Assembly (NCBI RefSeq): GCF_024181385.1
Contig: NZ_CP051305.1
Location: 2,604,001-2,668,000, forward strand
Reading direction: 5' to 3'
DNA length: 64,000 nucleotides
DNA from: Treponema sp. OMZ 798
GTDB lineage: Bacteria; Spirochaetota; Spirochaetia; Treponematales; Treponemataceae
Part shown: piece after piece, positions 1 through 64,000 of the stretch
Layout: each line of letters begins with the position of its first letter
Numbering within the stretch: position 1 is the stretch's first letter
The notes under the pieces: model-generated
The model's database searches: none
What the model saw: the letters and a program-made list of their open reading frames with translations, nothing else
Told to the model about the DNA's origin: nothing
Translations under genes and position numbers: made by a program

Positions 1-87
1 AAAAGGAAGAAAAAAGGTGATAAAACTCTAAAAAGTCCATCAAAAAGGCTATTTTAGGCTTATTTTTGCCTATCTTATAAATAAAAA

Positions 88-103
88 TGTTTCACGTGAA
101 ACA
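88..103. promoter_or_regulatory. parS: parS site (ParB binding), copy 1
   Basis: The 16-bp palindrome TGTTTCACGTGAAACA is present without mismatch and matches the bacterial parS consensus bound by ParB/Spo0J. It lies downstream of the ogt stop codon. An identical copy sits about 1.88 kb away. parS sites normally cluster around the replication origin, so this end of the window is probably origin-proximal. No parA or parB gene is visible here. Confidence 0.9.
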
Positions 104-135
104 TTGCTTTTATGCTTAATTTTAACCTAAGTTTA

Positions 136-654
136 TCACAAGTTATCCACAAGAGGAATTAGCTCGATTTGGCATTCTTTTTGCTCTAGGTTTAAAAGAA
201 ATCTTTTACGATCCAAGCCTGCGGAAAAACCGCCTAATTTTCCTCCGGTGCAGATTACTCTGTGGCATGGAATTATAATCGGTATAGGATTTTTCCCGTT
301 GGCGTTTCCTACGGCACGGTAGGATTTAGGATTATTTAAATTTAGAGCAATCTGCTTATATGATAAAATTTTTCCGTAAGGTATTCTACAAAGCTCTTTC
401 CAGACAGACCTTTGGAAGTCTGTACCTTCAGGAGCAAGAGGAACCGTAAATTGTTTTAAACTTCCTTCAAAGTATTGTTTTAATTCTTCTTTAGCTTGAG
501 TGCAGATTTTTACGGCTTGTTCGACATTTTTTTGAGTTGATTCAGGAATCTGTATGACAGAATCCTTGTTTGCAAATCTCAATTCTTTTAAACCGGAGTT
601 ATCGGCAATGATAAGTATCTTTCCGATAGGACTATCTATTTGTTCGTATATCAT
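136..654 (-). CDS. ogt: Methylated-DNA--protein-cysteine methyltransferase
   Basis: Repairs O6-alkylguanine by moving the alkyl group to its own cysteine (a suicide reaction) in the cytoplasm. The 172-residue protein has the family active site PCHRV with the acceptor Cys at about residue 130, preceded by the DNA-binding helix region (FQRSVWKEL, RAVGNANGKNP). I chose the ATG at 654 because GAGGA stands about 5 nt upstream and family members begin near the sequence MIYEQIDSPIG. A longer frame from 690 would overlap the upstream gene and has no ribosome-binding site. It lies between two parS sites and follows the methyltransferase gene by 25 nt, so the two are probably co-transcribed. Confidence 0.92.
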   Translation of the reverse strand: MIYEQIDSPIGKILIIADNSGLKELRFANKDSVIQIPESTQKNVEQAVKICTQAKEELKQYFEGSLKQFTVPLAPEGTDFQRSVWKELCRIPYGKILSYKQIALNLNNPKSYRAVGNANGKNPIPIIIPCHRVICTGGKLGGFSAGLDRKRFLLNLEQKECQIELIPLVDNL

Positions 655-679
655 AATTTCCTCTATACCATTGTTTTTC

Positions 680-1909
680 TTAGTTTTCATTTAACAGCTT
701 TTCCAAGCAAGGCTCAATTAAAAAAGCTTGTTTTATTTCTTTAAATTCCTCTTTGGCTTTTTCAATAAGTACCGTTTTAGTTTTTGAGTTATCATCAAGC
801 TTTACAGCCTTGATTAAAATGTTTTTAGGAGTATGTTCCGTTTCGATAAATTCCTCTACGCTCACCCTATATCCTTCCGATTCGAGGAGTTTTCCTCTAA
901 TTGTATCCGTCATAAGGGAAGCAAATTTTTCTGTAATAATACCGTAATCAAGCATAGGCGAAAAAGACTTTATAACCTTGTCCTTATTTTTACGTATTTG
1001 GGTATTAAGCTCATGCTGACAGCATGGAACTGCAAATATTATTTTTGCCTTACTTTTGATGGCCTTGGCTATAGCCAAGTCGGTAGCAGTATCGCAGGCA
1101 TGGAGGCTTATAACCATATCCGGATCCTTATCAAAACTGAATCGGCCTATATCTCCTACCTTAAATGTTAGCTTATTAAACTTACATTCTTTGCTTAAAT
1201 TATTACAAAAATCTATAACATCCTGTTTTAGATCCAAGCCGCATATCTTGACCGGCAACCTTTCAATTTCAGTCAAATAATAGTAAAGAGCAAAACTTAA
1301 ATAGGCCTTTCCGCAGCCGAAATCTACAATCTGCAGCTCCTTCTTTTCTTTTAAAATATCTTTTAATTCGGGCAAAACCGATTTTATAAATTCCAGATAC
1401 TTATTTATCTGCCGGAATTTATGATATTTGCTTTGAATTATTTTTCCTTCATCAGTAAAAAAGTTGAGCTTTTTTAAAAAGATAGGCATTTCGGAAGTGC
1501 TTAGAATATACTCCTTTTGCTTGTCATGCTCAAAAATTTCAGTTGACGATACATCTGCTTTATTTGTATGATTTTCTTTTTTTATAGCTTTTGTCTTAAA
1601 ATGAATAAGCCCCTTATTGTTTTGCAAAAAAATAAGCCAGTTTTTTGAAGAACTAAATTCTGCAATCTTAAAATCCCAAAAAAAACTTTCTAGTTCTTTT
1701 TGCAAATTTTGAGGTAAAATATTTTTATGAAAAGCCTTTGTGCCTTCAAAGATTTCAAGCTGATATTGTTCTTGATTTTTTAAAACGATTTTTCTCAATT
1801 TTATCTTTTGAATCGGTAAATCTTTTTTTACTGGTTTTGAAAAAAAGCCCGAAATAATATTGTTCCCAATACAAAGTGCTGCTGCCTTTTCTGCTGATAC
1901 TGTGTTCAT
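680..1909 (-). CDS. Class I SAM-dependent methyltransferase (Methyltransf_32-like)
   Basis: The protein has about 409 residues. The second half carries a Rossmann SAM-binding motif (VDFGCGKAYLSFALYYYL), then DLKQDVIDFC, an SLHACDTATD motif IV and VPCCQHEL. This pattern occurs in the broad Methyltransf_32 family, whose substrates are mostly unknown. The N-terminal ~150 residues are not recognised. The open frame extends to an ATG at 1981, but that ATG is part of a parS site (it would read MFHVKH) and has no Shine-Dalgarno. The ATG at 1909 has GGAG six nt upstream, so I prefer it; parS then sits in the 5' flank. Substrate (RNA or protein) cannot be told. Confidence 0.75.
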   Translation of the reverse strand: MNTVSAEKAAALCIGNNIISGFFSKPVKKDLPIQKIKLRKIVLKNQEQYQLEIFEGTKAFHKNILPQNLQKELESFFWDFKIAEFSSSKNWLIFLQNNKGLIHFKTKAIKKENHTNKADVSSTEIFEHDKQKEYILSTSEMPIFLKKLNFFTDEGKIIQSKYHKFRQINKYLEFIKSVLPELKDILKEKKELQIVDFGCGKAYLSFALYYYLTEIERLPVKICGLDLKQDVIDFCNNLSKECKFNKLTFKVGDIGRFSFDKDPDMVISLHACDTATDLAIAKAIKSKAKIIFAVPCCQHELNTQIRKNKDKVIKSFSPMLDYGIITEKFASLMTDTIRGKLLESEGYRVSVEEFIETEHTPKNILIKAVKLDDNSKTKTVLIEKAKEEFKEIKQAFLIEPCLEKLLNEN

Positions 1910-1964
1910 AAGTTGCTCCGATGTTATCTTATCATAAAGCCCTGTCTGATACAAGACTGCAAAA

Positions 1965-1980
1965 TGTTTCACGTGAAACA
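1965..1980. promoter_or_regulatory. parS: parS site (ParB binding), copy 2
   Basis: Second perfect TGTTTCACGTGAAACA palindrome, just upstream of the preferred start of the methyltransferase gene. Together with the copy at 88-103 it brackets the ogt-methyltransferase pair. ParB loading and spreading here could influence transcription of that pair (inference). Confidence 0.9.
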
Positions 1981-2081
1981 TTTTATATTTTAATTATATA
2001 GATAAATATGTAACTAAAATAATTTTACTGTCTCGAAATAAGATAGATCTTATTGACATATTAAAAAATAGATTTTACCTA

Positions 2082-2111
2082 TTGACAAAAAGCCCGTTTT
2101 TGGGTTAATAT
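2082..2111 (+). promoter_or_regulatory. Sigma-70-type promoter of the tRNA-Ser cluster
   Basis: A consensus TTGACA (2082-2087) is followed after 17 nt by TTAATA, or after 18 nt by TAATAT. The predicted start lies close to the 5' end of the first tRNA at 2126. A second TTGACA at 2053-2058 has no convincing -10 element. Strong promoters of this type are usual for stable RNA operons. Confidence 0.75.
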
Positions 2112-2125
2112 ATGCCCTACATTTT

Positions 2126-2210
2126 GGAGCGATGGCCGAGCGGTTGAAGGCGGCGGTCTTGAAAACCGTTGTGCTGAGAGGTACCGGGGGTTCGAATCCC
2201 TCTCGCTCCG
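2126..2210 (+). tRNA. serT: tRNA-Ser (TGA)
   Basis: The acceptor stem GGAGCGA/TCGCTCC closes, with a long class II variable arm, the T loop TTCGAAT, and anticodon loop CTTGAAA giving anticodon TGA. No CCA is encoded, so a CCA-adding enzyme is required. Confidence 0.95.
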
Positions 2211-2236
2211 TTAATGTTTGTTATTGTACAAACTCT

Positions 2237-2323
2237 GGAGTGGTGCGAGAGCGGCCGAATCGGGCTCCCTGCTAAGGAGTTGTGCCCTTACGGGTACCGG
2301 GGGTTCGAATCCCCCCTACTCCG
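2237..2323 (+). tRNA. tRNA-Ser (GCT)
   Basis: Class II tRNA with acceptor GGAGTGG/CTACTCC (one G-T wobble), long variable arm, T loop TTCGAAT and anticodon GCT, reading AGC/AGU. The 3' CCA is not encoded. Confidence 0.94.
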
Positions 2324-2335
2324 AACAAATTTTTT

Positions 2336-2409
2336 GAGGCTATAGCTCAGCTGGATAGAGCGTCAGATTGCGGATCTGAAGGTCGGCAGTTCGAACCCGC
2401 CTAGCCTCG
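2336..2409 (+). tRNA. tRNA-Arg (GCG)
   Basis: Class I cloverleaf: acceptor GAGGCTA/TAGCCTC, D arm GCTC/GAGC, anticodon stem TCAGA/TCTGA with loop TTGCGGA (anticodon GCG, reading CGC/CGU), T loop TTCGAAC. The T stem GGCAG/CCGCC has one A-C mismatch. Most bacteria use an ACG tRNA, edited to ICG, for these codons, so GCG is unusual. No encoded CCA. Confidence 0.88.
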
Positions 2410-2414
2410 TTAAT

Positions 2415-2446
2415 AGCCGGCTGGAGTTTTCAACCGGCTTTTTTAT
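2415..2446 (+). terminator. Rho-independent terminator after tRNA-Arg
   Basis: The stem AGCCGG/CCGGCT with a 13-nt loop is followed by a run of six T. It ends the first tRNA block. The next two tRNA-Ser genes and the SRP RNA then need read-through or another promoter. Confidence 0.75.
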
Positions 2447-2460
2447 TCGTGCGGAGGGTT

Positions 2461-2498
2461 TAATACCCCGACGCTCTGCGTCGTAACAAAGGGTATTA
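2461..2498. repeat. Nested palindromic element, copy A
   Basis: Outer arms TAATACCC/GGGTATTA enclose a perfect inner hairpin CGACGC-TCT-GCGTCG. The element lies between tRNA genes. A second, less perfect element with almost the same core follows about 65 bp downstream, which suggests a dispersed palindromic repeat family rather than a one-off hairpin. Confidence 0.6.
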
Positions 2499-2525
2499 AA
2501 GCCGACTGCAACCACCTTATGAGAA

Positions 2526-2559
2526 CAACATATCACGATGCTCTGCGTCGGGATTGTTG
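2526..2559. repeat. Nested palindromic element, copy B
   Basis: The core CGATGC-TCT-GCGTCG differs from copy A in one base (leaving a G-T pair) and is flanked by imperfect arms CAACA..ATC/GAT.GTTG. The outer arms differ from copy A, so only the core is shared. Confidence 0.45.
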
Positions 2560-2564
2560 ATTTT

Positions 2565-2649
2565 GGAGAGATGCGAGAGCGGTCGAATCGGGCGGTCTCG
2601 AAAACCGTTGTACCGCAAGGTACCGGGGGTTCGAATCCCCCTCTCTCCG
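2565..2649 (+). tRNA. tRNA-Ser (CGA)
   Basis: Acceptor GGAGAGA/TCTCTCC, long variable arm, T loop TTCGAAT and anticodon CGA, reading UCG. No encoded CCA. Confidence 0.94.
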
Positions 2650-2695
2650 TTTTATACGGAGAGTGGTTCAGCCTCAAACGCATTCCTTAACTTTT

Positions 2696-2782
2696 GGAGA
2701 GATGTCCGAGTGGTCGAAGGTACACGATTGGAAGTCGTGTGTGCCAGAGATGGTACCGAGGGTTCGAATCCCTCTCTCTCCG
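2696..2782 (+). tRNA. tRNA-Ser (GGA)
   Basis: Acceptor GGAGAGA/TCTCTCC, long variable arm, T loop TTCGAAT and anticodon GGA, reading UCC/UCU. Its 3' end abuts the SRP RNA, so the two are almost certainly made from one precursor. Confidence 0.94.
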
Positions 2783-2877
2783 TCCCGGGGCCTATGCAAG
2801 AAAGGTTTTTCGAACCCCGTCAGATCCGGAAGGAAGCAGCGGTAGATTAATTCTTTTTGTGCCGTAGTGTTCCCGGG
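2783..2877 (+). ncRNA. ffs: Signal recognition particle RNA (4.5S, small bacterial type)
   Basis: RNA scaffold for Ffh in co-translational membrane targeting. The conserved domain IV apex is present (TCAGATCCGGAAGGAAGCAG, with the symmetric loop and GGAA tetraloop), and the ends pair through CCCGGG/CCCGGG. About 95 nt, the short form without an Alu domain. A run of T right after the 3' stem acts as terminator. It follows tRNA-Ser(GGA) with no gap, so 5' maturation probably depends on tRNA 3' processing. Confidence 0.93.
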
Positions 2878-2895
2878 TTTTTTATTTTAGCCTTA

Positions 2896-2924
2896 TTGAC
2901 CTTTTACAGAATAACTATTATCAT
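2896..2924 (+). promoter_or_regulatory. Promoter of the PilZ gene, probably giving a leaderless mRNA
   Basis: TTGACC (2896) - 17 nt - TATCAT (2919-2924). The expected transcription start, 6-7 nt after the -10, falls at the ATG (2931). No Shine-Dalgarno is visible before the ATG. Confidence 0.65.
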
Positions 2925-2930
2925 ATACCC

Positions 2931-3875
2931 ATGGCCTTTGCAGTAAGTCAGCAGTTAAACAGATATTATAACTTGTATAAAGACATTGACGTAACTTTCT
3001 CAAAAGAAGTCGTTTCTACTCTTAATTTTGATCCTAAGCAGGTTTTTGTACGCTGCTCCGGCGGACAGTGGCCCTGTATTATCAATTCGGCTTCTATGAC
3101 AAAGGCTAAGATAATTTGCGGTAAAAAGAGCGGTTTTATCGATAAGTTGAGAAACGGCACCACATCTGTCAATATAAGATTTGCTTTTTTTGATACGGAA
3201 GGGAAAGCCCCTCTTTCTTTTTTTGTTGCTGCTAAATTGATCGGAATTTCATCTTATGAAGCAGGAAATCATGATCTTGTTTTAATTACATTTGAATATA
3301 CTCAACGGGCTCCTGATGACTTGATAGAAAAATTAGGTGTTTTACTTGAAGCCAATGTAAACTCGCAAAAACGTCAAAATGAGAGAATTATGCTTACTCC
3401 TGAGATAAGCAGGAGAATAGGTCTTGTAGAAAAAGGAACGGTTGTTTATGTAGATGCTATTCCTCGCCGCTGTCTTATCAGAGACCTTTCTTTTTCAGGC
3501 GCAAAAATACTTCTTGTAGGTGTTGCTAACTTTTTAATGAATAAAGAAGTAATCCTCCGTTTTGCCTTTGATGATCCGCATTCCGTATTTGGGATAAAGG
3601 GAAGAACTGTAAGAACCGAACCTGTTGAAGGCAGAAAGGATTTGGTTGCCCTTGCAATTCAATACTATCCGCAAAATATTCCGATGATGTATAAGATGTA
3701 TTTGAATAAGCATTTTTCTGTTGTGCGCAAATCAACTTCTGGAGGGTTTGGAGACGACTTTTTAGAAGATGTAGAACCTCCTGCATCCTTTGCTCCGGTT
3801 TCGTCTCCTATAGATACCAATAAGGTTTCTCTAACGCCTCCTCCTGCCGATTCTGCTCCTCAACAGACTACTTAA
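2931..3875 (+). CDS. PilZ-domain c-di-GMP receptor protein
   Basis: A 314-residue cytoplasmic protein. The PilZ domain lies at about residues 145-245 and shows both c-di-GMP contact motifs: RQNER (RxxxR) and DLSFSGAK (D/NxSxxG). The N-terminal ~140 residues resemble the N-terminal extension found in other treponemal PilZ proteins, and the last ~50 are a low-complexity Pro/Ser tail. PilZ proteins couple c-di-GMP level to motility and surface behaviour. It is the first gene after the SRP RNA terminator and is followed by a TPR protein 46 nt downstream. The ATG sits at or next to the predicted transcription start, so translation may be leaderless. Confidence 0.9.
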   Translation: MAFAVSQQLNRYYNLYKDIDVTFSKEVVSTLNFDPKQVFVRCSGGQWPCIINSASMTKAKIICGKKSGFIDKLRNGTTSVNIRFAFFDTEGKAPLSFFVAAKLIGISSYEAGNHDLVLITFEYTQRAPDDLIEKLGVLLEANVNSQKRQNERIMLTPEISRRIGLVEKGTVVYVDAIPRRCLIRDLSFSGAKILLVGVANFLMNKEVILRFAFDDPHSVFGIKGRTVRTEPVEGRKDLVALAIQYYPQNIPMMYKMYLNKHFSVVRKSTSGGFGDDFLEDVEPPASFAPVSSPIDTNKVSLTPPPADSAPQQTT

Positions 3876-3921
3876 TCATAGACTTGCTAAAATTTCAAAA
3901 TACCATATTTTAGGAGAAAAA

Positions 3922-5058
3922 ATGCAAAATCCTATCGATTCGCTTTTATATGTACAAATATCGGCCGAACAAGCCGGTAAAATTTTTGAAGCTCTTGAGT
4001 CTTCTATTCCTCTTCCTATTCAATTATCCGACCCTAGCCGAAAAGAAAATTTTAAGGCCGAAAATATAAAGCCGGAAATGATTCTTGCCGGAATGCTTAC
4101 CGTTTTTGCCTATGACAGAGAACATCCTAATATTCAGTATTATAGAAAAATATTTAATCTTCTCCGCCCCGATATCCGTAAAGAAATGACACAAGCTGCA
4201 ATTATCAAAACTAAAAACGGAGATTTTGATATGGCCGAAGAGATTTTACTTTCTCTTGAAGGCTTAAATCCTGATGATGGTATGACCAAGTTAAATCTGG
4301 CTCTGCTAATGGAAGAACGCTTTCAATACTGTGAGATGAGAAATCTTTTTGATGATGCTTTAAACTTTAATAAAAGGGCCGAAGAGTTTTATTCTGAACT
4401 TATTTCTTTTGAACCGCCCATGCCGGCTGTGTTCTTTAATGCGGCTTATTTTTTTATGAAGCAAAAAAATTATATAAAAGCAAAATCACTTTTAAAAACA
4501 TATTTGGAAATAGAGAATGAAGTTACGGAAACTGCTGAATTCCGAAAAGCTAAGGCTTCCGAATTACTTAAAAGTATTTTGGACCAAGCACTTGATGATG
4601 AACATTTTCAACAGGCTTACAAACATATTGATTTAGGTGAAGAAGAAAAAGCTGCCGAAAGTATAAAACTCTTTTTAAGAAAAAATCCTAAGGTTTGGAA
4701 TGCTTGGTTTTTATTGGGTTGGGCTTTAAGGCGTATGAGCCGGTGGGAGGATGCCAAATCTTCTTTTTTGCAGACCATAGAACTTTTAAAGTCTTCTGAA
4801 ATCCCGGATAAAAAACCTCTTTGCGATGCTTACAATGAACTGGCAATTTGTTGTATGGAATTAAAGCTTTTTGATGAAGCCGAAAAATATCTTATAAGAG
4901 CTTTGAGTTTAGATTCTGAAAACATAAAAATTATTTCCAACCTTGGTACCCTTGCCCTAAAACAAGGAAAACAGGAAGAAGCCGAAGCCTTTTTTAGAAC
5001 GGTTTTAGAAATAAATCCTGATGATAAAATAGCTTTAAGTGTTCTGCAAAAAGACTAG
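3922..5058 (+). CDS. TPR-repeat protein
   Basis: A 378-residue soluble protein without signal peptide. Tetratricopeptide repeats are clear from about residue 95 to the end; the best are around 240-280 (NPKVWNAWFLLGWALRRM) and the C-terminal pair (AYNELAICCMELKLFDEAEKYLIRAL and the following unit). A good Shine-Dalgarno (AGGAG) precedes the ATG. It follows the PilZ gene on the same strand and is probably co-transcribed. TPRs mediate protein-protein contacts; no catalytic domain is seen, so the role is unknown, possibly an adaptor for the PilZ output. Confidence 0.8.
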   Translation: MQNPIDSLLYVQISAEQAGKIFEALESSIPLPIQLSDPSRKENFKAENIKPEMILAGMLTVFAYDREHPNIQYYRKIFNLLRPDIRKEMTQAAIIKTKNGDFDMAEEILLSLEGLNPDDGMTKLNLALLMEERFQYCEMRNLFDDALNFNKRAEEFYSELISFEPPMPAVFFNAAYFFMKQKNYIKAKSLLKTYLEIENEVTETAEFRKAKASELLKSILDQALDDEHFQQAYKHIDLGEEEKAAESIKLFLRKNPKVWNAWFLLGWALRRMSRWEDAKSSFLQTIELLKSSEIPDKKPLCDAYNELAICCMELKLFDEAEKYLIRALSLDSENIKIISNLGTLALKQGKQEEAEAFFRTVLEINPDDKIALSVLQKD

Positions 5059-5117
5059 TTTTTACATCGTCCAACAGAGAATTCTTTTAGGCAAATAAAG
5101 CAATTAAAAGCAGAATA

Positions 5118-5155
5118 CAAAAAAAGCGCCGCCTAATTGGACGACGCTTTTTTTG
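5118..5155. terminator. Bidirectional terminator
   Basis: Stem AAAAAAGCG/CGCTTTTTT with an inner CGCC/GGCG-like continuation around TAATT. A-tracts and T-tracts flank both sides, between the convergent TPR and M42 peptidase genes. Confidence 0.85.
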
Positions 5156-5161
5156 TTTAAT

Positions 5162-6223
5162 TTATTTTCCCTCTCTTAAAACATATGAAAGGCATAACTC
5201 TGCGGTGTTATAGATAGATTCAAAAAATGTTCTTTCAATACCGTGCGAGGTATAAACCGTCATACCGAAAGCGGCATGTTTTAAGTTATTGCCGTGTATA
5301 AAGGCACACATTCCATCTGTGCTATAGCGGTGGTAAAGTTCAACCGAATACGGAATATCTATCTCCTTTGCCATTTTAATCAGCTCGGTTGTTAAAGCTC
5401 TGTCATAGTTGAACAGCCTGTCGCCTGCTACAATGGAAACACTTCTTTCAGTGCCGCTGTTATCGGGCCCAATCACGCCTATATCAATTGCGGCGTATTC
5501 TCTAACCTCAGGCGGAACATAGGAGCCGCCGGCGTTTACTTCTTCGTAATAAGGGAAAGCAAAAAGAGTTCTGTATTTTGGTTTTTTGCCGGTCGTTTTT
5601 AAGTATTCTAAAACTGAAAGGGAGGCTGCAACAGCTGCCTTATTATCTAAAAAACGCGATCTTATTCTGCCGTTAGGCATGACTTCAAAATAGGGTTCGG
5701 GAGCAATCCAATCTCCGACTGAAATTCCTAATTCCTCAACATCTTCTTTTGAATCTAACTCTTCGTCCAATAAAAAACGCATATTAACATCAGTACGAGG
5801 CATATCCTTGGCATCATCAAAAACATGAACTGAGTGATGCTGTAAAGCGATGTATCCTGTATATTTTTTCATATCTCGGGTAAACAAATAGCACTTACTG
5901 TGCTCCAAACTATGATGGTTCAAGCCTCCTAATTCTTTTACCGAAAGCGAGCCGTCTTCGTTTATGCAACGAACCAAATAGCCTAACGTGTCCATATGTG
6001 ATCCTACTAAAACCGTGCGGCTGTTATCTTTTCCTTCTGCTTCAATGTAAAAGCAGTGGCGCTCGTCTTCAAAACTTTTGAATCCCAAGCTATCGGCGTA
6101 TTCCTTTAAAACGGGATTTCCCAACTCGTAAAATCCGACAGGGCTGGGTGTGTTGACAACTTTTTCCAGCGTTTCCAAAAGGTATTCTGCCTTAATTCGT
6201 TTTTTGTGTGCATCTAAAAACAT
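5162..6223 (-). CDS. M42-family metallo-aminopeptidase
   Basis: Cytoplasmic di-zinc aminopeptidase of the glutamyl/tetrahedral aminopeptidase family, 353 residues. The metal and catalytic residues are in order: H76 and D78 (GSHMDTLG), D193 (FLDNKAA), E227-E228 (YYEEVNAGG), D247 (AIDIGV) and H327 (TSHGIE). I chose the ATG at 6223 because GGAG lies 6 nt upstream; a longer frame to 6274 runs into the oppF stop region. It is the last gene of the opp operon (13 nt after oppF), so it probably hydrolyses the imported peptides. Confidence 0.92.
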   Translation of the reverse strand: MFLDAHKKRIKAEYLLETLEKVVNTPSPVGFYELGNPVLKEYADSLGFKSFEDERHCFYIEAEGKDNSRTVLVGSHMDTLGYLVRCINEDGSLSVKELGGLNHHSLEHSKCYLFTRDMKKYTGYIALQHHSVHVFDDAKDMPRTDVNMRFLLDEELDSKEDVEELGISVGDWIAPEPYFEVMPNGRIRSRFLDNKAAVAASLSVLEYLKTTGKKPKYRTLFAFPYYEEVNAGGSYVPPEVREYAAIDIGVIGPDNSGTERSVSIVAGDRLFNYDRALTTELIKMAKEIDIPYSVELYHRYSTDGMCAFIHGNNLKHAAFGMTVYTSHGIERTFFESIYNTAELCLSYVLREGK

Positions 6224-6236
6224 AAATTTCTCCTTT

Positions 6237-7184
6237 TTAATATAAATGACAAGCAATAATATGTCCGGCCTCAATTTCCTTTAAGGTCGGCGAAACGGTC
6301 CAGCATTTTTCCGTAGCGTGCGGACATCGCACTGCAAATCGACAACCAGGCTTAGGATCAATCGGAGAGCTTATCTCTCCTTTTAACAAAATCCTCTCCG
6401 GTTTATTATGAATCCTAGGTACAGGTATAGCAGATAAAAGAGCCTTTGTATAGGGATGCAATGGATTCAAAAAAAGCTGCTCGGAAGAAGCCTTTTCCAC
6501 GGCTTGTCCCAAATACATAACCATAATTTCATCAGAAAAATAATTAACTACCGATAAATCGTGAGTTATAAAAATATATGTCAGTCCTAATTTTTCTTGT
6601 AACTCTTGCAACAAATTTAAAATTTGAGCTTGAATCGATACATCAAGGGCAGAAACCGGCTCATCGCAAACGATGAATTTAGGATTTAAGGCAATTGCCC
6701 TTGCAACACCAATTCTTTGCCGCCTCCCACCGTCCAGCTCGTGCGGATAGGCATTAAATAAACGAGGCGACAAACCGACCGTATCCATTAGCTCTTTTAC
6801 TCGCTCTTCAAATTCTTTTTTATTTTTACACGTTTTATGAATCTTCATTGGGTTGCCGATTAAAGAAGCTACAGTTCTTCGAGGATTTAGCGAGGCAAAA
6901 GGATCTTGAAAAATAATTTGCATTTTCTGCCGTAATTTTCTCATTTCGCCTGCGTTTAATTTTGCAATATCGGAATCTTCAAAGAATACCGAACCTGAAG
7001 TCGGTTCCAATAAACGCAAAATAGTCCTGCCCAACGTCGATTTACCACAGCCGGATTCACCTACAACTCCTAAGGTTTTTCCTTCATCTAAAGAAAAGTT
7101 TATATCATCAACAGCGTGCAGCATTCCCTTGGGCGTTTTAAAATATTTTTTTAAGTTTGAAACTTTTAAGATTTCCTTGCTCAT
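6237..7184 (-). CDS. oppF: Oligopeptide ABC transporter ATP-binding protein OppF
   Basis: A 315-residue nucleotide-binding subunit. Walker A is GESGCGKST, Walker B FIVCDEP, followed by the D-loop SALD and the H-loop THD. The ABC signature is the variant LDGGRRQR instead of LSGGQ. The C-terminus has the oligo_HPY extension with CRFAVRCPHATEKC, typical of Opp/Dpp ATPases. It overlaps oppD by 4 nt (translational coupling). It pairs with OppD to drive peptide import through OppBC. Confidence 0.93.
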   Translation of the reverse strand: MSKEILKVSNLKKYFKTPKGMLHAVDDINFSLDEGKTLGVVGESGCGKSTLGRTILRLLEPTSGSVFFEDSDIAKLNAGEMRKLRQKMQIIFQDPFASLNPRRTVASLIGNPMKIHKTCKNKKEFEERVKELMDTVGLSPRLFNAYPHELDGGRRQRIGVARAIALNPKFIVCDEPVSALDVSIQAQILNLLQELQEKLGLTYIFITHDLSVVNYFSDEIMVMYLGQAVEKASSEQLFLNPLHPYTKALLSAIPVPRIHNKPERILLKGEISSPIDPKPGCRFAVRCPHATEKCWTVSPTLKEIEAGHIIACHLY

Positions 7185-8209
7185 TTTTCAGCCCTCCTTT
7201 TCATATCTGCCATCAACTTAAAATCAAAAAGATTTTTGTATGTATCCTCATATGCCAAGCAGGCAACATAGTGGCTGTCATTTAATTGAGAAAGAGATGG
7301 TAAGTTTGTTTCACATTCAGATTTTGCGTAGGGACAACGCGGAAAAAATGAGCAGCCTGCCGGCAAGTTTGTCGGATCAGGCATTAAGCCCTTAATTGGT
7401 CGTAGGGGTTCATGCCGATTTTCGACATCGGGTAAAGAATTAAATAAACCTTCCGTGTAAGGATGCTTAAAATTATCAAAAATATCTTCCAAGTTGCCCT
7501 TTTCCACAATTCTTCCGGCATACATAATTGCAACTTCGTCACATATATCAGCAACAACTCCAAGGTCGTGGGTAATCATTAAAAGAGAAGTTTTATAATC
7601 CTTGCGTAACCGCTTCATCAAATCGAGAACTTGAGCTTGAATTGTCACATCTAAAGCTGTGGTTGGCTCGTCGGCAATAAGAAGATGAGGATTACAGGCT
7701 AGAGCAATTGCAATAATAACTCGTTGTTTCATTCCGCCTGAAAATTGATGAGGATAATCACCTGCCCGTTTTGCGGAGATGCCAACCATTTCAAGCATCT
7801 TGCCTGCTTCGATTAAAGCCTCTTTTTTATTAAGATCTTGATGCTTAATAAAGCATTCCGCTATTTGATTTCCTACCTTCATAACAGGATTTAAGGATGT
7901 CATCGGATCTTGGAATATCATAGAGATTTGATTTCCGCGAAGTTTCCGCATTTCTTTTTCCGGTAAACTGAGCAGATCAACATCTTCTTGAATTATCTTT
8001 CCGCTGTCAACGGTACCGACAGGTTCCGGCAACAAGCCCATTATAGCCAAGGCGGTGGTAGTTTTTCCTGCACCTGTTTCACCCACCAATCCCAGCGTTT
8101 GCCCCGTTTTAAGTTGAAAGGTCAAATTATTTACAGCCTTGACTACAGCTGTATCTGTTTTGTAAGAAACCGATAAATTTTGTATATCTAAAGCTAATTT
8201 TTCTGTCAT
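7181..8209 (-). CDS. oppD: Oligopeptide ABC transporter ATP-binding protein OppD
   Basis: A 342-residue nucleotide-binding subunit with Walker A GETGAGKTT, signature FSGGMKQR, Walker B LLIADEP, H-loop THD, and the C-terminal oligo_HPY region with CSFFPRCPYAKSEC. It lies in the opp operon, 9 nt after oppC and overlapping oppF by 4 nt. It works as a heterodimer with OppF. Confidence 0.93.
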   Translation of the reverse strand: MTEKLALDIQNLSVSYKTDTAVVKAVNNLTFQLKTGQTLGLVGETGAGKTTTALAIMGLLPEPVGTVDSGKIIQEDVDLLSLPEKEMRKLRGNQISMIFQDPMTSLNPVMKVGNQIAECFIKHQDLNKKEALIEAGKMLEMVGISAKRAGDYPHQFSGGMKQRVIIAIALACNPHLLIADEPTTALDVTIQAQVLDLMKRLRKDYKTSLLMITHDLGVVADICDEVAIMYAGRIVEKGNLEDIFDNFKHPYTEGLFNSLPDVENRHEPLRPIKGLMPDPTNLPAGCSFFPRCPYAKSECETNLPSLSQLNDSHYVACLAYEDTYKNLFDFKLMADMKRRAEK

Positions 8210-8218
8210 TACGATATC

Positions 8219-9100
8219 CTATTGTTTGAGTTTTGGGTCTAATGCGTCTCTAAGACCATCGCCTAATAAATTTATCGCCAAAGCCGTGATAGCTATTGCT
8301 AAACCTGGAAATACAATTAAATATCCCGAATTCTTAAAGTATTGTCTTCCATTGGAGAGCATTGCACCCCATTCGGGGGTTGGTGCTTGAACTCCCAATC
8401 CTATAAAACTCATTGACGAAATTGTAAGGATTGCACCTGCTAATGCAATTGAGTACTGAACTATGATGGGCGCCAAACTATTAGGTATAACTTCTTCAAA
8501 AATAATCCGCCAACTGCTTGCACCGTTCGCCTTAGCAGCTTCAATAAATTCGTAACTCTTTACAGATAAAACTGAAGCTCTCGCGATTCGAGCAAAGCGG
8601 GGCATTCCTGCAATTGCAATTGCTAATATAAGGTTTACGCTACTTGTTCCCAAGGCGGCTACAACCGTAATTGCTAAAAGCATATTAGGAACAGCTAAAA
8701 AAACGTCCATAATCCTCATTATAATTGAATCTACGATGCCTCCGAAATATCCTGCAATAGCGCCAAATAAAGACCCTATAAAAGTGCCAACAGTAATAGA
8801 AATTACAGCAACAATTAACGAAATTCTTGAACCATGAATTAACCGCGCTAAAACATCACGTCCAAATTCGTCTGTACCTAAATAGTGTTCTGATGACGGA
8901 GGTTGTAGCGTAGCATCGTAATTGGGTTTTATTGCCATTGTTTCATAATCGTATAATTGATCGGCAAAAATTGCCAATAAAACAATAAACATTACTATTA
9001 CCATCCCGACAAGGGCGGTCTTGTTTTTTCTAAATCGACGCCAAGTTTCGGTAAATAAACTATTTTGCTTAGGTGGTAGTGTTTGAGTTTGTTTTTCCAT
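8219..9100 (-). CDS. oppC: Oligopeptide ABC transporter permease OppC
   Basis: A 293-residue inner-membrane subunit. It has a short cytoplasmic N-terminus (RRFRKNKTALVGM) before TM1, a periplasmic segment with YLGTDEFGRDVLARLIHGSRIS, and the EAA coupling loop around EAAKANGASSWRIIF. About six TM helices, as is usual for OppC/DppC. Spacing to oppB is 17 nt and to oppD 9 nt, consistent with one operon. Confidence 0.93.
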   Translation of the reverse strand: MEKQTQTLPPKQNSLFTETWRRFRKNKTALVGMVIVMFIVLLAIFADQLYDYETMAIKPNYDATLQPPSSEHYLGTDEFGRDVLARLIHGSRISLIVAVISITVGTFIGSLFGAIAGYFGGIVDSIIMRIMDVFLAVPNMLLAITVVAALGTSSVNLILAIAIAGMPRFARIARASVLSVKSYEFIEAAKANGASSWRIIFEEVIPNSLAPIIVQYSIALAGAILTISSMSFIGLGVQAPTPEWGAMLSNGRQYFKNSGYLIVFPGLAIAITALAINLLGDGLRDALDPKLKQ

Positions 9101-9117
9101 AATCTAGACCTCTTTAT

Positions 9118-10035
9118 TTAAGCTTTAATTCTCGGGTCGATAATACCATAAACCAAATCGACCAATAAATTTACAAAACTGAATGCAATACAAAAGCAGG
9201 TAATTGACCCCATAACTGCCGGTATATCTTTACCTTTAATTGCACTAATCATAAAACTGCCGACGCCCGGAAGAGAGAATACTGCTTCTATCACAACCGA
9301 TCCTGCCATCATTGACCCAAACTGCAAACCTGCAATTGTAACTACAGGAATGAGAACATTTCTTATTTCGTGTTTATTTACTATTTCTCTTGGGGTTAGC
9401 CCCTTAGCTTTTGCTGTTCGCACAAAATCCGTGCGTACAACTTCCAGCATAGCAGACCGTGTCATTCGCATAATATTTGCGGCACAAGAAATTCCTACTG
9501 CAAAGCACGGCATAATAAACCCCTTAAAGCCTGATAGGCCCTGTGATGGTAACCAGCCCATTCTCAGAGAGAAAAACATAATCATCATTAATCCGAACCA
9601 AAATGACGGCATTGCAATACCAAGCATACCTAATACTGTAACAAATCCATCAATGAAGGAATATTGTTTTAAGGCTGAAATTGTTCCCAAGGGTATGCCG
9701 AATAACAGTGCTATCAGCATTCCGCCAAGGGCTAATTTTATGGTAATGGGGAATCGTTGGATAACCTCCCTAAAAACATCGCGATTATTAAAATAAGATC
9801 GACCTAAATCCCCTTTTAACATATTACCAACATATCGAAAATATCTAACAAAAAAAGGATCGTTAAGCCCTCTTTCAACTCTCCATCTGTCAATACTTTC
9901 TTGGGGAGCCATTTCTCCGAGAGCTAATCTAGCAGGATCGCCAGGAGATAAGTCCAAAACAAAAAAAATCAATAAGGTTACACCTAAAATAACCGGTACT
10001 AAAAGAATACACCGGTTTAGCACATACTTTAACAT
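9118..10035 (-). CDS. oppB: Oligopeptide ABC transporter permease OppB
   Basis: A 305-residue inner-membrane subunit with the OppB/DppB pattern: TM1 at the N-terminus, the periplasmic segment DLSPGDPARLALG, an EAA loop around RTAKAKGLTPREIV and C-terminal LVYGIIDPRIKA. It forms the channel with OppC. A 152-bp gap with a strong hairpin separates it from oppA, unlike the tight spacing downstream. Confidence 0.93.
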   Translation of the reverse strand: MLKYVLNRCILLVPVILGVTLLIFFVLDLSPGDPARLALGEMAPQESIDRWRVERGLNDPFFVRYFRYVGNMLKGDLGRSYFNNRDVFREVIQRFPITIKLALGGMLIALLFGIPLGTISALKQYSFIDGFVTVLGMLGIAMPSFWFGLMMIMFFSLRMGWLPSQGLSGFKGFIMPCFAVGISCAANIMRMTRSAMLEVVRTDFVRTAKAKGLTPREIVNKHEIRNVLIPVVTIAGLQFGSMMAGSVVIEAVFSLPGVGSFMISAIKGKDIPAVMGSITCFCIAFSFVNLLVDLVYGIIDPRIKA

Positions 10036-10125
10036 TTACATACTCCCATAAAAACTATAAAACCTAACCAACCGGTTTGCTGGAACTTTTTTAAGTACCG
10101 GTCGGTTAAGTACAAATCCAAGCAA

Positions 10126-10154
10126 ACTTACAAAAGCTTTACACTTTTGTAAGT
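10126..10154 (-). promoter_or_regulatory. Stable hairpin in the oppA-oppB gap
   Basis: Perfect 11-bp stem ACTTACAAAAG/CTTTTGTAAGT with a 7-nt loop and no T-run after it on the transcribed strand. It probably protects the oppA 3' end or partly attenuates transcription, so that the binding protein is made in excess over the permease. No separate promoter for oppB was recognised in this gap. Confidence 0.65.
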
Positions 10155-10187
10155 CGTTGTAAAAATTCAACAACTTTTCACAAGCAA

Positions 10188-11732
10188 CTACTTGACAGTA
10201 TGTAATTTATCGAAGTTATGCATATAAATACTGGATACATCAAAACCTTCAATATTTTTACGCATAGCTATAAAGCCCATATCCGAGCTAAAGCCTATAA
10301 TAGCACATTCTTCTGCAACAACTTTGGCAATGTCCATGTAAGCTTGTAGTTTTTCATTATTGTCGTTGGTTGTAGAGCCTTTTTCTAAAAGTTCTTCTAT
10401 CCTCGGATCCCAAAAACATGCGTAATTATATCCGCCAGCTGCAACTGTTGCCTTACTGAATAAGGGACGATATGTATTATCTGGCTCTGCATTTGCAGAC
10501 CAGCCTGCAAACGAACTTTGATGTAATCCTTTGCCGATTCTTTCACTGTACATAGATCTTTCAACTTGATCTAATACCAATTCTATACCTACTTCACGGC
10601 AAGCCGCTTGTACAACCTGCAAAGCTCTAGCCTGAGATTCATTTCGGAGCGTACAAGTGAATTTAAATCCGTCCGGTTTTCCTCCTTCTTTTAATTTAGC
10701 TTTTGCTTTTTCAAGATCATACTCATATTTTTTTACATCAGGAGTGTAACCCAAGGCTGCAACACCTATACAAGAGTAATTAGGCACAGCATAACCGTTA
10801 CTTTGAATTTTAATAATTGCATCTCGGTCAATACAGTGAGCAACAGCTTGTCTTAGAGCCTTATTATTAAAAGGCTCCTTTGTTACATTAAAAGCAATAC
10901 CATTTAATGTTGTAGTAATATATTCTTCCATCTTCAAATTTGAATTAGCTTTAATATCTTTTACAGAGATAGTGGGTACATCTAGAAGAACATCAATTTC
11001 GCCAGCTTCAAGAGCTACCATTCGGGATGTTTCTTCGGGGATGACTTTGAAGATTAAACCTGGCGATTTTGCTTTTTCCCTCCAATAGTTTTCATTTCTT
11101 GCCAGCTCAAATTGACTGCCAAGAGTCCACGATTTAAAAGTAAAGGGGCCTGTACCGATTACTGTTTCTGAATTTTCCATTTGTTTTCCTGCAGCATCTA
11201 AGGGTTCGACAACTTTTTTGCACATAATTGAGCTGCCCATGTGAGATAGCGAAGAAATCAAGGCAGAAGACGGGGTTTTAAGATGAAGAACAACCTTTAA
11301 TTTGTCTATAACTTCTATATCACCAACCATTGCAATTAGGTGACCAACCTTGCCTGATTTCTTTTGTCTGTCTAAAGAGAATTTAACATCTTCAGCTGTT
11401 AAAGGTTCTCCATTGCTAAAGGAAATTCCTTCTCGTAACGAAATTTCAAGCGTTTTGGGATCTTTGTAAACAAAATCCTTTGCAAGCCAATTTTCAAACT
11501 GCATTGTTTTATTGTTCAGTTTGACTAATGTTTCAAAAACATTTCTGGTAACACTTGCAGAAGAAACGTCATTGTGTAGATGCGGATCCAAAGAAGTTAT
11601 ATCAGATGTTTGGGCAATTACGATAAATCCGTCTACAGAGTCTTGATTTGCCTGCTCTGCATTATTACCTCCGCAGCTGATAAGACAAAAAACCATCGTA
11701 AAAATTAACAAAGTCGTTAATATCCTTTTCAT
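10188..11732 (-). CDS. oppA: Peptide-binding lipoprotein OppA (SBP_bac_5 family)
   Basis: Substrate-binding protein of the peptide importer, about 514 residues. It has a lipoprotein signal (MKRILTTLLIFTMVFCLISC, lipobox LISC) and the family-5 fold signatures TSDITSLDPHLHNDVSSAS and SFSNGEPLTAEDVKFSLDR. The ATG at 11732 is chosen because GGAGG precedes it by 7 nt and it opens the signal peptide; the frame extends further upstream but without support. First gene of the operon oppA-B-C-D-F-M42. Confidence 0.93.
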   Translation of the reverse strand: MKRILTTLLIFTMVFCLISCGGNNAEQANQDSVDGFIVIAQTSDITSLDPHLHNDVSSASVTRNVFETLVKLNNKTMQFENWLAKDFVYKDPKTLEISLREGISFSNGEPLTAEDVKFSLDRQKKSGKVGHLIAMVGDIEVIDKLKVVLHLKTPSSALISSLSHMGSSIMCKKVVEPLDAAGKQMENSETVIGTGPFTFKSWTLGSQFELARNENYWREKAKSPGLIFKVIPEETSRMVALEAGEIDVLLDVPTISVKDIKANSNLKMEEYITTTLNGIAFNVTKEPFNNKALRQAVAHCIDRDAIIKIQSNGYAVPNYSCIGVAALGYTPDVKKYEYDLEKAKAKLKEGGKPDGFKFTCTLRNESQARALQVVQAACREVGIELVLDQVERSMYSERIGKGLHQSSFAGWSANAEPDNTYRPLFSKATVAAGGYNYACFWDPRIEELLEKGSTTNDNNEKLQAYMDIAKVVAEECAIIGFSSDMGFIAMRKNIEGFDVSSIYMHNFDKLHTVK

Positions 11733-11779
11733 TTTATACCTCCAGATACAATAAAATAAGTTCATAAAAGAACTAAAAT

Positions 11780-11828
11780 TTAACTGAGAAAAAGGTAAGA
11801 TAATTATCAATACATTTTTCTCAGTTAA
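11780..11828 (-). promoter_or_regulatory. Long inverted repeat at the oppA transcription start
   Basis: 14-bp perfect arms (TTAACTGAGAAAAA at 11780-11793 and TTTTTCTCAGTTAA at 11815-11828) enclose a central 10-bp palindrome GATAATTATC (11799-11808). The predicted oppA transcription start falls at its outer edge. It would form either a 5' mRNA hairpin or a regulator-binding operator. Confidence 0.6.
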
Positions 11829-11831
11829 TTT

Positions 11832-11860
11832 ATTTTAGCATAGATTTATAAATTTGGCAA
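11832..11860 (-). promoter_or_regulatory. Promoter of the opp operon
   Basis: On the minus strand TTGCCA (11855-11860) - 17 nt - TAAAAT (11832-11837), about 100 nt before the oppA ATG. The rest of the 386-bp gap between oppA and the divergent gene at 12119 holds the inverted repeats noted here and AT-rich DNA without an evident gene. Confidence 0.65.
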
Positions 11861-12087
11861 GAAAAATTTTTTTTCTAAAAAAAATTAATATATTTTTACT
11901 CTGCAAATAAAGGAAATAGTGAATCGGATAAATAATTATCCTAAACGAATGTTTGGATATAAAACAGACAATCAAATGTATACATACATTTTAGATTTTT
12001 TTTTGCAATACCTCTTATAATTTATACTTTTTGATGCGGTTGCCTTAATCTCTTGACGTCAAAATGATATTTATAGTATTCTTGTAT

Positions 12088-12105
12088 TGTCAACAATAAT
12101 TGACA
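12088..12105 (+). promoter_or_regulatory. Inverted repeat just before the SBP gene
   Basis: TGTCAA-CAATAA-TTGACA, a perfect 6-bp inverted repeat 3 nt before the Shine-Dalgarno of the following gene. It may be an operator or a 5' hairpin. A TTGACG at about 12053 could belong to the promoter, but its -10 element is unclear. Confidence 0.4.
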
Positions 12106-12118
12106 ATTGGAGGAAAAT

Positions 12119-13096
12119 ATGAAAAAAATGTATTTAAAATTTTTTTTATTGTTTGTTTGTTTTGGTGTACTATTTGCAGGCGGAACCAAAGAGAAGTTGG
12201 AAAAGGATAATTTTAATGTAAAAGTTGTCATGCCGTCAGGAGCTCCTGCTGTGACTCTTTCAAAACTTGTGTATGAAAAGATGCAGTTTGATAATTCTAA
12301 AACTGAATATGAGGTTCTTTCCGGTCCTGAGCTCTTACAGGCAAGAGTTTTATCCGGTGAAGCCGATATTGCAATTGTGCCGACCAATCTTGCATCGGTT
12401 TTATATTCCAAACAAAAAAATATAAAATTATTGGCTCCCATTATTTGGGGAAATCTTTATGTGATAAGTTCCGAGACTATTTCTTCTGTTAGTGATTTAA
12501 AGGGAAAGACTCTTTATTCTTTTGGAAGGAATAATGCTCCCGATTTAACGGTTCGCGAAGTTCTGAAAAAGAATGGAATTGATCCTGATAAGGATGTGAG
12601 CTTTGAGTATGTAGCGGCCGCAAGCGATATTCCTCCGGCCTTTATAAGCGGAAAAGCTAAGTTTGCTGTTTCGGCAGAGCCCTCTCTCAGCATGATTATG
12701 ACAAAAAAGCCCGGCACCAAGGTAATCGCCGATATTCAGGCAGAATGGAAAAAGTTTTTTGACGGAGCTTCGTATCCGCAAGCCTCTTTAATTGTTAATT
12801 CCGAATTTGCAAAAAAGCATCCTGAGTATGTAAAAGCTTTTTTGGATAAGGCTAAAGAGTCGTCTGAATGGGTAAATACAAACCCTCAAAAGGCTGCCGA
12901 GTACGCTTCTCAGATTGCAACATTGCCCCCGCCTCCTATTTTATCGAAGGCTATCCCAAAATTGAACATAGCTTTTGTTGAGGTTGAAAAAGCAAGACCC
13001 GCTGTAGAAGCTTATTTGAAGGTTTTAGCTGAAACAAATCCTAAATTTATAGGCGGAAGTTTGCCTGATGATGCTTTTTACTACAAGGCAAAATAA
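12119..13096 (+). CDS. ABC transporter substrate-binding protein (NMT1/SsuA-like)
   Basis: A 325-residue exported protein with signal peptide MKKMYLKFFLLFVCFGVLFA. The mature part fits the NMT1/SsuA-ThiY periplasmic binding fold: VVMPSGAPAVTLSKLVYE, the GEADIAIVPTNLA segment, DLKGKTLYSFG and the later SLIVNSEFAKKHPEYVKAF. The ATG at 12119 has GGAGGA 4 nt upstream; a TTG at 12107 is a less likely start. Ligand unknown (thiamine precursors, sulfonates and other small organics are usual for the family). It is followed by an overlapping permease gene, but no ATPase gene lies nearby. Confidence 0.82.
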   Translation: MKKMYLKFFLLFVCFGVLFAGGTKEKLEKDNFNVKVVMPSGAPAVTLSKLVYEKMQFDNSKTEYEVLSGPELLQARVLSGEADIAIVPTNLASVLYSKQKNIKLLAPIIWGNLYVISSETISSVSDLKGKTLYSFGRNNAPDLTVREVLKKNGIDPDKDVSFEYVAAASDIPPAFISGKAKFAVSAEPSLSMIMTKKPGTKVIADIQAEWKKFFDGASYPQASLIVNSEFAKKHPEYVKAFLDKAKESSEWVNTNPQKAAEYASQIATLPPPPILSKAIPKLNIAFVEVEKARPAVEAYLKVLAETNPKFIGGSLPDDAFYYKAK

Positions 13097-13817
13097 GTTT
13101 AAAATTTATAAAATAGGCGGAGTCTTTTTTTGTCTCATCCTTTGGGAGCTTTTTGCACAAATATTAAAGGCTCCGCTTATTGTTCCCCCTCTTAAAGAAA
13201 TAGTAACTGCCTTTGTTCTTATTATAAAAACTCAGGAAACCTATGTTTTTATTTTAAGCTCGCTTATTAGGGTTTTTATAACATTGGCCGTCGATTCACT
13301 TATTGCCTTTGCATTCGGGATAATTTCCGGTTTAAATAAAAATATAGAAGACTTTTTGTCGGCTCCCGAAAGTATTTTAAAATCCAGCCCTACAATAGCC
13401 GTTTTGCTCTTAGCCCTTATTTGGTTTAAATCAAACATGACACCCATTTTTGTTGCAAGCTTGATAGTTCTCCCTATTTTGTATAGGAACATTGTGGACG
13501 GCGTGAAAAACATAGACAAGAATTTAATAGAAATGTCTTATGATTTTAATGTCCATTTCGGTAAAAGATTAAAAAGTTTATACCTGCCCTGTATCAGGCC
13601 TTTTTTAAAAAACGGTTATGTTTTAAGCACAGGCTTTGCCGTAAAGGTTGTTATAATGGCTGAGGTTTTGAGTCAGCCGAAATACGGCATCGGTTCCGCT
13701 TTTCAGACGGCTAAGGTTCAGCTTGAGACAGCTTCTATCTTTGCATGGACAGGGATAGCCGTTTTACTTGCAGCCCTTTTGCAAAGGGGAGTAAAAAAAG
13801 TTTTTCTGCACTATTAA
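13068..13817 (+). CDS. ABC transporter permease (SsuC/TauC/ThiX-like)
   Basis: A 249-residue membrane protein with about six TM helices and a BPD_transp_1 core. The EAA-type coupling loop is around residues 155-185 (MSYDFNVHFGKRLKSLYLP). It overlaps the upstream binding-protein gene by 29 nt, so the two are translationally coupled. The ATPase partner is absent from both sides; the next gene downstream is ssrA. The subunit must use an ATPase encoded elsewhere or be non-functional. Confidence 0.85.
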   Translation: MMLFTTRQNKFKIYKIGGVFFCLILWELFAQILKAPLIVPPLKEIVTAFVLIIKTQETYVFILSSLIRVFITLAVDSLIAFAFGIISGLNKNIEDFLSAPESILKSSPTIAVLLLALIWFKSNMTPIFVASLIVLPILYRNIVDGVKNIDKNLIEMSYDFNVHFGKRLKSLYLPCIRPFLKNGYVLSTGFAVKVVIMAEVLSQPKYGIGSAFQTAKVQLETASIFAWTGIAVLLAALLQRGVKKVFLHY

Positions 13818-13847
13818 AATTAGCTTTCTTTTCTATTTTTAGTATGC

Positions 13848-13876
13848 TTGACTTTTCCATATAAATATGGTAGATT
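13848..13876 (+). promoter_or_regulatory. Promoter of ssrA
   Basis: TTGACT (13848-13853) - 17 nt - TAGATT (13871-13876). The predicted start is within a few nt of the mature tmRNA 5' end. Confidence 0.75.
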
Positions 13877-13887
13877 ACTCACAGCTT

Positions 13888-14235
13888 GGGGATGTTCCGG
13901 TTTCGACCGGAAAGACGGAGGCTTAAGCTGCAGGCGGAGTGCCGATCTCCTGATTCGGCAAACACTATAACTGCCGAAAATAACGACAGTTTCGATTACG
14001 CCTTAGCTGCATAATCGCGGAATCTGCTTTGCACTGCTCCGAGCGGGGCATGATTCCGACGCCAATCGGGGCTTGCTTTTTAGCGGTGTGCGGACGTTAA
14101 AAAGGACTTTTTCTGCACTAAGGATTCGACGCTTTCGGTGCTGCTACCGGATCCCGACAACTACCTCGCACCGATAAGCCTGTAGACGCTTCTGATTCCC
14201 TTTTCGGGACGGGGGTTCAATTCCCCCCATCTCCA
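13888..14235 (+). ncRNA. ssrA: Transfer-messenger RNA (tmRNA)
   Basis: Rescues stalled ribosomes by trans-translation. The tRNA-like ends pair (GGGGATG with CATCTCC plus discriminator A), the T arm GGGGGTTCAATTCCCCC is clear, and the 5' GGTTTCGACCGG hairpin is present. The tag reading frame (13973-14014) encodes AENNDSFDYALAA and a stop, with resume codon GCC. The length of 348 nt is typical. CCA is not encoded. The tag is of the treponemal type and supports the organism call. Confidence 0.96.
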
Positions 14236-14244
14236 TCAGCGTTT

Positions 14245-14760
14245 TTAAGATTCAATACCGCGTCTTGCCTGTACACCGTCATTAAAGTAATGTTTTATCA
14301 TCTTCATTTCCGTTACAAGGTCGGCGGCTTCAATTATCTTTTTGTTTGCATAGCGGCCTGTCAAGATGAGCTCGACCGTTTCGGGCTTGTTTTTGATGAT
14401 GTGCAGGATGCGTTCAATGTCAAAAAGACCGTATAAAAGGGCAACATTGACCTCTTCCATGATTACGACATCGTAGTCGCCTGACATAATTATCTTTTCA
14501 ATCTTATCCAAGCCTTCATTTGCCCTTTGGATATCCTTTTCTGTAGGATCATTATGAACAAAGTGAGCTTCTCCATATTGCTCTATTTCAAGATTGGGCA
14601 AATATTCGGGAGCTTTTAGCTCGCTGTAATTCATTCCCTTTAAAAACTGGCCTATATAAACCTTGTATCCGGCGCATACAGCTCTTAGGGCAAGTCCGAA
14701 AGCCGCTGTCGTTTTTCCCTTACCGTCTCCGGTATAAACTTGTACATAACCTTTTTTCAT
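14245..14760 (-). CDS. cobO: Cob(I)yrinic acid a,c-diamide adenosyltransferase
   Basis: Transfers the adenosyl group from ATP to reduced corrinoid, giving adenosylcobalamin. A 171-residue CobO/BtuR-type protein with the distinctive P-loop GDGKGKTT (residues 11-18), then GQFLKG, the VIMEEVN Walker B-like strand and ELILTGR. Shine-Dalgarno GGAGGA before the ATG. No other cobalamin genes are adjacent, so it may serve salvage of imported corrinoid. It converges on ssrA with only 9 nt between. Confidence 0.93.
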   Translation of the reverse strand: MKKGYVQVYTGDGKGKTTAAFGLALRAVCAGYKVYIGQFLKGMNYSELKAPEYLPNLEIEQYGEAHFVHNDPTEKDIQRANEGLDKIEKIIMSGDYDVVIMEEVNVALLYGLFDIERILHIIKNKPETVELILTGRYANKKIIEAADLVTEMKMIKHYFNDGVQARRGIES

Positions 14761-14829
14761 ATTTTCCTCCAGAAAAATTAAGCAAATTCGGTATGTCTCA
14801 ATTATACCGATTTTTTGTTAAAGATACAA

Positions 14830-16116
14830 TTACACGCCGTAAAATAGCCATATGAGTATATAACCGATGACTACTGCAATTAATGTGTAGGGAACGCTCA
14901 TCTTCATAAATTCACCGTTTTTTACCTGGTGGCCTTCATTTCTTAAAATACCTAGGGAAGCAATATTTGCAGATGCCCCAATAGGTGTTATGTTTCCTCC
15001 AAGCGTTGCTCCTGAAAGTAGACCGAAGAACAAAATAGGCGAAGCAACATTTAGTCCCTGTGAAAGGATTTCGATGATGGGTATCATTGCGGCAACATAT
15101 GGAATATTATCTACAAAAGCCGAAATTAAAACAGAGCCCCATACGATGATTGTATAAATTAAAAATACATTTGAACCTAGAGTCAAAAACCAGTCGGCAA
15201 TGGCTTGTATAACTCCGGCCTTTGTAACGGCTGCGATTACCGTAAAAAGCCCCATAAGCAAAAAGAGTGTTTCAAGGCTGAGTTCTTTTTTTACAACCTT
15301 TAAAATATCGAGTTTTTTTGTTTTTATGATATTGTAAAGAATACCGACAATCATAAGCCCTGTACAAATTAGGCCGTTTATTGTTTGCGGTTTTTTGTCC
15401 TCGGGCAAAAATGAGGCTCCTATCATAAGAACAACCATTACAAGAAGCAGCATTGAGGGGAAATAATCAGTTACTTTGGTAAGTTCAACCTTATCCGGCT
15501 TTTGGTTCGCCTTGCGGAAAATAAAGTAGATAATTCCGGTGGCTGCCACTGCTGCAATTTCAACAGCAAAGAAAAGAGAGGGTTTTCTCAAGTACCAGAA
15601 GAAGTCAAAGAAGGTCATGTTCAAATGGCTTCCCAAAAGAATTGAAGTTGTATCTCCTACCAAGGTCGCTGCACCTTGAAGGTTTGCCGAAATTGAAATA
15701 GCGATTATGGGCTTAACAGGTGACATATTCAGTTTTTTCGATAGGACAATTGCAATGGGAGCAAGCATAAGTACCGTAGCCACATTATCCATAAAAGCCG
15801 AAATAAAACCGGCGAAAAGGGATAGACATACTATTATCCATTTTACATTGGGTACGTTGTTTATGATTTTATCTGCAATGCGTTGAGGCATCTTAGATTC
15901 GGTAAAGAGGGCGACCAAGCCCATTGTTCCTGCAATCATTAAAATAACATTCCAATCTATTGCAAAAAAAACTTCATTATAGGGCAAAATTCCTAAAATA
16001 ACAAAGATGAGGGCTGACGAGCAGGCAACTATGGGTCTGTAATTGGTCAAAGTAATCATCAAAACATAGGTTAGACCGAATAGTACAGCCGCTAAGATGA
16101 GGGGATTTGTAAGCAT
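14830..16116 (-). CDS. Ion transporter of the ArsB/NhaD (SLC13-related) superfamily
   Basis: A 428-residue membrane protein with about 11-12 hydrophobic helices. The two inverted halves each carry the family's pattern of small polar residues: AFMDNVATVLMLAP in the first half and SAFVDNIPYVAAMIP in the second, with SGATLGGNITPIGASANI before the last helices. These are hallmark sites of the IT superfamily. Substrate (Na+/H+, arsenite, or a carboxylate/citrate-type anion) cannot be decided from sequence. 70 nt downstream of the glycerate kinase gene, on the same strand. Confidence 0.82.
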   Translation of the reverse strand: MLTNPLILAAVLFGLTYVLMITLTNYRPIVACSSALIFVILGILPYNEVFFAIDWNVILMIAGTMGLVALFTESKMPQRIADKIINNVPNVKWIIVCLSLFAGFISAFMDNVATVLMLAPIAIVLSKKLNMSPVKPIIAISISANLQGAATLVGDTTSILLGSHLNMTFFDFFWYLRKPSLFFAVEIAAVAATGIIYFIFRKANQKPDKVELTKVTDYFPSMLLLVMVVLMIGASFLPEDKKPQTINGLICTGLMIVGILYNIIKTKKLDILKVVKKELSLETLFLLMGLFTVIAAVTKAGVIQAIADWFLTLGSNVFLIYTIIVWGSVLISAFVDNIPYVAAMIPIIEILSQGLNVASPILFFGLLSGATLGGNITPIGASANIASLGILRNEGHQVKNGEFMKMSVPYTLIAVVIGYILIWLFYGV

Positions 16117-16186
16117 AGATTATATCTCCTAAAAGGAGAATTATTACACTAAATGAAGCTATTTGTCAACATATAGCAAATTTTTC

Positions 16187-17347
16187 TTACTGTTTTATTT
16201 TGATTAGACGCAAGATATCCTTCATTGTTGAACCCAAATCAGTCTCGGCTGTTTTTTGTGCCTGGCTGAAGGGAACAGCAAGGCGGTTTATGCTGAATAC
16301 GGCAGAGACCCCCATATCATAAACAGGTTCTATTCCGCTTTCCGCATCGCCTACTACGGCTATGACAGGGACGTTTTTCTTTTTGGCTCTTTTGGCAACT
16401 CCTACAACGACCTTTCCTCTTAAGCTTTGACTGTCCAATTTTCCCTCTCCCGTAAAAACAAAGGAGGCTTCGTCGAGCTTTTTATCAAAATCAACCGTAT
16501 CAAGAACAATCTCAATACCCATTTTTAATTCGGAACCTAAAAAGATTAGAGTGCCGTAGCCCATTCCTCCGGCCGCCCCTGCACCGGGAATTTCAGCAGC
16601 TTTGGAATAGGAATTAAGCGCTTCCGTTTTTTCTGCAATTAAGGCCAGGTGTTTAAGGCCTTGGTCAAGTTCTTCAACCATTTTAGGATCTGCACCTTTT
16701 TGAGGGCCGAAGATATAGGCGGCTCCGTTTTTACCGAAAAGAGGGTTATCTATATCGCACATGGTTGTAAACCTTGCTTTTTTTACAAGGGGGTTTAAGC
16801 CCGACATATCTATGCGCTCAATGTTTTTTAATGTTCCGCCTGTAGGAACAAAACTTTTGCCATCCTTGTCAAAAAACTTGACTCCCAAGGCTGCTGCCGC
16901 TCCGCAGCCCCCGTCGTTTGTGGCGCTTCCGCCCAAGCCGATTATAATATTTGTGCAGCCGTTTTCGAGAGCGTCGGCTATGAGTTCCCCTGCCCCGTAG
17001 GTTGTGGTAAGAGAAGGGTTGAGCCTCCCCATGGCAAGGGGGAGGCCTGCACAGGCGGCCATTTCAATTACGGCGGTTTTTTCGGCATTCGGATTCTCAT
17101 TTTTTAAAATACCGTAAAAGCCGTCCATTTCTTCAAAAAAAGGATTTTTCACTTTAACCGTTTTTTTTATTCCGCCTGCGGCTTCTAAAAAAGCATCGAC
17201 ACTGCCCTCCCCTCCGTCAGCTACAGGGATTGAAAGAGTTTCTGCCTCAGGCAAAATCTCTTTTATCGCAGAGTTCATCAAAGTGCAGATTCGGGCCGAG
17301 CTCATTGTTCCCTTAAAGGAGTCGGGGATAAGCAGTATCTTTTTCAT
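16187..17347 (-). CDS. glxK: Glycerate kinase
   Basis: Phosphorylates D-glycerate to 2- or 3-phosphoglycerate, entering glycolysis. A 386-residue protein of the GarK/GlxK family: N-terminal DSFKGTMSS, PVADGGEGSVDAF, the glycine-rich IIGLGGSATNDGGCGAA, and the C-terminal FTGEGKLDSQSLRGKV. It follows the GntP-type permease gene by 33 nt, so the pair probably imports and phosphorylates glycerate. Confidence 0.93.
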   Translation of the reverse strand: MKKILLIPDSFKGTMSSARICTLMNSAIKEILPEAETLSIPVADGGEGSVDAFLEAAGGIKKTVKVKNPFFEEMDGFYGILKNENPNAEKTAVIEMAACAGLPLAMGRLNPSLTTTYGAGELIADALENGCTNIIIGLGGSATNDGGCGAAAALGVKFFDKDGKSFVPTGGTLKNIERIDMSGLNPLVKKARFTTMCDIDNPLFGKNGAAYIFGPQKGADPKMVEELDQGLKHLALIAEKTEALNSYSKAAEIPGAGAAGGMGYGTLIFLGSELKMGIEIVLDTVDFDKKLDEASFVFTGEGKLDSQSLRGKVVVGVAKRAKKKNVPVIAVVGDAESGIEPVYDMGVSAVFSINRLAVPFSQAQKTAETDLGSTMKDILRLIKIKQ

Positions 17348-17380
17348 AATATTAACCTCTTTTTAATTAAATATCCTTTA

Positions 17381-18736
17381 TTATAAAAAGAAGGATATGA
17401 TAAATATGCCTATAATCGCGGCAATACCGATTACAAGGGTCATAAGAGTTTGAGTCTTGTATCCGTCCTCCGCCTTTAAACCGCCGAAGTTGGTAACTAC
17501 CCAGAAATAACTGTCATTTGCATGGGAAACGGTCATCGATCCGGCTCCTATTGCCATAACGGTTAAGGCCGATAGAGGTACAGTCGCAAGCCCTAAGGGA
17601 GCCATAAGGGGAGCAAGGATACCGGCTGTAGTTGTAATTGCAACAGTCGAAGAGCCTTGTGCCGACTTTAAAATAGCAGCCAAGAGGAAGGGGAAGAAGA
17701 TGCCTACTGTCTTTAAAACTGCAGCGTGTTCGGTAATATAAGTTACAAGACTGGAAGCGGCTATAACCTTTCCTAAAACACCGCCTGCAGCAGTTACAAA
17801 GAGGATGGGACCTACAACCTTTAAGGTTTCATTTGTGAGGGTAGAAAAATCCTCTGCTCTTTTTTGACTTGCAAAGAGCACAACTCCGAATAGAAGTCCG
17901 ACTGCTAAGGCTATAATCGGAGCGCCGAGAAATTTTAAAATATCGGCACCTATACCGGTCATCTTTGCCATAGAAGCAACCGAAGAAAGAGCCATGAGGA
18001 GAATGGGCACAACAATAGGTGCTATGGCGCTAAAACCGTTCGGAAGGGTTCCGTAACTTGCAACCAATTCTTCATAGGATTGAGAAACTTCATTTGTAGA
18101 ACTGTCATCCGAGGCCTTTACCTTAGTTCCTATATATCTTGCAAAAAAATAACCTGCAATGAGGGGGAAGATAGAAGCCAAGGCTCCCATACCGATTACT
18201 AAAAGCAGATTGTTTCCTATGCCTAGAGTATTTGCGGCTGCAATCGGCCCCGGTGTAGGCGGAATAAATACGTGGGAAATATACAAACCTGCCGATAAGG
18301 TCACGGTCATGGCAACGCTTGAAATCCTTGTTCTTTGTACAAGGGCTTTTCTTATCGGGTTTAGAATAACAAAGCCGCTGTCGCAAAATACGGGGATTGA
18401 AACTATCCAACCCATGATAAGCATGGCAAGCTCAGGATGCTTTTTACCTACAAGCTTGATAACCATATCTGAGAGCTTTAAGGCTGCTCCTGTTTTTTCA
18501 AGGATTGTTCCGATTAGGGCTCCGAGAATAATAACAATACCGATACTTGTAAAAGTTCCGCTAAAACCGGCTCCGATTATGCCGGGAATCTTTACCAAGG
18601 GGATTCCTGCAGCCAGAGCCAAAAGAAGCGAAACGCCCATAATCGATAAAAAGGGATGAATTTTCAGCTTTGAAATAGCGAAAATCATAAGAGCAATAGC
18701 AATAACAAATGTGATAATAAGTGCTATACCTTGCAT
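17381..18736 (-). CDS. GntP-family permease (gluconate/glycerate-type)
   Basis: A 451-residue inner-membrane proton symporter with about 12-14 TM helices. GntP signatures include MGWIVSIPVFCDSGFVILNP, SHVFIPPTPGPIAAA and the C-terminal SHANDSYFWVVTNFGG. Family substrates are sugar acids. The adjacent glycerate kinase makes glycerate the best guess. GGAGG precedes the ATG. First gene of the permease-kinase operon. Confidence 0.9.
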   Translation of the reverse strand: MQGIALIITFVIAIALMIFAISKLKIHPFLSIMGVSLLLALAAGIPLVKIPGIIGAGFSGTFTSIGIVIILGALIGTILEKTGAALKLSDMVIKLVGKKHPELAMLIMGWIVSIPVFCDSGFVILNPIRKALVQRTRISSVAMTVTLSAGLYISHVFIPPTPGPIAAANTLGIGNNLLLVIGMGALASIFPLIAGYFFARYIGTKVKASDDSSTNEVSQSYEELVASYGTLPNGFSAIAPIVVPILLMALSSVASMAKMTGIGADILKFLGAPIIALAVGLLFGVVLFASQKRAEDFSTLTNETLKVVGPILFVTAAGGVLGKVIAASSLVTYITEHAAVLKTVGIFFPFLLAAILKSAQGSSTVAITTTAGILAPLMAPLGLATVPLSALTVMAIGAGSMTVSHANDSYFWVVTNFGGLKAEDGYKTQTLMTLVIGIAAIIGIFIISFFL

Positions 18737-18921
18737 ATAAACCTCCTAAGCATTTACATAAATGCAAGAAGGATTATATCATAGAAATGTTTATAATGCA
18801 AATTTAAAAGAGATTATTATTTTTCTTCTAGCTTTCAACTTGGGTGACCCTTGACATCATTTTGAAAAAAAGTCATCATAGCCTTAGCGTATTTGATAAT
18901 TTTAATGAGAGGTTTTGTTTT

Positions 18922-20715
18922 ATGGATATTAAAAAACTAAAGAAGACTATAATTTTTATAAGTTTTATTCTTTTTGCTGCAGCTTGTTCGGATAATAAGC
19001 CGGAAAAAGAGCAAGATATAAAAACTGCCGATAACAAAAACGATAAAGAAGAAGCATCGATCAATTTACCGAATACGGAATCTATAAGTTTGACTACAGC
19101 AAAATCAAAGGGAGAAAAAATACGACTCAAAGTTGAAAGATTTGTCGATAATCGTGAACTTATATGGATTGATTTAAACGGAAATAAACAAATAGATGAA
19201 AAAGAAGATATAACTTCATTTGTTACTCCCGGTATGTCCGCTTATCGTGATTATGTTATTGATAGTGATACTATAACTATATACGGTAAAATAAATAGAT
19301 TTTTTTGTGATGGAAACCGTATCACAAGCATTGATTTGGGTAATAATCCCTCATTAACAAGCCTTTCATGTTTTGACAACAATCTTACAGACTTGCAGCT
19401 TACAAATAACAGAAATCTTGTATATTTGTCTTGTTTTAAAAATCGTTTAACCGATATAGACCTTGGCCAAAATTTCGATTTGAAAAAAATTTTTTGTTAT
19501 GAAAATCAAATTACGGAACTGGATGTTTCGCATATCACAGGATTAGTACATTTAGAACTGCAAAATAACAAATTAGACTCTCTCGACGTGTCCAAAAATA
19601 CCTCTCTTACAACATTATATTGTCATGACAATGAGCTGACATATTTGAATACAGACAATTGCAGAGATTTAAAATTTCTCGCTTGTTCAGGTAATGCTCT
19701 TACTTCTATAGATATCAGCTCAAGTCCTCTTTTAAAGAAATTATGGTGCGGTAATAATAAGCTTGAAAATCTCGACTTGTCGAAAAATGTTAATATAAGT
19801 TTTCTTGGAGCCGGTGATAATTTATTATCCGAATTGGATATAAGCAAAAATTTAAGACTTAGAGAGTTTTATTGTTATAAAAATAATCTATCTTCTTTAT
19901 CTTTAGATAGACATGAAACACTTGAAATATTATCTTGTTACGGGAATCCGCTAAATTCTTTGGATATTACTAATCTTACTGAATTGCAAGAATGTTATTG
20001 TTCCAATACAAATATAAGTGAACTGGATGTATCAAAAAATAGTAAGTTGATAACATTGTCTTGCAATGAAAACAATATATCTCAAATAAATTGCTCCAAT
20101 CTTAAAAACCTTGAGTATCTTTATTTATCCGAAAACCGGCTTACATCTTTGGATATAACGCAAAATTTAAATCTTACAGAGCTTGGCTGTAAAACGAATA
20201 TGTTGACAGAATTGAATATAAGCAGCAATAGAAAATTAAAAGAATTATATTGCCAAGATAATAAACTAAAAGCCCTTAATACGTCTAATAATACAAAATT
20301 AAATACTTTATATTGTCATGAAAATGAAATCGGTAATCTGGATCTTACAAAAAATCCGGAGTTGGAGTTTTTGTCTGTAAACGATAACCGGTTGCAATTT
20401 TTGAATTTACGAAATAATTCAAAGTTGCAAAAGTTATGGTGTTATAATAACTTACTTATAGGTCTTAGTTTTCTAAACAATAAAAGTATAAAATACATAT
20501 CCTGCTACAATAATCTGATAAAAGAAAAAGAGATGGAAAGACTGATATTCTCTTTGCCCTCCCGTTCAAGTGATGATATGGGAAAGCTATATGTTGTTGA
20601 TCGGCGTGATAATAGTACAGATAATAATATCTGTACTATTATTCAGGTTAACAATGCAAAGAAAAAAAATTGGAATGTATTAAAATCCACCGGCGATGCG
20701 TTTGATGGCCATTAA
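18922..20715 (+). CDS. Leucine-rich-repeat lipoprotein
   Basis: A 597-residue surface or periplasmic lipoprotein. The signal peptide ends in lipobox FAAAC (Cys 22). After a linker come about 18 LRR units of ~21 residues with the consensus L..L.C..N.L..LDLS.N, each with a Cys or similar small residue in the first strand. The C-terminal ~60 residues (LIFSLPSRSSDD to NAKKKNWNVL) leave the repeat pattern and resemble the end of the LRR lipoprotein at 51702-52802. The ATG at 18922 is preferred over an upstream frame because it opens the signal peptide and AGAGG lies about 9 nt upstream. LRR proteins of treponemes are often adhesins; the ligand is unknown. Confidence 0.85.
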   Translation: MDIKKLKKTIIFISFILFAAACSDNKPEKEQDIKTADNKNDKEEASINLPNTESISLTTAKSKGEKIRLKVERFVDNRELIWIDLNGNKQIDEKEDITSFVTPGMSAYRDYVIDSDTITIYGKINRFFCDGNRITSIDLGNNPSLTSLSCFDNNLTDLQLTNNRNLVYLSCFKNRLTDIDLGQNFDLKKIFCYENQITELDVSHITGLVHLELQNNKLDSLDVSKNTSLTTLYCHDNELTYLNTDNCRDLKFLACSGNALTSIDISSSPLLKKLWCGNNKLENLDLSKNVNISFLGAGDNLLSELDISKNLRLREFYCYKNNLSSLSLDRHETLEILSCYGNPLNSLDITNLTELQECYCSNTNISELDVSKNSKLITLSCNENNISQINCSNLKNLEYLYLSENRLTSLDITQNLNLTELGCKTNMLTELNISSNRKLKELYCQDNKLKALNTSNNTKLNTLYCHENEIGNLDLTKNPELEFLSVNDNRLQFLNLRNNSKLQKLWCYNNLLIGLSFLNNKSIKYISCYNNLIKEKEMERLIFSLPSRSSDDMGKLYVVDRRDNSTDNNICTIIQVNNAKKKNWNVLKSTGDAFDGH

Positions 20716-20729
20716 GAATTTTATAAATC

Positions 20730-21794
20730 TTAGCCTTCAACCTTTATATGATAAATAGTCGCTTCTTCTTTCATTCCCTTAAAAGTTATGCGTTGGCGCT
20801 GGACCTTGTTTGTAACGGCTGCTATGGATTTTTGTATTTCTTTATCCTCAAAAAGCTTTTCCGAAATTACTACTTCATTCGGTAGAGCTGCATTTTGAAT
20901 ACGGGCGGCCATGTTGACGCTTGTGCCGAAGTAGTCCAAGCGGTTATTCAAGGTAACGACCAGAGCCGGGCCTGAGTGAATGCCTATTTTTACTTCAATT
21001 CTTTCAATTTCGGGATTGTTTTTATAGTGCTCGTGCAATTCTTTTTGTACCTCAATGCTTGCATCGACTGCATTTTTAGAGTTCATAAAAACACCCATAA
21101 TCGCATCGCCTATTGTTTTTACAGGAACACCATTAAATCTTTTTATTACATCAAATAGAATTCTAAAGTGATCCCTGACAAGGGCAAAGGCCTTTGCATC
21201 TCCTAATTCCGAATACATAAAGGTCGAACCTTTTATGTCTGTAAACAGGATTGCCGTTTTCATTATTTGAAGGGATTGTTCGGCTATCAAAACATCCGAG
21301 CCCATGAGTTCTCTGTAAAGGTTATTTTGAATTAAATCGATTCCCTTTATGGAATTAGTCTTTTTCCATGTGAGGTAATTCCCGGTGTTTACGTCGTTTT
21401 CTATTTTTGCAAGATAGGTTTCCTTCAATGAAGGCTCCAAGGGTATTATATTCGGATGAATGGAGAAGAAAACCTCAATATTGTCGTCTAAGGTATTGTT
21501 AAAGGTCTTTTGACAAGCAGAGCAGTAGTTTTCCGAAACTGCTTCATGGATTGAAAGGGTTTCATGGGCAACTCCTCCGCAGGTCGGACAGTGATAGATC
21601 CAGTCGATTATAAAAAAACCGTCATATACGCCTTGGATAAAAATATTTAAGGCCAGTTCTTTGTTTAAACTTAATTCCTCTGCAAGACCGTACGCATCAA
21701 TATGAAATAATTTTTCGTCTTGCAGTGCCGATAAGGATGCAGCAATTTTATCTGCAGCTTCTTGATTTTGTTTGTACTGTAAATTTAAATTCAT
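20730..21794 (-). CDS. Class III adenylate/guanylate cyclase with N-terminal zinc ribbon
   Basis: A 354-residue cytoplasmic enzyme. A zinc-ribbon-like module has C69/C72 and C91/C94. The catalytic domain at about 180-345 contains metal ligands D186 (FTDIKGS) and D230 (TIGDAIMGVF), the GIHSGPA strand and GTSVNMAARIQ with the transition-state Asn/Arg. The substrate-specifying residues are not clear enough to separate ATP from GTP. The ATG at 21794 has GGAG 6 nt upstream. A hairpin-rich insert separates it from any upstream promoter. Confidence 0.85.
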   Translation of the reverse strand: MNLNLQYKQNQEAADKIAASLSALQDEKLFHIDAYGLAEELSLNKELALNIFIQGVYDGFFIIDWIYHCPTCGGVAHETLSIHEAVSENYCSACQKTFNNTLDDNIEVFFSIHPNIIPLEPSLKETYLAKIENDVNTGNYLTWKKTNSIKGIDLIQNNLYRELMGSDVLIAEQSLQIMKTAILFTDIKGSTFMYSELGDAKAFALVRDHFRILFDVIKRFNGVPVKTIGDAIMGVFMNSKNAVDASIEVQKELHEHYKNNPEIERIEVKIGIHSGPALVVTLNNRLDYFGTSVNMAARIQNAALPNEVVISEKLFEDKEIQKSIAAVTNKVQRQRITFKGMKEEATIYHIKVEG

Positions 21795-21797
21795 AAT

Positions 21798-21970
21798 TAA
21801 CTCCGATAAAAACTTTTTGCAGCAAATATCAATTTGCGAAAAAAGTTTTTTCAAGTGTGTGCCGGAAAGCACACACATATAATAATGCGATGTTTTGTAC
21901 CACAGGCACAAAACTCGAAGATAAACATTGAGGCTGAATTTCTGCCGAAATGTTTATCATAACTCCGATA
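21798..21970. repeat. Hairpin-rich insert flanked by 11-bp direct repeats
   Basis: The direct repeat TAACTCCGATA occurs at 21798-21808 and 21960-21970. Between them are four inverted repeats: AAAAACTTTTT/AAAAAGTTTTT with an inner GCAAAT/ATTTGC; GTGTGTGC/GCACACAC (21855-21876); GTTTTGT/ACAAAAC (21892-21914); and GATAAACATT/AATGTTTATC (21920-21958). The inner copy of the direct repeat includes the cyclase Shine-Dalgarno. The layout looks like a small inserted element with a target duplication, but I know no family that matches it. Confidence 0.55.
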
Positions 21971-22017
21971 GTTCAACATAAAGAGAATAAAACCGTTACA
22001 TGTTTAGTATAAAAATA

Positions 22018-22053
22018 AAGGCTAATCTTTTATATTTAAAAGATCAGCCTTTT
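22018..22053 (-). terminator. Terminator of gltX
   Basis: Stem AAGGCT.ATCTTTT/AAAAGAT.AGCCTT with a 6-nt loop. On the minus strand it is followed by a T-rich tract, 13 nt after the gltX stop codon. Confidence 0.85.
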
Positions 22054-22066
22054 AATATCTTAAAAT

Positions 22067-23587
22067 TTAAAAGCGTTCCGCTATAGCTTTTTCTATGCGC
22101 TTAACGGCTTTTTCGATTCCCAATATTTGGATTGAACCTACAAGGGGCGGGCTTATTCTGCTGCCGGTAACTGTCATTCTGACAGGCATCATAAAGTCTC
22201 CCATCTTAATACCCATAGCATCTGCTTCTGCTCTAAAGACTTCACCGCCTTCATGGTCGTCAAGACCTTTGATTTTAGGCATTACTTCTATGGCTTTTTG
22301 AAGTACTTTCTTGGTAGTCTCAGAATCGAGCTTTTTGGGGATTATTTCCTCAGCCGGAGGAACAGGCGGTTCTTCAAAAAGGAAGCGAACCATTTCGGTT
22401 ATTTCGCTCAAAAGGTGAAGTCTTTCTTTTACCAAGGGCATTACCTTCATTAAGACTTCTTTTTGCTCTTGAGTCGGCTTTAGATAGGTTTGATTTTCAA
22501 AACGGCAGCCGGCATTTTTTAATTGCTCTTCGTCTGTTTTTCCGAAAAGGCCCGAATTTGCAATATAGGGCCATGTAAGCTCAAAAAGCTCCTCATCGGT
22601 TTTTTCCCTCATGTACTGGCCGTTAAACCATTCCAGTTTTTTATAATCGAATACGGCCGGGGCCTTGTTCAAGTGTTTTACGTCGAAAAGTCTTTCCAAG
22701 TCTGAAAGGCTGTACATATCCCTTCCGTCTTCGTAAGAACAGCCGAGCATAGCTACATAGTTGATAATTGCTTCTTTTAAGTAGCCCTTGTTTCTGAATT
22801 CGTTGCAGCTGGTGGCTCCGTGACGCTTTGAAAGTTTTTGCCCGTCATTTCCCATAACCATGGGGAGATGGCAGAACTGAGGCGGATCCCAGCCGAAGGC
22901 CTTGTACATAATCACGTGCATGGGGGTTGAAGGAAGCCATTCTTGGGCACGCATAACATGGGTTATGCCCATCAGGTGGTCATCCACTATGTTTGCTAAG
23001 TGATAGGTGGGAAACCCGTCGCTTTTCAAAAGGATTTGGTCGGGGTTTATGTCTTCATTTTTCCATTCAATGTCCCCTAAGAGGGCATCGGTAAATTTTG
23101 TGCTGCCTTCAAGCGGAACCTTTAGGCGGATAACGTAGGGAACCCCTTCTTCCATTTTAGCCTTAATTTCTTCATCGGTTAAATTGCGGCAAGCCCTATC
23201 GTAGCCCGGAGGCATCTTGTTCATGGTTTGGATTTTACGGATTCTGTCGAGCCTTTCCGAATCGCAAAAGCAATAGTAGGCAAAGCCCTTATCTACAAGT
23301 TCTTGGGCATATTTGCGGTAGATTTCAAATCTTTGCGACTGAATATATGGAGCGCAGGGGCCGCCCTTTGGGCCGCCTTCATCCCATTCAAGGCCGAGCC
23401 ATTCAAGGGTATCATAAAGGTTCTGTTCATATTCCTCGCTGTATCTTGTTCTATCGGTATCTTCAATACGTAAAACGAATTTTCCGCCCTTTGAGCGGGC
23501 AAAAAGATAATTGAACAAGGCTGTACGGACTCCGCCTATGTGCTGAAAGCCTGTAGGAGAGGGAGCATATCTGACTTTAACTTGCAT
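22067..23587 (-). CDS. gltX: Glutamyl-tRNA synthetase
   Basis: Class I aminoacyl-tRNA synthetase of 506 residues. The ATP-binding HIGH-type motif is HIGG (PSPTGFQHIGG, residues 9-19) and the KMSKS-type loop is KLSKRHG. Also present are IEDTD and the cysteines YYCFC. I chose the ATG at 23587 because bacterial GltX begins about ten residues before PSPTG and AGGAGG lies upstream; the longer frame is promoter DNA. Whether it also charges tRNA-Gln cannot be told here. Confidence 0.95.
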   Translation of the reverse strand: MQVKVRYAPSPTGFQHIGGVRTALFNYLFARSKGGKFVLRIEDTDRTRYSEEYEQNLYDTLEWLGLEWDEGGPKGGPCAPYIQSQRFEIYRKYAQELVDKGFAYYCFCDSERLDRIRKIQTMNKMPPGYDRACRNLTDEEIKAKMEEGVPYVIRLKVPLEGSTKFTDALLGDIEWKNEDINPDQILLKSDGFPTYHLANIVDDHLMGITHVMRAQEWLPSTPMHVIMYKAFGWDPPQFCHLPMVMGNDGQKLSKRHGATSCNEFRNKGYLKEAIINYVAMLGCSYEDGRDMYSLSDLERLFDVKHLNKAPAVFDYKKLEWFNGQYMREKTDEELFELTWPYIANSGLFGKTDEEQLKNAGCRFENQTYLKPTQEQKEVLMKVMPLVKERLHLLSEITEMVRFLFEEPPVPPAEEIIPKKLDSETTKKVLQKAIEVMPKIKGLDDHEGGEVFRAEADAMGIKMGDFMMPVRMTVTGSRISPPLVGSIQILGIEKAVKRIEKAIAERF

Positions 23588-23642
23588 AGTTACAAAACCT
23601 CCTAAAACTGTTATAGATAATGTCAAGTTTATTAAGGGACTC

Positions 23643-23671
23643 ATTATACATTTTTTTAGGCTTAGGTGCAA
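23643..23671 (-). promoter_or_regulatory. Promoter of gltX
   Basis: On the minus strand TTGCAC (23666-23671) - 17 nt - TATAAT (23643-23648), about 55 nt before the chosen gltX ATG. It is divergent from the sigma-28 promoter at 23681-23707. Confidence 0.75.
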
Positions 23672-23680
23672 GGCTTGAAT

Positions 23681-23707
23681 TAAAGCTTATTTTTTTTAAG
23701 CCGATAA
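23681..23707 (+). promoter_or_regulatory. Consensus sigma-28 (FliA/WhiG) promoter
   Basis: TAAAGCTT - 11 nt - GCCGATAA, against the flagellar sigma-28 consensus TAAAGTTT-N11-GCCGATAA: one mismatch in the -35 and none in the -10. The predicted start is only 3-4 nt before the ATG at 23717, so the transcript would be essentially leaderless from this promoter. Confidence 0.8.
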
Positions 23708-23716
23708 GAGGTATTA

Positions 23717-24739
23717 ATGAAGACTTCTCTTATTAAATTTGCCGTTAGGTTAGTGTTTTTTTTATTTTGTGTTTCAGCCGTTTTTTCCGAATCCGGAGAT
23801 ATAAAGCAAAATATTCCGGCTGCTTCGATGCCCCCTAAGTGGGATCCATTGTTTCCTGCAGCCTTGTGGGTAAAAAATGCCCCAATCAACCAAGAAGCCG
23901 TCATTCATACGGTAAAAACAAAAGAAGAAATGGAAGCTTCTCTTAAATTTGACGAATCAAAACTGCAATCTGTTTTATTAAATAACGATATTTTTGCCCT
24001 ATATGGAAAACCCGGGGCATACACAATGGGAATTTTAGGCCGATATACCCCCGAAGCCATTGAGCCGATTATGAATGAATTTGCTGCAACCTATGACGAA
24101 GCAAATAAGGAAAGAGGAATTATACCTGCTTTTTATTTAATTTACGGAACATGCTGGCCTGAAGGCGAGATCGGCCTTTTACGCTTATCCACCGTAAAAA
24201 AATATATAGAATTTGCTGCCGAAAGGGGCTGGTATGTATTTATTGACCACCAAATCGGGAAATATACGGTAGAACAGGCTATGAATACAATCTTACCCTT
24301 TTTGAAGTACCCAAACGTTCATCTTGCCTTGGATCCTGAGTGGCGTACAACGCAGCCGATGAAGGTTATCGGTTCCGTTACAGGTGATGAGATAAATAAG
24401 GCCCAAGAGATGATGGATAAATACATAAAGGAAAATAATATTACAGGCAGAAGGATGCTTGTAATTCATCAGTTTAATTCTATAATGATTAAAAAAAGAG
24501 CTAATGTAAGAAGCGATTATGAAAGAGTTCAGCTTATCCACTGTGCAGACGGCTTCGGCTCTCCACAATTAAAGAAGGACTCTTATGCCTATAATGCTCT
24601 GGCAAAAAACATTCCGCTTAAGTCGTTTAAGCTTTTTTCAAAACCGACTGTTGCCGGTGCAGGTTATGACCAGCCTATGATGAGCCCTGAAGAGGTCTTT
24701 AATTTAAATCCTCGTCCATATCTGATAATGTATCAATAA
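23717..24739 (+). CDS. Secreted protein of unknown function in the sigma-28 regulon
   Basis: A 340-residue protein with a signal peptide (MKTSLIKFAVRLVFFLFCVSAVFS). No confident family. The alternating pattern of hydrophobic strands ending in acidic or polar residues (IIPAFYLIYGT, GWYVFIDHQIG, VHLALDPEW, RMLVIHQF, VQLIHCADGFG) suggests a TIM-barrel-like fold with possible catalytic Asp/Glu in LDPEW. A sigma-28 promoter directly precedes it, and flgM lies just downstream in convergent orientation. That places its expression with late flagellar or chemotaxis genes. It could be a periplasmic enzyme acting on the wall or sheath; this is speculative. Confidence 0.75.
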   Translation: MKTSLIKFAVRLVFFLFCVSAVFSESGDIKQNIPAASMPPKWDPLFPAALWVKNAPINQEAVIHTVKTKEEMEASLKFDESKLQSVLLNNDIFALYGKPGAYTMGILGRYTPEAIEPIMNEFAATYDEANKERGIIPAFYLIYGTCWPEGEIGLLRLSTVKKYIEFAAERGWYVFIDHQIGKYTVEQAMNTILPFLKYPNVHLALDPEWRTTQPMKVIGSVTGDEINKAQEMMDKYIKENNITGRRMLVIHQFNSIMIKKRANVRSDYERVQLIHCADGFGSPQLKKDSYAYNALAKNIPLKSFKLFSKPTVAGAGYDQPMMSPEEVFNLNPRPYLIMYQ

Positions 24740-24770
24740 AAAAAGCTGTCAAAAATTAAGAAAATTAAAT

Positions 24771-24810
24771 AAAAAAGGCTGTAAGCTCACAAAGAGATAC
24801 AGCCTTTTTT
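24771..24810 (+). terminator. Terminator
   Basis: Perfect 13-bp stem AAAAAAGGCTGTA/TACAGCCTTTTTT between the convergent secreted-protein gene and flgM. The symmetric A and T tracts would let it work in both directions. Confidence 0.88.
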
Positions 24811-24885
24811 GTTTTAAAGATGATATTGAAACCATGATGCCGGCTTAGCATGGTCATCCATGCCTTTATCAATAAATTATTTTAA

Positions 24886-25167
24886 CTAAAATCCTAAAGA
24901 GTCTAAAATTTTATCTGCTGTTTGATCCAAAATACTGTCTATATATGAAGGATCTTGAAATTTTCTGGTAACTTCTTCTATTTTTTCTTTTCGGATGTCC
25001 GGGGCAGCCTTTACCGCATCCATTGCAAAATAAATTTCCGATAATTTTTGAGCCTCAGGAGACACTTGTACCGAATCGGAAATTTCTACCTTTTCCATTC
25101 TTCTGGGTTTTTGAGTGTTTTGTAAATTCTTGATCGGATCAATTCCGCCCAATTTTTCTATCATCAT
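24886..25167 (-). CDS. flgM: Anti-sigma-28 factor FlgM
   Basis: A 93-residue protein that binds and holds the flagellar sigma factor until the hook is complete. The N-terminus has MIEKLGGIDPIKNLQ, a common FlgM opening, followed by VEISDSVQVSPEAQKLSEI and the C-terminal sigma-binding helices ending PSYIDSILDQTADKILDSLG. AGGAA precedes the first ATG. A sigma-28 promoter lies just upstream, which gives the usual FlgM autoregulatory loop and supports the assignment. Confidence 0.85.
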   Translation of the reverse strand: MMIEKLGGIDPIKNLQNTQKPRRMEKVEISDSVQVSPEAQKLSEIYFAMDAVKAAPDIRKEKIEEVTRKFQDPSYIDSILDQTADKILDSLGF

Positions 25168-25189
25168 GTTTTCCTGCCTTCCTAACCGA

Positions 25190-25216
25190 TTATCGGTTAA
25201 TCTTAATCAAAAGTTA
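25190..25216 (-). promoter_or_regulatory. Sigma-28 promoter of flgM
   Basis: Minus strand TAACTTTT - 11 nt - ACCGATAA, close to TAAAGTTT-N11-GCCGATAA. The -10 also sits in a small palindrome AACCGATAATCGGTT (25184-25198). It lies 22 nt before the flgM ATG. Confidence 0.75.
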
Positions 25217-25237
25217 AGGTTTTATTTTTACAAAAGT

Positions 25238-25909
25238 CTATTTTCCTGTAACAAAAACCGAAAACTCCCCCTTTATCGACGGCCTTTTTTCAAAGTTTTG
25301 TAAAACTTCAACTGCCGGCCCCTTGATAATTTCTTCATGGAGTTTTGTAAGCTCCCTCCCCACAATAAGCTCACGGTTACTATCTATTTCGGCAATATCG
25401 GCCAAGAGCTTTACAATTCTATAGGGTGATTCGTATAAAACAAAACCTGCCCCGAAGTCAAAAAGCTCCTGCAGCCTCCGCTTGCGTTTTCCGGCCTTGG
25501 GCGACAAAAAACCTTCAAAAACTACTGTTTTGTCGTATGTTCCTGCTATACTCATGATAGCTCCAAAGGCTGAAGCTCCCGGAATCGGAATTATTGTGTG
25601 CCCTGCCTCCCTCGCCATCCTTACTAAAATAGAGCCCGGGTCGCTGATTGCCGGGGTTCCTGCATCGCTTGCATAGGCGATCTTTTTTCCTTCATCTAAA
25701 AGTTTTACAATTTTTTCGGAGGCTGCCGCTTCATTTACCGCCCTGCATGAAATTAGAGGCTTTGAGATTTCATAATGAGTTAAAAGGCCCAAGGTGTGCC
25801 TTGTGTCCTCACAGGCTATAAAATCGGCTTCTTTAAAAGTCTCCAAAGCTCTAAAACTGATGTCTTTTAGATTGCCTATAGGAGTGGCAACAACAAATAA
25901 AATTCCCAC
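25238..25909 (-). CDS. rsmI: 16S rRNA (cytidine1402-2'-O)-methyltransferase
   Basis: SAM-dependent tetrapyrrole-methylase-fold enzyme that methylates C1402 in the ribosomal P site. Signature segments are LFVVATPIGNLKDIS, ACEDTRHT, ASDAGTPAISDPG and PIPGASAFGAIMSIAG. At 223 residues it is shorter than the usual ~280, lacking the C-terminal domain after the GRELTKLHEE segment; the core is complete, so it is probably active. Confidence 0.93.
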   Translation of the reverse strand: MGILFVVATPIGNLKDISFRALETFKEADFIACEDTRHTLGLLTHYEISKPLISCRAVNEAAASEKIVKLLDEGKKIAYASDAGTPAISDPGSILVRMAREAGHTIIPIPGASAFGAIMSIAGTYDKTVVFEGFLSPKAGKRKRRLQELFDFGAGFVLYESPYRIVKLLADIAEIDSNRELIVGRELTKLHEEIIKGPAVEVLQNFEKRPSIKGEFSVFVTGK

Positions 25910-25955
25910 TTAGTCATTATATCATAGTTTTAGTATTGAATCAATAGAAAAAAAG

Positions 25956-26381
25956 GTGTATGATGTATTTATGACGGATTTACAGCCTTTATCATGGATG
26001 ATATTAGTTTTTATAGGTCTTTTCTTAATTGTATTCGCCTATGTTCTTTTTAGCGCATCTGCAAAGCATGCAAGCGGAAAGAAGATTAGACAAACAGGAG
26101 AAAAAGGTGCTCCCGGCGTCTGCCCTGTCTGCGGTACTGTTTTAGCTCGAGGAGAACAAGTAAAGTCTGCTGTTTATCCCGGTGAAGATGACCGCTTATG
26201 TTATATCTACGGCTGTCCGCATTGTTATCCCAGCTGTGAAAATGAAGTGCATCGTCAGTGTCCTGTCTGCCATAAAACCGTTCCGAATGAAGCCCACCTT
26301 ATTGCAAGGTATTTTGACCGTAGAAAGGGGAAAAAACGGGTCCACATACTGGGCTGCTCTAACTGCCGCTTTATGAGTTAA
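25956..26381 (+). CDS. Membrane-anchored double zinc-ribbon protein
   Basis: A protein of up to 141 residues. It has one N-terminal TM helix (about residues 15-34), then a cytoplasmic part with Cys pairs CPVCG, CPHC.PSC, CPVCH and CSNC that form two or three zinc-ribbon-like sites. The family is not recognised. The start is uncertain: GTG at 25956 or ATG at 25971; neither has a good Shine-Dalgarno. It ends 2 nt before the ABC exporter gene, so the two are probably coupled. It may help assemble or regulate that exporter (inference). Confidence 0.65.
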   Translation: MYDVFMTDLQPLSWMILVFIGLFLIVFAYVLFSASAKHASGKKIRQTGEKGAPGVCPVCGTVLARGEQVKSAVYPGEDDRLCYIYGCPHCYPSCENEVHRQCPVCHKTVPNEAHLIARYFDRRKGKKRVHILGCSNCRFMS

Positions 26382-26383
26382 AA

Positions 26384-28000
26384 ATGAAAAAAAACGCCTT
26401 TGCATCAAAATATTTTTTTAAAAATAAGTTATCATTTTTTTTGGTAATTATTTTAGCTGCAGCGGCTTCTTTATTTAATGTCGGTACGGCTTTTCTATTA
26501 AAACTTATTGCCGATTCGGTTCTCAACTACGAACTGAATAAAATGATTTTTCTTGCAGTCTGCACTGCGGTTTATATTTTTGCGGCCGTTTTATCTGATT
26601 TTTTAGCTCATTATTCTCGTGTTAAATTTTGTAAAAATATTTCCTACCTGCTAAAAAATGACATTATTTTAAGTCTTTTAAATAAAAGCGTTCTTCATAA
26701 AGAAAAAAAATCTTATTCCGATTATCAATCATTATTATTAAACGATGTTTTAAGTTTGGAGCAAAACTATTTTGATGCTCTTTTATCCTGTCTATATCAG
26801 GTTCTTAATTTGGTTTTTTCGTTCTTGTCGGTTTTATACATTCAGCCGATTTTTTTACCCGTAATTTTGCTCATCTGTGTTTTTCCTGTTTTGTTTCCTA
26901 AGCTGACACAAAATAAACTTGAAGGCTTACAAAAAAATAAATCGGACGCCCGTTCGTTTTTTATAAAAAAATTAAGCGATGTATTGAACGGTTTTAGAAC
27001 AATTAAAATGTATGGAGCGGAAGAAGCCGGAACAAAATATTCCGGGAATGCAAATTATGATTATACCCAAGCCGAAATAAAACTTGCAAAGCGTGAAAAT
27101 CTTATTATGTCATCAGCATTCGGGGCAGGGCTTTTAATTATTCTTTTAACATGGGTTTCCGGAGCCTTTTTTATAAGGGCCGGGCTGTTGACCTTTTCCG
27201 GTTTGATAGCCCTTACCAAAATTGCCGAATCGATAGCGGGACCTTTTCAAATTATAGGCGAAAGATATGCCGGTATAATGTCTTCTAAAGCCATCGAAAA
27301 AACTATAAATTCGGTTCTGCAAGAAAAAGAGGAACTTCATAGGTTAAAAGATTTTAAAGAAGTACAAATTAAGGATTGTGTAATTGTTAAAGAAGATAAA
27401 GAATGTTTGAACGTGGAAAATTTAGCCTTACGGATAGGAGATAGAATTCTTGTAACAGGGCTAAGCGGTTCCGGCAAAAGTACCTTACTTAATGTTTTGG
27501 CAGGATTTGAAAAAAATACGGGTAAACTTTATATAGACGGAGTTTTACAAGAAACGGATATTAACCTTTCAAGTTATGTTTTTATGCTGGAGCAAAAAAC
27601 TCATATTTTTGATGCAGGATTAATAGAGAATATTACATTGTTTGATAAGTCAAAAAATACTGCTGCCGAAGATGCAATAAAAAAACTTAATATAGCCTAT
27701 TTAAGCACAAAGCTTGAAAATCAAAAGAAATTTTCAGGCGGAGAAGAACGCCGTATTGATTTTGCAAGGTTGCTTATAAGAAATTTAAGTGAAAAAATAG
27801 TTTTACTTGATGAACCTTTTTCGGGACTGGATGCAGAAAATACCGAGAATATGATAAAAATAATAAACGGTTTAAATCCTAAAATCTTAATTGTAACAAC
27901 ACACGAAGCAGAAAAATTAGGCGGCTTAAACTATAACCGCCTTTTAAAAATCGAGAATACCGAAATAAAACCATTGAAATTTTTAGCAAATAAAATATAA
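26384..28000 (+). CDS. ABC exporter (fused membrane and ATPase domains)
   Basis: A 538-residue half-transporter. About six TM helices lie in the first ~310 residues, followed by an ATPase domain: Walker A GLSGSGKST, signature FSGGEERR, Walker B IVLLDEP, switch histidine TTHE. It works as a dimer, either homodimeric or with another half-transporter. The layout resembles CydC/peptide exporters, but nothing shows the substrate. It begins 2 nt after the zinc-ribbon gene with no Shine-Dalgarno of its own, so translation is probably coupled. Confidence 0.85.
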   Translation: MKKNAFASKYFFKNKLSFFLVIILAAAASLFNVGTAFLLKLIADSVLNYELNKMIFLAVCTAVYIFAAVLSDFLAHYSRVKFCKNISYLLKNDIILSLLNKSVLHKEKKSYSDYQSLLLNDVLSLEQNYFDALLSCLYQVLNLVFSFLSVLYIQPIFLPVILLICVFPVLFPKLTQNKLEGLQKNKSDARSFFIKKLSDVLNGFRTIKMYGAEEAGTKYSGNANYDYTQAEIKLAKRENLIMSSAFGAGLLIILLTWVSGAFFIRAGLLTFSGLIALTKIAESIAGPFQIIGERYAGIMSSKAIEKTINSVLQEKEELHRLKDFKEVQIKDCVIVKEDKECLNVENLALRIGDRILVTGLSGSGKSTLLNVLAGFEKNTGKLYIDGVLQETDINLSSYVFMLEQKTHIFDAGLIENITLFDKSKNTAAEDAIKKLNIAYLSTKLENQKKFSGGEERRIDFARLLIRNLSEKIVLLDEPFSGLDAENTENMIKIINGLNPKILIVTTHEAEKLGGLNYNRLLKIENTEIKPLKFLANKI

Positions 28001-28026
28001 TTAAAGATAGAATTGGAGTATCCATA

Positions 28027-30189
28027 ATGAAGCAAATAAAGAAAAAAGTATTAGCCCTTATAAAAGTTTTTATTATGACAGCCATATGTATGCTGCCGTT
28101 GTTATTTGTAAGTCCTCTTATAGCAGAAGAAACTTATGAAGCACAGGTACTGCGCCGGGAGGCCGAAAAAGGACATGCCGGGGCTCAGTACGACCTTGGC
28201 TTCATGTATAAGGAAGGCCGGGGTGTAGAGCAAAGTTATGAACAAGCTGTCTATTGGTATAATAAAGCTGCTGAACAGGGATTTGCCGAGGCACAGAATA
28301 ATCTCGGCTTTATGCATAAGGAAGGTCTGGGTGTAGAGCAGAGTTATGAACAAGCCGTTTACTGGTATGGAAAGGCTGCAGAACAGAAACTTGCTGAGGC
28401 ACAGTTTAATCTTGGAAATATGTACTTTGACGGCTTAGGTCTTGCAAAAAACGCCGAAAAAGCCGCAGAATGGTACCTAAAAGCAGCGGACCAAGGGCTG
28501 GCAAAGGCAGCGAATAAACTCGGCTGGATGCACCACAAGGGTGTCGGGGTTCGGCAAAATGATGAGAAAGCAGTCTACTGGCACCGCAAAGCAGCGGAAC
28601 AGGGAGATGCCGAAGGACAGTTTAATCTTGGCTGGCTTTATTATGAGGGAATAGGGGTAAAAAAAGATTATAAGAAAGCTGTAGAATGGTTTGCTAAGGC
28701 TGCGGAGCAGGGGCTGGCTGAGGCACAATACCAACTTGGAAAGATGAGCCAAGAAGGACAGGGTAGAGTTCAAGATTATACTCTTGCTGCCGAATACTTT
28801 AGTAAAGCAGCAAAACAGGGACATAAGAGGGCGCAAGCAAAGCTTAAGGAATTGGAAGATCGGATAAATAAAAATAGTAAGCCCTTATTGATTATAGATA
28901 AAGACGGTACTCTCACCGGAGTTACCGATAAATCAAAACTGAAAGGAAAACTTGTTCTTCCTGCTGAGGTAAAAAAAATCTCTAACTGGGTTTTTTCCGA
29001 TTGTATCGGCCTAACGGAAATCTACTTATCGGCAAACCTTACTAAAATCGCCGATAATGTTTTTTCCGGCTGCACTAGTTTAACAAAGATAGACTTTTCT
29101 TCTTGTAAACATCTTACCGAAATCGGCGTAAGGGCTTTTTCCGATTGTACGAGTTTAGCAAAGGCGGATCTTTCTTCTTGTACACGTCTTACAGGAATCG
29201 GTATGGTTGCTTTTAACGGCTGTATCGGCTTAACTGAAGTCCGATTTCCTTCAAGTCTCACCGAAATCGGCGGATGGGTTTTTTCCGGCTGTAAGGGTTT
29301 AACAAAAGTAGATCTTTCTTCCTGCACACATCTTAAGGAAATCGGTGAACAGGTTTTTGAAGGTTGTACCGGCTTAACTGAAGTCCGTTTACCTGCAAGC
29401 CTTACGGAAATCGGAGAATTGGCTTTTGCACACTGCAGCAATTTGCATACGTTGACAGTCAACCCTGCAAATCCTGTTTACGTCAGCAAAGATAATGTTA
29501 TATATGCAAAAAATATGAAGAAACTTGTATGTGCGGCCGGCGGTATTAGAAAAGTTTACATACCCGATACGGTTACCGAAATCGGCAAAAGAGCTTTTGA
29601 AAGCTGTACTGGCTTAGTGGAAATTAGTTTCCCTGTCAATCTTACAGAAATCGGAGAGCGATCTTTTTCCGGTTGTACGAGTTTAGTCAGGATAGACCTT
29701 TCTTCTTGTATAAGTGTTACGAAAATCGAAAAAAGAGCTTTTGAAGACTGTATCGGTTTAGCAGAAATTAATTTTCCTGTAAATCTTACCGAAATCGGAG
29801 AGCGATCTTTTTCCGGTTGTACAGGTTTAGTAAAGATAAATCTTTCATCATGTACAAGTCTTAAGGAAATCGGTGAATGGGCTTTTTCCGGTTGCACAAG
29901 TTTAGCAAATGTAGATCTTTTTGCTTGTACAAGCCTTACAGAAATCGGAAAATGGGCTTTTTCCGGTTGTAAAGGTTTAACCAAGATAGACCTATCTGCT
30001 TGTACAAGCCTTACGGAAATCGGTGAATGGGGTTTTTCCGGCTGTACTCACTTAAGCGAAATCAGTTTGCCTGCAAGTCTTACCTTTATTGGACCGAAGG
30101 CTTTTAAATATATTTCACCTAGTGTAAAGTTTAATATACCGAACAAAAAGGTAGAAAAACTGCTTAAAGGTAGTACCAATGCTTCCTAG
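28027..30189 (+). CDS. Sel1-repeat / BspA-type leucine-rich-repeat fusion protein
   Basis: A 720-residue exported protein with a signal peptide (cleavage near VSPLIA). Residues ~38-285 contain about seven 36-residue Sel1 repeats (pattern AEAQYNLG.MY..G.GV...Y..A..WY.KAAEQG). Residues ~300-700 are LRR_5/BspA-like repeats of 23 residues (LTEIG..AF.GC.GL..V.L). One irregular unit (AHCSNLHTLTVNPANPVYVS to KKVYIPDTV) splits the LRR block, as in BspA proteins. BspA-like LRRs mediate adhesion; Sel1 repeats act as protein scaffolds. The DNA repeats make long antisense open frames that are not genes. Confidence 0.88.
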   Translation: MKQIKKKVLALIKVFIMTAICMLPLLFVSPLIAEETYEAQVLRREAEKGHAGAQYDLGFMYKEGRGVEQSYEQAVYWYNKAAEQGFAEAQNNLGFMHKEGLGVEQSYEQAVYWYGKAAEQKLAEAQFNLGNMYFDGLGLAKNAEKAAEWYLKAADQGLAKAANKLGWMHHKGVGVRQNDEKAVYWHRKAAEQGDAEGQFNLGWLYYEGIGVKKDYKKAVEWFAKAAEQGLAEAQYQLGKMSQEGQGRVQDYTLAAEYFSKAAKQGHKRAQAKLKELEDRINKNSKPLLIIDKDGTLTGVTDKSKLKGKLVLPAEVKKISNWVFSDCIGLTEIYLSANLTKIADNVFSGCTSLTKIDFSSCKHLTEIGVRAFSDCTSLAKADLSSCTRLTGIGMVAFNGCIGLTEVRFPSSLTEIGGWVFSGCKGLTKVDLSSCTHLKEIGEQVFEGCTGLTEVRLPASLTEIGELAFAHCSNLHTLTVNPANPVYVSKDNVIYAKNMKKLVCAAGGIRKVYIPDTVTEIGKRAFESCTGLVEISFPVNLTEIGERSFSGCTSLVRIDLSSCISVTKIEKRAFEDCIGLAEINFPVNLTEIGERSFSGCTGLVKINLSSCTSLKEIGEWAFSGCTSLANVDLFACTSLTEIGKWAFSGCKGLTKIDLSACTSLTEIGEWGFSGCTHLSEISLPASLTFIGPKAFKYISPSVKFNIPNKKVEKLLKGSTNAS

Positions 30190-30240
30190 TTTTTATGTCA
30201 TAGGCGGCTTATTGATTTTGCACGATTGCCTATAATAACT

Positions 30241-31230
30241 TTAAAACTGAGGTACAACCTCTCCGGCTGTTTCTCCCCGATGGTTTTTAATGCTTTTATC
30301 GGCAATGTTGTCGAAATATTCGTAATCAGACTCAGCGATTACTCCGAGTTTTTTTAACAAGTGAACCAAAACGATATCTCTTGTCTTTGAAATTCCGTCA
30401 TAGACTTTGATTGCTATTCCGTATTTTTTATCGGGTAAAAGGCCGCCGAAGTATCCGTTTGCTCCGGATTTTACGACGAGTTTGCCCGGGTATTTTTTGA
30501 CCAGGAGGTGGTCGATTCTATCCGTGCCGGAAGTGTATTCGGAACAGGCTGTTATGGACTCTATGATGTCTTTTGCATGGCTAGACAAATTTTGAGGAAG
30601 GTTTTCGTAGTCGGCCATTCTTGCCATTCCGAATGCAAAATTGTAAAGGGGCAGGGAGTGGACGGGAACACCGCAGCCGTCAACCGAGATGTTATCACCC
30701 GGAATTTTGCAATCACAGATTAGTTCTATCATTTCCCTTATTTTTTGTTGAACGGGGTGATGCGGCTTGTAATAATCCTCAGTGGAAGCCTTCATCAATA
30801 CGGCAGCCGTCAGCATACCGGAATGCTTACCGCTGCAATTATTGTGTATATCGCGGGGTTTTTCGTTATTTATCTTCATCTGCAACTCTACTTCACGTTT
30901 AAAAGGGTAGTGAGGGCCGCACTTTAAGGCTCTTTCATCAAGACCGATCTTGTTTAGTATTCCGGTTACGGTTTTAATATGAAAATCCTCGCCCGAATGC
31001 GAGGCGCAGATTTGAGCTATTTCTTCGCGGCTTAAATTGAATTTTTCCTTAGCCCCAAGCGAAAGAGGTACCATCGCCTGAAAAAGTTTTGCACTTGAAC
31101 GCGGAAAAGACACTTCCTTGGTATCTCCTGCCGAGAACACAATGTTTCCGTTCTTATCGACTACGGCTATTGAACCGAATGTGTAAAGGTCTTCAATTTT
31201 GCCCCTGTAAGATTTTAAAAGTATTTCCAT
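30241..31230 (-). CDS. Asparaginase II family protein
   Basis: A 329-residue member of the asparaginase_II family. Conserved stretches are FPRSSAKLFQA, CASHSGEDFH, DIHNNCSGKHSGML, SVDGCGVPVHSLPL and VVKSGANGYFGG. It is expected to deamidate L-asparagine, although few members have been assayed. No signal peptide is seen. The start overlaps the end of a VapB-type antitoxin gene by 16 nt, with AAGGA upstream of the ATG inside that gene, so expression should be coupled to the antitoxin transcript. Confidence 0.87.
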   Translation of the reverse strand: MEILLKSYRGKIEDLYTFGSIAVVDKNGNIVFSAGDTKEVSFPRSSAKLFQAMVPLSLGAKEKFNLSREEIAQICASHSGEDFHIKTVTGILNKIGLDERALKCGPHYPFKREVELQMKINNEKPRDIHNNCSGKHSGMLTAAVLMKASTEDYYKPHHPVQQKIREMIELICDCKIPGDNISVDGCGVPVHSLPLYNFAFGMARMADYENLPQNLSSHAKDIIESITACSEYTSGTDRIDHLLVKKYPGKLVVKSGANGYFGGLLPDKKYGIAIKVYDGISKTRDIVLVHLLKKLGVIAESDYEYFDNIADKSIKNHRGETAGEVVPQF

Positions 31231-31421
31231 CTTTTTATCCTTAAATTATCAAGATCTATGTCTAAGTTGCATTTGCCAAAATAGTTTTTTAGGTCTTGAA
31301 TTTGATACTTTTTTATTAAGTTATCAAGAGCAACTTCAATAAGCTCTGTTTTGGTTTTTATTTTTGTCAATGCGAATGCTTTTTGAATTTTTGAATCATT
31401 TAATACAATAGTTGTTCTCAT
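31215..31421 (-). CDS. vapB: VapB-type antitoxin without adjacent VapC toxin
   Basis: A 68-residue protein with the VapB architecture: N-terminal ribbon-helix-helix strand MRTTIVLND, helices KTKTELIEVALDNLIKKY and a short toxin-wrapping tail YFGKCNLDIDLDNLR. GGAGG stands 5 nt before the ATG at 31421; the in-frame ATG at 31433 is inferior. The usual vapC (PIN-domain) gene is missing; asparaginase overlaps instead. A strong promoter spanned by an inverted repeat lies just upstream. Confidence 0.8.
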   Translation of the reverse strand: MRTTIVLNDSKIQKAFALTKIKTKTELIEVALDNLIKKYQIQDLKNYFGKCNLDIDLDNLRIKRWKYF

Positions 31422-31431
31422 CTTATCCTCC

Positions 31432-31484
31432 ATGCATAATTTTACTATAGTTTATACATATAGTCAATAATGGTTATTATGCAT
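31432..31484 (-). promoter_or_regulatory. Promoter and probable operator of the vapB-asparaginase operon
   Basis: Minus strand TTGACT (31462-31467) - 17 nt - TAAAAT (31439-31444). The inverted repeat ATGCATAAT (31432-31440) / ATTATGCAT (31476-31484) brackets the promoter; each arm contains the palindrome ATGCAT. This is the arrangement expected for autorepression by a ribbon-helix-helix antitoxin. Confidence 0.7.
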
Positions 31485-31530
31485 AAAAATTTCTATTTAA
31501 AAAATAAGAATTTAATCCGATAATTAGTAT

Positions 31531-32670
31531 ATGCAAAAAAGTAAGTTTTTATTGATTGTTATTGTTTTTTTTTCTGTTTTTCTTGAAGCTGAAGACTTAA
31601 GCATTTCAAGGGAAGATTTGCTTGTTATACAAAACCCCAAGGGCGGTTATCATTTATACATAAGAGCTAAGGCCGATATAAAAAGTGTACTTTTAACCGA
31701 GACAACAAAGGATCCCGATTTAAAGTTGGATAATTATGCCTACCGTGATCCCAATTATAATGAAATAAACGGAGACGAAAAACGCCTTTTAAACGGCGAG
31801 TTTTTACTGCCCGAAAAAAAGCTTTACAGCCTTATAGATTCGACTCCCGAAATAAATACCCCTCTGGGTGAAGCCTATCATATTTGGATTCCCTATGTAG
31901 TTTTTTACGGATATGATTGGTCTCGCAGCGGTGAGGTCGAAGTAAAGGATGGAACCTTTTTTAATATCCGAACCTTTTCAAAACCTTATGGGGATTATAC
32001 GGGAACTTTTCAGGATAACCCCTTTACTTTGAGAGTAACTCAAAAGCCCGTCAAAGAAGATCCTCCCCCCGATCTTGCCTACAGCGATGAGGCTGTAAAA
32101 ACCTTTACCGACCTGGCCGACAGTACTGAAGGAGAGATGATTTATGCAAAGGGCCCTGAGGATATTCTCCCAATTATAAAAGAAATTTTAAAAAAGGGAG
32201 ATAAAGATCATCTTGATTTACTCTTTGCGTTAGACTCCACTGAAAGCATGATGGATGATATTGCAGAGGTGCGTAAAAACATAAGCTCAATGCTTGGCGA
32301 CATTCTTCCTCAATATAAAACTTATAGAATTGCTTTGATTTTGTACAAGGATTATCATGAAGATTTTTTGGTGAGAGAGGCTTGCGTTTTTACGGATAAC
32401 TTAAAAAAGTTTGAAAAAGCCCTTTACGGTTTTAAAGTTTTCGGCGGAAGAGATATTCCCGAAGCTGTCTATGAGGGCATCTTCTTGGGACTTCGTCAGT
32501 CATGGCGTGCTTTGGATGCCGATGTGGATAAAAAGTTAATTTTGATAGGCGATGCCCCTCCTCATCCCAGACCCCGCGGAAAGGTAACAAAAGAAAATGT
32601 AGATAAACTCGCCGCCGATAAGGGCGTAAAAATTTACCCGATAATACTGCCTCATAGTTTATCGTATTAG
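31531..32670 (+). CDS. Exported von Willebrand factor A domain protein
   Basis: A 379-residue protein with signal peptide (cleavage near VFLEA). The N-terminal ~180 residues are unrecognised. The C-terminal vWA domain begins about residue 228 with MIDAS-like motif D235-S-T-E-S239 (Thr in place of the first Ser of DxSxS), then ILYKDYHEDF and the GGRDIPEAVYEGI loop. The domain binds a divalent metal and usually a protein ligand. Divergent from the vapB promoter. Function unknown. Confidence 0.8.
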   Translation: MQKSKFLLIVIVFFSVFLEAEDLSISREDLLVIQNPKGGYHLYIRAKADIKSVLLTETTKDPDLKLDNYAYRDPNYNEINGDEKRLLNGEFLLPEKKLYSLIDSTPEINTPLGEAYHIWIPYVVFYGYDWSRSGEVEVKDGTFFNIRTFSKPYGDYTGTFQDNPFTLRVTQKPVKEDPPPDLAYSDEAVKTFTDLADSTEGEMIYAKGPEDILPIIKEILKKGDKDHLDLLFALDSTESMMDDIAEVRKNISSMLGDILPQYKTYRIALILYKDYHEDFLVREACVFTDNLKKFEKALYGFKVFGGRDIPEAVYEGIFLGLRQSWRALDADVDKKLILIGDAPPHPRPRGKVTKENVDKLAADKGVKIYPIILPHSLSY

Positions 32671-32773
32671 AGGTTTTTTAGGCAATTAGTTAAGCCTTCT
32701 CCTACTTTTATTTTTTCCCCTTATGTGATAAAATATTACCTCGCTAAAAAATTTTCGGTAAGAGGAGGAAAAG

Positions 32774-34789
32774 ATGAATCCCAAAGATGTTGTCGAGTGG
32801 CGGGAAAGCCTTGTAAAATTGCCCGACCATAATTTTTTTGATTTAATGCAGCTTTATTTGGGAAAAATCAAAACTCCCTTTAATAAGCAAAGGCTTGCGG
32901 AACAGCTGAGTGCTTTTTTACGAAAACCCGCTATACAAGAAAAAATTGCAGAAAGTCTCGATTCTCACGATATATTGATTTTAAAAGCCGTAAAAGAAAT
33001 TCCCAATCCTACGCAGGCTATGCTCTCTTTGTTTTTTTCAAAAAAAATATCCTACGCCGAGTTATCCGAAAAACTTTTAAATTCGGAAGAACGTCTGCTA
33101 TTGTACCGTGTTCAAAACAGCGATGGCGATAAGGTTTATAAGATTAACCCTCTTTTACAAAAAACTATAGAACCTTTTTTATTAAATAATCTTTTTTTTA
33201 TGCCCGAAAAATCGGGGCAGGTAAAAGCTAAAGAAATAAATATAAACGATGCGGCCCTTGCCGGGCTTTATTCCTTTTGTATTCATAACGAAACCGTTTT
33301 AAAAAATGACGGTTCTTTTAAAAAAAGATATGAAGATTTAATCAAAGAAATTTTTCCGTGGCTTTCGGAAAAGACAAAACGTATTTACTCCATTTTTTCG
33401 GCATGTGAATCCCTAGGGCTTATTTTTAGAACGGAAAACGGCTTTACAGTTCAAAGGGCAAAATGGGAAGCTTTTTCTCAGATAAGCAAACCTGAGCGGT
33501 TGATATATTTTACTGCTGCTTCTTTATTTAAAACGAGAAAAGAAAATTTACAAAAACTTGTTTTAATTCTTTTTGAATTTTTAAATGGGTTTTATGATAG
33601 GGCCTATTATGAGGAAGATGACGTAGAACAATTTTTTCTTCTTTTGTGTATGCAAAATTTTTCTTCATCCTTTATTAAAAATGAAATTGACATCCTTCAT
33701 TTAAATTTTATAGAGATTGCTGAAACCTTCGGTCTTTTATGCAGGGATAAGCATTTGATTTATTTGAATCCTGAGCTTTTAAAAAATGTAACTGAACCTA
33801 AAAAGCCTCTTTTAATAGATCCGTCTTTTGAGGTTACCGTTTTACCTGACAGCAATTTAAAAAGCCTTTTAGATACAGCGGAGTGTATGGAGCCGGTCTT
33901 AATTCAAATGACGGGAAAATTCGAAATTACAAAAAAAGCATGTTCGAAGATTTTTCAGTTAGGATTTACTTCCGAGAATGTGTATAAAATTTTATCGGAG
34001 GCAACAGGGCATGAGATTCCTCAAAATATAAGAGTTTCAATAAACGAGTGGTATAAGAATTTTACTTCACTGGAATTATACAGCGGTTTTGTAGTTTCTG
34101 TTGCTAAGGAAAAAGAAAAATTTTTTGAGCTCGATACTCCTTTAAAAAAGCTTGTCCATAAAAAAATAGCAGAGGGGGTCTATCTTTTAAATGTTCAAGA
34201 TTTAAAAGATTTTGAACAAGCCGTTTACAAAAGCGGTTTGGAATTTATCTTTTATAAAAATAGACCTCTCCAATCTCCTTCTGTAAGAAATTTTCAAAGG
34301 CTTAATTTATTTTCTCAAAAAGAAAAAAAGGATTACACAAAAAAACTTGATTGGGTAAAACATCAAAAAGAAAGGGAAGATAAATATTCAAAGACCTTAT
34401 CGCAATTAAGTGCAATACTAAAAGATTTACAGTTAGCAAAGGAAGATACCAAAATTGTAAGCGGCAGGATAAACCGTAAAGCTATAATTACGGAGGAGCA
34501 GCTTAAAGACGGAGTTTTTAAGTTTACAAAAAAGGAAGCATCCGGGCTTGATTTTTTGGGAAAACAAAAAATAGCGGAGCAGGCAATCCTAGGTAAACAC
34601 ATCCTTGAAATAGAGTTGAACACAGAAAAGGGTCCGGAAAAAATAAGCGGAGTTCCCGAGGAAATTTTAAAAGAAGAAAAAGATGCAGTTCTTACCATTG
34701 TGTGTGATAATCCTAAAGATAGGTTGAAAATTTCTATTGCTCATATTTCAAAAATAAAACTGATTCACAATTCTATTTTTTCGGAATGA
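32774..34789 (+). CDS. XPB/Ssl2 helicase-associated domain protein
   Basis: A 671-residue cytoplasmic protein, without helicase motifs itself. Residues ~355-500 match the conserved helicase-associated region found in proteins linked to XPB-type helicases (Helicase_C_3 pattern: SFEVTVLPDSNLKSLLD, ITKKACSKIFQLGFTSENV, LSEATGHEIPQNIRVSINEW). The N-terminal part looks like winged helices. The C-terminal ~120 residues are charged and rich in Lys. No XPB helicase gene is adjacent. It possibly acts in DNA repair. GAGGAGG-type Shine-Dalgarno before the ATG. Confidence 0.6.
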   Translation: MNPKDVVEWRESLVKLPDHNFFDLMQLYLGKIKTPFNKQRLAEQLSAFLRKPAIQEKIAESLDSHDILILKAVKEIPNPTQAMLSLFFSKKISYAELSEKLLNSEERLLLYRVQNSDGDKVYKINPLLQKTIEPFLLNNLFFMPEKSGQVKAKEININDAALAGLYSFCIHNETVLKNDGSFKKRYEDLIKEIFPWLSEKTKRIYSIFSACESLGLIFRTENGFTVQRAKWEAFSQISKPERLIYFTAASLFKTRKENLQKLVLILFEFLNGFYDRAYYEEDDVEQFFLLLCMQNFSSSFIKNEIDILHLNFIEIAETFGLLCRDKHLIYLNPELLKNVTEPKKPLLIDPSFEVTVLPDSNLKSLLDTAECMEPVLIQMTGKFEITKKACSKIFQLGFTSENVYKILSEATGHEIPQNIRVSINEWYKNFTSLELYSGFVVSVAKEKEKFFELDTPLKKLVHKKIAEGVYLLNVQDLKDFEQAVYKSGLEFIFYKNRPLQSPSVRNFQRLNLFSQKEKKDYTKKLDWVKHQKEREDKYSKTLSQLSAILKDLQLAKEDTKIVSGRINRKAIITEEQLKDGVFKFTKKEASGLDFLGKQKIAEQAILGKHILEIELNTEKGPEKISGVPEEILKEEKDAVLTIVCDNPKDRLKISIAHISKIKLIHNSIFSE

Positions 34790-34808
34790 CCGTACTGAGG
34801 GAGGAGTT

Positions 34809-35573
34809 ATGGGAAAATACAAAAATCAAAATATAATCGAAGAGAGGGTCGAAATAGAAGGTATACCCTGTTTGCGTTTTTATCCTGCAAAGATGAGCGG
34901 ATTTCTTCCGCCTTTTCCTACCTTATTTTATTATCACGGCTGGTCTTCAGAAAAAAATAAGCAAAAGCTGATTGGCTATGTTTTTTCTACCTTGGGATAT
35001 CAAGTAATCTTACCGGATGCTGTCCATCACGGTGAAAGAAATAAGTTTGAAGATTATGATGAGGCCTTAAACGAGTTTTTTTTGCCTGTCATTATGCAAA
35101 ACCTTGCCGAGTTTCCCATAATAAAAAACTATGCCATAAAAAATTTTAATGCAGATGAAAAACGCCTTGCAGTTTCGGGACATTCTATGGGCGGTTTTAC
35201 TACAGCAGGAATCTTTACCCATAATCCGAGCATTAAAACTGCGGTCGTTTTTAACGGTGCCTGCGATTGGCAAAATGCAATCCTTCAAATCGAAAAAGAA
35301 TATGATGAAGGCCATATCGAATTTGATGAGGCAACAAAAAAAGCTGATCCCGCACAAAACATCGACAAACTCATAGATCGGCCTCTTTTTCTTTTACACG
35401 GAATAAAGGACTCCCTGGTTTCTTACAAAATCCAAAAACAATTTTACGACTCAACCCTTCCGCTTTATAATAATAAAGATTTATTAAGGCTTATGAGTGT
35501 CGAAAGAATGGATCATTATATAAGTATTCAAATGCTCGACGAGACCGTTTTATGGTTAAGTGAAAATCTATAA
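34809..35573 (+). CDS. Alpha/beta hydrolase (esterase/dienelactone-hydrolase type)
   Basis: A 254-residue cytoplasmic serine hydrolase. The nucleophile elbow is GHSMGG (Ser nucleophile), the oxyanion region is YHGWSS, and the later LLHGIKDSLV and MDHYIS segments supply the Asp and His. Resembles prolyl-oligopeptidase-like esterases. The substrate is unknown. 19 nt after the preceding gene. Confidence 0.87.
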   Translation: MGKYKNQNIIEERVEIEGIPCLRFYPAKMSGFLPPFPTLFYYHGWSSEKNKQKLIGYVFSTLGYQVILPDAVHHGERNKFEDYDEALNEFFLPVIMQNLAEFPIIKNYAIKNFNADEKRLAVSGHSMGGFTTAGIFTHNPSIKTAVVFNGACDWQNAILQIEKEYDEGHIEFDEATKKADPAQNIDKLIDRPLFLLHGIKDSLVSYKIQKQFYDSTLPLYNNKDLLRLMSVERMDHYISIQMLDETVLWLSENL

Positions 35574-35586
35574 GGAGGTTTGAAGG

Positions 35587-36612
35587 ATGAATGATTTAAA
35601 GGAGCTTTCGTTTTTGATGTACACCTCAAAAGAGGAAAACGTATCGGTTAATGTGGTTGTAAAAGATGAAACCATTTGGCTCACCCAAAAAGCCATGGCG
35701 GAGCTTTTTGGTATAGGAGTACCTGCCGTATCCAAGCATTTAAAAAACATCTTTGATGAGGGAGAGCTTAATGAAAAAGTGGTTGTTTCCATTTTGGAAA
35801 TAACCACTGACCATGGTGCTATTCCCGGAAAAACACAAACGAAGGATACGAAGTTTTATAATTTAGATGCAATCATCTCGGTGGGCTACCGTGTGAATTC
35901 TCAAAAGGCAACAAAATTCCGTATTTGGGCGACAGGGGTTTTAAAAGAGTACATGATAAAGGGCTTTGCCCTTGATGATGAAAGATTAAAACAGGGTAAA
36001 ACCCTTTTCGGCAAGGACTATTTTAGAGAATTATTGGAGCGAGTCCGCTCAATCCGTGCAAGTGAAAGGCGTATATGGCAGCAGATAACTGATATTTTTG
36101 CCGAATGTTCTATAGATTATGATAAAGACAATCATATTACAAAAGATTTTTATGCTATGGTGCAAAATAAATTTCATTATGCCATAAGCGGAAAAACTGC
36201 CGCTGAAATTGTATACGAGAGTGCAGACAGTAAAAAAGAAAACATGGGGCTTATGACATGGAAGAATTCTCCGAATGGTCGTATTTTAAAATCGGATGTC
36301 AGCATCGCAAAAAACTATCTTGATGAAAAATCGATAAAAAGACTTGAACGGGCTATTACCGGATATTTTGATTATATCGAGGATATCATAGAAAGAGAAA
36401 ATACCTTTACCATGCAGGAATTTTCTCAAAGTGTTAATGAATTTTTAGCCTTCCGCCGATATGACATTCTTCAAAATAAGGGAAAAGTTTCATATGCCAA
36501 GGCAAAAGAAAAAGCCGAATCCGAATATGATATATTCAATAAAACACAAAAAATAGAATCGGATTTTGATCGGGAGCTAAAAAAAATTTTAAAGGAAACA
36601 AACTATGAATGA
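35587..36612 (+). CDS. rhuM: RhuM-family protein
   Basis: A 341-residue protein of the RhuM family (named from a Salmonella pathogenicity-island gene). The diagnostic segment runs VVVKDETIWLTQKAMAELFG ... FYNLDAIISVGYRVNSQKAT.FR.WA, then KEYMIKGFALDDERLKQG, with an AMAELFG-type helix-turn-helix at the N-terminus resembling phage antirepressor domains. The last ~150 residues are mostly helical. It overlaps the fic gene by 8 nt, so they are coupled. Such pairs behave as mobile toxin-antitoxin-like modules; the molecular role of RhuM is not settled. Confidence 0.9.
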   Translation: MNDLKELSFLMYTSKEENVSVNVVVKDETIWLTQKAMAELFGIGVPAVSKHLKNIFDEGELNEKVVVSILEITTDHGAIPGKTQTKDTKFYNLDAIISVGYRVNSQKATKFRIWATGVLKEYMIKGFALDDERLKQGKTLFGKDYFRELLERVRSIRASERRIWQQITDIFAECSIDYDKDNHITKDFYAMVQNKFHYAISGKTAAEIVYESADSKKENMGLMTWKNSPNGRILKSDVSIAKNYLDEKSIKRLERAITGYFDYIEDIIERENTFTMQEFSQSVNEFLAFRRYDILQNKGKVSYAKAKEKAESEYDIFNKTQKIESDFDRELKKILKETNYE

Positions 36613-37165
36613 TGAAGAAAAGCTGACAAAGATCAGGGCTCTCGAACTTTGGGATAAAAATTTAATTGAAAATATTGAAGTTGGAACCTTTAAGGGTTTG
36701 CAAGAAATACATAGATACCTGTTTCAAGATGTGTTTGATTTTGCAGGAGAAGTTAGAAAGGTAAATATTTCAAAGGGAAACTTCCGCTTTGCTCCAATTT
36801 TATTTTTGACTGAAAATCTTAAAATAATCGATAAGATGAAGGACGAGGCCTTTGATGAGATTTTGGATAAATATATCGAAATGAATGTTGCTCATCCTTT
36901 TAGAGAGGGCAACGGAAGGAGCATGAGGATATGGCTGGATATTCTTTTAAAACAACGCTTAGGAAAGTGTGTTGATTGGTCAAAGATAGACAAGTTTTCT
37001 TATTTAAGTGCGATGGAACGCTCTCCGGTAAACAGTCTGGAACTCAAGTTTTTATTGAAAACAGCCCTAACCGATGATATTCAGAACAGGGAAGTTTATA
37101 TGAGGGGCATACAGGCCTCTTATGAATATGAGGGTATGAGCAGATACGATATAGGGGATGTGTAA
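36605..37165 (+). CDS. fic: Fic-domain AMP transferase, class III (self-inhibited)
   Basis: A 186-residue Fic protein. The complete active motif is H97-PFREGNGRSMR-108, matching HxFx(D/E)GNGRxxR, so AMP transfer from ATP to a target hydroxyl is expected. The C-terminal helix carries S172-YEY-E176-G177, matching the inhibitory motif (S/T)xxxE(G/N), whose Glu blocks the ATP gamma-phosphate in class III Fic proteins. The start overlaps rhuM by 8 nt. Targets unknown; bacterial class III Fics modify topoisomerases or related proteins in some species. Confidence 0.92.
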   Translation: MNDEEKLTKIRALELWDKNLIENIEVGTFKGLQEIHRYLFQDVFDFAGEVRKVNISKGNFRFAPILFLTENLKIIDKMKDEAFDEILDKYIEMNVAHPFREGNGRSMRIWLDILLKQRLGKCVDWSKIDKFSYLSAMERSPVNSLELKFLLKTALTDDIQNREVYMRGIQASYEYEGMSRYDIGDV

Positions 37166-37191
37166 AAGAATTTAGTAGGAGTTGAAAAAAA

Positions 37192-38079
37192 ATGAAATTA
37201 ACATCAAAACAAAAGGGTATTATGTTTTTAATTCTTTCGGCGCTTTGCTTTGCATCGATGAATTTGTTGGCAAAGCTTGCAGGGGATCTGCCTTCGATGC
37301 AAAAGGCTTTTTTTAGAAATCTAATAGCGGCTCTTGTGTCTTTTGCAGTACTTATACGGTCAAAAGAAAAATTTCATTTGGATAAAAAAAATCTGCCCTT
37401 CTTTTTTATGAGGGCAATTTTCGGCACTATGGGGATTGTCGGGAATTTTTATGCGATAGAGAATATGCTTCTCGCCGATGCTTCTATTCTTGCAAAACTG
37501 GCGCCTTTTTTTGCCATCCTTTTTTCGTTCCTTTTTTTAAAGGAAAAAATAAAGCTTTATCAAATTCTTGCAGTTATAACGGCTTTTTCGGCTAGCCTTC
37601 TTATCATAAAACCTGCCTTTGCAGATAAGAGTCATGTTATTGCAGCCCTTATAGGGGCCTTCGGGGGAATGATGGCCGGGGCAGCTTATACCTGCGTACG
37701 CTATCTTTCAATAAAAAAAGAAAAAGGCGCAACTATAGTTTTTTTCTTTTCGTTTTGCTCGATATTGATCCTTCTTCCCGTATTTATAATATTTTATCGT
37801 CCGATGACTCTTTTACAAACTATCACCCTCTTGCTTGCAGGTCTTGTAGGAACGGGCGGACAGTTTTGTGTTACTGCTGCCTATGCCCATGCTCCTGCAG
37901 GTTCAATTTCGGTTTATGATTATACTCAAATAGTTTTTTCTGCACTTTTCGGCTTCGCTTTTTTGGGAGAGCTTCCCGACCGGTGGAGTTTTTTAGGATT
38001 TGCTATAATATTTGCAGTTGCTCTTTTTATGTTCTTACACCATGAAGATAAGGTAAAAAAGCATTTAGGTGCAAATTGA
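37192..38079 (+). CDS. DMT-superfamily (EamA) transporter
   Basis: A 295-residue membrane protein with ten predicted helices in two EamA halves: MFLILSALCFASMNLLAKLA near the start and GAFGGMMAGAAYTCVRYLS at the second repeat. GQFCVTAAYAHAPAGSISVYDYTQIVFSALFG is the usual helix 8-9 signature. It exports or exchanges small metabolites; substrate unknown. AGGAG precedes the ATG. On the same strand as the TSUP gene that follows. Confidence 0.88.
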   Translation: MKLTSKQKGIMFLILSALCFASMNLLAKLAGDLPSMQKAFFRNLIAALVSFAVLIRSKEKFHLDKKNLPFFFMRAIFGTMGIVGNFYAIENMLLADASILAKLAPFFAILFSFLFLKEKIKLYQILAVITAFSASLLIIKPAFADKSHVIAALIGAFGGMMAGAAYTCVRYLSIKKEKGATIVFFFSFCSILILLPVFIIFYRPMTLLQTITLLLAGLVGTGGQFCVTAAYAHAPAGSISVYDYTQIVFSALFGFAFLGELPDRWSFLGFAIIFAVALFMFLHHEDKVKKHLGAN

Positions 38080-38111
38080 TGTTTACCGAAAAAATAGTAT
38101 AAGGGGTTTTT

Positions 38112-38900
38112 ATGTATTTATCGTTACAGGCAATGATTTTTTTGTGCTTTTGCGTTTTTCTTGCTGGCTTTGTAGATTCGGCTGCCGGCGGCGGCGGTCT
38201 TATTTCGCTCCCGGCCTATTTTTTTGTGGGCCTTCCGGCTCATACAGCCATAGGCTGCAATAAATTTTCGGCAGCCTGCGGGACAACTCTTTCAACCTTC
38301 CGTTTTTTTAAGCACGGGGCTCTTGAATGGCGTGTAGCTCTGGTTTCGGCAGTTTTTTCTTTTGGGGCTTCTTATATAGGAATGAAAATTGCGCTCAGAA
38401 TAGACCAAGCGGTCTTAAAAACTGCCCTGATTTTAATATTTCCCGTGATAGCGGCTGTTCTTTTGATAAAAAGAAATTTCGGCAACGAAAACAAATCCAA
38501 GGAAATTCCTCAAAAAAAGGCTTATGTTTTGGCAGGCTTAATAGGTGCTTGTGTAGGTTTTTATGACGGACTTATAGGGCCCGGTACCGGTACAATCGCA
38601 ATTATAGCTTATTCCGCATGGATGAAATACGACCTAAAAACAGCCTCGGGAAATGCCAAGCTTTTAAACTTAGCTTCAAACTATGCTTCTTTGACTGCCG
38701 CTTTGCTGAATAATAAGGTTGTTTTTTCGCTTTCTGTTCCTGCTGCAGTTTGCGGTATTATCGGTAATTACTTAGGTGCCGGATTTGCTTTAAAGAAAGG
38801 GGCTGCCTTTATAAGGCCTCTTATGATTGTGGTTATAATTTTATTGTTTGCAAAATTATTTTATGACGTCTTCGGCGAAATGATACTAGGATTATTTTAG
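38112..38900 (+). CDS. TSUP-family membrane protein (TauE/SafE)
   Basis: A 262-residue protein with about eight hydrophobic helices. Family motifs: the N-terminal FVDSAAGGGGLISLPA loop and the second-half GFYDGLIGPGTGT loop, then ASGNAKLLNLASNYASL. Members export sulfite, sulfoacetate or related organic anions. It follows the EamA gene by 32 nt. Substrate unknown. Confidence 0.9.
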   Translation: MYLSLQAMIFLCFCVFLAGFVDSAAGGGGLISLPAYFFVGLPAHTAIGCNKFSAACGTTLSTFRFFKHGALEWRVALVSAVFSFGASYIGMKIALRIDQAVLKTALILIFPVIAAVLLIKRNFGNENKSKEIPQKKAYVLAGLIGACVGFYDGLIGPGTGTIAIIAYSAWMKYDLKTASGNAKLLNLASNYASLTAALLNNKVVFSLSVPAAVCGIIGNYLGAGFALKKGAAFIRPLMIVVIILLFAKLFYDVFGEMILGLF

Positions 38901-38901
38901 A

Positions 38902-39801
38902 TTATCTAATTGCCATCAGCTTGTCGGCTTCTTTTTCGGTTATAATTTTTTCGCTTACGAGGTCATAAAACTGCTCGCTGTTTGTTTTCCCAAAAAAGAG
39001 AATATCATCGGTTCCTATGCTTATCGGTACACCTGCATCCATCATTTTACGTAATGGATGAGATTTTAGGTCTTTGACCGCTCCCAGCATTACATTGCTT
39101 TGGGGGCAAACATTGCAACGGACCTTTCTATCTGCTAAAAACTGCAGCACCTTGTCGCTTTGGGCTGCTCCTATACCATGCTGAACCTCATCTAAATCAA
39201 ACATTTCAACAAAATACTTGACTGAAGCTGCATCTGAAAATTCGCCTACATGGGCCTTCTTTTTTAATCCGTATTTTTCGGCCAATCTAAATATATATAC
39301 GCACTGTTCAATGCCTTCCGAAACTTCAGGGCCATAAAGGTCTATGTTTTTAAATACCTTTGATGACATCATAGGTTCTACCCATTGCTTTAAAAAAATT
39401 TGATCTATAGTTTTTGATATTCCCAATTCGGGAACAATGTTAATCTTACTTTTATATTTTTTTACAATATTATTTATTCCGGTTAAAAAACCGTCCAAAT
39501 CACCTTTAAATTGTCTTATAAAACCTATATCAATTGAGCCTTCTATGTGAACAACATTGTCTTCTATTGCACTCAGTATGGACATTTCTATTAAATCTAT
39601 AACGTGTTGCGCTGTAGTACATGCAGGGCGAGTATATTGTCCGATGATTTCATGCATCTCATCAAGACCGTTCATTTTGCGAGGAAAATTGGGAATGTCA
39701 AACCCTGCCCATTTTTTATAGTCGGAATACTTCATACTTAAATTCAGATGATTATGAGTATCAGCTTTGGGCTGCTTTTTATAGTAATCAAAATCTCTCA
39801 T
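38902..39801 (-). CDS. Adenosine deaminase-like hydrolase
   Basis: A 299-residue member of the amidohydrolase/adenosine-deaminase family. Zinc ligands and catalytic residues in order: DTHNHLN (HxH), HVGEF (zinc His and catalytic Glu), HGIGA (second catalytic His) and GTDD (Asp pair). The protein is shorter than typical ADA (~330-350), and the nucleoside-binding residues are poorly conserved, so the substrate may be another aminopurine or related compound. Convergent with the TSUP gene, whose stop codon lies 1 nt away. Confidence 0.82.
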
Positions 39802-39886
39802 TAAAACTTCCTTGTAAAACCTATAAGTATAAGTATATCACTCTTTTTTAAAAAAGTCATACTAAATATACTATAATCCGGCAATA

Positions 39887-39914
39887 TTATCGGTAAATTT
39901 TATTAAAAAGTTTA
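39887..39914 (-). promoter_or_regulatory. Candidate sigma-28 promoter
   Basis: Minus strand TAAACTTT - 12 nt - ACCGATAA, about 86 nt before the deaminase-like gene. Both boxes fit the sigma-28 consensus well, but the spacer is 12 rather than 11 nt. A sigma-70-like pair (ATGACT-N17-TATACT) lies closer to the gene, so sigma-28 control is uncertain. Confidence 0.4.
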
Positions 39915-40679
39915 ATCCTTTAGAAATTCTATTATTTTTTTTGCTACAAGTTCTTTTTCAATATCGTTTGTAACTATATGACTGCTTTTTTCAAGTATTA
40001 GATACTCGTTTTGAGTTCTTAAATTCTTATCTATTAGATCTTTTACCTTAAAAGGGACTAATTTATCGGCCTTTGATAAGATTGTAAGGCTTTGAGATCT
40101 TATAAAAACCATGTTTTTTAAGGCTAATTTTTGTAATTTATAAAGATCCGCCGTTTTTGCTAAGTATTCTACACCATTATAGTCCGTCATTGATCTTCCG
40201 TATTCAGGATCGTTCTCATAAGTTTTTTTTACGGTTTCTATCTTTTTGACAAAAAATTTTAAAAAAGGTGTCAATTTTATCCTGTTATCCGTTGCTATAA
40301 AGGCAGGTGCACATAAAAATATTTTTTCCGGATTAAAACGCGCTGCTATTAAAGATGCCAGTACTCCGCCCATAGAAAGACCTCCGACAAAAACTCTTTC
40401 ATACATTGCACAAAGGTCAATATATTCGTCACAAACCTTGCGGAGCCAGTCTTTCCAAGATGTACTTAAAAAATCGTCTTTTTTGGTTCCGTGTCCTGGC
40501 AGGCGGGGGATATAGACATTGTAGCCTGCTTCATTTAACTGGCGTCCCAGCCAAATCATCTCTCTGGGAGAGCCCGTGTAACCATGAATCAGCAAAATAG
40601 CCGGCGCGGTTTTTAGTCCTTTTAAAAAAAAGGGTTTCGTTGTATCTGAAAGTTTTATAGGATAATTGTCAAAAAACAC
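39912..40679 (-). CDS. Carboxylesterase-like alpha/beta hydrolase (Est30 type)
   Basis: A 255-residue serine hydrolase. The oxyanion region is LIHGYTGSP, the nucleophile elbow is GLSMGG, the acid is in LSKADKLVP and the base in EKSSHIV. This resembles the Est30/thermostable monoacylglycerol-esterase group. Start GTG at 40679 with AAGGAG 7 nt upstream. It lies between the chemoreceptor and the deaminase-like gene on the same strand. Substrate unknown. Confidence 0.88.
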   Translation of the reverse strand: MFFDNYPIKLSDTTKPFFLKGLKTAPAILLIHGYTGSPREMIWLGRQLNEAGYNVYIPRLPGHGTKKDDFLSTSWKDWLRKVCDEYIDLCAMYERVFVGGLSMGGVLASLIAARFNPEKIFLCAPAFIATDNRIKLTPFLKFFVKKIETVKKTYENDPEYGRSMTDYNGVEYLAKTADLYKLQKLALKNMVFIRSQSLTILSKADKLVPFKVKDLIDKNLRTQNEYLILEKSSHIVTNDIEKELVAKKIIEFLKD

Positions 40680-40751
40680 GTAAAATCTCCTTAATAAAAA
40701 ATATAAGAGTATCTTAACATTATATATCTTTTTTTACAAATAAACTAGGTA

Positions 40752-42866
40752 TTACACCTTAAATTTTTTAACCTCTTCAGATAGGGCTTCAATGCTTTTT
40801 TTATTTTTCTGAGTGATTTGGTTTATTTCCTGTATTGTATTGTTTATATGCACTGCACCTGCAGCCATTTCATTCATGCTGTCGGTTATAAGATCGGTTA
40901 AATTATTAAGTTTTCCCATTTCTCCCGATACAGCTGTTCCTCCTTTTAGCATTTCACCGGATCCTTCTATTACTTTTGTGGTTACCGTTCTGATTTCTTG
41001 GATTGCAAGTAGAACTTCCCTACTGCCGTTTTCTTGCTCCTTCATGGCATCTGTAAGATCGGTACTCATATTTTTTACTTTATCAGAAAGGTTAAATATA
41101 AAGTTGAATTGTTCCTCAGCCGATTTTGCAGAATCTGAAAGGGTATCGATTTCGGAGCTTAAATTTTTTAATGTGAAGGTAATGGCTTTGGCCTGAGCTG
41201 CCGATTCTTCTGCCAGTTTTCTTATTTCGTCGGCTACTACAGCAAATCCCTTTCCTGCTTCTCCTGCATGAGCCGCTTCAATAGCTGCATTCATGGCTAG
41301 AAGATTCGTCTGACTTGCAATGTGCTGAATTACACTTGAAGCTTCTAAAAGACTGCCTGATTCTTCAGCTATTTGCTGCGTTATAGCATTTGAACTTGCA
41401 ACGTTCTTTTTGCCGTCTGCCGTTGCATTTGCAAGCTCGCCTATCATATCATCGGTTTTTTCAATAGTTTGAGTGATTGAGCTTATATTTGAGGTCATCT
41501 CTTCTATTGCAGATGATGATTCTGAAACACTTGCCGCCTGAATTTCAATACTGCCATTTTGACTTTTGATTCTGTCTATTATACTGTCTACTGTTTTTGA
41601 TGTATTATCCACACTTGATGCTTGTATCAGGGCTTGCTGTTTTACTCCTTCAATTCTTGAGCTGATTTGGTTTATTTCACTTGCCGTTTCAGTCATATTT
41701 TTTGCAAGTTCATCTCCTACCATATTCATGATTTCGGTATTTTTTTCAAAGGATTTTATAGCATTCCCTATCTGTTCCATTGCGTTGTTAAAGTATGCTG
41801 ACAGCTCTCCTATCTCATCATTTGATTTTATAGGAAGTCTTACGGTTAAATCTCCGGACGTTATTTGTTTAAGGGCTTGAACAATTTTAAAAAGAGGTTT
41901 TATAAGAATATTTCTCATAAAAAATATGACTAAAAAAATCAAAACAAGTACAAAAAAAACGGCAAGTAAAATATTTACTGTAAGCAGTTTATAAAAGCTC
42001 TTAAATATGACTGCCTTTGTTACTTCAAGTGAGATATAAATGCCGGTGTCTTCTATAGGTGAAATAAATATTATTTTTTTGCTGTCTTCTATCAGCTGTT
42101 TCCTAGCCTCTATTTCAAAGTCAAAAATTTTTTGACCGATTAAATCTTTATTTTTGTTATTTAAACAAAATCCTTTATTGTTTACTAAAGATAAAGAGTA
42201 ATTTTTTATATCTTCAAAGGCTAGACTTCCAAAGTAACGGCTTAAAGGTTCAAGCCCAAGGTCTATAGTGACTACGCCTAATTTCTTTGCTCCTGAAACA
42301 ATGGGAGATGTCGCTGTTATCATTGGTACTCCGGTAACCTCATCATTATAAAGTTCGCTCCAAACAACGTTTTTCTTTTGAGCAATACCGTCATTTTTGT
42401 ACCAAACGAATTTCCGGTAGTCGTTTTTTTCGTTACTGTATTCCCAAGTCATTTTTACAGTATTATTTTCGGTGTACCAATAGGGACCGTAAAATTTTTC
42501 TCCTTCTATAACATATGGTTCAAGCCAAAAGCCTCCTCCTACGATGTTTTTATCGGACCCCATAGTTATGCTGCTTATCTTTTTGAGGTTTTCCGGATCT
42601 TGAAAGCCTAAATTAGTAATCAGTAAGGCGTAATCAATAGATTTAGTTTCCATCTTTGAAAAAATCCTACCGTAAATTATATTTGCCTCATTATCTATGC
42701 GTGACGAAAGACTTGTTTTTATATCTCCCAGAATTATGTTAGCAAATTGCTGAAAAATGATAGTTCCAATAAGTCCTGCAGAAAAAATAAAAACACAACA
42801 TACTACTGTAGAAATTTTAAAAACAAGACTTCTGCGTGCCGTTTTTTTTACCTTACTTTTTTCCAT
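40752..42866 (-). CDS. Methyl-accepting chemotaxis protein (double Cache sensor)
   Basis: A 704-residue chemoreceptor. TM1 lies near residues 14-36. A periplasmic dCache_1 sensor follows (GGGFWLEPYVI, GPYWYTEN and LVNNKGFCLNNKNKDLIG), then TM2 near 295-320, a HAMP domain (PLFKIVQALKQITSGDLTV) and a full signalling helix with the hairpin tip [38 protein letters not shown]. The ligand is unknown; dCache domains often bind amino acids. Its own sigma-70 promoter lies just upstream. Confidence 0.92.
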   Translation of the reverse strand: MEKSKVKKTARRSLVFKISTVVCCVFIFSAGLIGTIIFQQFANIILGDIKTSLSSRIDNEANIIYGRIFSKMETKSIDYALLITNLGFQDPENLKKISSITMGSDKNIVGGGFWLEPYVIEGEKFYGPYWYTENNTVKMTWEYSNEKNDYRKFVWYKNDGIAQKKNVVWSELYNDEVTGVPMITATSPIVSGAKKLGVVTIDLGLEPLSRYFGSLAFEDIKNYSLSLVNNKGFCLNNKNKDLIGQKIFDFEIEARKQLIEDSKKIIFISPIEDTGIYISLEVTKAVIFKSFYKLLTVNILLAVFFVLVLIFLVIFFMRNILIKPLFKIVQALKQITSGDLTVRLPIKSNDEIGELSAYFNNAMEQIGNAIKSFEKNTEIMNMVGDELAKNMTETASEINQISSRIEGVKQQALIQASSVDNTSKTVDSIIDRIKSQNGSIEIQAASVSESSSAIEEMTSNISSITQTIEKTDDMIGELANATADGKKNVASSNAITQQIAEESGSLLEASSVIQHIASQTNLLAMNAAIEAAHAGEAGKGFAVVADEIRKLAEESAAQAKAITFTLKNLSSEIDTLSDSAKSAEEQFNFIFNLSDKVKNMSTDLTDAMKEQENGSREVLLAIQEIRTVTTKVIEGSGEMLKGGTAVSGEMGKLNNLTDLITDSMNEMAAGAVHINNTIQEINQITQKNKKSIEALSEEVKKFKV

Positions 42867-42901
42867 ATTCTATATTCTCCCTATTTTACATATACTATTC
42901 T

Positions 42902-42930
42902 AGTATAACATAAGAAGTAATATAATGTAA
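42902..42930 (-). promoter_or_regulatory. Promoter of the dCache chemoreceptor gene
   Basis: Minus strand TTACAT (42925-42930) - 17 nt - TATACT (42902-42907), 36 nt before the ATG. A small inverted repeat ATACTA-TTC-TAGTAT (42892-42906) overlaps the -10/start region. Confidence 0.6.
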
Positions 42931-42970
42931 GTTTAAATTTTAAAATATTTTTTACTTTTATAAGAGGCTC

Positions 42971-42999
42971 TTGTGTATTTAAAGAATATGTACTATAGT
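42971..42999 (+). promoter_or_regulatory. Promoter of the ABC importer operon at 43036
   Basis: TTGTGT (42971-42976) - 17 nt - TATAGT (42994-42999), about 37 nt before the ATG of the binding-protein gene. Divergent from the chemoreceptor promoter. Confidence 0.6.
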
Positions 43000-43035
43000 T
43001 ATAGAAAGATATACATATATTGAGGGAGATTTTAA

Positions 43036-44361
43036 ATGAAAAAAATCATTTCAGCATTATCGATCGCACTGCTATTGCTTGCAATTACAAGCTGCGGCGG
43101 CAAATCGGAAAAGAACAACGCTGTTCTTAAGGTAATAAAGGAAGCCGAAGGCATGACCCTTGATCAGCTTTTCGAAAAAGCCTATCAAGAATCAAACGGA
43201 AAGGTTTTAAAAGGTCTGGGGAACTCAAGCCGGGGTAAAACTGCGGGCGAAACCTTTGTTGAAGCAATAAAGGCAAAATATCCAGATTATACAGGAAAAA
43301 TAGATTGGTCCCAGCCTAAGAACAATACTATCTTTGATCAGCTTACAAACGATAACAAAAACGTTAAGCCCGAATTTTCTATGACCCTTATCCAGGATGG
43401 AGCCCAGATTAAGTCTAAGATGATTGATACGGGTATTTTGCATAACTTTGTTCCTAAAGAGTGGAAAGAGTCTAAAGGAACCGACATGAAAGAAAACGGA
43501 AATCCCTTGGCCTTGCAGACCTTGAACAAGGTTTTTATGTACAATAACGTAGAAGCCTCAAACAAGTTTTTAAACGTATGGGATTTTGTAAAAGAAGGTC
43601 AAAGCCCCTTATTTATGGGTTTGGAATCCGAACCTATCGGAAAGAACTTTTTGCTTATGCTTACTCACGAAAAGTACTCAAAGGTTGTAAAAGCCGCCTA
43701 TGATGCTTTGCCTGAAACGGACAAGGCTTATTTTAAACCCGTTGTAGACAGCTTGGAAAAAACAGCTAAGGAGCTCGGTTTAAGCGAAAACGGCAAGTAC
43801 GCTCTCGGCTGGATTAAGCTTTTTGTTTCTCAATTTAACTTAAAAACCGATGACGGCCCCATCAGTGTAGACCTGGTAAAAAAATCCTCTAAGGATCAAA
43901 CAGGTTTATTGGTTTACTCCAAACTGCGCTCTATTAAAGAGACTGACGAATCTTCAGTAAACAATATCACTGTTGCAGCTTATCAGGACGGATATAAGGG
44001 CTTCGGGGGTTATGCCTATAAGCACTATTTGCAGGTATTAAACAATGCACCTCTTCCTTGGACTGCCTGTGCCTTTATCGCCTACATGGTAACTACAAAA
44101 GAAGGCTTCCATCCTTGGGGAAAGGATATGGGCGGATACAGCTCCAACCCTGCTATCAATCAGGACCACAGCATGGACGGCTATGTTGATGAAGAAGTAA
44201 AAGGCGAAATCAAAAAGATAAATAAATTCCCTGCCAAAAACGACAGGGGCTATGACTGGTGGACAGGAGAAGGAAAAGGCGGCTTAATTGTCGAAGACCC
44301 CGTATACTGTGCAAGCGTAACCTTTACCGTAGGTGAATGGATAAGCTCTTTAAGAAATTAA
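43036..44361 (+). CDS. ABC transporter substrate-binding lipoprotein
   Basis: A 441-residue lipoprotein. Signal peptide MKKIISALSIALLLLAITSC with lipobox AITSC. The mature protein fits the extracellular solute-binding fold used by Fe(III)/spermidine-type importers (SBP_bac_1/6/8-like), but the binding-site pattern is not recognisable. It is followed by a strong hairpin and then by a fused permease and an ATPase gene. GAGGGAG precedes the ATG. Ligand unknown. Confidence 0.82.
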   Translation: MKKIISALSIALLLLAITSCGGKSEKNNAVLKVIKEAEGMTLDQLFEKAYQESNGKVLKGLGNSSRGKTAGETFVEAIKAKYPDYTGKIDWSQPKNNTIFDQLTNDNKNVKPEFSMTLIQDGAQIKSKMIDTGILHNFVPKEWKESKGTDMKENGNPLALQTLNKVFMYNNVEASNKFLNVWDFVKEGQSPLFMGLESEPIGKNFLLMLTHEKYSKVVKAAYDALPETDKAYFKPVVDSLEKTAKELGLSENGKYALGWIKLFVSQFNLKTDDGPISVDLVKKSSKDQTGLLVYSKLRSIKETDESSVNNITVAAYQDGYKGFGGYAYKHYLQVLNNAPLPWTACAFIAYMVTTKEGFHPWGKDMGGYSSNPAINQDHSMDGYVDEEVKGEIKKINKFPAKNDRGYDWWTGEGKGGLIVEDPVYCASVTFTVGEWISSLRN

Positions 44362-44417
44362 TAGCGGTTAATTAACATTTGCTCTTATTTAAGTAATTAA
44401 AAAGAGTTTTTATAAAT

Positions 44418-44466
44418 AGGTTTCCGCTGTCTTAATTTTAAAAACGGCGGAAACCTTTGTTTTTAT
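44418..44466 (+). terminator. Terminator/attenuator between binding protein and permease
   Basis: Stem AGGTTTCCGC/GCGGAAACCT (extended by GT/AC with one-base bulges) followed by TTTGTTTTT. It should reduce read-through into the permease and ATPase genes, giving more binding protein than membrane components. Confidence 0.75.
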
Positions 44467-44477
44467 TGGAGGAGATT

Positions 44478-46280
44478 TTGACTAAGACAATTCCGCGTGC
44501 CGTATTTTTAAATCAAAGCAAAGATTTTTTTAGAAAGCCGCAAAATATGATATTGCTTATATTCGGTGTTGTGCTTTCTGTTACGACTATAGCTCCGATA
44601 GTAACTATTCTTTTGGATACAATTACAGTTCACCCCGGTACTATAGATGCCATGCATGGGCCTGACGGCTTTACCGTTTTTAACTGGAAGGATATTTTTA
44701 CCGGCTCTCTTGCTGTAAGAAATTTTTGGAGCCCGCTTACAAATACCTTGCTGCTTGCGATATTCAGCTGCATAGGAGCTATCTTAATAGGCGGCGTTTT
44801 TGCATATTTGATTACGCGTACAAATATAAAATGTAAAAAATATCTGAATATCGTTTTTATTTTTCCATATATAATGCCTCAGTGGACATTAGCTCTTACA
44901 TGGATGAACCTTTTTAAGAGCACAGCCGTTACGGGAGGCTCTAACGGAATTCTTGCAGGGCTTTTCGGCATTACGATGCCTGCATGGTGGGCAGAAGGCC
45001 TTTTCCCTTCTATAGTTGTTTTGTCCTTGCACTATGCGGCCTTTGCCTATATCTTAATAGGCGGCATATTTAAAAATATGGACTCCAACCTTGAAGAAGC
45101 AGCCTTGATCTTAAATACCTCAAAATCAAAGATATTCCGCAAGGTAACCCTTCCCTTATTAAGACCTGCAATCCTATCTACTATTTTGCTCGTATTCGGA
45201 AGTGCTATGGGAAGCTATCCCGTTCCACACTACTTAAAATTGACAACCCTTTCTACAAAATACATAGACTTAAAGGTTGTAAGGACGGGACAGGCGAGCA
45301 TTATCGGCGTAGTGATGATGGTCTTTGGAATTTTAATTCTGATTACAAACAGGCTCAGTATGAAGTCCCGAAAAAACTATACCACAATCACGGGCAAAAG
45401 CGGACAGGTCAGCAAGGTAAATGTAGGGAAAATCGGACAATATTTAATTCCTGCAATTTTAATTATCGTTACCTTATTTACAGGAATATATCCTGTTATT
45501 TCCTTTGCCTTTGAAACATTTTTACCCAACCCGGGAGATTACAGTTTTTTTAGAACCGGAGACTTTGCAAACCTGACCTTAAAATGGTGGACTCATCACT
45601 CTGCAGAAGATGTCGGTATGTACGGCCAGTTCGGTATTTTATATAACCGGGCCTTTTGGATGAGCTTTAGAGGAACCATACTCGTTGCCGTTTCTTGTGC
45701 CTTGCTTGCAGGAACAATAGGTCTTTTAATAGGCTATGCAGTAAGCAAGCACAGAAGAAACAAATTTGCAAACTATGTAAACGACATAGCTTTTTTGCCA
45801 TACCTTTTGCCTTCTCTCGCTGTAGGTATAGCATTCTTTATCTTCGGGTCGATGATGGGCATCTATGATACATTTTTGCTTTTGATAATAGTCGGAACAA
45901 TTAAGTACATTCCTTTTTCGTCGAGGAGCTCTCTTAACTCGATGCTTCAAATCAGCAACGAGATAGAAGAATCGGCTTTGATACAGGATACGCCTTGGCA
46001 TAAGCGCATGACAAGGATAATAATTCCTATTCAAAAGACGGCAATTTTAAGCGGCTATCTTTTACCCTTTATAACCTGCGTTAGAGAGCTAAGCTTATTT
46101 ATGCTTTTGTGCAGTCAGTCCAAGATAAGCACAACCATGTTGGACTATTATGACGAAATGGGCTTATACGCCTTTTCAAGTGCAATCAACTTAATTTTAA
46201 TTATATTTATTTTGGCCGTCAACTTTGGATTAAACAAACTTACAAAGGCTGGAATTGATTCGGGACTAGGAGGAAGATAA
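44478..46280 (+). CDS. ABC transporter permease, two fused membrane domains
   Basis: A 600-residue membrane protein joining two BPD_transp_1 units, about twelve TM helices, as in FbpB/iron-type permeases. The two EAA loops are at EEAALILNTSKSKIF and EESALIQDTPWHKRM. The start is a TTG at 44478 with GGAGGA just upstream; a TTG at 44457 would lie in the terminator stem. The stop codon overlaps the ATG of the ATPase gene (TAATG). Confidence 0.88.
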   Translation: MTKTIPRAVFLNQSKDFFRKPQNMILLIFGVVLSVTTIAPIVTILLDTITVHPGTIDAMHGPDGFTVFNWKDIFTGSLAVRNFWSPLTNTLLLAIFSCIGAILIGGVFAYLITRTNIKCKKYLNIVFIFPYIMPQWTLALTWMNLFKSTAVTGGSNGILAGLFGITMPAWWAEGLFPSIVVLSLHYAAFAYILIGGIFKNMDSNLEEAALILNTSKSKIFRKVTLPLLRPAILSTILLVFGSAMGSYPVPHYLKLTTLSTKYIDLKVVRTGQASIIGVVMMVFGILILITNRLSMKSRKNYTTITGKSGQVSKVNVGKIGQYLIPAILIIVTLFTGIYPVISFAFETFLPNPGDYSFFRTGDFANLTLKWWTHHSAEDVGMYGQFGILYNRAFWMSFRGTILVAVSCALLAGTIGLLIGYAVSKHRRNKFANYVNDIAFLPYLLPSLAVGIAFFIFGSMMGIYDTFLLLIIVGTIKYIPFSSRSSLNSMLQISNEIEESALIQDTPWHKRMTRIIIPIQKTAILSGYLLPFITCVRELSLFMLLCSQSKISTTMLDYYDEMGLYAFSSAINLILIIFILAVNFGLNKLTKAGIDSGLGGR

Positions 46281-47935
46281 TGCCTGAGATAATTTTACAA
46301 AACCTTACCAAAAGATGGGGGAAATTTTACGGAACGGATAATTTAAATTTAACTATAGAAAATAATTCGTTTATTACTCTGCTGGGGCCTTCAGGCTGCG
46401 GCAAAACAACAACACTTAGAATGATTGCCGGTCTTGAAACACCGACAAGCGGAAAGATAATAATCGACGGAGAAACCGTTTTTGACAGCGAACAAGGCAT
46501 AAACATTCCTGCAAATAAAAGAAAGGTCGGCTTTTTGTTTCAAAACTATGCCCTCTGGCCGAATATGACCGTCTATGAAAACATAAGTTTCGGCTTAAAA
46601 AATATCAAAGAAGAAATGCCCCTCTGCGACTTTGAAATTAAAAGAATAGACGATTTAAAAAAGATTTTAAGTGAAAGCGAAAAACTTATCGAAATTATTT
46701 CCGATTCTCAAGTTAAAGATAAAAAAGCAGGTAAAAAGCCGGACGAAAAAATTGCCTTAATTAAAATTATCGATGGGTTTATCGTCTCAGAGCATACGGC
46801 AAAAACCGTTTTGTCTTACGGACTTGAAATACTTGATAATCGGGAAGAAAAAATAAAGACAATACTTTCCGGCTTGGATGAAAAAAGAGCTGCTCTTTTG
46901 GATAGGCATAAAAAGAACGGAGTTTCAGTAAATGCAAATTATGAGCTTGTAGATTCAAATGGTGAAGTTGTAAAGAAAGTGCGTAAACTCGAAAACGAAG
47001 AAATAGACTTAATAGTCCGCCGAGTTTCCCGCATCGTAAAAATCGGAATGTTTATGGATAGGTATCCTAACGAGCTTTCAGGCGGACAGCAGCAAAGGGT
47101 TGCCATTGCCCGAACCTTGGCTCCCGGGCCTAAGGTTCTTTTTATGGATGAACCCCTTTCAAACCTCGATGCAAAGCTGCGTCTTGAAATGCGCAGTGAA
47201 TTGCAGCGCCTTCATCTGGACACAAAATCGACCTTTATCTATGTTACCCATGATCAGCTCGAAGCTATGACCTTGGCTACAAAGATATGCTTGATGGATA
47301 ACGGCCTTTTGCAGCAATATGATGCTCCCTTGGACATCTACGAAAAACCCGTAAACCTCTTTACGGCAGACTTTATAGGTAACCCCTCTATAAATTTTGT
47401 AGAAGCCGTAGGTGAGACCGGTGAAGACGGAGATTTTAATTTAACTTGTTTAGAAGGTTTAAAATTTAAATTTAAACCTGCACAAAAAATCGATTATAAA
47501 GAATGGCTTTTAAAAACGGAAGCTGAAATTAAAAAAGAAAGGGAAGAAGAAGCCGAGCGTACAAAAAACGCCGAAAAAGAAAATAAGATTTTGCCCTTTA
47601 AGTATCATATTGCAAAAACCGACGAAACCGAGCTTGCTTTAAATTCGCCAGCTCCGAGCGAAAAAGATTTTATTCTCGGCATCCGTCCCGAATTTATTAA
47701 AATACACGAAAACGGAAAACTTACCGGAACAATCTACAGCTCGATGCCCACAGGTATGGAAACAACAGTAAAAATAAAGATAGGGAACCTTCTTTTAACG
47801 GGTGTAGTATTTTTAAACATAGCCTACAAGATAGGTGAAAAAATAAACTTCGATATTGAAAGCGACAGAATTATGATCTTTTCGGGACTTAATCAGAGGT
47901 TGATTTCTTTGGGCTCCTTGGAAAAAGAAGTTTAA
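46280..47935 (+). CDS. ABC transporter ATP-binding protein with a large helical-domain insertion
   Basis: A 551-residue ATPase of the FbpC/PotA type. Walker A GPSGCGKTT (36-44), Q-loop Q88, signature LSGGQ (266-270), Walker B VLFMDEP, D-loop SNLD and H-loop THD are all present. Between residues about 110 and 238, where relatives have only a short helical segment, there is an extra ~125-residue charged helical region (around KDKKAGKKPDEK and SVNANYELVDSNGEVVKK). The TOBE region after residue 370 is also broken by a charged stretch. The motifs are intact, so it should be active. Co-translated with the permease gene. Confidence 0.9.
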   Translation: MPEIILQNLTKRWGKFYGTDNLNLTIENNSFITLLGPSGCGKTTTLRMIAGLETPTSGKIIIDGETVFDSEQGINIPANKRKVGFLFQNYALWPNMTVYENISFGLKNIKEEMPLCDFEIKRIDDLKKILSESEKLIEIISDSQVKDKKAGKKPDEKIALIKIIDGFIVSEHTAKTVLSYGLEILDNREEKIKTILSGLDEKRAALLDRHKKNGVSVNANYELVDSNGEVVKKVRKLENEEIDLIVRRVSRIVKIGMFMDRYPNELSGGQQQRVAIARTLAPGPKVLFMDEPLSNLDAKLRLEMRSELQRLHLDTKSTFIYVTHDQLEAMTLATKICLMDNGLLQQYDAPLDIYEKPVNLFTADFIGNPSINFVEAVGETGEDGDFNLTCLEGLKFKFKPAQKIDYKEWLLKTEAEIKKEREEEAERTKNAEKENKILPFKYHIAKTDETELALNSPAPSEKDFILGIRPEFIKIHENGKLTGTIYSSMPTGMETTVKIKIGNLLLTGVVFLNIAYKIGEKINFDIESDRIMIFSGLNQRLISLGSLEKEV

Positions 47936-47984
47936 TTCCTGTATGTTTTTTAATATAATCAAGTTTTTACGAGGAGAGTAAAGT

Positions 47985-49178
47985 ATGAAAAAGATTATCT
48001 TTTTTTTGTGTTATTTGTTGTTAATAACAAGTTTGGTTTTTGCTCAGGATATTAATCATGATATGATTAATCCTACCAGAAATAAAAATGCTGAGGCGGC
48101 TTATAAGGAAGGAACGAATTATTATGAAGCACAAAATTTTGAAAAAGCTGAGGAGTTTTTCAAAAAAGCCCTTAAATTCGACCCCGATTTTATTGATGCC
48201 TCTAATTTTCTGGGACTTATATATTACAGGCAAAGCAAAAATGTTGAGGCGATAAAGACCTTTGAAAAAGCCATAAAAGATGCACAAAGATTAAAGGTAT
48301 CGGATATTATGCTGCATCTTAACCTTGCTCTTGCTTATGAAGAAAATGGAATGATTGATAAAGCAATCAGTGCATATCTTCATGTTGTGGCTAATGATGA
48401 AAACAACCCTGAGGGAAATTACGGATTGGCCTTATTATTATACAATAACGGTAAAGAAGTTCGAGCTTTAGAGTTTTTTAAATATGCGTTCAATCTATAT
48501 ATGAAAAATGAATCTCATTATGCATTTCAGGCTTTATATTTTATTGCAGCATGTTATTATAAGCTCGGAGATTATAACTTAGCAAGGATGAGTTATTCAA
48601 AAATCAAGGATGACCTAATCTTAAAAGAATATGGAATTTCCAATAAAGATATTGATATGCTTAGAACTGCAGAAAAAAAAGAAAAAGAGGCCTTAAAAAA
48701 AGCAAATTTTAAATTTCAAAAATATGGATTAAATGTTAAGTCTGTTCCATATCTTAAAGAGATCCAGCCGCCAAAAAAATTTGGAATATCGGTCGAAAAA
48801 GCCTTTGAATTTACTGACGGTTCAGGCCTTGTTTATTATGCTTATGCAAAAGAAAATAAGCCAACAGAAATGGACTCAGTCTACGCCTTTATTCATCAAA
48901 CTTCTCAAAAGCTTGCAGGCAAAGAACCGTCTTTGCGTGAAATATATGCTTCAAAAATCGATCAGAGTTATACCCTTAAGGAGGAATTAGGTGCTGATTT
49001 TCAGATTGTAGATGCTCTGGTTTTCCCTCAAGCTCCGGATTTAAATCAGTATAATTATGTTTGGGTAAATGCAATATATCAAAAAGGTAATGGAATAATA
49101 TTCCAAATTGCTTTGATTAAAGATGTAGATTTTGATATGGATCAATTATTCGATTCTTATTTTAATTGCAGCTTTTAA
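47985..49178 (+). CDS. Exported TPR protein
   Basis: A 397-residue protein with a signal peptide (cleavage near TSLVFA). Residues ~35-235 hold about five TPR units (e.g. GTNYYEAQNFEKAEEFFKKA, LGLIYYRQSKNVEAIKTFEKA). The last ~140 residues are a globular domain without family recognition (VYAFIHQTSQKLAGKEPSL). Probably periplasmic. Stands alone between the ABC operon and the DUF969 operon. Confidence 0.78.
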   Translation: MKKIIFFLCYLLLITSLVFAQDINHDMINPTRNKNAEAAYKEGTNYYEAQNFEKAEEFFKKALKFDPDFIDASNFLGLIYYRQSKNVEAIKTFEKAIKDAQRLKVSDIMLHLNLALAYEENGMIDKAISAYLHVVANDENNPEGNYGLALLLYNNGKEVRALEFFKYAFNLYMKNESHYAFQALYFIAACYYKLGDYNLARMSYSKIKDDLILKEYGISNKDIDMLRTAEKKEKEALKKANFKFQKYGLNVKSVPYLKEIQPPKKFGISVEKAFEFTDGSGLVYYAYAKENKPTEMDSVYAFIHQTSQKLAGKEPSLREIYASKIDQSYTLKEELGADFQIVDALVFPQAPDLNQYNYVWVNAIYQKGNGIIFQIALIKDVDFDMDQLFDSYFNCSF

Positions 49179-49188
49179 TTTTTTATAA

Positions 49189-49217
49189 TAGACAAATATT
49201 CATATTTCTGATAAAAT
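49189..49217 (+). promoter_or_regulatory. Promoter of the DUF969-DUF979-pcp operon
   Basis: TAGACA (49189-49194) - 17 nt - TAAAAT (49212-49217), about 63 nt before the first ATG. Confidence 0.6.
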
Positions 49218-49279
49218 GCGCCGGATAAAATTATAGGTGATGAGCCGTAATTTTTGTAAACCAATAAAAGGAGTGTCTT

Positions 49280-49942
49280 ATGAACTATTTGGTTTTAATC
49301 GGCGTTGTTATTATCATCGTCGGCTTTATTTTAAAGCTCGATGTAGTTGCAGTAGTCTTGATTTCGGGACTTGTAACAGGCTTGATTGCAAAGATGGGTT
49401 TTGTTGAAGTTCTCAATGCTATCGGAACAGGTTTTGTAAACAACCGCTACATGAGTTTGTTCTTTGTTTCTTTCCCTGTAATTGCAATTATGGAGCGGTA
49501 TGGGTTAAAAGAGCGTGCTGCAGACTTTATTAAAAAAATTAAGGGTGCAAGTGCGGGTATGGTTATTTGGCTTTACATTCTTATAAGGACAATTGCTTCG
49601 GCTTTTTCGATCAGGTTGGGCGGTCATGTTCAGTTTATCAGACCCTTAATCCTCCCGATGGCTGAAGGTGCGGCTCAAAAACATATAAAGCTTACCGAGG
49701 ACGACATCGAAAAAATTAAAGGCCTTGCAGGTGCTTCCGAAAACTACGGAAACTTTTTCGGTCAAAATATCTTCCCTGTTGCATCAGGTGTTCTTTTAAT
49801 TACAGGAACACTAAAGGAGCAGGGTTTTGATATTACAAATACGGATGTAGCTAAGTACTCAATTTTTGCAGGTGTTGCAATGGTTCTTATAGCCTTGATA
49901 CAGTGCTGGCTTTTTGAAAAATCACTTAGAAAGGGGGAGTAG
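49280..49942 (+). CDS. DUF969 membrane protein
   Basis: A 220-residue integral membrane protein with about five to six helices, matching the DUF969 family (LIGVVIIIVGFILKLD, AIMERYGLKERAADFI, GGHVQFIRPLILPMAEGAAQ, ASENYGNFFGQNIFP). It is always found next to DUF979, and pcp follows here, so the pair probably forms a transporter for pyroglutamate or pyroglutamyl peptides (inference). Shine-Dalgarno AGGAG before the ATG. Confidence 0.88.
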   Translation: MNYLVLIGVVIIIVGFILKLDVVAVVLISGLVTGLIAKMGFVEVLNAIGTGFVNNRYMSLFFVSFPVIAIMERYGLKERAADFIKKIKGASAGMVIWLYILIRTIASAFSIRLGGHVQFIRPLILPMAEGAAQKHIKLTEDDIEKIKGLAGASENYGNFFGQNIFPVASGVLLITGTLKEQGFDITNTDVAKYSIFAGVAMVLIALIQCWLFEKSLRKGE

Positions 49943-49946
49943 GCTG

Positions 49947-50945
49947 ATGTTTAGTTTTATTAATAATAACAGCATGATCATCGATGAAATTATATATGGT
50001 CTTTGCGGTCTTGTTTCAATTATTACAGCCGTAATCTCCTTAAAAGATAAAAAGAATCCTATCGGAACATTCTTGTTTTGGGGAATTTTGGGTCTCTTGT
50101 TTATGTTCGGAAAGGTTCTTGTACTCAATGTGCCCTACGGCGGAGCCATCATCGGCGCTTTATTGGTAGGTCTTGGTGTTCTTACTCTTACAAAGCAGGT
50201 AAAGGTTGCAGATATTCCTTCTGCTACAAAAGAAGAAATTGTAGAAAATTCTAAAAAGGTCGGAAATAAGATTTTTATACCTGCCGTTTTGATTGGTGTT
50301 GTCGCCATGTTCTTGGCACAGATGAAGAGCTTTAAAATTTCTCTCGGAACAAATGCTGCCGGAAAAGAAATTATCTTCGGATTTACTACAGCTCAGGTTG
50401 TCGGTATAGCTTCTATCGTTGCCCTCATCTTTGCGGTTCTTTTGACCAAACCTAAGATGAAGGAATCTATTAACGATACATCAAAGATGCTTATGCAGGT
50501 AGGTTCTTCCAGCTTACTTCCCCAGCTTCTCGGTGTTTTGGGTGCAATTTTTGCAACAGCCGGCATCGGCAAAATCATAGGCCATTTTGCAAGCGGTATT
50601 GTTCCTCAGGGTGTTCCGGTCCTTGGTGTTATTGCATACTGCTTAGGTATGGTAATCTTTACAATGATTATGGGTAATGCTTTCGCTGCCTTTACCGTTA
50701 TCACAATCGGTGTAGGTGCTCCATTTGTAATTGCACAGGGCGGCAACCCTGCAATTGTAGGAGCCCTCGGTATGACCTGCGGATATTGCGGTACTCTTTT
50801 AACACCCATGGCTGCAAACTTTAACATTGTTCCTGCAGCAATTTTGGAAACCGAAAACAAATATACCCTGATAAAAGCACAAGCCTTTATGTCCTTTGCT
50901 TTGATTATTGTTCACATTATTTTGATGCTGACTCTTGCCTTTTAA
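49947..50945 (+). CDS. DUF979 membrane protein
   Basis: A 332-residue integral membrane protein with about nine helices and the DUF979 signature regions ([60 protein letters not shown]). ATG at 49947 with GGGGGAG upstream; a longer frame from 49914 overlaps DUF969 and lacks support. Partner of the DUF969 protein. Confidence 0.88.
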
Positions 50946-50959
50946 TTAGGAGCGATATA

Positions 50960-51613
50960 ATGAAGATTTTAGTTACAGGTTTTGATCCTTTCGGAGGGGA
51001 AAAGGTAAATCCCGCCCTCGAAACGATTAAGCTCCTTCCCAATCAAATCTTGGGAGCACAAATTATCAAGCTGGAAATTCCGACCGTTATCGGAAAATCC
51101 GTAGCAAAGATAAAAGAAATGATTGAAAAAGAAAATCCCGATGTTGTTTTAAGTATCGGTCAAGCCGGAAACCGTGCCGATATTTCGGTAGAAAGAATCG
51201 GTATAAATATTGACGACTGCCGAATTCCCGACAATGAAGGCAATCAGCCGATTGATGAGCCTGTTGTAAAAGACGGCCCTGCTGCCTACTTTGTTACTTT
51301 ACCGATTAAGGCCATTGTCGAGAAGGTAAAGGCAGGCAAAATACCTGCTTCAATATCGAATACGGCAGGGACATTTATCTGCAACCATGTTTGCTACGGT
51401 GTTGCTCATATTGCAGCCGCAAGAACAGCCCAAGGCAAGCCGATGAAAAGCGGCTTTATTCATATTCCGTTTTTGCCCGAACAGGCTGTCGGAAAGCCTG
51501 CAACAACTCCCTCGATGAGCCTTGAGATGATTGTAAGGGGAATCGAACTTGCAATAGAAGCCATTGTCGAAAACGATGCCGATATAAAGGTTTCGGGCGG
51601 CAAAATTTGCTAA
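50960..51613 (+). CDS. pcp: Pyrrolidone-carboxylate peptidase (pyroglutamyl-peptidase I)
   Basis: Removes N-terminal pyroglutamate from peptides (peptidase family C15). A 217-residue protein with catalytic E78 (VERIGIN), C141 ([11 protein letters not shown]) and H168 ([11 protein letters not shown]). The N-terminus [16 protein letters not shown] is typical. Follows DUF979 by 14 nt with AGGAG upstream. Confidence 0.95.
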
Positions 51614-51650
51614 AGTTAAAAGCTTTAAAAGCGTTGTTCTAACTTATAAT

Positions 51651-51691
51651 AAAGCCGCCGATTAGGGTTAAATACCTTAATCGGCGGTTTT
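51651..51691. terminator. Bidirectional terminator after pcp
   Basis: Stem CCGCCGATTA/TAATCGGCGG with A-tract before and T-tract after, between the convergent pcp and LRR lipoprotein genes. Confidence 0.88.
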
Positions 51692-51701
51692 GTATTGATT
51701 T

Positions 51702-52802
51702 TTATATTTCTTCGTCCGTATCCGTGCCGGTTTTTTTGTACAATTTCCAGTTTTTATTTTTAGCAGCGGTAACTGCATTCGCCAAAGCTTCCGGTGTTGT
51801 AAAATCGGTTACATTACCCGTTTCGCCTTCTTTGTACAATACGGCCTTCCCCTCCGTCTCGGCGGAAGTTCTATCCGGCAGGGTATTTAAAAGCGTTGTA
51901 AAGGCGTCTTTATTCAAGTCATTGTTATAACACTCTATTTGTTTTAAAGCGGTACAGTCTGTAATATTTATCTCGTTCAGTTTGTTCCCATGGCATAATA
52001 CGGTTTGCAGCTGATTAAGACCGCTTATATCCAGTTTTGCTAATTGGGTACAGCCGGTTACGGTAAGCTCTGTAAGCTTATTTGACTTACAGTTTACTTC
52101 TGTCAAAGCCGTTAAATTACTGAGATTAAGTGCCGACAAATTGTTGGTTTCGCAGTCAAGCTTTGTTAAAGCGGTACAGCCGGTCAGCTTAAGTTCGGTA
52201 AGATTATTTTGCCAACACTCCGCTTTAGTCAAGTTGTTTAACCCGCTGAGGTCGAGCGATGTCAGCTTATTTTTTCCGCATTCAAGGCTTTCAAGGTTTT
52301 TACATGCTTGTATATTAAGAGCAGTAAGTTTATTCTCCGCACATGCTAAATGGGTTAACTGCGAATCGGCAGGAAGAATAAGGCTGTCCAGCAGATTTTT
52401 ATTGCAGGTTAAGCTTGTAAGCGTTTTACATCCTGAGGCATTTATTTTCAGCACGGCTTGGTTAGGACAGTTTAATCCTATAATATCGGCACCGGTTTGA
52501 GGCTTTAAGATGATGATTCTGTTTTTTGCCGTTACATTTTCGTATGTATCATGCGGAACGGAAGATGCGGTACATTCTTCGAGTTCAATCGGTGTGCCGT
52601 TACTGCTTTTTACGTTAATATTTATCGTCTTTTTATCCCGACTTACTACCAGCGAAATACCGCCTTCGACATAGGGTGCGGAAGGAACGGAATCCTGTGA
52701 GCCGGAGGTGATGCCAGGGTAGGCTCCCTTATTATAGGGACAGGCGGTGTACAGCATAAGAATAAATATGCTTATAACTGTATATTTTGCAATATTTTTC
52801 AT
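51702..52802 (-). CDS. Leucine-rich-repeat lipoprotein
   Basis: A 366-residue lipoprotein with signal peptide ending in LYTAC (lipobox). The middle contains about 9-10 LRR units of 21 residues (L..L.C..N.LT.L.L.G...), close in style to the LRR lipoprotein at 18922-20715. Both share a non-repeat C-terminal module (here LLNTLPDRTSAETEGKAVLY to NKNWKLYKKTG). AGGAG before the ATG. Probably a surface adhesin-type protein; the ligand is unknown. Confidence 0.85.
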   Translation of the reverse strand: MKNIAKYTVISIFILMLYTACPYNKGAYPGITSGSQDSVPSAPYVEGGISLVVSRDKKTININVKSSNGTPIELEECTASSVPHDTYENVTAKNRIIILKPQTGADIIGLNCPNQAVLKINASGCKTLTSLTCNKNLLDSLILPADSQLTHLACAENKLTALNIQACKNLESLECGKNKLTSLDLSGLNNLTKAECWQNNLTELKLTGCTALTKLDCETNNLSALNLSNLTALTEVNCKSNKLTELTVTGCTQLAKLDISGLNQLQTVLCHGNKLNEINITDCTALKQIECYNNDLNKDAFTTLLNTLPDRTSAETEGKAVLYKEGETGNVTDFTTPEALANAVTAAKNKNWKLYKKTGTDTDEEI

Positions 52803-53009
52803 AATTTAATCTCCTATAAATATCAAAGGTTTTGGTTAGAATAAATTTTTTAGCTTAATTTACAACAATTGTAATTATCTATAATAACATTATATATCTA
52901 AATCTAAAAAATAATAAAATCAAGAGAAAATTATTAATATTCTTGTAACTAAATTCGCTCTCTGTTTGTTAATGTCTGGTTAAAATGATATATTTATGTT
53001 AGGAGTTTT

Positions 53010-54524
53010 ATGAAAACAATATTAAACAATATAATGGCAGCTGCTATAATATGCTGCATTTTTTTATTTGCGGGATGCCCTAATTCGGCAATACCGAAAA
53101 CTGATATAAACTCAAATGCACCGCTTAATCCGCAGAGACAGCCGGGCGATTTGTTAAAAGAGGATATTATGAGCGCCTTTGCTTTAACAAAGGGAAATAT
53201 AACCGCCTCCGATGCGGCAAAAAAAATCCGTGATACGGATCCTTCTGAGGGTTCGGTGCTGACCTTTACCGAAAAAGCAATTACCGCCTACGATGATAAG
53301 GCCGGAACCTTTACCGTAAAGGTAAAGGGCACAAAAGGAGAAAAGTCCTTTGAAAAAGAATTGACCTTTACAGGCTTTGAAAATCCCTATGCAAAGATTT
53401 TTCCTTCCCTAAGTGCAGCAGAATTGGATTTTTCGGACGCTATAGAGCACAATAAAACATTGGATACCTTTATTTCGGATGCGGCCGGTAACTCCGCTCT
53501 TTTAAAAAAGCTGTCTTTCAGTGATGATAATGCCGGCACTCTCAGTTTGGGAGTTCATGACCGTTACAGCTTAGCCGCGGCATTGGAAAAAAACGGAGAT
53601 AAAATAAAAATAATACCCGTATATAAAGTAAAATATTTAAAAAAAGAAGCGGGAGAGAGCGAAACTTCAACGGAAACGGATAGAAGTGCTTTATTTGCAC
53701 GCTTGGGAGCCGACCTTACAAAGCCCTATTTTTCGAAAGAAGATGTGTTTAGGTATCTTATAAACAAAACCGATGACGGTATTATCAATGTATCTGCCGA
53801 TGTGTTCGGTTCGGAATATTATGCTTTTGCAAAGCACCTTAGGGTAACACCTGCGCGTCTTATAAATGATGCCCATATACAAACAATTATGGCCCGTTAT
53901 AATCGGGAGGGCGGACAGTTCAATATGGAGATGGACACGGCTTTATTTCATCCGGAAAACGAAGGTATAAAGGCGGATGATATTGAAGGAACTCTGGAAA
54001 TAACTTATTGTATTGCCGAAAAGGAACAAATCGCAGAAATGCTTTCTTCCAAACCCGACCCTTCCGTACGGCGCATAACCGTAACAAAAACGGCAAAGGC
54101 GGCAGGGTTTAAAAAGATTCCTAAAGACAATATAGCGTCTTTATTTAATTTTTCCGTAAAGGTAAAAGATGACCCAAATTCGCGTCAAAAATGGCAACAT
54201 AAAGTTTTTGAAAACTACCGCTTTTTATCGGAACAATACGATACCGAAAGAGAGATGACGATGTTTGCGCTGGAAAATCCCTTACAAAAGACAGCGGTTT
54301 CCGCATTTTATTTGGAAGTAAACGGCAGGGAACCTGAAGACGTTTTAGCCTTTAACGAGCCTATATCCTATTCAAAAACGGCGGACGGTAAACATATTTT
54401 TATAAAATATGTTTATTTGAATAAAGAAAGCGGAAGCGATAAACTCAAAGTACATATAAACTTTACCGGTGAAGGCGAAGAAATCGCTTTGGAAGTAAGT
54501 CCGGAATATGTCATCGGGAATTAA
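53010..54524 (+). CDS. Lipoprotein of unknown function
   Basis: A 504-residue lipoprotein; signal peptide MKTILNNIMAAAIICCIFLFAGC with lipobox LFAGC followed by PNS. An early domain (about 48-135: AFALTKGNITASDAAKKIRD ... FTVKVKGTKGEKSF) resembles the Lipoprotein_17-type segment of other treponemal lipoproteins. The rest is unrecognised, mostly beta-rich. A second gene in the cluster shares the CPNS motif after the lipobox. It lies just upstream of the tandem IdeS-like genes. Shine-Dalgarno GGAG before the ATG. Confidence 0.75.
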   Translation: MKTILNNIMAAAIICCIFLFAGCPNSAIPKTDINSNAPLNPQRQPGDLLKEDIMSAFALTKGNITASDAAKKIRDTDPSEGSVLTFTEKAITAYDDKAGTFTVKVKGTKGEKSFEKELTFTGFENPYAKIFPSLSAAELDFSDAIEHNKTLDTFISDAAGNSALLKKLSFSDDNAGTLSLGVHDRYSLAAALEKNGDKIKIIPVYKVKYLKKEAGESETSTETDRSALFARLGADLTKPYFSKEDVFRYLINKTDDGIINVSADVFGSEYYAFAKHLRVTPARLINDAHIQTIMARYNREGGQFNMEMDTALFHPENEGIKADDIEGTLEITYCIAEKEQIAEMLSSKPDPSVRRITVTKTAKAAGFKKIPKDNIASLFNFSVKVKDDPNSRQKWQHKVFENYRFLSEQYDTEREMTMFALENPLQKTAVSAFYLEVNGREPEDVLAFNEPISYSKTADGKHIFIKYVYLNKESGSDKLKVHINFTGEGEEIALEVSPEYVIGN

Positions 54525-54554
54525 AGGTGAGTATGCAGTTGTGCGGCGGCAAGA

Positions 54555-54582
54555 TTGTCGAAATGACAACACGGCCTTTTTT
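54555..54582 (+). terminator. Weak terminator after the lipoprotein gene
   Basis: Hairpin TTGTC/GACAA with a 5-nt loop; T6 follows about 8 nt after the stem. The distance makes it a weak candidate. Confidence 0.4.
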
Positions 54583-54616
54583 AGGATATAATCCGTAATT
54601 GCGAAGGAGTTTTTAT

Positions 54617-54745
54617 TTGAAATACGGAGACAAAAAATACGGTAACATAAAGCATATAAGCAGCTTATCTTGTGCTCTGTATTCATTGAAAAACAAGATA
54701 CGCCATTATGCATACAAACGGCTGGAAGGCGGAAAACTTGTATAA
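54617..54745 (+). CDS. Possible small basic protein (42 codons)
   Basis: TTG start with a strong AAGGAG 8 nt upstream, then a 42-codon open frame with Lys/Arg-rich ends (MKYGDKKYGNIKH ... AYKRLEGGKLV) and a stop. No family is recognised, and it may be a decayed remnant. It fills part of the 282-bp gap between two lipoprotein genes. Confidence 0.3.
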   Translation: MKYGDKKYGNIKHISSLSCALYSLKNKIRHYAYKRLEGGKLV

Positions 54746-54806
54746 TATATTACGCGTTATGCGCAAAAATTATAGTTATAAATAATATTTTTAAGGAGAT
54801 TTTAAT

Positions 54807-56744
54807 ATGAAAAAAATTAAAACACAGTTAACGGATTATACTATGAAACAATATACAAAAAAACATAGACCAAGGGGCCGGCTTTTTTTAAACCTTTTCG
54901 GGGTGGCTGCCCTTATTTCGGTTTTGGCACTCGGATGCTCGGCCCCTATAAAGCCGGAGACGTTAAAATATGAGGTACAGTTTGAAGTCGAAGGCGGAGG
55001 CGGCCGGCTTAAGGCGGCGGTTGACGGAAAAAGCATTGCATCCGGTGCAAAAGCCGTAAGCGGCAAAACCGTAGTTTTTACCGCTGAACCGGGCGAGGGT
55101 TATGTAGTAGCAGGCTGGAATGTTAAAGGCGGTGAGATAGTATCGGGAAGAAACGAGGGTGATTTAACTGCGGCGGTAAAACTTACTTCCGATGCATCGG
55201 TAAAGGTATTGTTTAAGCAAAATCCTGCTTCGGGACAAGTGCCGGCATCTTCCGATCAAGGTACGGTTCCCGTCAAAAATATAACTTTTAAGGGAAAAGA
55301 TACACAAGATGGTACGGAATTTGCGATAACGTATTCTATGAATCTTGAACTGAATAAACCGTATCGGCTTATCCCCGTTTTCGACCCGCCCGATGCTTCG
55401 GACAAAAACCTGCAATACGAGGTAAAAAAAGGCGATATTTCCGTTAGCCCCGAAGGAATTATTACGGTAAACGGCATCGGAAATGCCGAAATCACGGCGA
55501 GAGCGTCAAACGGACGCGAGTACACTATGTACTTTAACATTAAAGACGATTATACTTTTAAGGTTGAAGGTAAAAAGGAAATAAAACACAGCCGCGATGC
55601 TTTTACCGAAACGCTTGTTATTGAAAAAAAATATAACAGTACCAAGTATGTGCTGACGGTTAATCCTGTAGTACCTTGGCTGACTGTGGAAAAATCAGGC
55701 GAAAACACAAAAAAAGAAACGCTTACGCTCCGTATCTCAGAAAATAAAGCACCCGTGCCCAGAATGGTTTCGCTGACTGTTTCAAAAATAGAACCGGCTA
55801 GGCGAGGAAAGCAACAACAAAAAACAGTACACAAGCTGACCATTACCCAAACTCCAAACCTCGTTGACCCCAAGCTTATTACAAAGTGGGTGCACGGCAT
55901 TACACCTCCGGCGGAAGGCGAAATTAAAACCGAAACGGGAACTGATGTGCGTTACCGCAAATGGGAAGAAACCGCACATACTACATGGTTTAATGCCCGC
56001 AAGCTCCGCTACACGCAAAACTATCGTTCGGTTACGGATGCCAATATGTGCTGGGCAATGTCTACCTCCGACCTTTTACATTGGTGGATGCGGGAAAACA
56101 AAGACAACCTTGAACGCTATATGCGAAAAAAAGGAATTACATCCGGTAAAGCCGAATATTTATATTACACGGGCGAATACAAGGGCGGTTTAGGCGATAT
56201 AGGCGAAAAAGATAAAAGCAGCATTGCAAATGTATTCCGCAAGGGGTACGGCGATGTCGGGTTACAGTTACACACCGCCGTTAATTGGTATTTACGCGGC
56301 GTTTCCAACGGTTCACAAAAGATTGCTCCGCCCGGTATTGTGCAAGACGTATTTACGGGACAGGAAGATTTAAACAAGCTGATAGAAGTCCGTTACGCGC
56401 ATAACAAAAAAGAGTTTGAAGATATGATAAATGGTGCTTTAAATGATGGACATGCTATTGCCGTTGTTATAAAACCGAAAACCAATATTATCGATCCGCT
56501 GCATGTCGTTACCGTTTGGGGCGTTGTTTTTGACGAAGACGATAACATCGTTGAACTGTGGACTTCCGATTCCAATGACAGAAACTCGCATATTGTAAAA
56601 TTCGGCGTATATTATCCTGATGGAATACCGCATAAAATAAACTATGCTGCTCCGAACGATAAGGGAGACACCCGCATTGAAGAAGTAGCTGTTATGAAAT
56701 CGGCAAAAAAAGAATTTAAAGCATGGCTGGATGCCGCGAACTGA
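54807..56744 (+). CDS. IdeS/Mac-like cysteine protease lipoprotein 1
   Basis: A 645-residue multidomain lipoprotein (lipobox LALGC, Cys 44). Domains in order: an InlB-like B-repeat/Flg_new_2 segment (~55-138), a Big_2-like domain (~155-246), a BACON-like domain (~265-350), then a C-terminal domain (~355-645) matching the streptococcal IgG protease IdeS/Mac (peptidase family C66). Conserved there: GITPP, K399 in WFNARK, C415 in MCWAMSTSDLLHWW, H566 in LHVVTVWG, and D588 exactly 22 residues after the His, as H262-D284 in IdeS. K399 to C415 is 16 residues, against 10 in IdeS. Whether the substrate is immunoglobulin is unknown. Confidence 0.85.
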   Translation: MKKIKTQLTDYTMKQYTKKHRPRGRLFLNLFGVAALISVLALGCSAPIKPETLKYEVQFEVEGGGGRLKAAVDGKSIASGAKAVSGKTVVFTAEPGEGYVVAGWNVKGGEIVSGRNEGDLTAAVKLTSDASVKVLFKQNPASGQVPASSDQGTVPVKNITFKGKDTQDGTEFAITYSMNLELNKPYRLIPVFDPPDASDKNLQYEVKKGDISVSPEGIITVNGIGNAEITARASNGREYTMYFNIKDDYTFKVEGKKEIKHSRDAFTETLVIEKKYNSTKYVLTVNPVVPWLTVEKSGENTKKETLTLRISENKAPVPRMVSLTVSKIEPARRGKQQQKTVHKLTITQTPNLVDPKLITKWVHGITPPAEGEIKTETGTDVRYRKWEETAHTTWFNARKLRYTQNYRSVTDANMCWAMSTSDLLHWWMRENKDNLERYMRKKGITSGKAEYLYYTGEYKGGLGDIGEKDKSSIANVFRKGYGDVGLQLHTAVNWYLRGVSNGSQKIAPPGIVQDVFTGQEDLNKLIEVRYAHNKKEFEDMINGALNDGHAIAVVIKPKTNIIDPLHVVTVWGVVFDEDDNIVELWTSDSNDRNSHIVKFGVYYPDGIPHKINYAAPNDKGDTRIEEVAVMKSAKKEFKAWLDAAN

Positions 56745-56771
56745 AAATTGTGAGTTTTTAGAAACACAATG

Positions 56772-56797
56772 TCCGCACGCTGATAATGCGCTGCGGA
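56772..56797 (+). promoter_or_regulatory. Intercistronic hairpin
   Basis: TCCGCA.CGC/GCG.TGCGGA around loop TGATAAT, with one bulge, no T-run after it. It lies between the two protease genes and may stabilise the upstream mRNA. Confidence 0.5.
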
Positions 56798-56817
56798 TAT
56801 ATTTTAAGGAGATTTAA

Positions 56818-58440
56818 ATGAATAAAAAACGGATATTATATGCAGGTTTATTCGGTGCTCTTACGGCGCTCATTGTACTGCTTGCCGGCTGTCCGAATAG
56901 TCTCGCAAAAACAAACCCTTCCGGCGGCGGTACTGTCAAACCGCACTCGGGACAGGGACAAAACCCGGACAATTCCGGGCAGCCCGCTCCGTTTATACCG
57001 AAGTATGTTCCGGTAACTGAAGTTGTTCTTCACGATGTAAATGATGAACTTATCGAAGAAGATACTACTTTACCGGTTAAGTTGGGGGAACAGTTTCAGC
57101 TGAAACCCGTTATTAAACCGGAAAATGCGACAAATAAAGAAGTGAAATATACGTATGAGGAGAATCTGGTTTCAGTTACGGAAACCGGTCTGGTTACGGC
57201 AATTGGAAAAGGAACTGCAACCGTTAATATTTGGGTCGACGGTAAGAAACGTACTTCTATCCGTTTCCAGATAAAGGACGATTCTACGTTTGTGTTCAGC
57301 CAGCCGAAAATAGAATCCGATCATCAGGCTTCCTCTACGGTGTTGTCTGTTGCAAAAAAAACACAATATTCAACATATAATTGTACCGTCAGATATGCTT
57401 ACGGGAACGGCAATTGGGTGGAAACGACATCTGTTTCGGCAGAGAATATTGATACAATTACCGTAAAGCTTAAAGAAAATAAATCGGCATTTGAACGAAG
57501 GGCTTATCTTGTATTTAAAACCAATACTGCCAAACCAACCCTCATTCGTGAAATACCGATTATTCAAAAAGTTTGTCCCGCTCCCGTGCTTAGAACCGAA
57601 TGGGTGCACGGTATAACACCGCCTTCCGACAGTGAATTGGAGCACGGCGGGCATAGTGTAAATCCCAAATATGGTGTCTGGAAAGAAACTCAAACGACTA
57701 TGTGGTTTAATGCAAAAAAATCACAAGATAATACAGATGATCAGATGTGTTGGGCAATGTCAACCGCCGATCTTTTACATTGGTGGATGAAGCAAAATGA
57801 AGAGAACCTGAAGCGTGTTATTCAACAAAAAGGCATATCTCCCGATACTGATGACTATAAATTATATCTGGGTGAATATAATAGAAATTTATCGGAGCGA
57901 AAAAGCGGTGTTGCCAATGTGTTCCGAAAGCGTTTTAAAAATAGTGTGCACGGTACTGCATTAAATAGTGCTGCCGGCTGGTATTTATTGGGTATGACTG
58001 CCGGAGGAGAGCTAACCCCTCAGTATAGTGCCGAACCGGCTCCCGGTATTGTACAAGGTATATTTTCCGATTTAAATGATTTGATAGTACCACGCTATGT
58101 GCACAACAAAGAAGAATTTGAAAACACAATAAAGGATGCATTTGATAAACACAACGCTCTTGCAGTGCAGTTTATATTGGGGAACAACGCCGGTCTTCAT
58201 GTTGTTACCGTCTGGGGTGTTGAATTTGATGCCGATGACAATATAACTGCATTATGGGTTTCCGATTCCAATGATGCAAACTCCCATCTTACCAAATTCG
58301 GGGTGCATTATCCCGATGGAAGGCCGCACAAAATAAATTACGCTGTAGCTAATGATAGCGGGAAAACGCTTATCACCGATGTAATTACCATGAAAAACGC
58401 AAAAGAGCAATTTAAAACATGGCTGGATGCTCATCCGTAA
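56818..58440 (+). CDS. IdeS/Mac-like cysteine protease lipoprotein 2
   Basis: A 540-residue lipoprotein (lipobox LLAGC, Cys 25). After a proline-rich linker come a Big_2 domain (~65-152), a BACON-like domain (~170-252), then the C66-like domain (~258-540). The catalytic constellation has exactly the IdeS spacing: K301 ten residues before C311 (QMCWAMSTADLLHWWM), H461 (HVVTVWG) and D483 22 residues after it. The region around C311 reads HWWMKQNEENLKR, near the IdeS HWWFDQNKDQIKR. It lacks the InlB-like repeat of protein 1 and has a C-terminal end very close to it (KINYA..ND.G ... FKTWLDA). GGAG before the ATG. Confidence 0.87.
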   Translation: MNKKRILYAGLFGALTALIVLLAGCPNSLAKTNPSGGGTVKPHSGQGQNPDNSGQPAPFIPKYVPVTEVVLHDVNDELIEEDTTLPVKLGEQFQLKPVIKPENATNKEVKYTYEENLVSVTETGLVTAIGKGTATVNIWVDGKKRTSIRFQIKDDSTFVFSQPKIESDHQASSTVLSVAKKTQYSTYNCTVRYAYGNGNWVETTSVSAENIDTITVKLKENKSAFERRAYLVFKTNTAKPTLIREIPIIQKVCPAPVLRTEWVHGITPPSDSELEHGGHSVNPKYGVWKETQTTMWFNAKKSQDNTDDQMCWAMSTADLLHWWMKQNEENLKRVIQQKGISPDTDDYKLYLGEYNRNLSERKSGVANVFRKRFKNSVHGTALNSAAGWYLLGMTAGGELTPQYSAEPAPGIVQGIFSDLNDLIVPRYVHNKEEFENTIKDAFDKHNALAVQFILGNNAGLHVVTVWGVEFDADDNITALWVSDSNDANSHLTKFGVHYPDGRPHKINYAVANDSGKTLITDVITMKNAKEQFKTWLDAHP

Positions 58441-58458
58441 GATGAGTTTTTACCGTAG

Positions 58459-58494
58459 AAAAAAAGGCTCCGCCGATTTGGGGAGCCTTTTTTT
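58459..58494. terminator. Bidirectional terminator
   Basis: 13-bp stem AAAAAAAGGCTCC/GGAGCCTTTTTTT between the convergent second protease gene and the CZB chemoreceptor. Confidence 0.9.
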
Positions 58495-58504
58495 ATCAGC
58501 CGCT

Positions 58505-60997
58505 TTAGTGCAAGCCCGTTTCATTTTTTAGGGCGGTTACGGCAGCGGTAATTTCATTTGAAGCGGTGCTGAATGAACTTCCCGTATTGAGCATAGCTTC
58601 CGCTTCGGTAAATTTTCCGTCATTAATTGCAAAGGCTACCTTGCCCGCTTCAACATGAAAAGCGGCATGTTTAGCTACACAGTTTTTGTATGAGGCCAAG
58701 TTACCGTATTTTGTTTTTGCTTCTCCGTGCAGCCATTTTCCGAATTCGCATTCCGAATCCTTAGAAATGATTCCTGCATCAAGTTTTTCCTTTGTTGATA
58801 TTGCTGCCCTAAGTTTAACCTTCCAATCTACATGAACTTTGACTGCATTAGTAAGATTAATGCCGGAAGTTTCCTTTTTTGTTTTTACGAGGCTTATTTC
58901 GCCGCTTACTTTGAATTTTCCTACTTCCTTAACAAGATTATCAATGCTTTGTTTATTTTTTTCAGTTATTACAGCAACATCTTCCATTGCATTACCAATA
59001 TGGGCAGCTCCTTTAGCAATCTCATTCATACTGCCGGTTATAACATGGGTTAGGCCGTCCAGTTTATTCATTTCCTCTGCGACCCCTTCTCCGCCTTTGA
59101 GCATTTCTTCCGAACCTGCTTGAACTTCGGCGGTAATTCTGTTTATGTCTTTGATGGCCATCAACACTTCTTGACTCCCATGCTGCTGCTCCGCCATGGC
59201 ATTCATCAAAGTTGTGCTCATTTGTTTTACTTGCTCAGATAGGTTGAAGATAGCATTAAACTTTGATTCAGCCGTCTTTGCAGAATCAGACAATATTTCG
59301 ATTTCTCCGGATAGGTTTTTTAATGTTGAGGTAATTGTTTTTCCCTGAGTACTTGATTCTTCTGCAAGTTTTCTGATTTCATCGGCAACAACGGCAAAAC
59401 CTTTTCCTGCTTCTCCTGCATGGGCCGCTTCGATGGCTGCATTCATAGCCAAAAGATTTGTCTGACTTGCAATGTGTTGAATAACCGTCGAAGCTTCCAA
59501 TAAGCCGCCTGACTCTTCGGATATTTTTTGTGTTACTGTATTTGCGTTTGTAACGGTATCTTTACCGTCTGCAGTGGCTTCTGCAAGAGTTTTAATAACA
59601 TTATCGGTTTTTCCCAGAGTGTTTGTTATGGAGCTTATGTTTGCGACCATTTCTTCAATAGCCGAAGATGATTCGGCAACACTCGCTGCTTGACTTTCAA
59701 TACTGCCGTTAAGCTGTTTTATGGTACGGATTATTTCTTCTACTGTGGCGGCTGTCTCGGTAACACTTGCCGCCTGTGTCATTGCTTGCTGTTTTACATC
59801 TTCAATGTTTGCAGTGATTTGTTGAACCGATCCGGCTGTTTCATTCATATTGCCGGCAAGTTCGGTTGCTATGTTTTCCATTGTTACGGTATTCACTCCT
59901 ACAGCCTGAATGGAATCTTCTATTTTTTTGATTGTTTGGTTAAAGTAATTCGATAGATCGGTGATTTCGTCATTTCCTTTAAGCGGAAGTCTTACCGTTA
60001 AATCGCCTCCCCCTTGTGAAATATTTTTTAAGGCTGTAACGACTCCGTTAATAGGTTTTACAATGCGTAATGCTACAAGGAAAATTACGATAAGGGAGCT
60101 TATTAAAATAATTATACCCACGATATAAAGGGATTTTTTTAAGATAGCGATTGTTCCCATAAATTCGTCTATTGGTGCGGAAATGATAACCGTCCAATCC
60201 GTTACTTTAATATGAGCGAAAGAAGCTATTTCAAGCTCATCTTCCCAATAAAAAGAACCTACTGCCGGCTCTTTTTCGGCTAGGGCTTTTTTTTCGAACG
60301 CCGCTATGCTTGCAAAAGCCGGATCATTTTTTGCTTTGTTCTCGCTTGATTCAAGTTTTGAAACAAGACTTAAATCTTTATCGGCAATTGTTATTCCGCT
60401 TAGGCCTATGATATAACAGCCGCCTGTTTCTCCTACGGTTATATCTTTTATTTCGTTTGATAAATGAAGCCCGTTAATGGCTGCTGCCAGCACACCTATT
60501 ATTTTGCTGTCGCTATTATAAATGGGAACAGCATATACGCTGATTAAAGAACCGTCAGAGCGGGATGTTATCGGTTCTGAAGCAAATCGTTTACCTGATG
60601 CGGCGGTCTTATACCATGCAAGGTCTCCTACAAATATAGTGCCTCCGGTATTTGCATAACGGTTACCTTTCATGTCTGTTATATTCAGTTCTAATATAGT
60701 TTTATCCAAGGCACTTTGTTTTTGTAAATATCGTGATTTTTCAAGATAGCTTGTTTCTGTATCGCTCAGTACAGGAGATCTTGCAATGCCTTCCAAAAGT
60801 TGAAAGAAGGCATTTATCCTGCCGTCTATAATTTCAGCCGTATCCTTTGCCTTATCGATTAAGTGAGTTTCCGCTTTTTCTTTTACAGCTGTTTCGGCAA
60901 TGTTTACAGCTAAGATACCAAAGATAAAAAGAGCAAGGCTTACCAATAATCCGAAAATAACAATTAATTTATTACGGATAGAAAATCTCTTTTTCAT
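58505..60997 (-). CDS. Methyl-accepting chemotaxis protein with CZB zinc domain
   Basis: An 830-residue chemoreceptor. TM1 lies at residues ~12-32, the periplasmic dCache_1 sensor at ~40-285 ([32 protein letters not shown]), TM2 near 300-320, then HAMP and a full signalling tip ([17 protein letters not shown]). A C-terminal CZB domain (last ~110 residues) has the His-Cys-His-His pattern: HVDWK, CEFGKWL and KHAAFH. CZB binds zinc and in other bacteria senses hypochlorous acid or zinc. Start ATG at 60997 with GGAGGAG upstream. 60 nt downstream of pncB, maybe read-through. Confidence 0.93.
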
Positions 60998-61057
60998 AAT
61001 ATTCTCCTCCAAAATTGAATACTTTAATTTACTTATAAATAACCGGCTTTTTCTGCC

Positions 61058-62494
61058 TTAGCTTTTAAAAACCGGTTTTGCTTTTATCAGCTGCTGTTTT
61101 AAATCTCTCATCTTTTCGCTTAAAGAAACCTTGTATATATGGGGATTTAAAAGACGTTTTGAGGTATAGTCTAAACTATCAAGCTGCTTTTCGGCATAGG
61201 TTTTGATTTCTTTTAGAGACGGTACTTTACCGACAGCCTTACCGTTTTCAATTCGTTTTTCTAAAAGAGCCTCGGCCTTTGCTGGCGTAAAGGTAAAATT
61301 CTGGTAGTCATTTGCTGGATGATAAAAGGTCTGTTCTACACCCTCTTCAATTTTTTCGTTTTCAAGACTTAGAACATCGGCCTTAAAAGTACCGTCAGAA
61401 TTGTAAAGCCGCCAAACCTGTTTGCTTGCAGGATTAGTCATCTTTGCAGGATTATCCGAAAATTTCATAACCGGAGTCCATTCCGTTTCTTCTAAACTCT
61501 TACGAGCAGCCATTTTATATACTCCTGTAAGGGAGGCTTCATTTCCGCCTGTAACCATGTGGGTTCCGACTCCCCAAGAATCTATGGGAGCATTGTTTTG
61601 GACAAGGGATTCTACAATTTCCTCCGTAAGTTCATTTGAAACGGAAATCTTTGCATTGGGGCAGCCCGCTTCATCTAGGCGTTTTCTTACATCTTTGCTC
61701 AAATAATAAATATCGCCTGAATCAAGGCGTACACCGAAGTTTTTTTCCTTTTTTTGCAGACGCTTTCCAACCTTGATAGCGTTTACGATTCCTGAACGGA
61801 GGGTATCATAGGTATCTATTAAAAATATCGAATTATCCGGATAAATGTCGGCATAGGTTTGAAAGGCCTCCTCCTCGCTTTTAAATGACATTATCCATGA
61901 GTGGGCCATTGTTCCGAGGGCCGGTATGCCGAGTTCTTTGGCAGCAAGGGAGTTGCTTGTGCCGAAGGCTCCTCCTATGTAGGCAGCTCTTGTTGCACTC
62001 ATAGCCCCGTTGTTGCCCTGTGCTCGGCGAAGACCGAATTCCATTATAGAGCCTTTTTTTGAAGCCAGCCAAATTCTGGCGGTTTTTGTTGCTATGAGGG
62101 TTTGAAAATTTATCATGTTTAAAATTAGACCTTCTAAAAGCAGGGCTTCAACCGTATCAGCCTCAACTCGGATTAAGGGTTCATTCGGAAAAACGACGCT
62201 TCCTTCTTTCATTGCCCAAATATTGCCTGAAAATTTAAAGCCGGCAATATAGTCTAAAAATTCTTTTTCGAATATTCCGAGGGATTTTAGCCACTCGATA
62301 TCGCTTTTTTCAAAGTGAAAATTTTGAATAGTTTCTAAGAGGGGTTCAAGGCCTGCAAAGACGGCATAACCGCCCTTAAAAGGGTTCGATCTAAAAAACA
62401 TTTCAAATACGGTTTTTGTGTTATTTCCTTTTTTCCAAAAACCTTGAGCCATTGTCAATTCATAAAAGTCTGAAAATAAAGCGTTATCAATCAT
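61058..62494 (-). CDS. pncB: Nicotinate phosphoribosyltransferase
   Basis: First step of the Preiss-Handler NAD salvage path: nicotinate and PRPP to nicotinate mononucleotide. A 478-residue protein with DFYELTMAQGFWKKG, MFFRSNPFKGGYAVFAG, the SATRAAYIGGAFGTSN and GTMAHSWIMSF segments and the VRLDSGD motif. Shine-Dalgarno GAGG. 25 nt downstream of ftsK on the same strand, so it may be in the same transcript. Confidence 0.95.
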   Translation of the reverse strand: MIDNALFSDFYELTMAQGFWKKGNNTKTVFEMFFRSNPFKGGYAVFAGLEPLLETIQNFHFEKSDIEWLKSLGIFEKEFLDYIAGFKFSGNIWAMKEGSVVFPNEPLIRVEADTVEALLLEGLILNMINFQTLIATKTARIWLASKKGSIMEFGLRRAQGNNGAMSATRAAYIGGAFGTSNSLAAKELGIPALGTMAHSWIMSFKSEEEAFQTYADIYPDNSIFLIDTYDTLRSGIVNAIKVGKRLQKKEKNFGVRLDSGDIYYLSKDVRKRLDEAGCPNAKISVSNELTEEIVESLVQNNAPIDSWGVGTHMVTGGNEASLTGVYKMAARKSLEETEWTPVMKFSDNPAKMTNPASKQVWRLYNSDGTFKADVLSLENEKIEEGVEQTFYHPANDYQNFTFTPAKAEALLEKRIENGKAVGKVPSLKEIKTYAEKQLDSLDYTSKRLLNPHIYKVSLSEKMRDLKQQLIKAKPVFKS

Positions 62495-62519
62495 AAATTT
62501 TACCTCGTATAATTATTTT

Positions 62520-64000
62520 TTAAGAATGTGTAATTACTTCCCTCGGCTTTGAACCGTTTGCAGGGCCGACCACTCCGCGTTCTTCCATTTCTTCTACTAT
62601 CCGCGCAGCTCGGTTATAGCCTATTTTAAGCCGCCTTTGGATATAAGAAGCGGAAGCCTTTCCTTCGGCCAGTACAATCTGCAAGGCCTCATCGTATAGG
62701 GGATCACTTTCATCCCCGAAGAGGGTGCCTTGGGAATACTCTTCGTCATCTACAAATATTTCGTCATCTATGTAGTCTGGTTCTCCGAATGTCTTTACAC
62801 ATTCAACAACCTGCTCTACCTCATCATCGGAAACAAAGGTGCCTTGGATTCGGGCCGGGAAGGGCTTGGTGGTGCTTACATAGAGCATGTCGCCCTTGCC
62901 TAAAAGCTTTTCTGCCCCGATATTATCGAGAATAATTTGGCTGTCTACACGGGAGGCAACCATAAAGGCAATCCTACTCGGAATGTTTGCCTTGATTAAA
63001 CCTGTAATTACATTGGTAGAAGGGCGCTGGGTTGCAAGTACCAAGTGAATACCTACGGCACGGCTCATAGCACAAAGTCTTGAAACGGTTGCTTCAAGTT
63101 CTTTTCCTGTGGTAGACATAAGGTCTGCGAATTCGTCAATTATTATTACTATGTAGGGCAGGGGCTCGGCTGCAATTTTTTCCCGTTTTATTTTTTTATT
63201 GTAGCTTTTGATATCTCTGACACTCATGGAATCAAGCATCGCATAACGCCTTTCCATTTCGCAGATACAGTATTGCAAGCCTTGAAGTGCTCTTTTAGGT
63301 TCCGTAATTACCGGAGTCAATAAGTGCCCGATGCCGTTGTAAAGTTTAAGCTCTACAATCTTGGGGTCAACCAAGAGGAGCTTTACTTCTTCGGGACTTC
63401 TGTTATAGAGAATTGAAAGAATAATAGAGTTTACACAGACCGATTTACCTGAACCTGTAGCACCGGCTATCAAAAGATGGGGTGTTTGACAAAGATCCAG
63501 AGTTTGAGGTTCTCCTGTTACGTCTTTTCCTAAAACGATAGGAATACCCATTTTTTCGGTACCGGGAATTTGAGTTTCGATTAGTTCTCTAAAGCCGACT
63601 ATTGCGCGTGATTCATTAGGAACTTCAATACCGACAGCTTGTTTTCCCGGAATGGGAGCAACAATTCGGACACTTTGAGCAGCAAGCCTAAGGGCTATAT
63701 TATCTTGAAGGGCGGTGATTTTACCCAATTTTATTCCGGGAGGAGGAAGAACTTCAAACATGGTAACAACCGGCCCCTTTCTGATACCTGTAATTTCAAT
63801 GCTTATATTGAATTCTTCAAAGGTGTTTTTTAAGGCTATGGCTGCTTTTCGGGTTGAGTCATCAACTATCCAGTATTCGTTTCCCGGATATTTTGTTAAT
63901 AGATCATAAGGAATGTGGTAGCCATTTTTTTTATCTTTGGAGTCTTTTTTAGGCTTTAAAGGCTGGGCTGCACTTATTTCTATATCTTCGCTTAATTCTT
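62520..64000 (-). CDS. ftsK: DNA translocase FtsK/SpoIIIE, C-terminal part (gene continues beyond window)
   Basis: Hexameric ATP-driven DNA pump clearing the chromosome from the division septum. At least 493 codons are in the window; the frame runs open past 64000, so the 5' end and the membrane domain are missing. Visible: the alpha/beta motor (GKITALQDNIALRLAAQSVRI, Walker A GATGSGKS, Walker B IVIIIDEFADLM, LATQRPS) and the C-terminal gamma winged helix (ASASYIQRRLKIGYNRAARIVEEME) that reads KOPS sites. The inner ATG at 63761 is not the start: the preceding frame reads GTRKGPVVTMFEVLPPPG-like core sequence. Confidence 0.93.
   Translation of the reverse strand, partial: ELSEDIEISAAQPLKPKKDSKDKKNGYHIPYDLLTKYPGNEYWIVDDSTRKAAIALKNTFEEFNISIEITGIRKGPVVTMFEVLPPPGIKLGKITALQDNIALRLAAQSVRIVAPIPGKQAVGIEVPNESRAIVGFRELIETQIPGTEKMGIPIVLGKDVTGEPQTLDLCQTPHLLIAGATGSGKSVCVNSIILSILYNRSPEEVKLLLVDPKIVELKLYNGIGHLLTPVITEPKRALQGLQYCICEMERRYAMLDSMSVRDIKSYNKKIKREKIAAEPLPYIVIIIDEFADLMSTTGKELEATVSRLCAMSRAVGIHLVLATQRPSTNVITGLIKANIPSRIAFMVASRVDSQIILDNIGAEKLLGKGDMLYVSTTKPFPARIQGTFVSDDEVEQVVECVKTFGEPDYIDDEIFVDDEEYSQGTLFGDESDPLYDEALQIVLAEGKASASYIQRRLKIGYNRAARIVEEMEERGVVGPANGSKPREVITHS

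Follow-up and report, generated by a model that had tools for sequence, protein, structure and literature searches.

Tandem predicted lipoprotein proteases of the IdeS/Mac family in Treponema sp. OMZ 798 and the probable exchange of a catalytic domain

Two adjacent genes for predicted Mac-family lipoproteins

The window, a 64,000-nucleotide stretch of the Treponema sp. OMZ 798 genome, contains two open reading frames in tandem that encode the predicted lipoproteins W1 and W2 (Table 1). The two genes lie on the same strand with 73 nt between them, and each has the motif AAGGAG at its start, within 28-nt contexts that are 82% alike. The relatives P0007 and P0008 begin at Met14 of W1 (position 54846), which is a possible alternative start. 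The first 8 codons of the W1 extension are those of a gene for a 236-aa lipoprotein that G001, a related genome, carries here and the window does not. Scans for promoters (19 versus a mean of 14.1, sd 3.8) and terminators (7 versus a mean of 6.4, sd 2.6) gave counts near chance.

Table 1. Features of the two protease genes, with positions in the window
Feature	Positions	Strand	Basis
Gene 1 (W1), lipoprotein protease, 645 aa, alpha catalytic head	54807..56744	+	ORF; PF09028, 58.3 bits
W1 N-terminal extension, 13 codons	54807..54845	+	comparison with G001
W1 predicted lipidated Cys44 (LALGC)	54936..54938	+	sequence, by eye
W1 InlB B-repeat domain, residues 71-139	55017..55223	+	PF18998 (Flg_new_2), 27.6 bits, cut-off 23.6
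W1 Big-type domain, residues 152-249	55260..55553	+	visible by fold only
W1 BACON-like domain, residues 250-350	55554..55856	+	weak BACON match, 19.8 bits, cut-off 25
W1 Mac/IdeS catalytic domain, residues 359-643; K399, C415, H566, D588, N590	55881..56735	+	
Gene 2 (W2), lipoprotein protease, 540 aa, gamma catalytic head	56818..58440	+	ORF; PF09028, 54.5 bits
W2 predicted lipidated Cys25 (LLAGC)	56890..56892	+	sequence, by eye
W2 Big_2 domain, residues 63-154	57004..57279	+	29.6 bits, cut-off 22.8
W2 BACON-like domain, residues 157-253, counterpart of T-Mac N-120	57286..57576	+	BACON (PF13004), 24.2 bits, slightly below cut-off 25
Putative exchanged block, W2 catalytic domain	57568..58484	.	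two-change-point fit; sliding identity; both flanks match G001
W2 Mac/IdeS catalytic domain, residues 258-540; K301, C311 (57748-57750), H461 (58198-58200), D483, N485	57589..58437	+	

The initial annotation had described two tandem lipoprotein reading frames whose products carry Ig-like stalks and catalytic domains related to IdeS, and this outline was borne out. Both proteins match the Pfam Mac-1 profile PF09028 above its curated cut-off of 20.3 bits (W1 residues 359-595, E 8.6e-16; W2 residues 262-530, E 1.2e-14); these Mac-1/IdeS peptidases correspond to family C66 in MEROPS. Structure prediction had been proposed as a check on the papain-like fold, and the models of both catalytic domains, compared with solved structures, have the papain-like Mac fold. 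The models of W2 residues 152-540 and W1 residues 250-645 align in one stretch to residues 211-647 (9arc) and 214-647 (9mdk), respectively, of the Treponema denticola protease T-Mac, which places the BACON-like domain directly before the Mac domain in each protein. The Big/BACON-type stalks are likewise supported, with the Big_2 score of W2 above its cut-off, the BACON scores of both proteins below theirs, and the Big-type domain of W1 seen by fold. Lipobox cysteines picked out by eye suggest a lipoprotein signal in both proteins.

Alignment also confirmed the catalytic Lys, Cys, His and Asp that had been assigned to both proteins. Fifty-two related proteins (P numbers) were returned, 10 of which entered the identity table and trees, 22 the alignment A2 and 21 the alignment A3, plus the two window proteins, and the Lys, Cys, His, Asp and a further Asn are unchanging in all 24 rows of A2. 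A wider treponemal Mac set of 55 rows has the K-C-H-D-N pattern in 44; five have K-C-H-E-N with a Lys-Cys spacing of 32-33, the T-Mac pattern according to PMC11833123, and the remaining six are divergent or poorly aligned.

A Mac-1 match was found in 27 of 145 sampled genomes of the family. Judged by position, G001 is the one genome among the 27 with two such genes side by side, and G008 has two that are unlinked; the remaining double rows represent fragments of a single frame, and very divergent second copies could escape this count. The proteins P0004 and P0008 derive from contigs with an identical greatest length (3,093,697), which suggests that a pair may occur in other strains too. Pattern scans of genome contigs for relatives matched 26 and 180 stretches, none of which was confirmed.

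Relation to T-Mac and IdeS

Among solved structures, T-Mac is the closest to both catalytic domains, with 113.3 bits versus 53.4 for IdeS in the case of W1 and 100.1 bits versus 63.2 for W2. T-Mac is TDE0362, or dentipain, of T. denticola (PDB 9arc, 9mdk, 9mdm and 9mdo; PMC11833123). According to that report, TDE0362 carries a lipoprotein signal peptide, undergoes cleavage by PrtP and occurs in the supernatant. The C-terminal half acts as a cysteine protease on C3, C3b, C4 and factor H, FPR1 and CXCR1 are bound by the Big domains at the N-terminus, and a deletion mutant is serum-sensitive. The same paper notes homologues in T. socranskii and T. vincentii (PMC11833123), and another reports a T. 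pedis homologue with 26% identity (PMC3747143). The two papers disagree on IgG: dentipain is called an IgG-specific protease in PMC3747143, citing Ishihara 2010, and the direct assay in PMC11833123 is negative, with IgG, IgA, C5 and C4bp listed there as proteins that TDE0362 does not cut.

W1 and W2 differ from T-Mac in several respects. T-Mac is one gene product with two Big domains; the window has two genes in tandem, with one Big domain in W2 and, in W1, a single Big-type domain together with an InlB repeat, and, unlike T-Mac, catalytic heads that have likely been exchanged between relatives. In T-Mac the third residue of the triad is given as Asn585, and Glu583 is the counterpart of Asp284 in IdeS (PMC11833123); these two T-Mac residues correspond to Asn485 and Asp483 of W2, and W1 and W2 both have Asp in the place of the Glu. 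The Lys-Cys spacing is 33 in T-Mac, 10 in W2 (K301-C311) and 16 in W1 (K399-C415). Since Asp and spacings of 10 and 16 stand in place of Glu and 32-33, we do not class W1 and W2 as T-Mac itself, and the rows with Glu and a spacing of 32-33 form a separate clade in the head tree (47 of the 55 rows).

The initial annotation had emphasized IdeS, whose catalytic residues are given as Lys84, Cys94, His262 and Asp284 (PMC11833123), and had pointed to the IdeS-like spacings of W2. The values themselves, 10 for Lys-Cys and 22 for H461-D483, are right, and W1 likewise combines a spacing of 22 (H566-D588) with the longer Lys-Cys loop that had been noted. A His-Asp spacing of 22 is not specific to IdeS: it occurs in 52 of the 55 treponemal Mac rows and was rejected as an IdeS hallmark. 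The Lys-Cys spacing of 10 is unusual, being found in W2, P0001 and P0002 only (3 of 55 rows); six further rows have spacings of 7-9, and all of these are divergent or poorly aligned. Identity to IdeS/Mac-1 of Streptococcus pyogenes (1y08, 2au1, 2avw, 8a47) and IdeC of S. canis (9hb1, 9hb2) is 17-22%, and, unlike those enzymes, W1 and W2 are predicted to sit on Ig-like stalks with a lipid anchor.

One possibility is that W1, W2 or both are antibody proteases of the IdeS kind that would cut an immunoglobulin, IgG or another, at its hinge. The IdeS fold and catalytic residues, the Asp at the position of D284 and the Lys-Cys spacing of W2 are in keeping with this; however, the sequences are closer to T-Mac, which leaves IgG and IgA uncut (PMC11833123), and the segment preceding the catalytic His, which we equate with the main IgG-contact loop of IdeS, varies among the heads. 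We consider this explanation unlikely, and the antibody target that had been put forward in the initial annotation is weakly supported.

Whether these proteases had already been characterized was left undecided in that annotation. The Mac-1/IdeS family and T-Mac are known, and novelty of the protease family is rejected; for these two members no study was found in the searched open-access literature, which likewise yielded no reports of the activity, substrate or localization of W1 and W2. Among the papers listed, titles and opening lines of abstracts pointed to PMC11833123 and PMC3747143 as the sole relevant ones. Their treponemal relatives P0001-P0008 and P0035 include several labelled at source as IdeS/Mac family cysteine endopeptidases (P0006 and P0007 bear no source name), and no published function for them was found in the same searches. 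W2 is 99% identical to P0001 of Treponema sp. OMZ 799, and W1 is 93% identical to P0008 of unclassified treponemes.

Mosaic structure of gene 2 and conflict between stalks and heads

The locus in G001 (L018) has the same gene order as the window. Identity of the flanking proteins between the two is lowest for a leucine-rich repeat (LRR) lipoprotein (51702-52802, 73%), stands at 87% for a chemoreceptor (58505-61012) and reaches 96-100% for others (e.g., 50960-51613, 53010-54524 and 61058-62494). In 150-base windows, W1 DNA is 85-97% identical to its G001 counterpart. The DNA for the W2 stalk is 90-94% identical over 56701-57450 and 81% in 57451-57600, identity drops to 62-70% across the head (57601-58500), and it is back up to 86-97% past the W2 stop codon as far as 59100. 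A change-point fit places the edges of the diverged block at 57564-57572 and 58481-58519 (support intervals; lnL gain 112), where gap columns are scored as differences and the identity outside the block (0.864) also takes in unaligned ends, so that the fit underestimates identity both inside and outside the block. At its 5' edge the block starts where the BACON-like domain finishes (residue 251), and its 3' edge lies just past the stop codon. This DNA-level mosaic comes from comparison with one syntenic genome, and nothing on it was found in the searched open-access literature. An odd base composition of the block was considered and rejected (G+C 0.416, versus 0.428 in the stalk, 0.435 in the G001 gene 2 head and 0.383 across the window).

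The heads fall into three groups: alpha (W1, P0007 and P0008), beta (P0003, P0004, P0005, P0035 and G001 gene 2) and gamma (W2, P0001 and P0002), with P0006 and P0042 assigned no head type. Protein identity of W2 in stalk and head is 82% and 55% to G001 gene 2, 82% and 55% to P0003, 76% and 55% to P0004, 66% and 54% to P0005, and 59% and 85% to P0002. The stalk of P0035 is 33-38% identical to all others except P0006 (39%) and P0042 (23%), and its head shares 83-87% identity with the remaining beta heads. At the sequence level, related treponemes thus combine three head types with varying stalks.

Stalk and head trees of 13 rows, from which G001 gene 1 was left out as equal to P0007, conflict in approximately unbiased (AU) tests. 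The head data reject the set of W2, P0001, P0003 and G001 gene 2 (p 1.4e-9) and weakly reject the whole beta-stalk clade (p 0.024), and neither the gamma set (p 1.1e-5) nor the beta set (p 2e-42) fits the stalk data; all these p values lean toward rejection because the clades were named after the identity table had been seen. The beta head clade has a bootstrap of 65 and an SH-aLRT of 99, and the stalk tree requires at least three changes of head type. No claim is drawn on head exchange across wider treponemes, for which the BACON tree (47 of 55 rows, with 2 near-duplicates and 6 divergent or poorly aligned rows removed) is short and poorly supported. A search with the gamma head alone, which returned 9 proteins, found no donor beyond P0001 and P0002.

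We weighed whether the block of 62-70% identity might arise without recombination, through faster evolution of the catalytic domain under positive selection, as would suit a domain expected to face the host and perhaps subject to diversifying selection. This is very improbable, and was rejected on the stalk and head AU tests, in which no single tree serves both parts; moreover, P0002 and W2 share a gamma head at 85% on stalks at 59%, P0035 and P0003 share a beta head at 84% on stalks at 38%, and the block edges lie near a domain boundary and just past the stop codon. The explanation that we consider probable is that the locus encodes tandem, predicted surface lipoprotein proteases of the IdeS/Mac family, and that gene 2 had its catalytic domain swapped as one block, presumably by homologous recombination, with the stalk retained. 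Against the background of a known family, the novelty lies in this probable swap of the head, a point absent from the initial annotation.

Mosaicism of this sort is not confined to the protease gene. Parts of the chemoreceptor gene (59701-60750, 69-84%) and the LRR lipoprotein gene (52201-52500, 67-80%) are also diverged from G001, and thus the region may simply recombine often.

Altered loops and possible immune targets

Gamma heads differ from alpha and beta heads in the length of five loops, with the catalytic residues kept. Between fixed anchors (W2 numbering), the segments have the following lengths in alpha and beta versus gamma heads: 17 versus 11 from Lys to Cys, 13 versus 9 at 354-362, 8 versus 10 at 370-379, 12 versus 18 at 392-409, and 17 versus 15 (14 in P0002) at 447-461, up to the catalytic His. 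PMC11833123 places T-Mac residues 478-483 and 550-560 at the flanks of the cleft, and in an alignment counted by hand these correspond to about 375-380 and 451-460 of W2; the altered loops thus include both cleft loops. The second of these, before the catalytic His, would be equivalent to the PBL loop, through which IdeS is described as mainly contacting IgG (Sudol 2022, cited by PMC11833123). These loop differences, read from alignment, support a possible change of specificity.

An alternative is that the two proteins are redundant equivalents of T-Mac, both acting on complement, with head differences that would affect antigenicity, so that exchange would permit escape from antibodies while the substrate stays the same. 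Surface-exposed enzymes are antigens, the catalytic residues are invariant, and the neighbouring genes for the LRR lipoprotein and the chemoreceptor are variable as well; on the other hand, two of the five length-changed loops align by the hand count with the cleft loops of T-Mac. We regard antigenic variation as conceivable, short of probable.

On the reading that we consider probable, Sec export and lipidation would put the stalk on the cell surface, where Cys311 and His461 of W2, with Asp483 or Asn485, and Cys415 and His566 of W1, with Asp588 or Asn590, would cleave host immune proteins. The likeliest substrates would be complement proteins (C3, C4) or other opsonins, by an analogy that leans on T-Mac despite its Glu and its Lys-Cys spacing of 33. 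As two of the five altered loops align with the T-Mac cleft loops, a swap of heads would be expected to alter the substrate or the cleavage site. It is tentatively possible that the locus is a recombination-driven specificity switch, in which a fixed lipid-anchored stalk receives a cassette head exchanged between strains and directed at different immune targets, beside a more constant protease. In such a switch, one head would possibly act on complement and the gamma head on immunoglobulin or another opsonin.

T-Mac is a virulence factor, and what decides whether a Mac protease acts on IgG or on complement is posed as an open question in PMC11833123. Natural heads on closely related stalks, with differing cleft loops and the same catalytic residues, offer a ready comparison for that question. 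Where a head moves as a block, annotation based on the stalk or on whole-protein identity would mask the enzyme that a given strain carries. If the substrate follows the head, treponemes that are close relatives would disable different arms of host immunity.

Start of the first protease gene

In the syntenic relative genome (G001), an additional gene encoding a 236-aa InlB-repeat lipoprotein lies immediately 5' of the first protease gene (positions 6906-7616 of its locus L018). Compared with that locus, the window is without this gene but retains the gene's ribosome-site-like sequence and first 8 codons; these codons share the reading frame of W1, the first Mac/IdeS-family gene, at its beginning. 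W1 in the window may therefore start 13 residues upstream of the start in its relatives.

Neighboring genes

Features of the protease region (window positions)
Feature	Position	Strand	Details
LRR lipoprotein gene	51702-52802	-	LRR_4 matches
Lipoprotein_17 lipoprotein gene	53010-54524		PF04200, 51.4 bits; directly upstream of protease pair
Possible 13-codon N-terminal extension of W1	54807-54845	+	First 8 codons are those of the G001 lipoprotein gene
W2 counterpart of T-Mac N-120	57286-57576		W2 residues 157-253; T-Mac residues 211-324
Chemoreceptor gene	58505-61012	-	Block 59701-60750 diverged versus G001

The Lipoprotein_17 protein is 98% identical to its G001 counterpart, and the LRR lipoprotein gene differs from that of G001 in length and in a diverged block (52201-52500). 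The chemoreceptor block is 69-84% identical to G001, with mostly 87-97% on both sides, and perhaps corresponds to the sensor part of the protein.

Domains accompanying the Mac domain

Sixteen more distant Mac proteins (P0036-P0051; 436-908 aa), many known from environmental or metagenome sources only, were found; 12 of them contain PF21461, the N-terminal beta domain of hyaluronate lyase, in most cases together with several Big-type domains. In T-Mac (T. denticola TDE0362), the domain directly before the Mac domain (N-120) is called Ig-like and likened to PapD-like chaperones in the published account (PMC11833123). By profile and fold, N-120 looks like a BACON domain.
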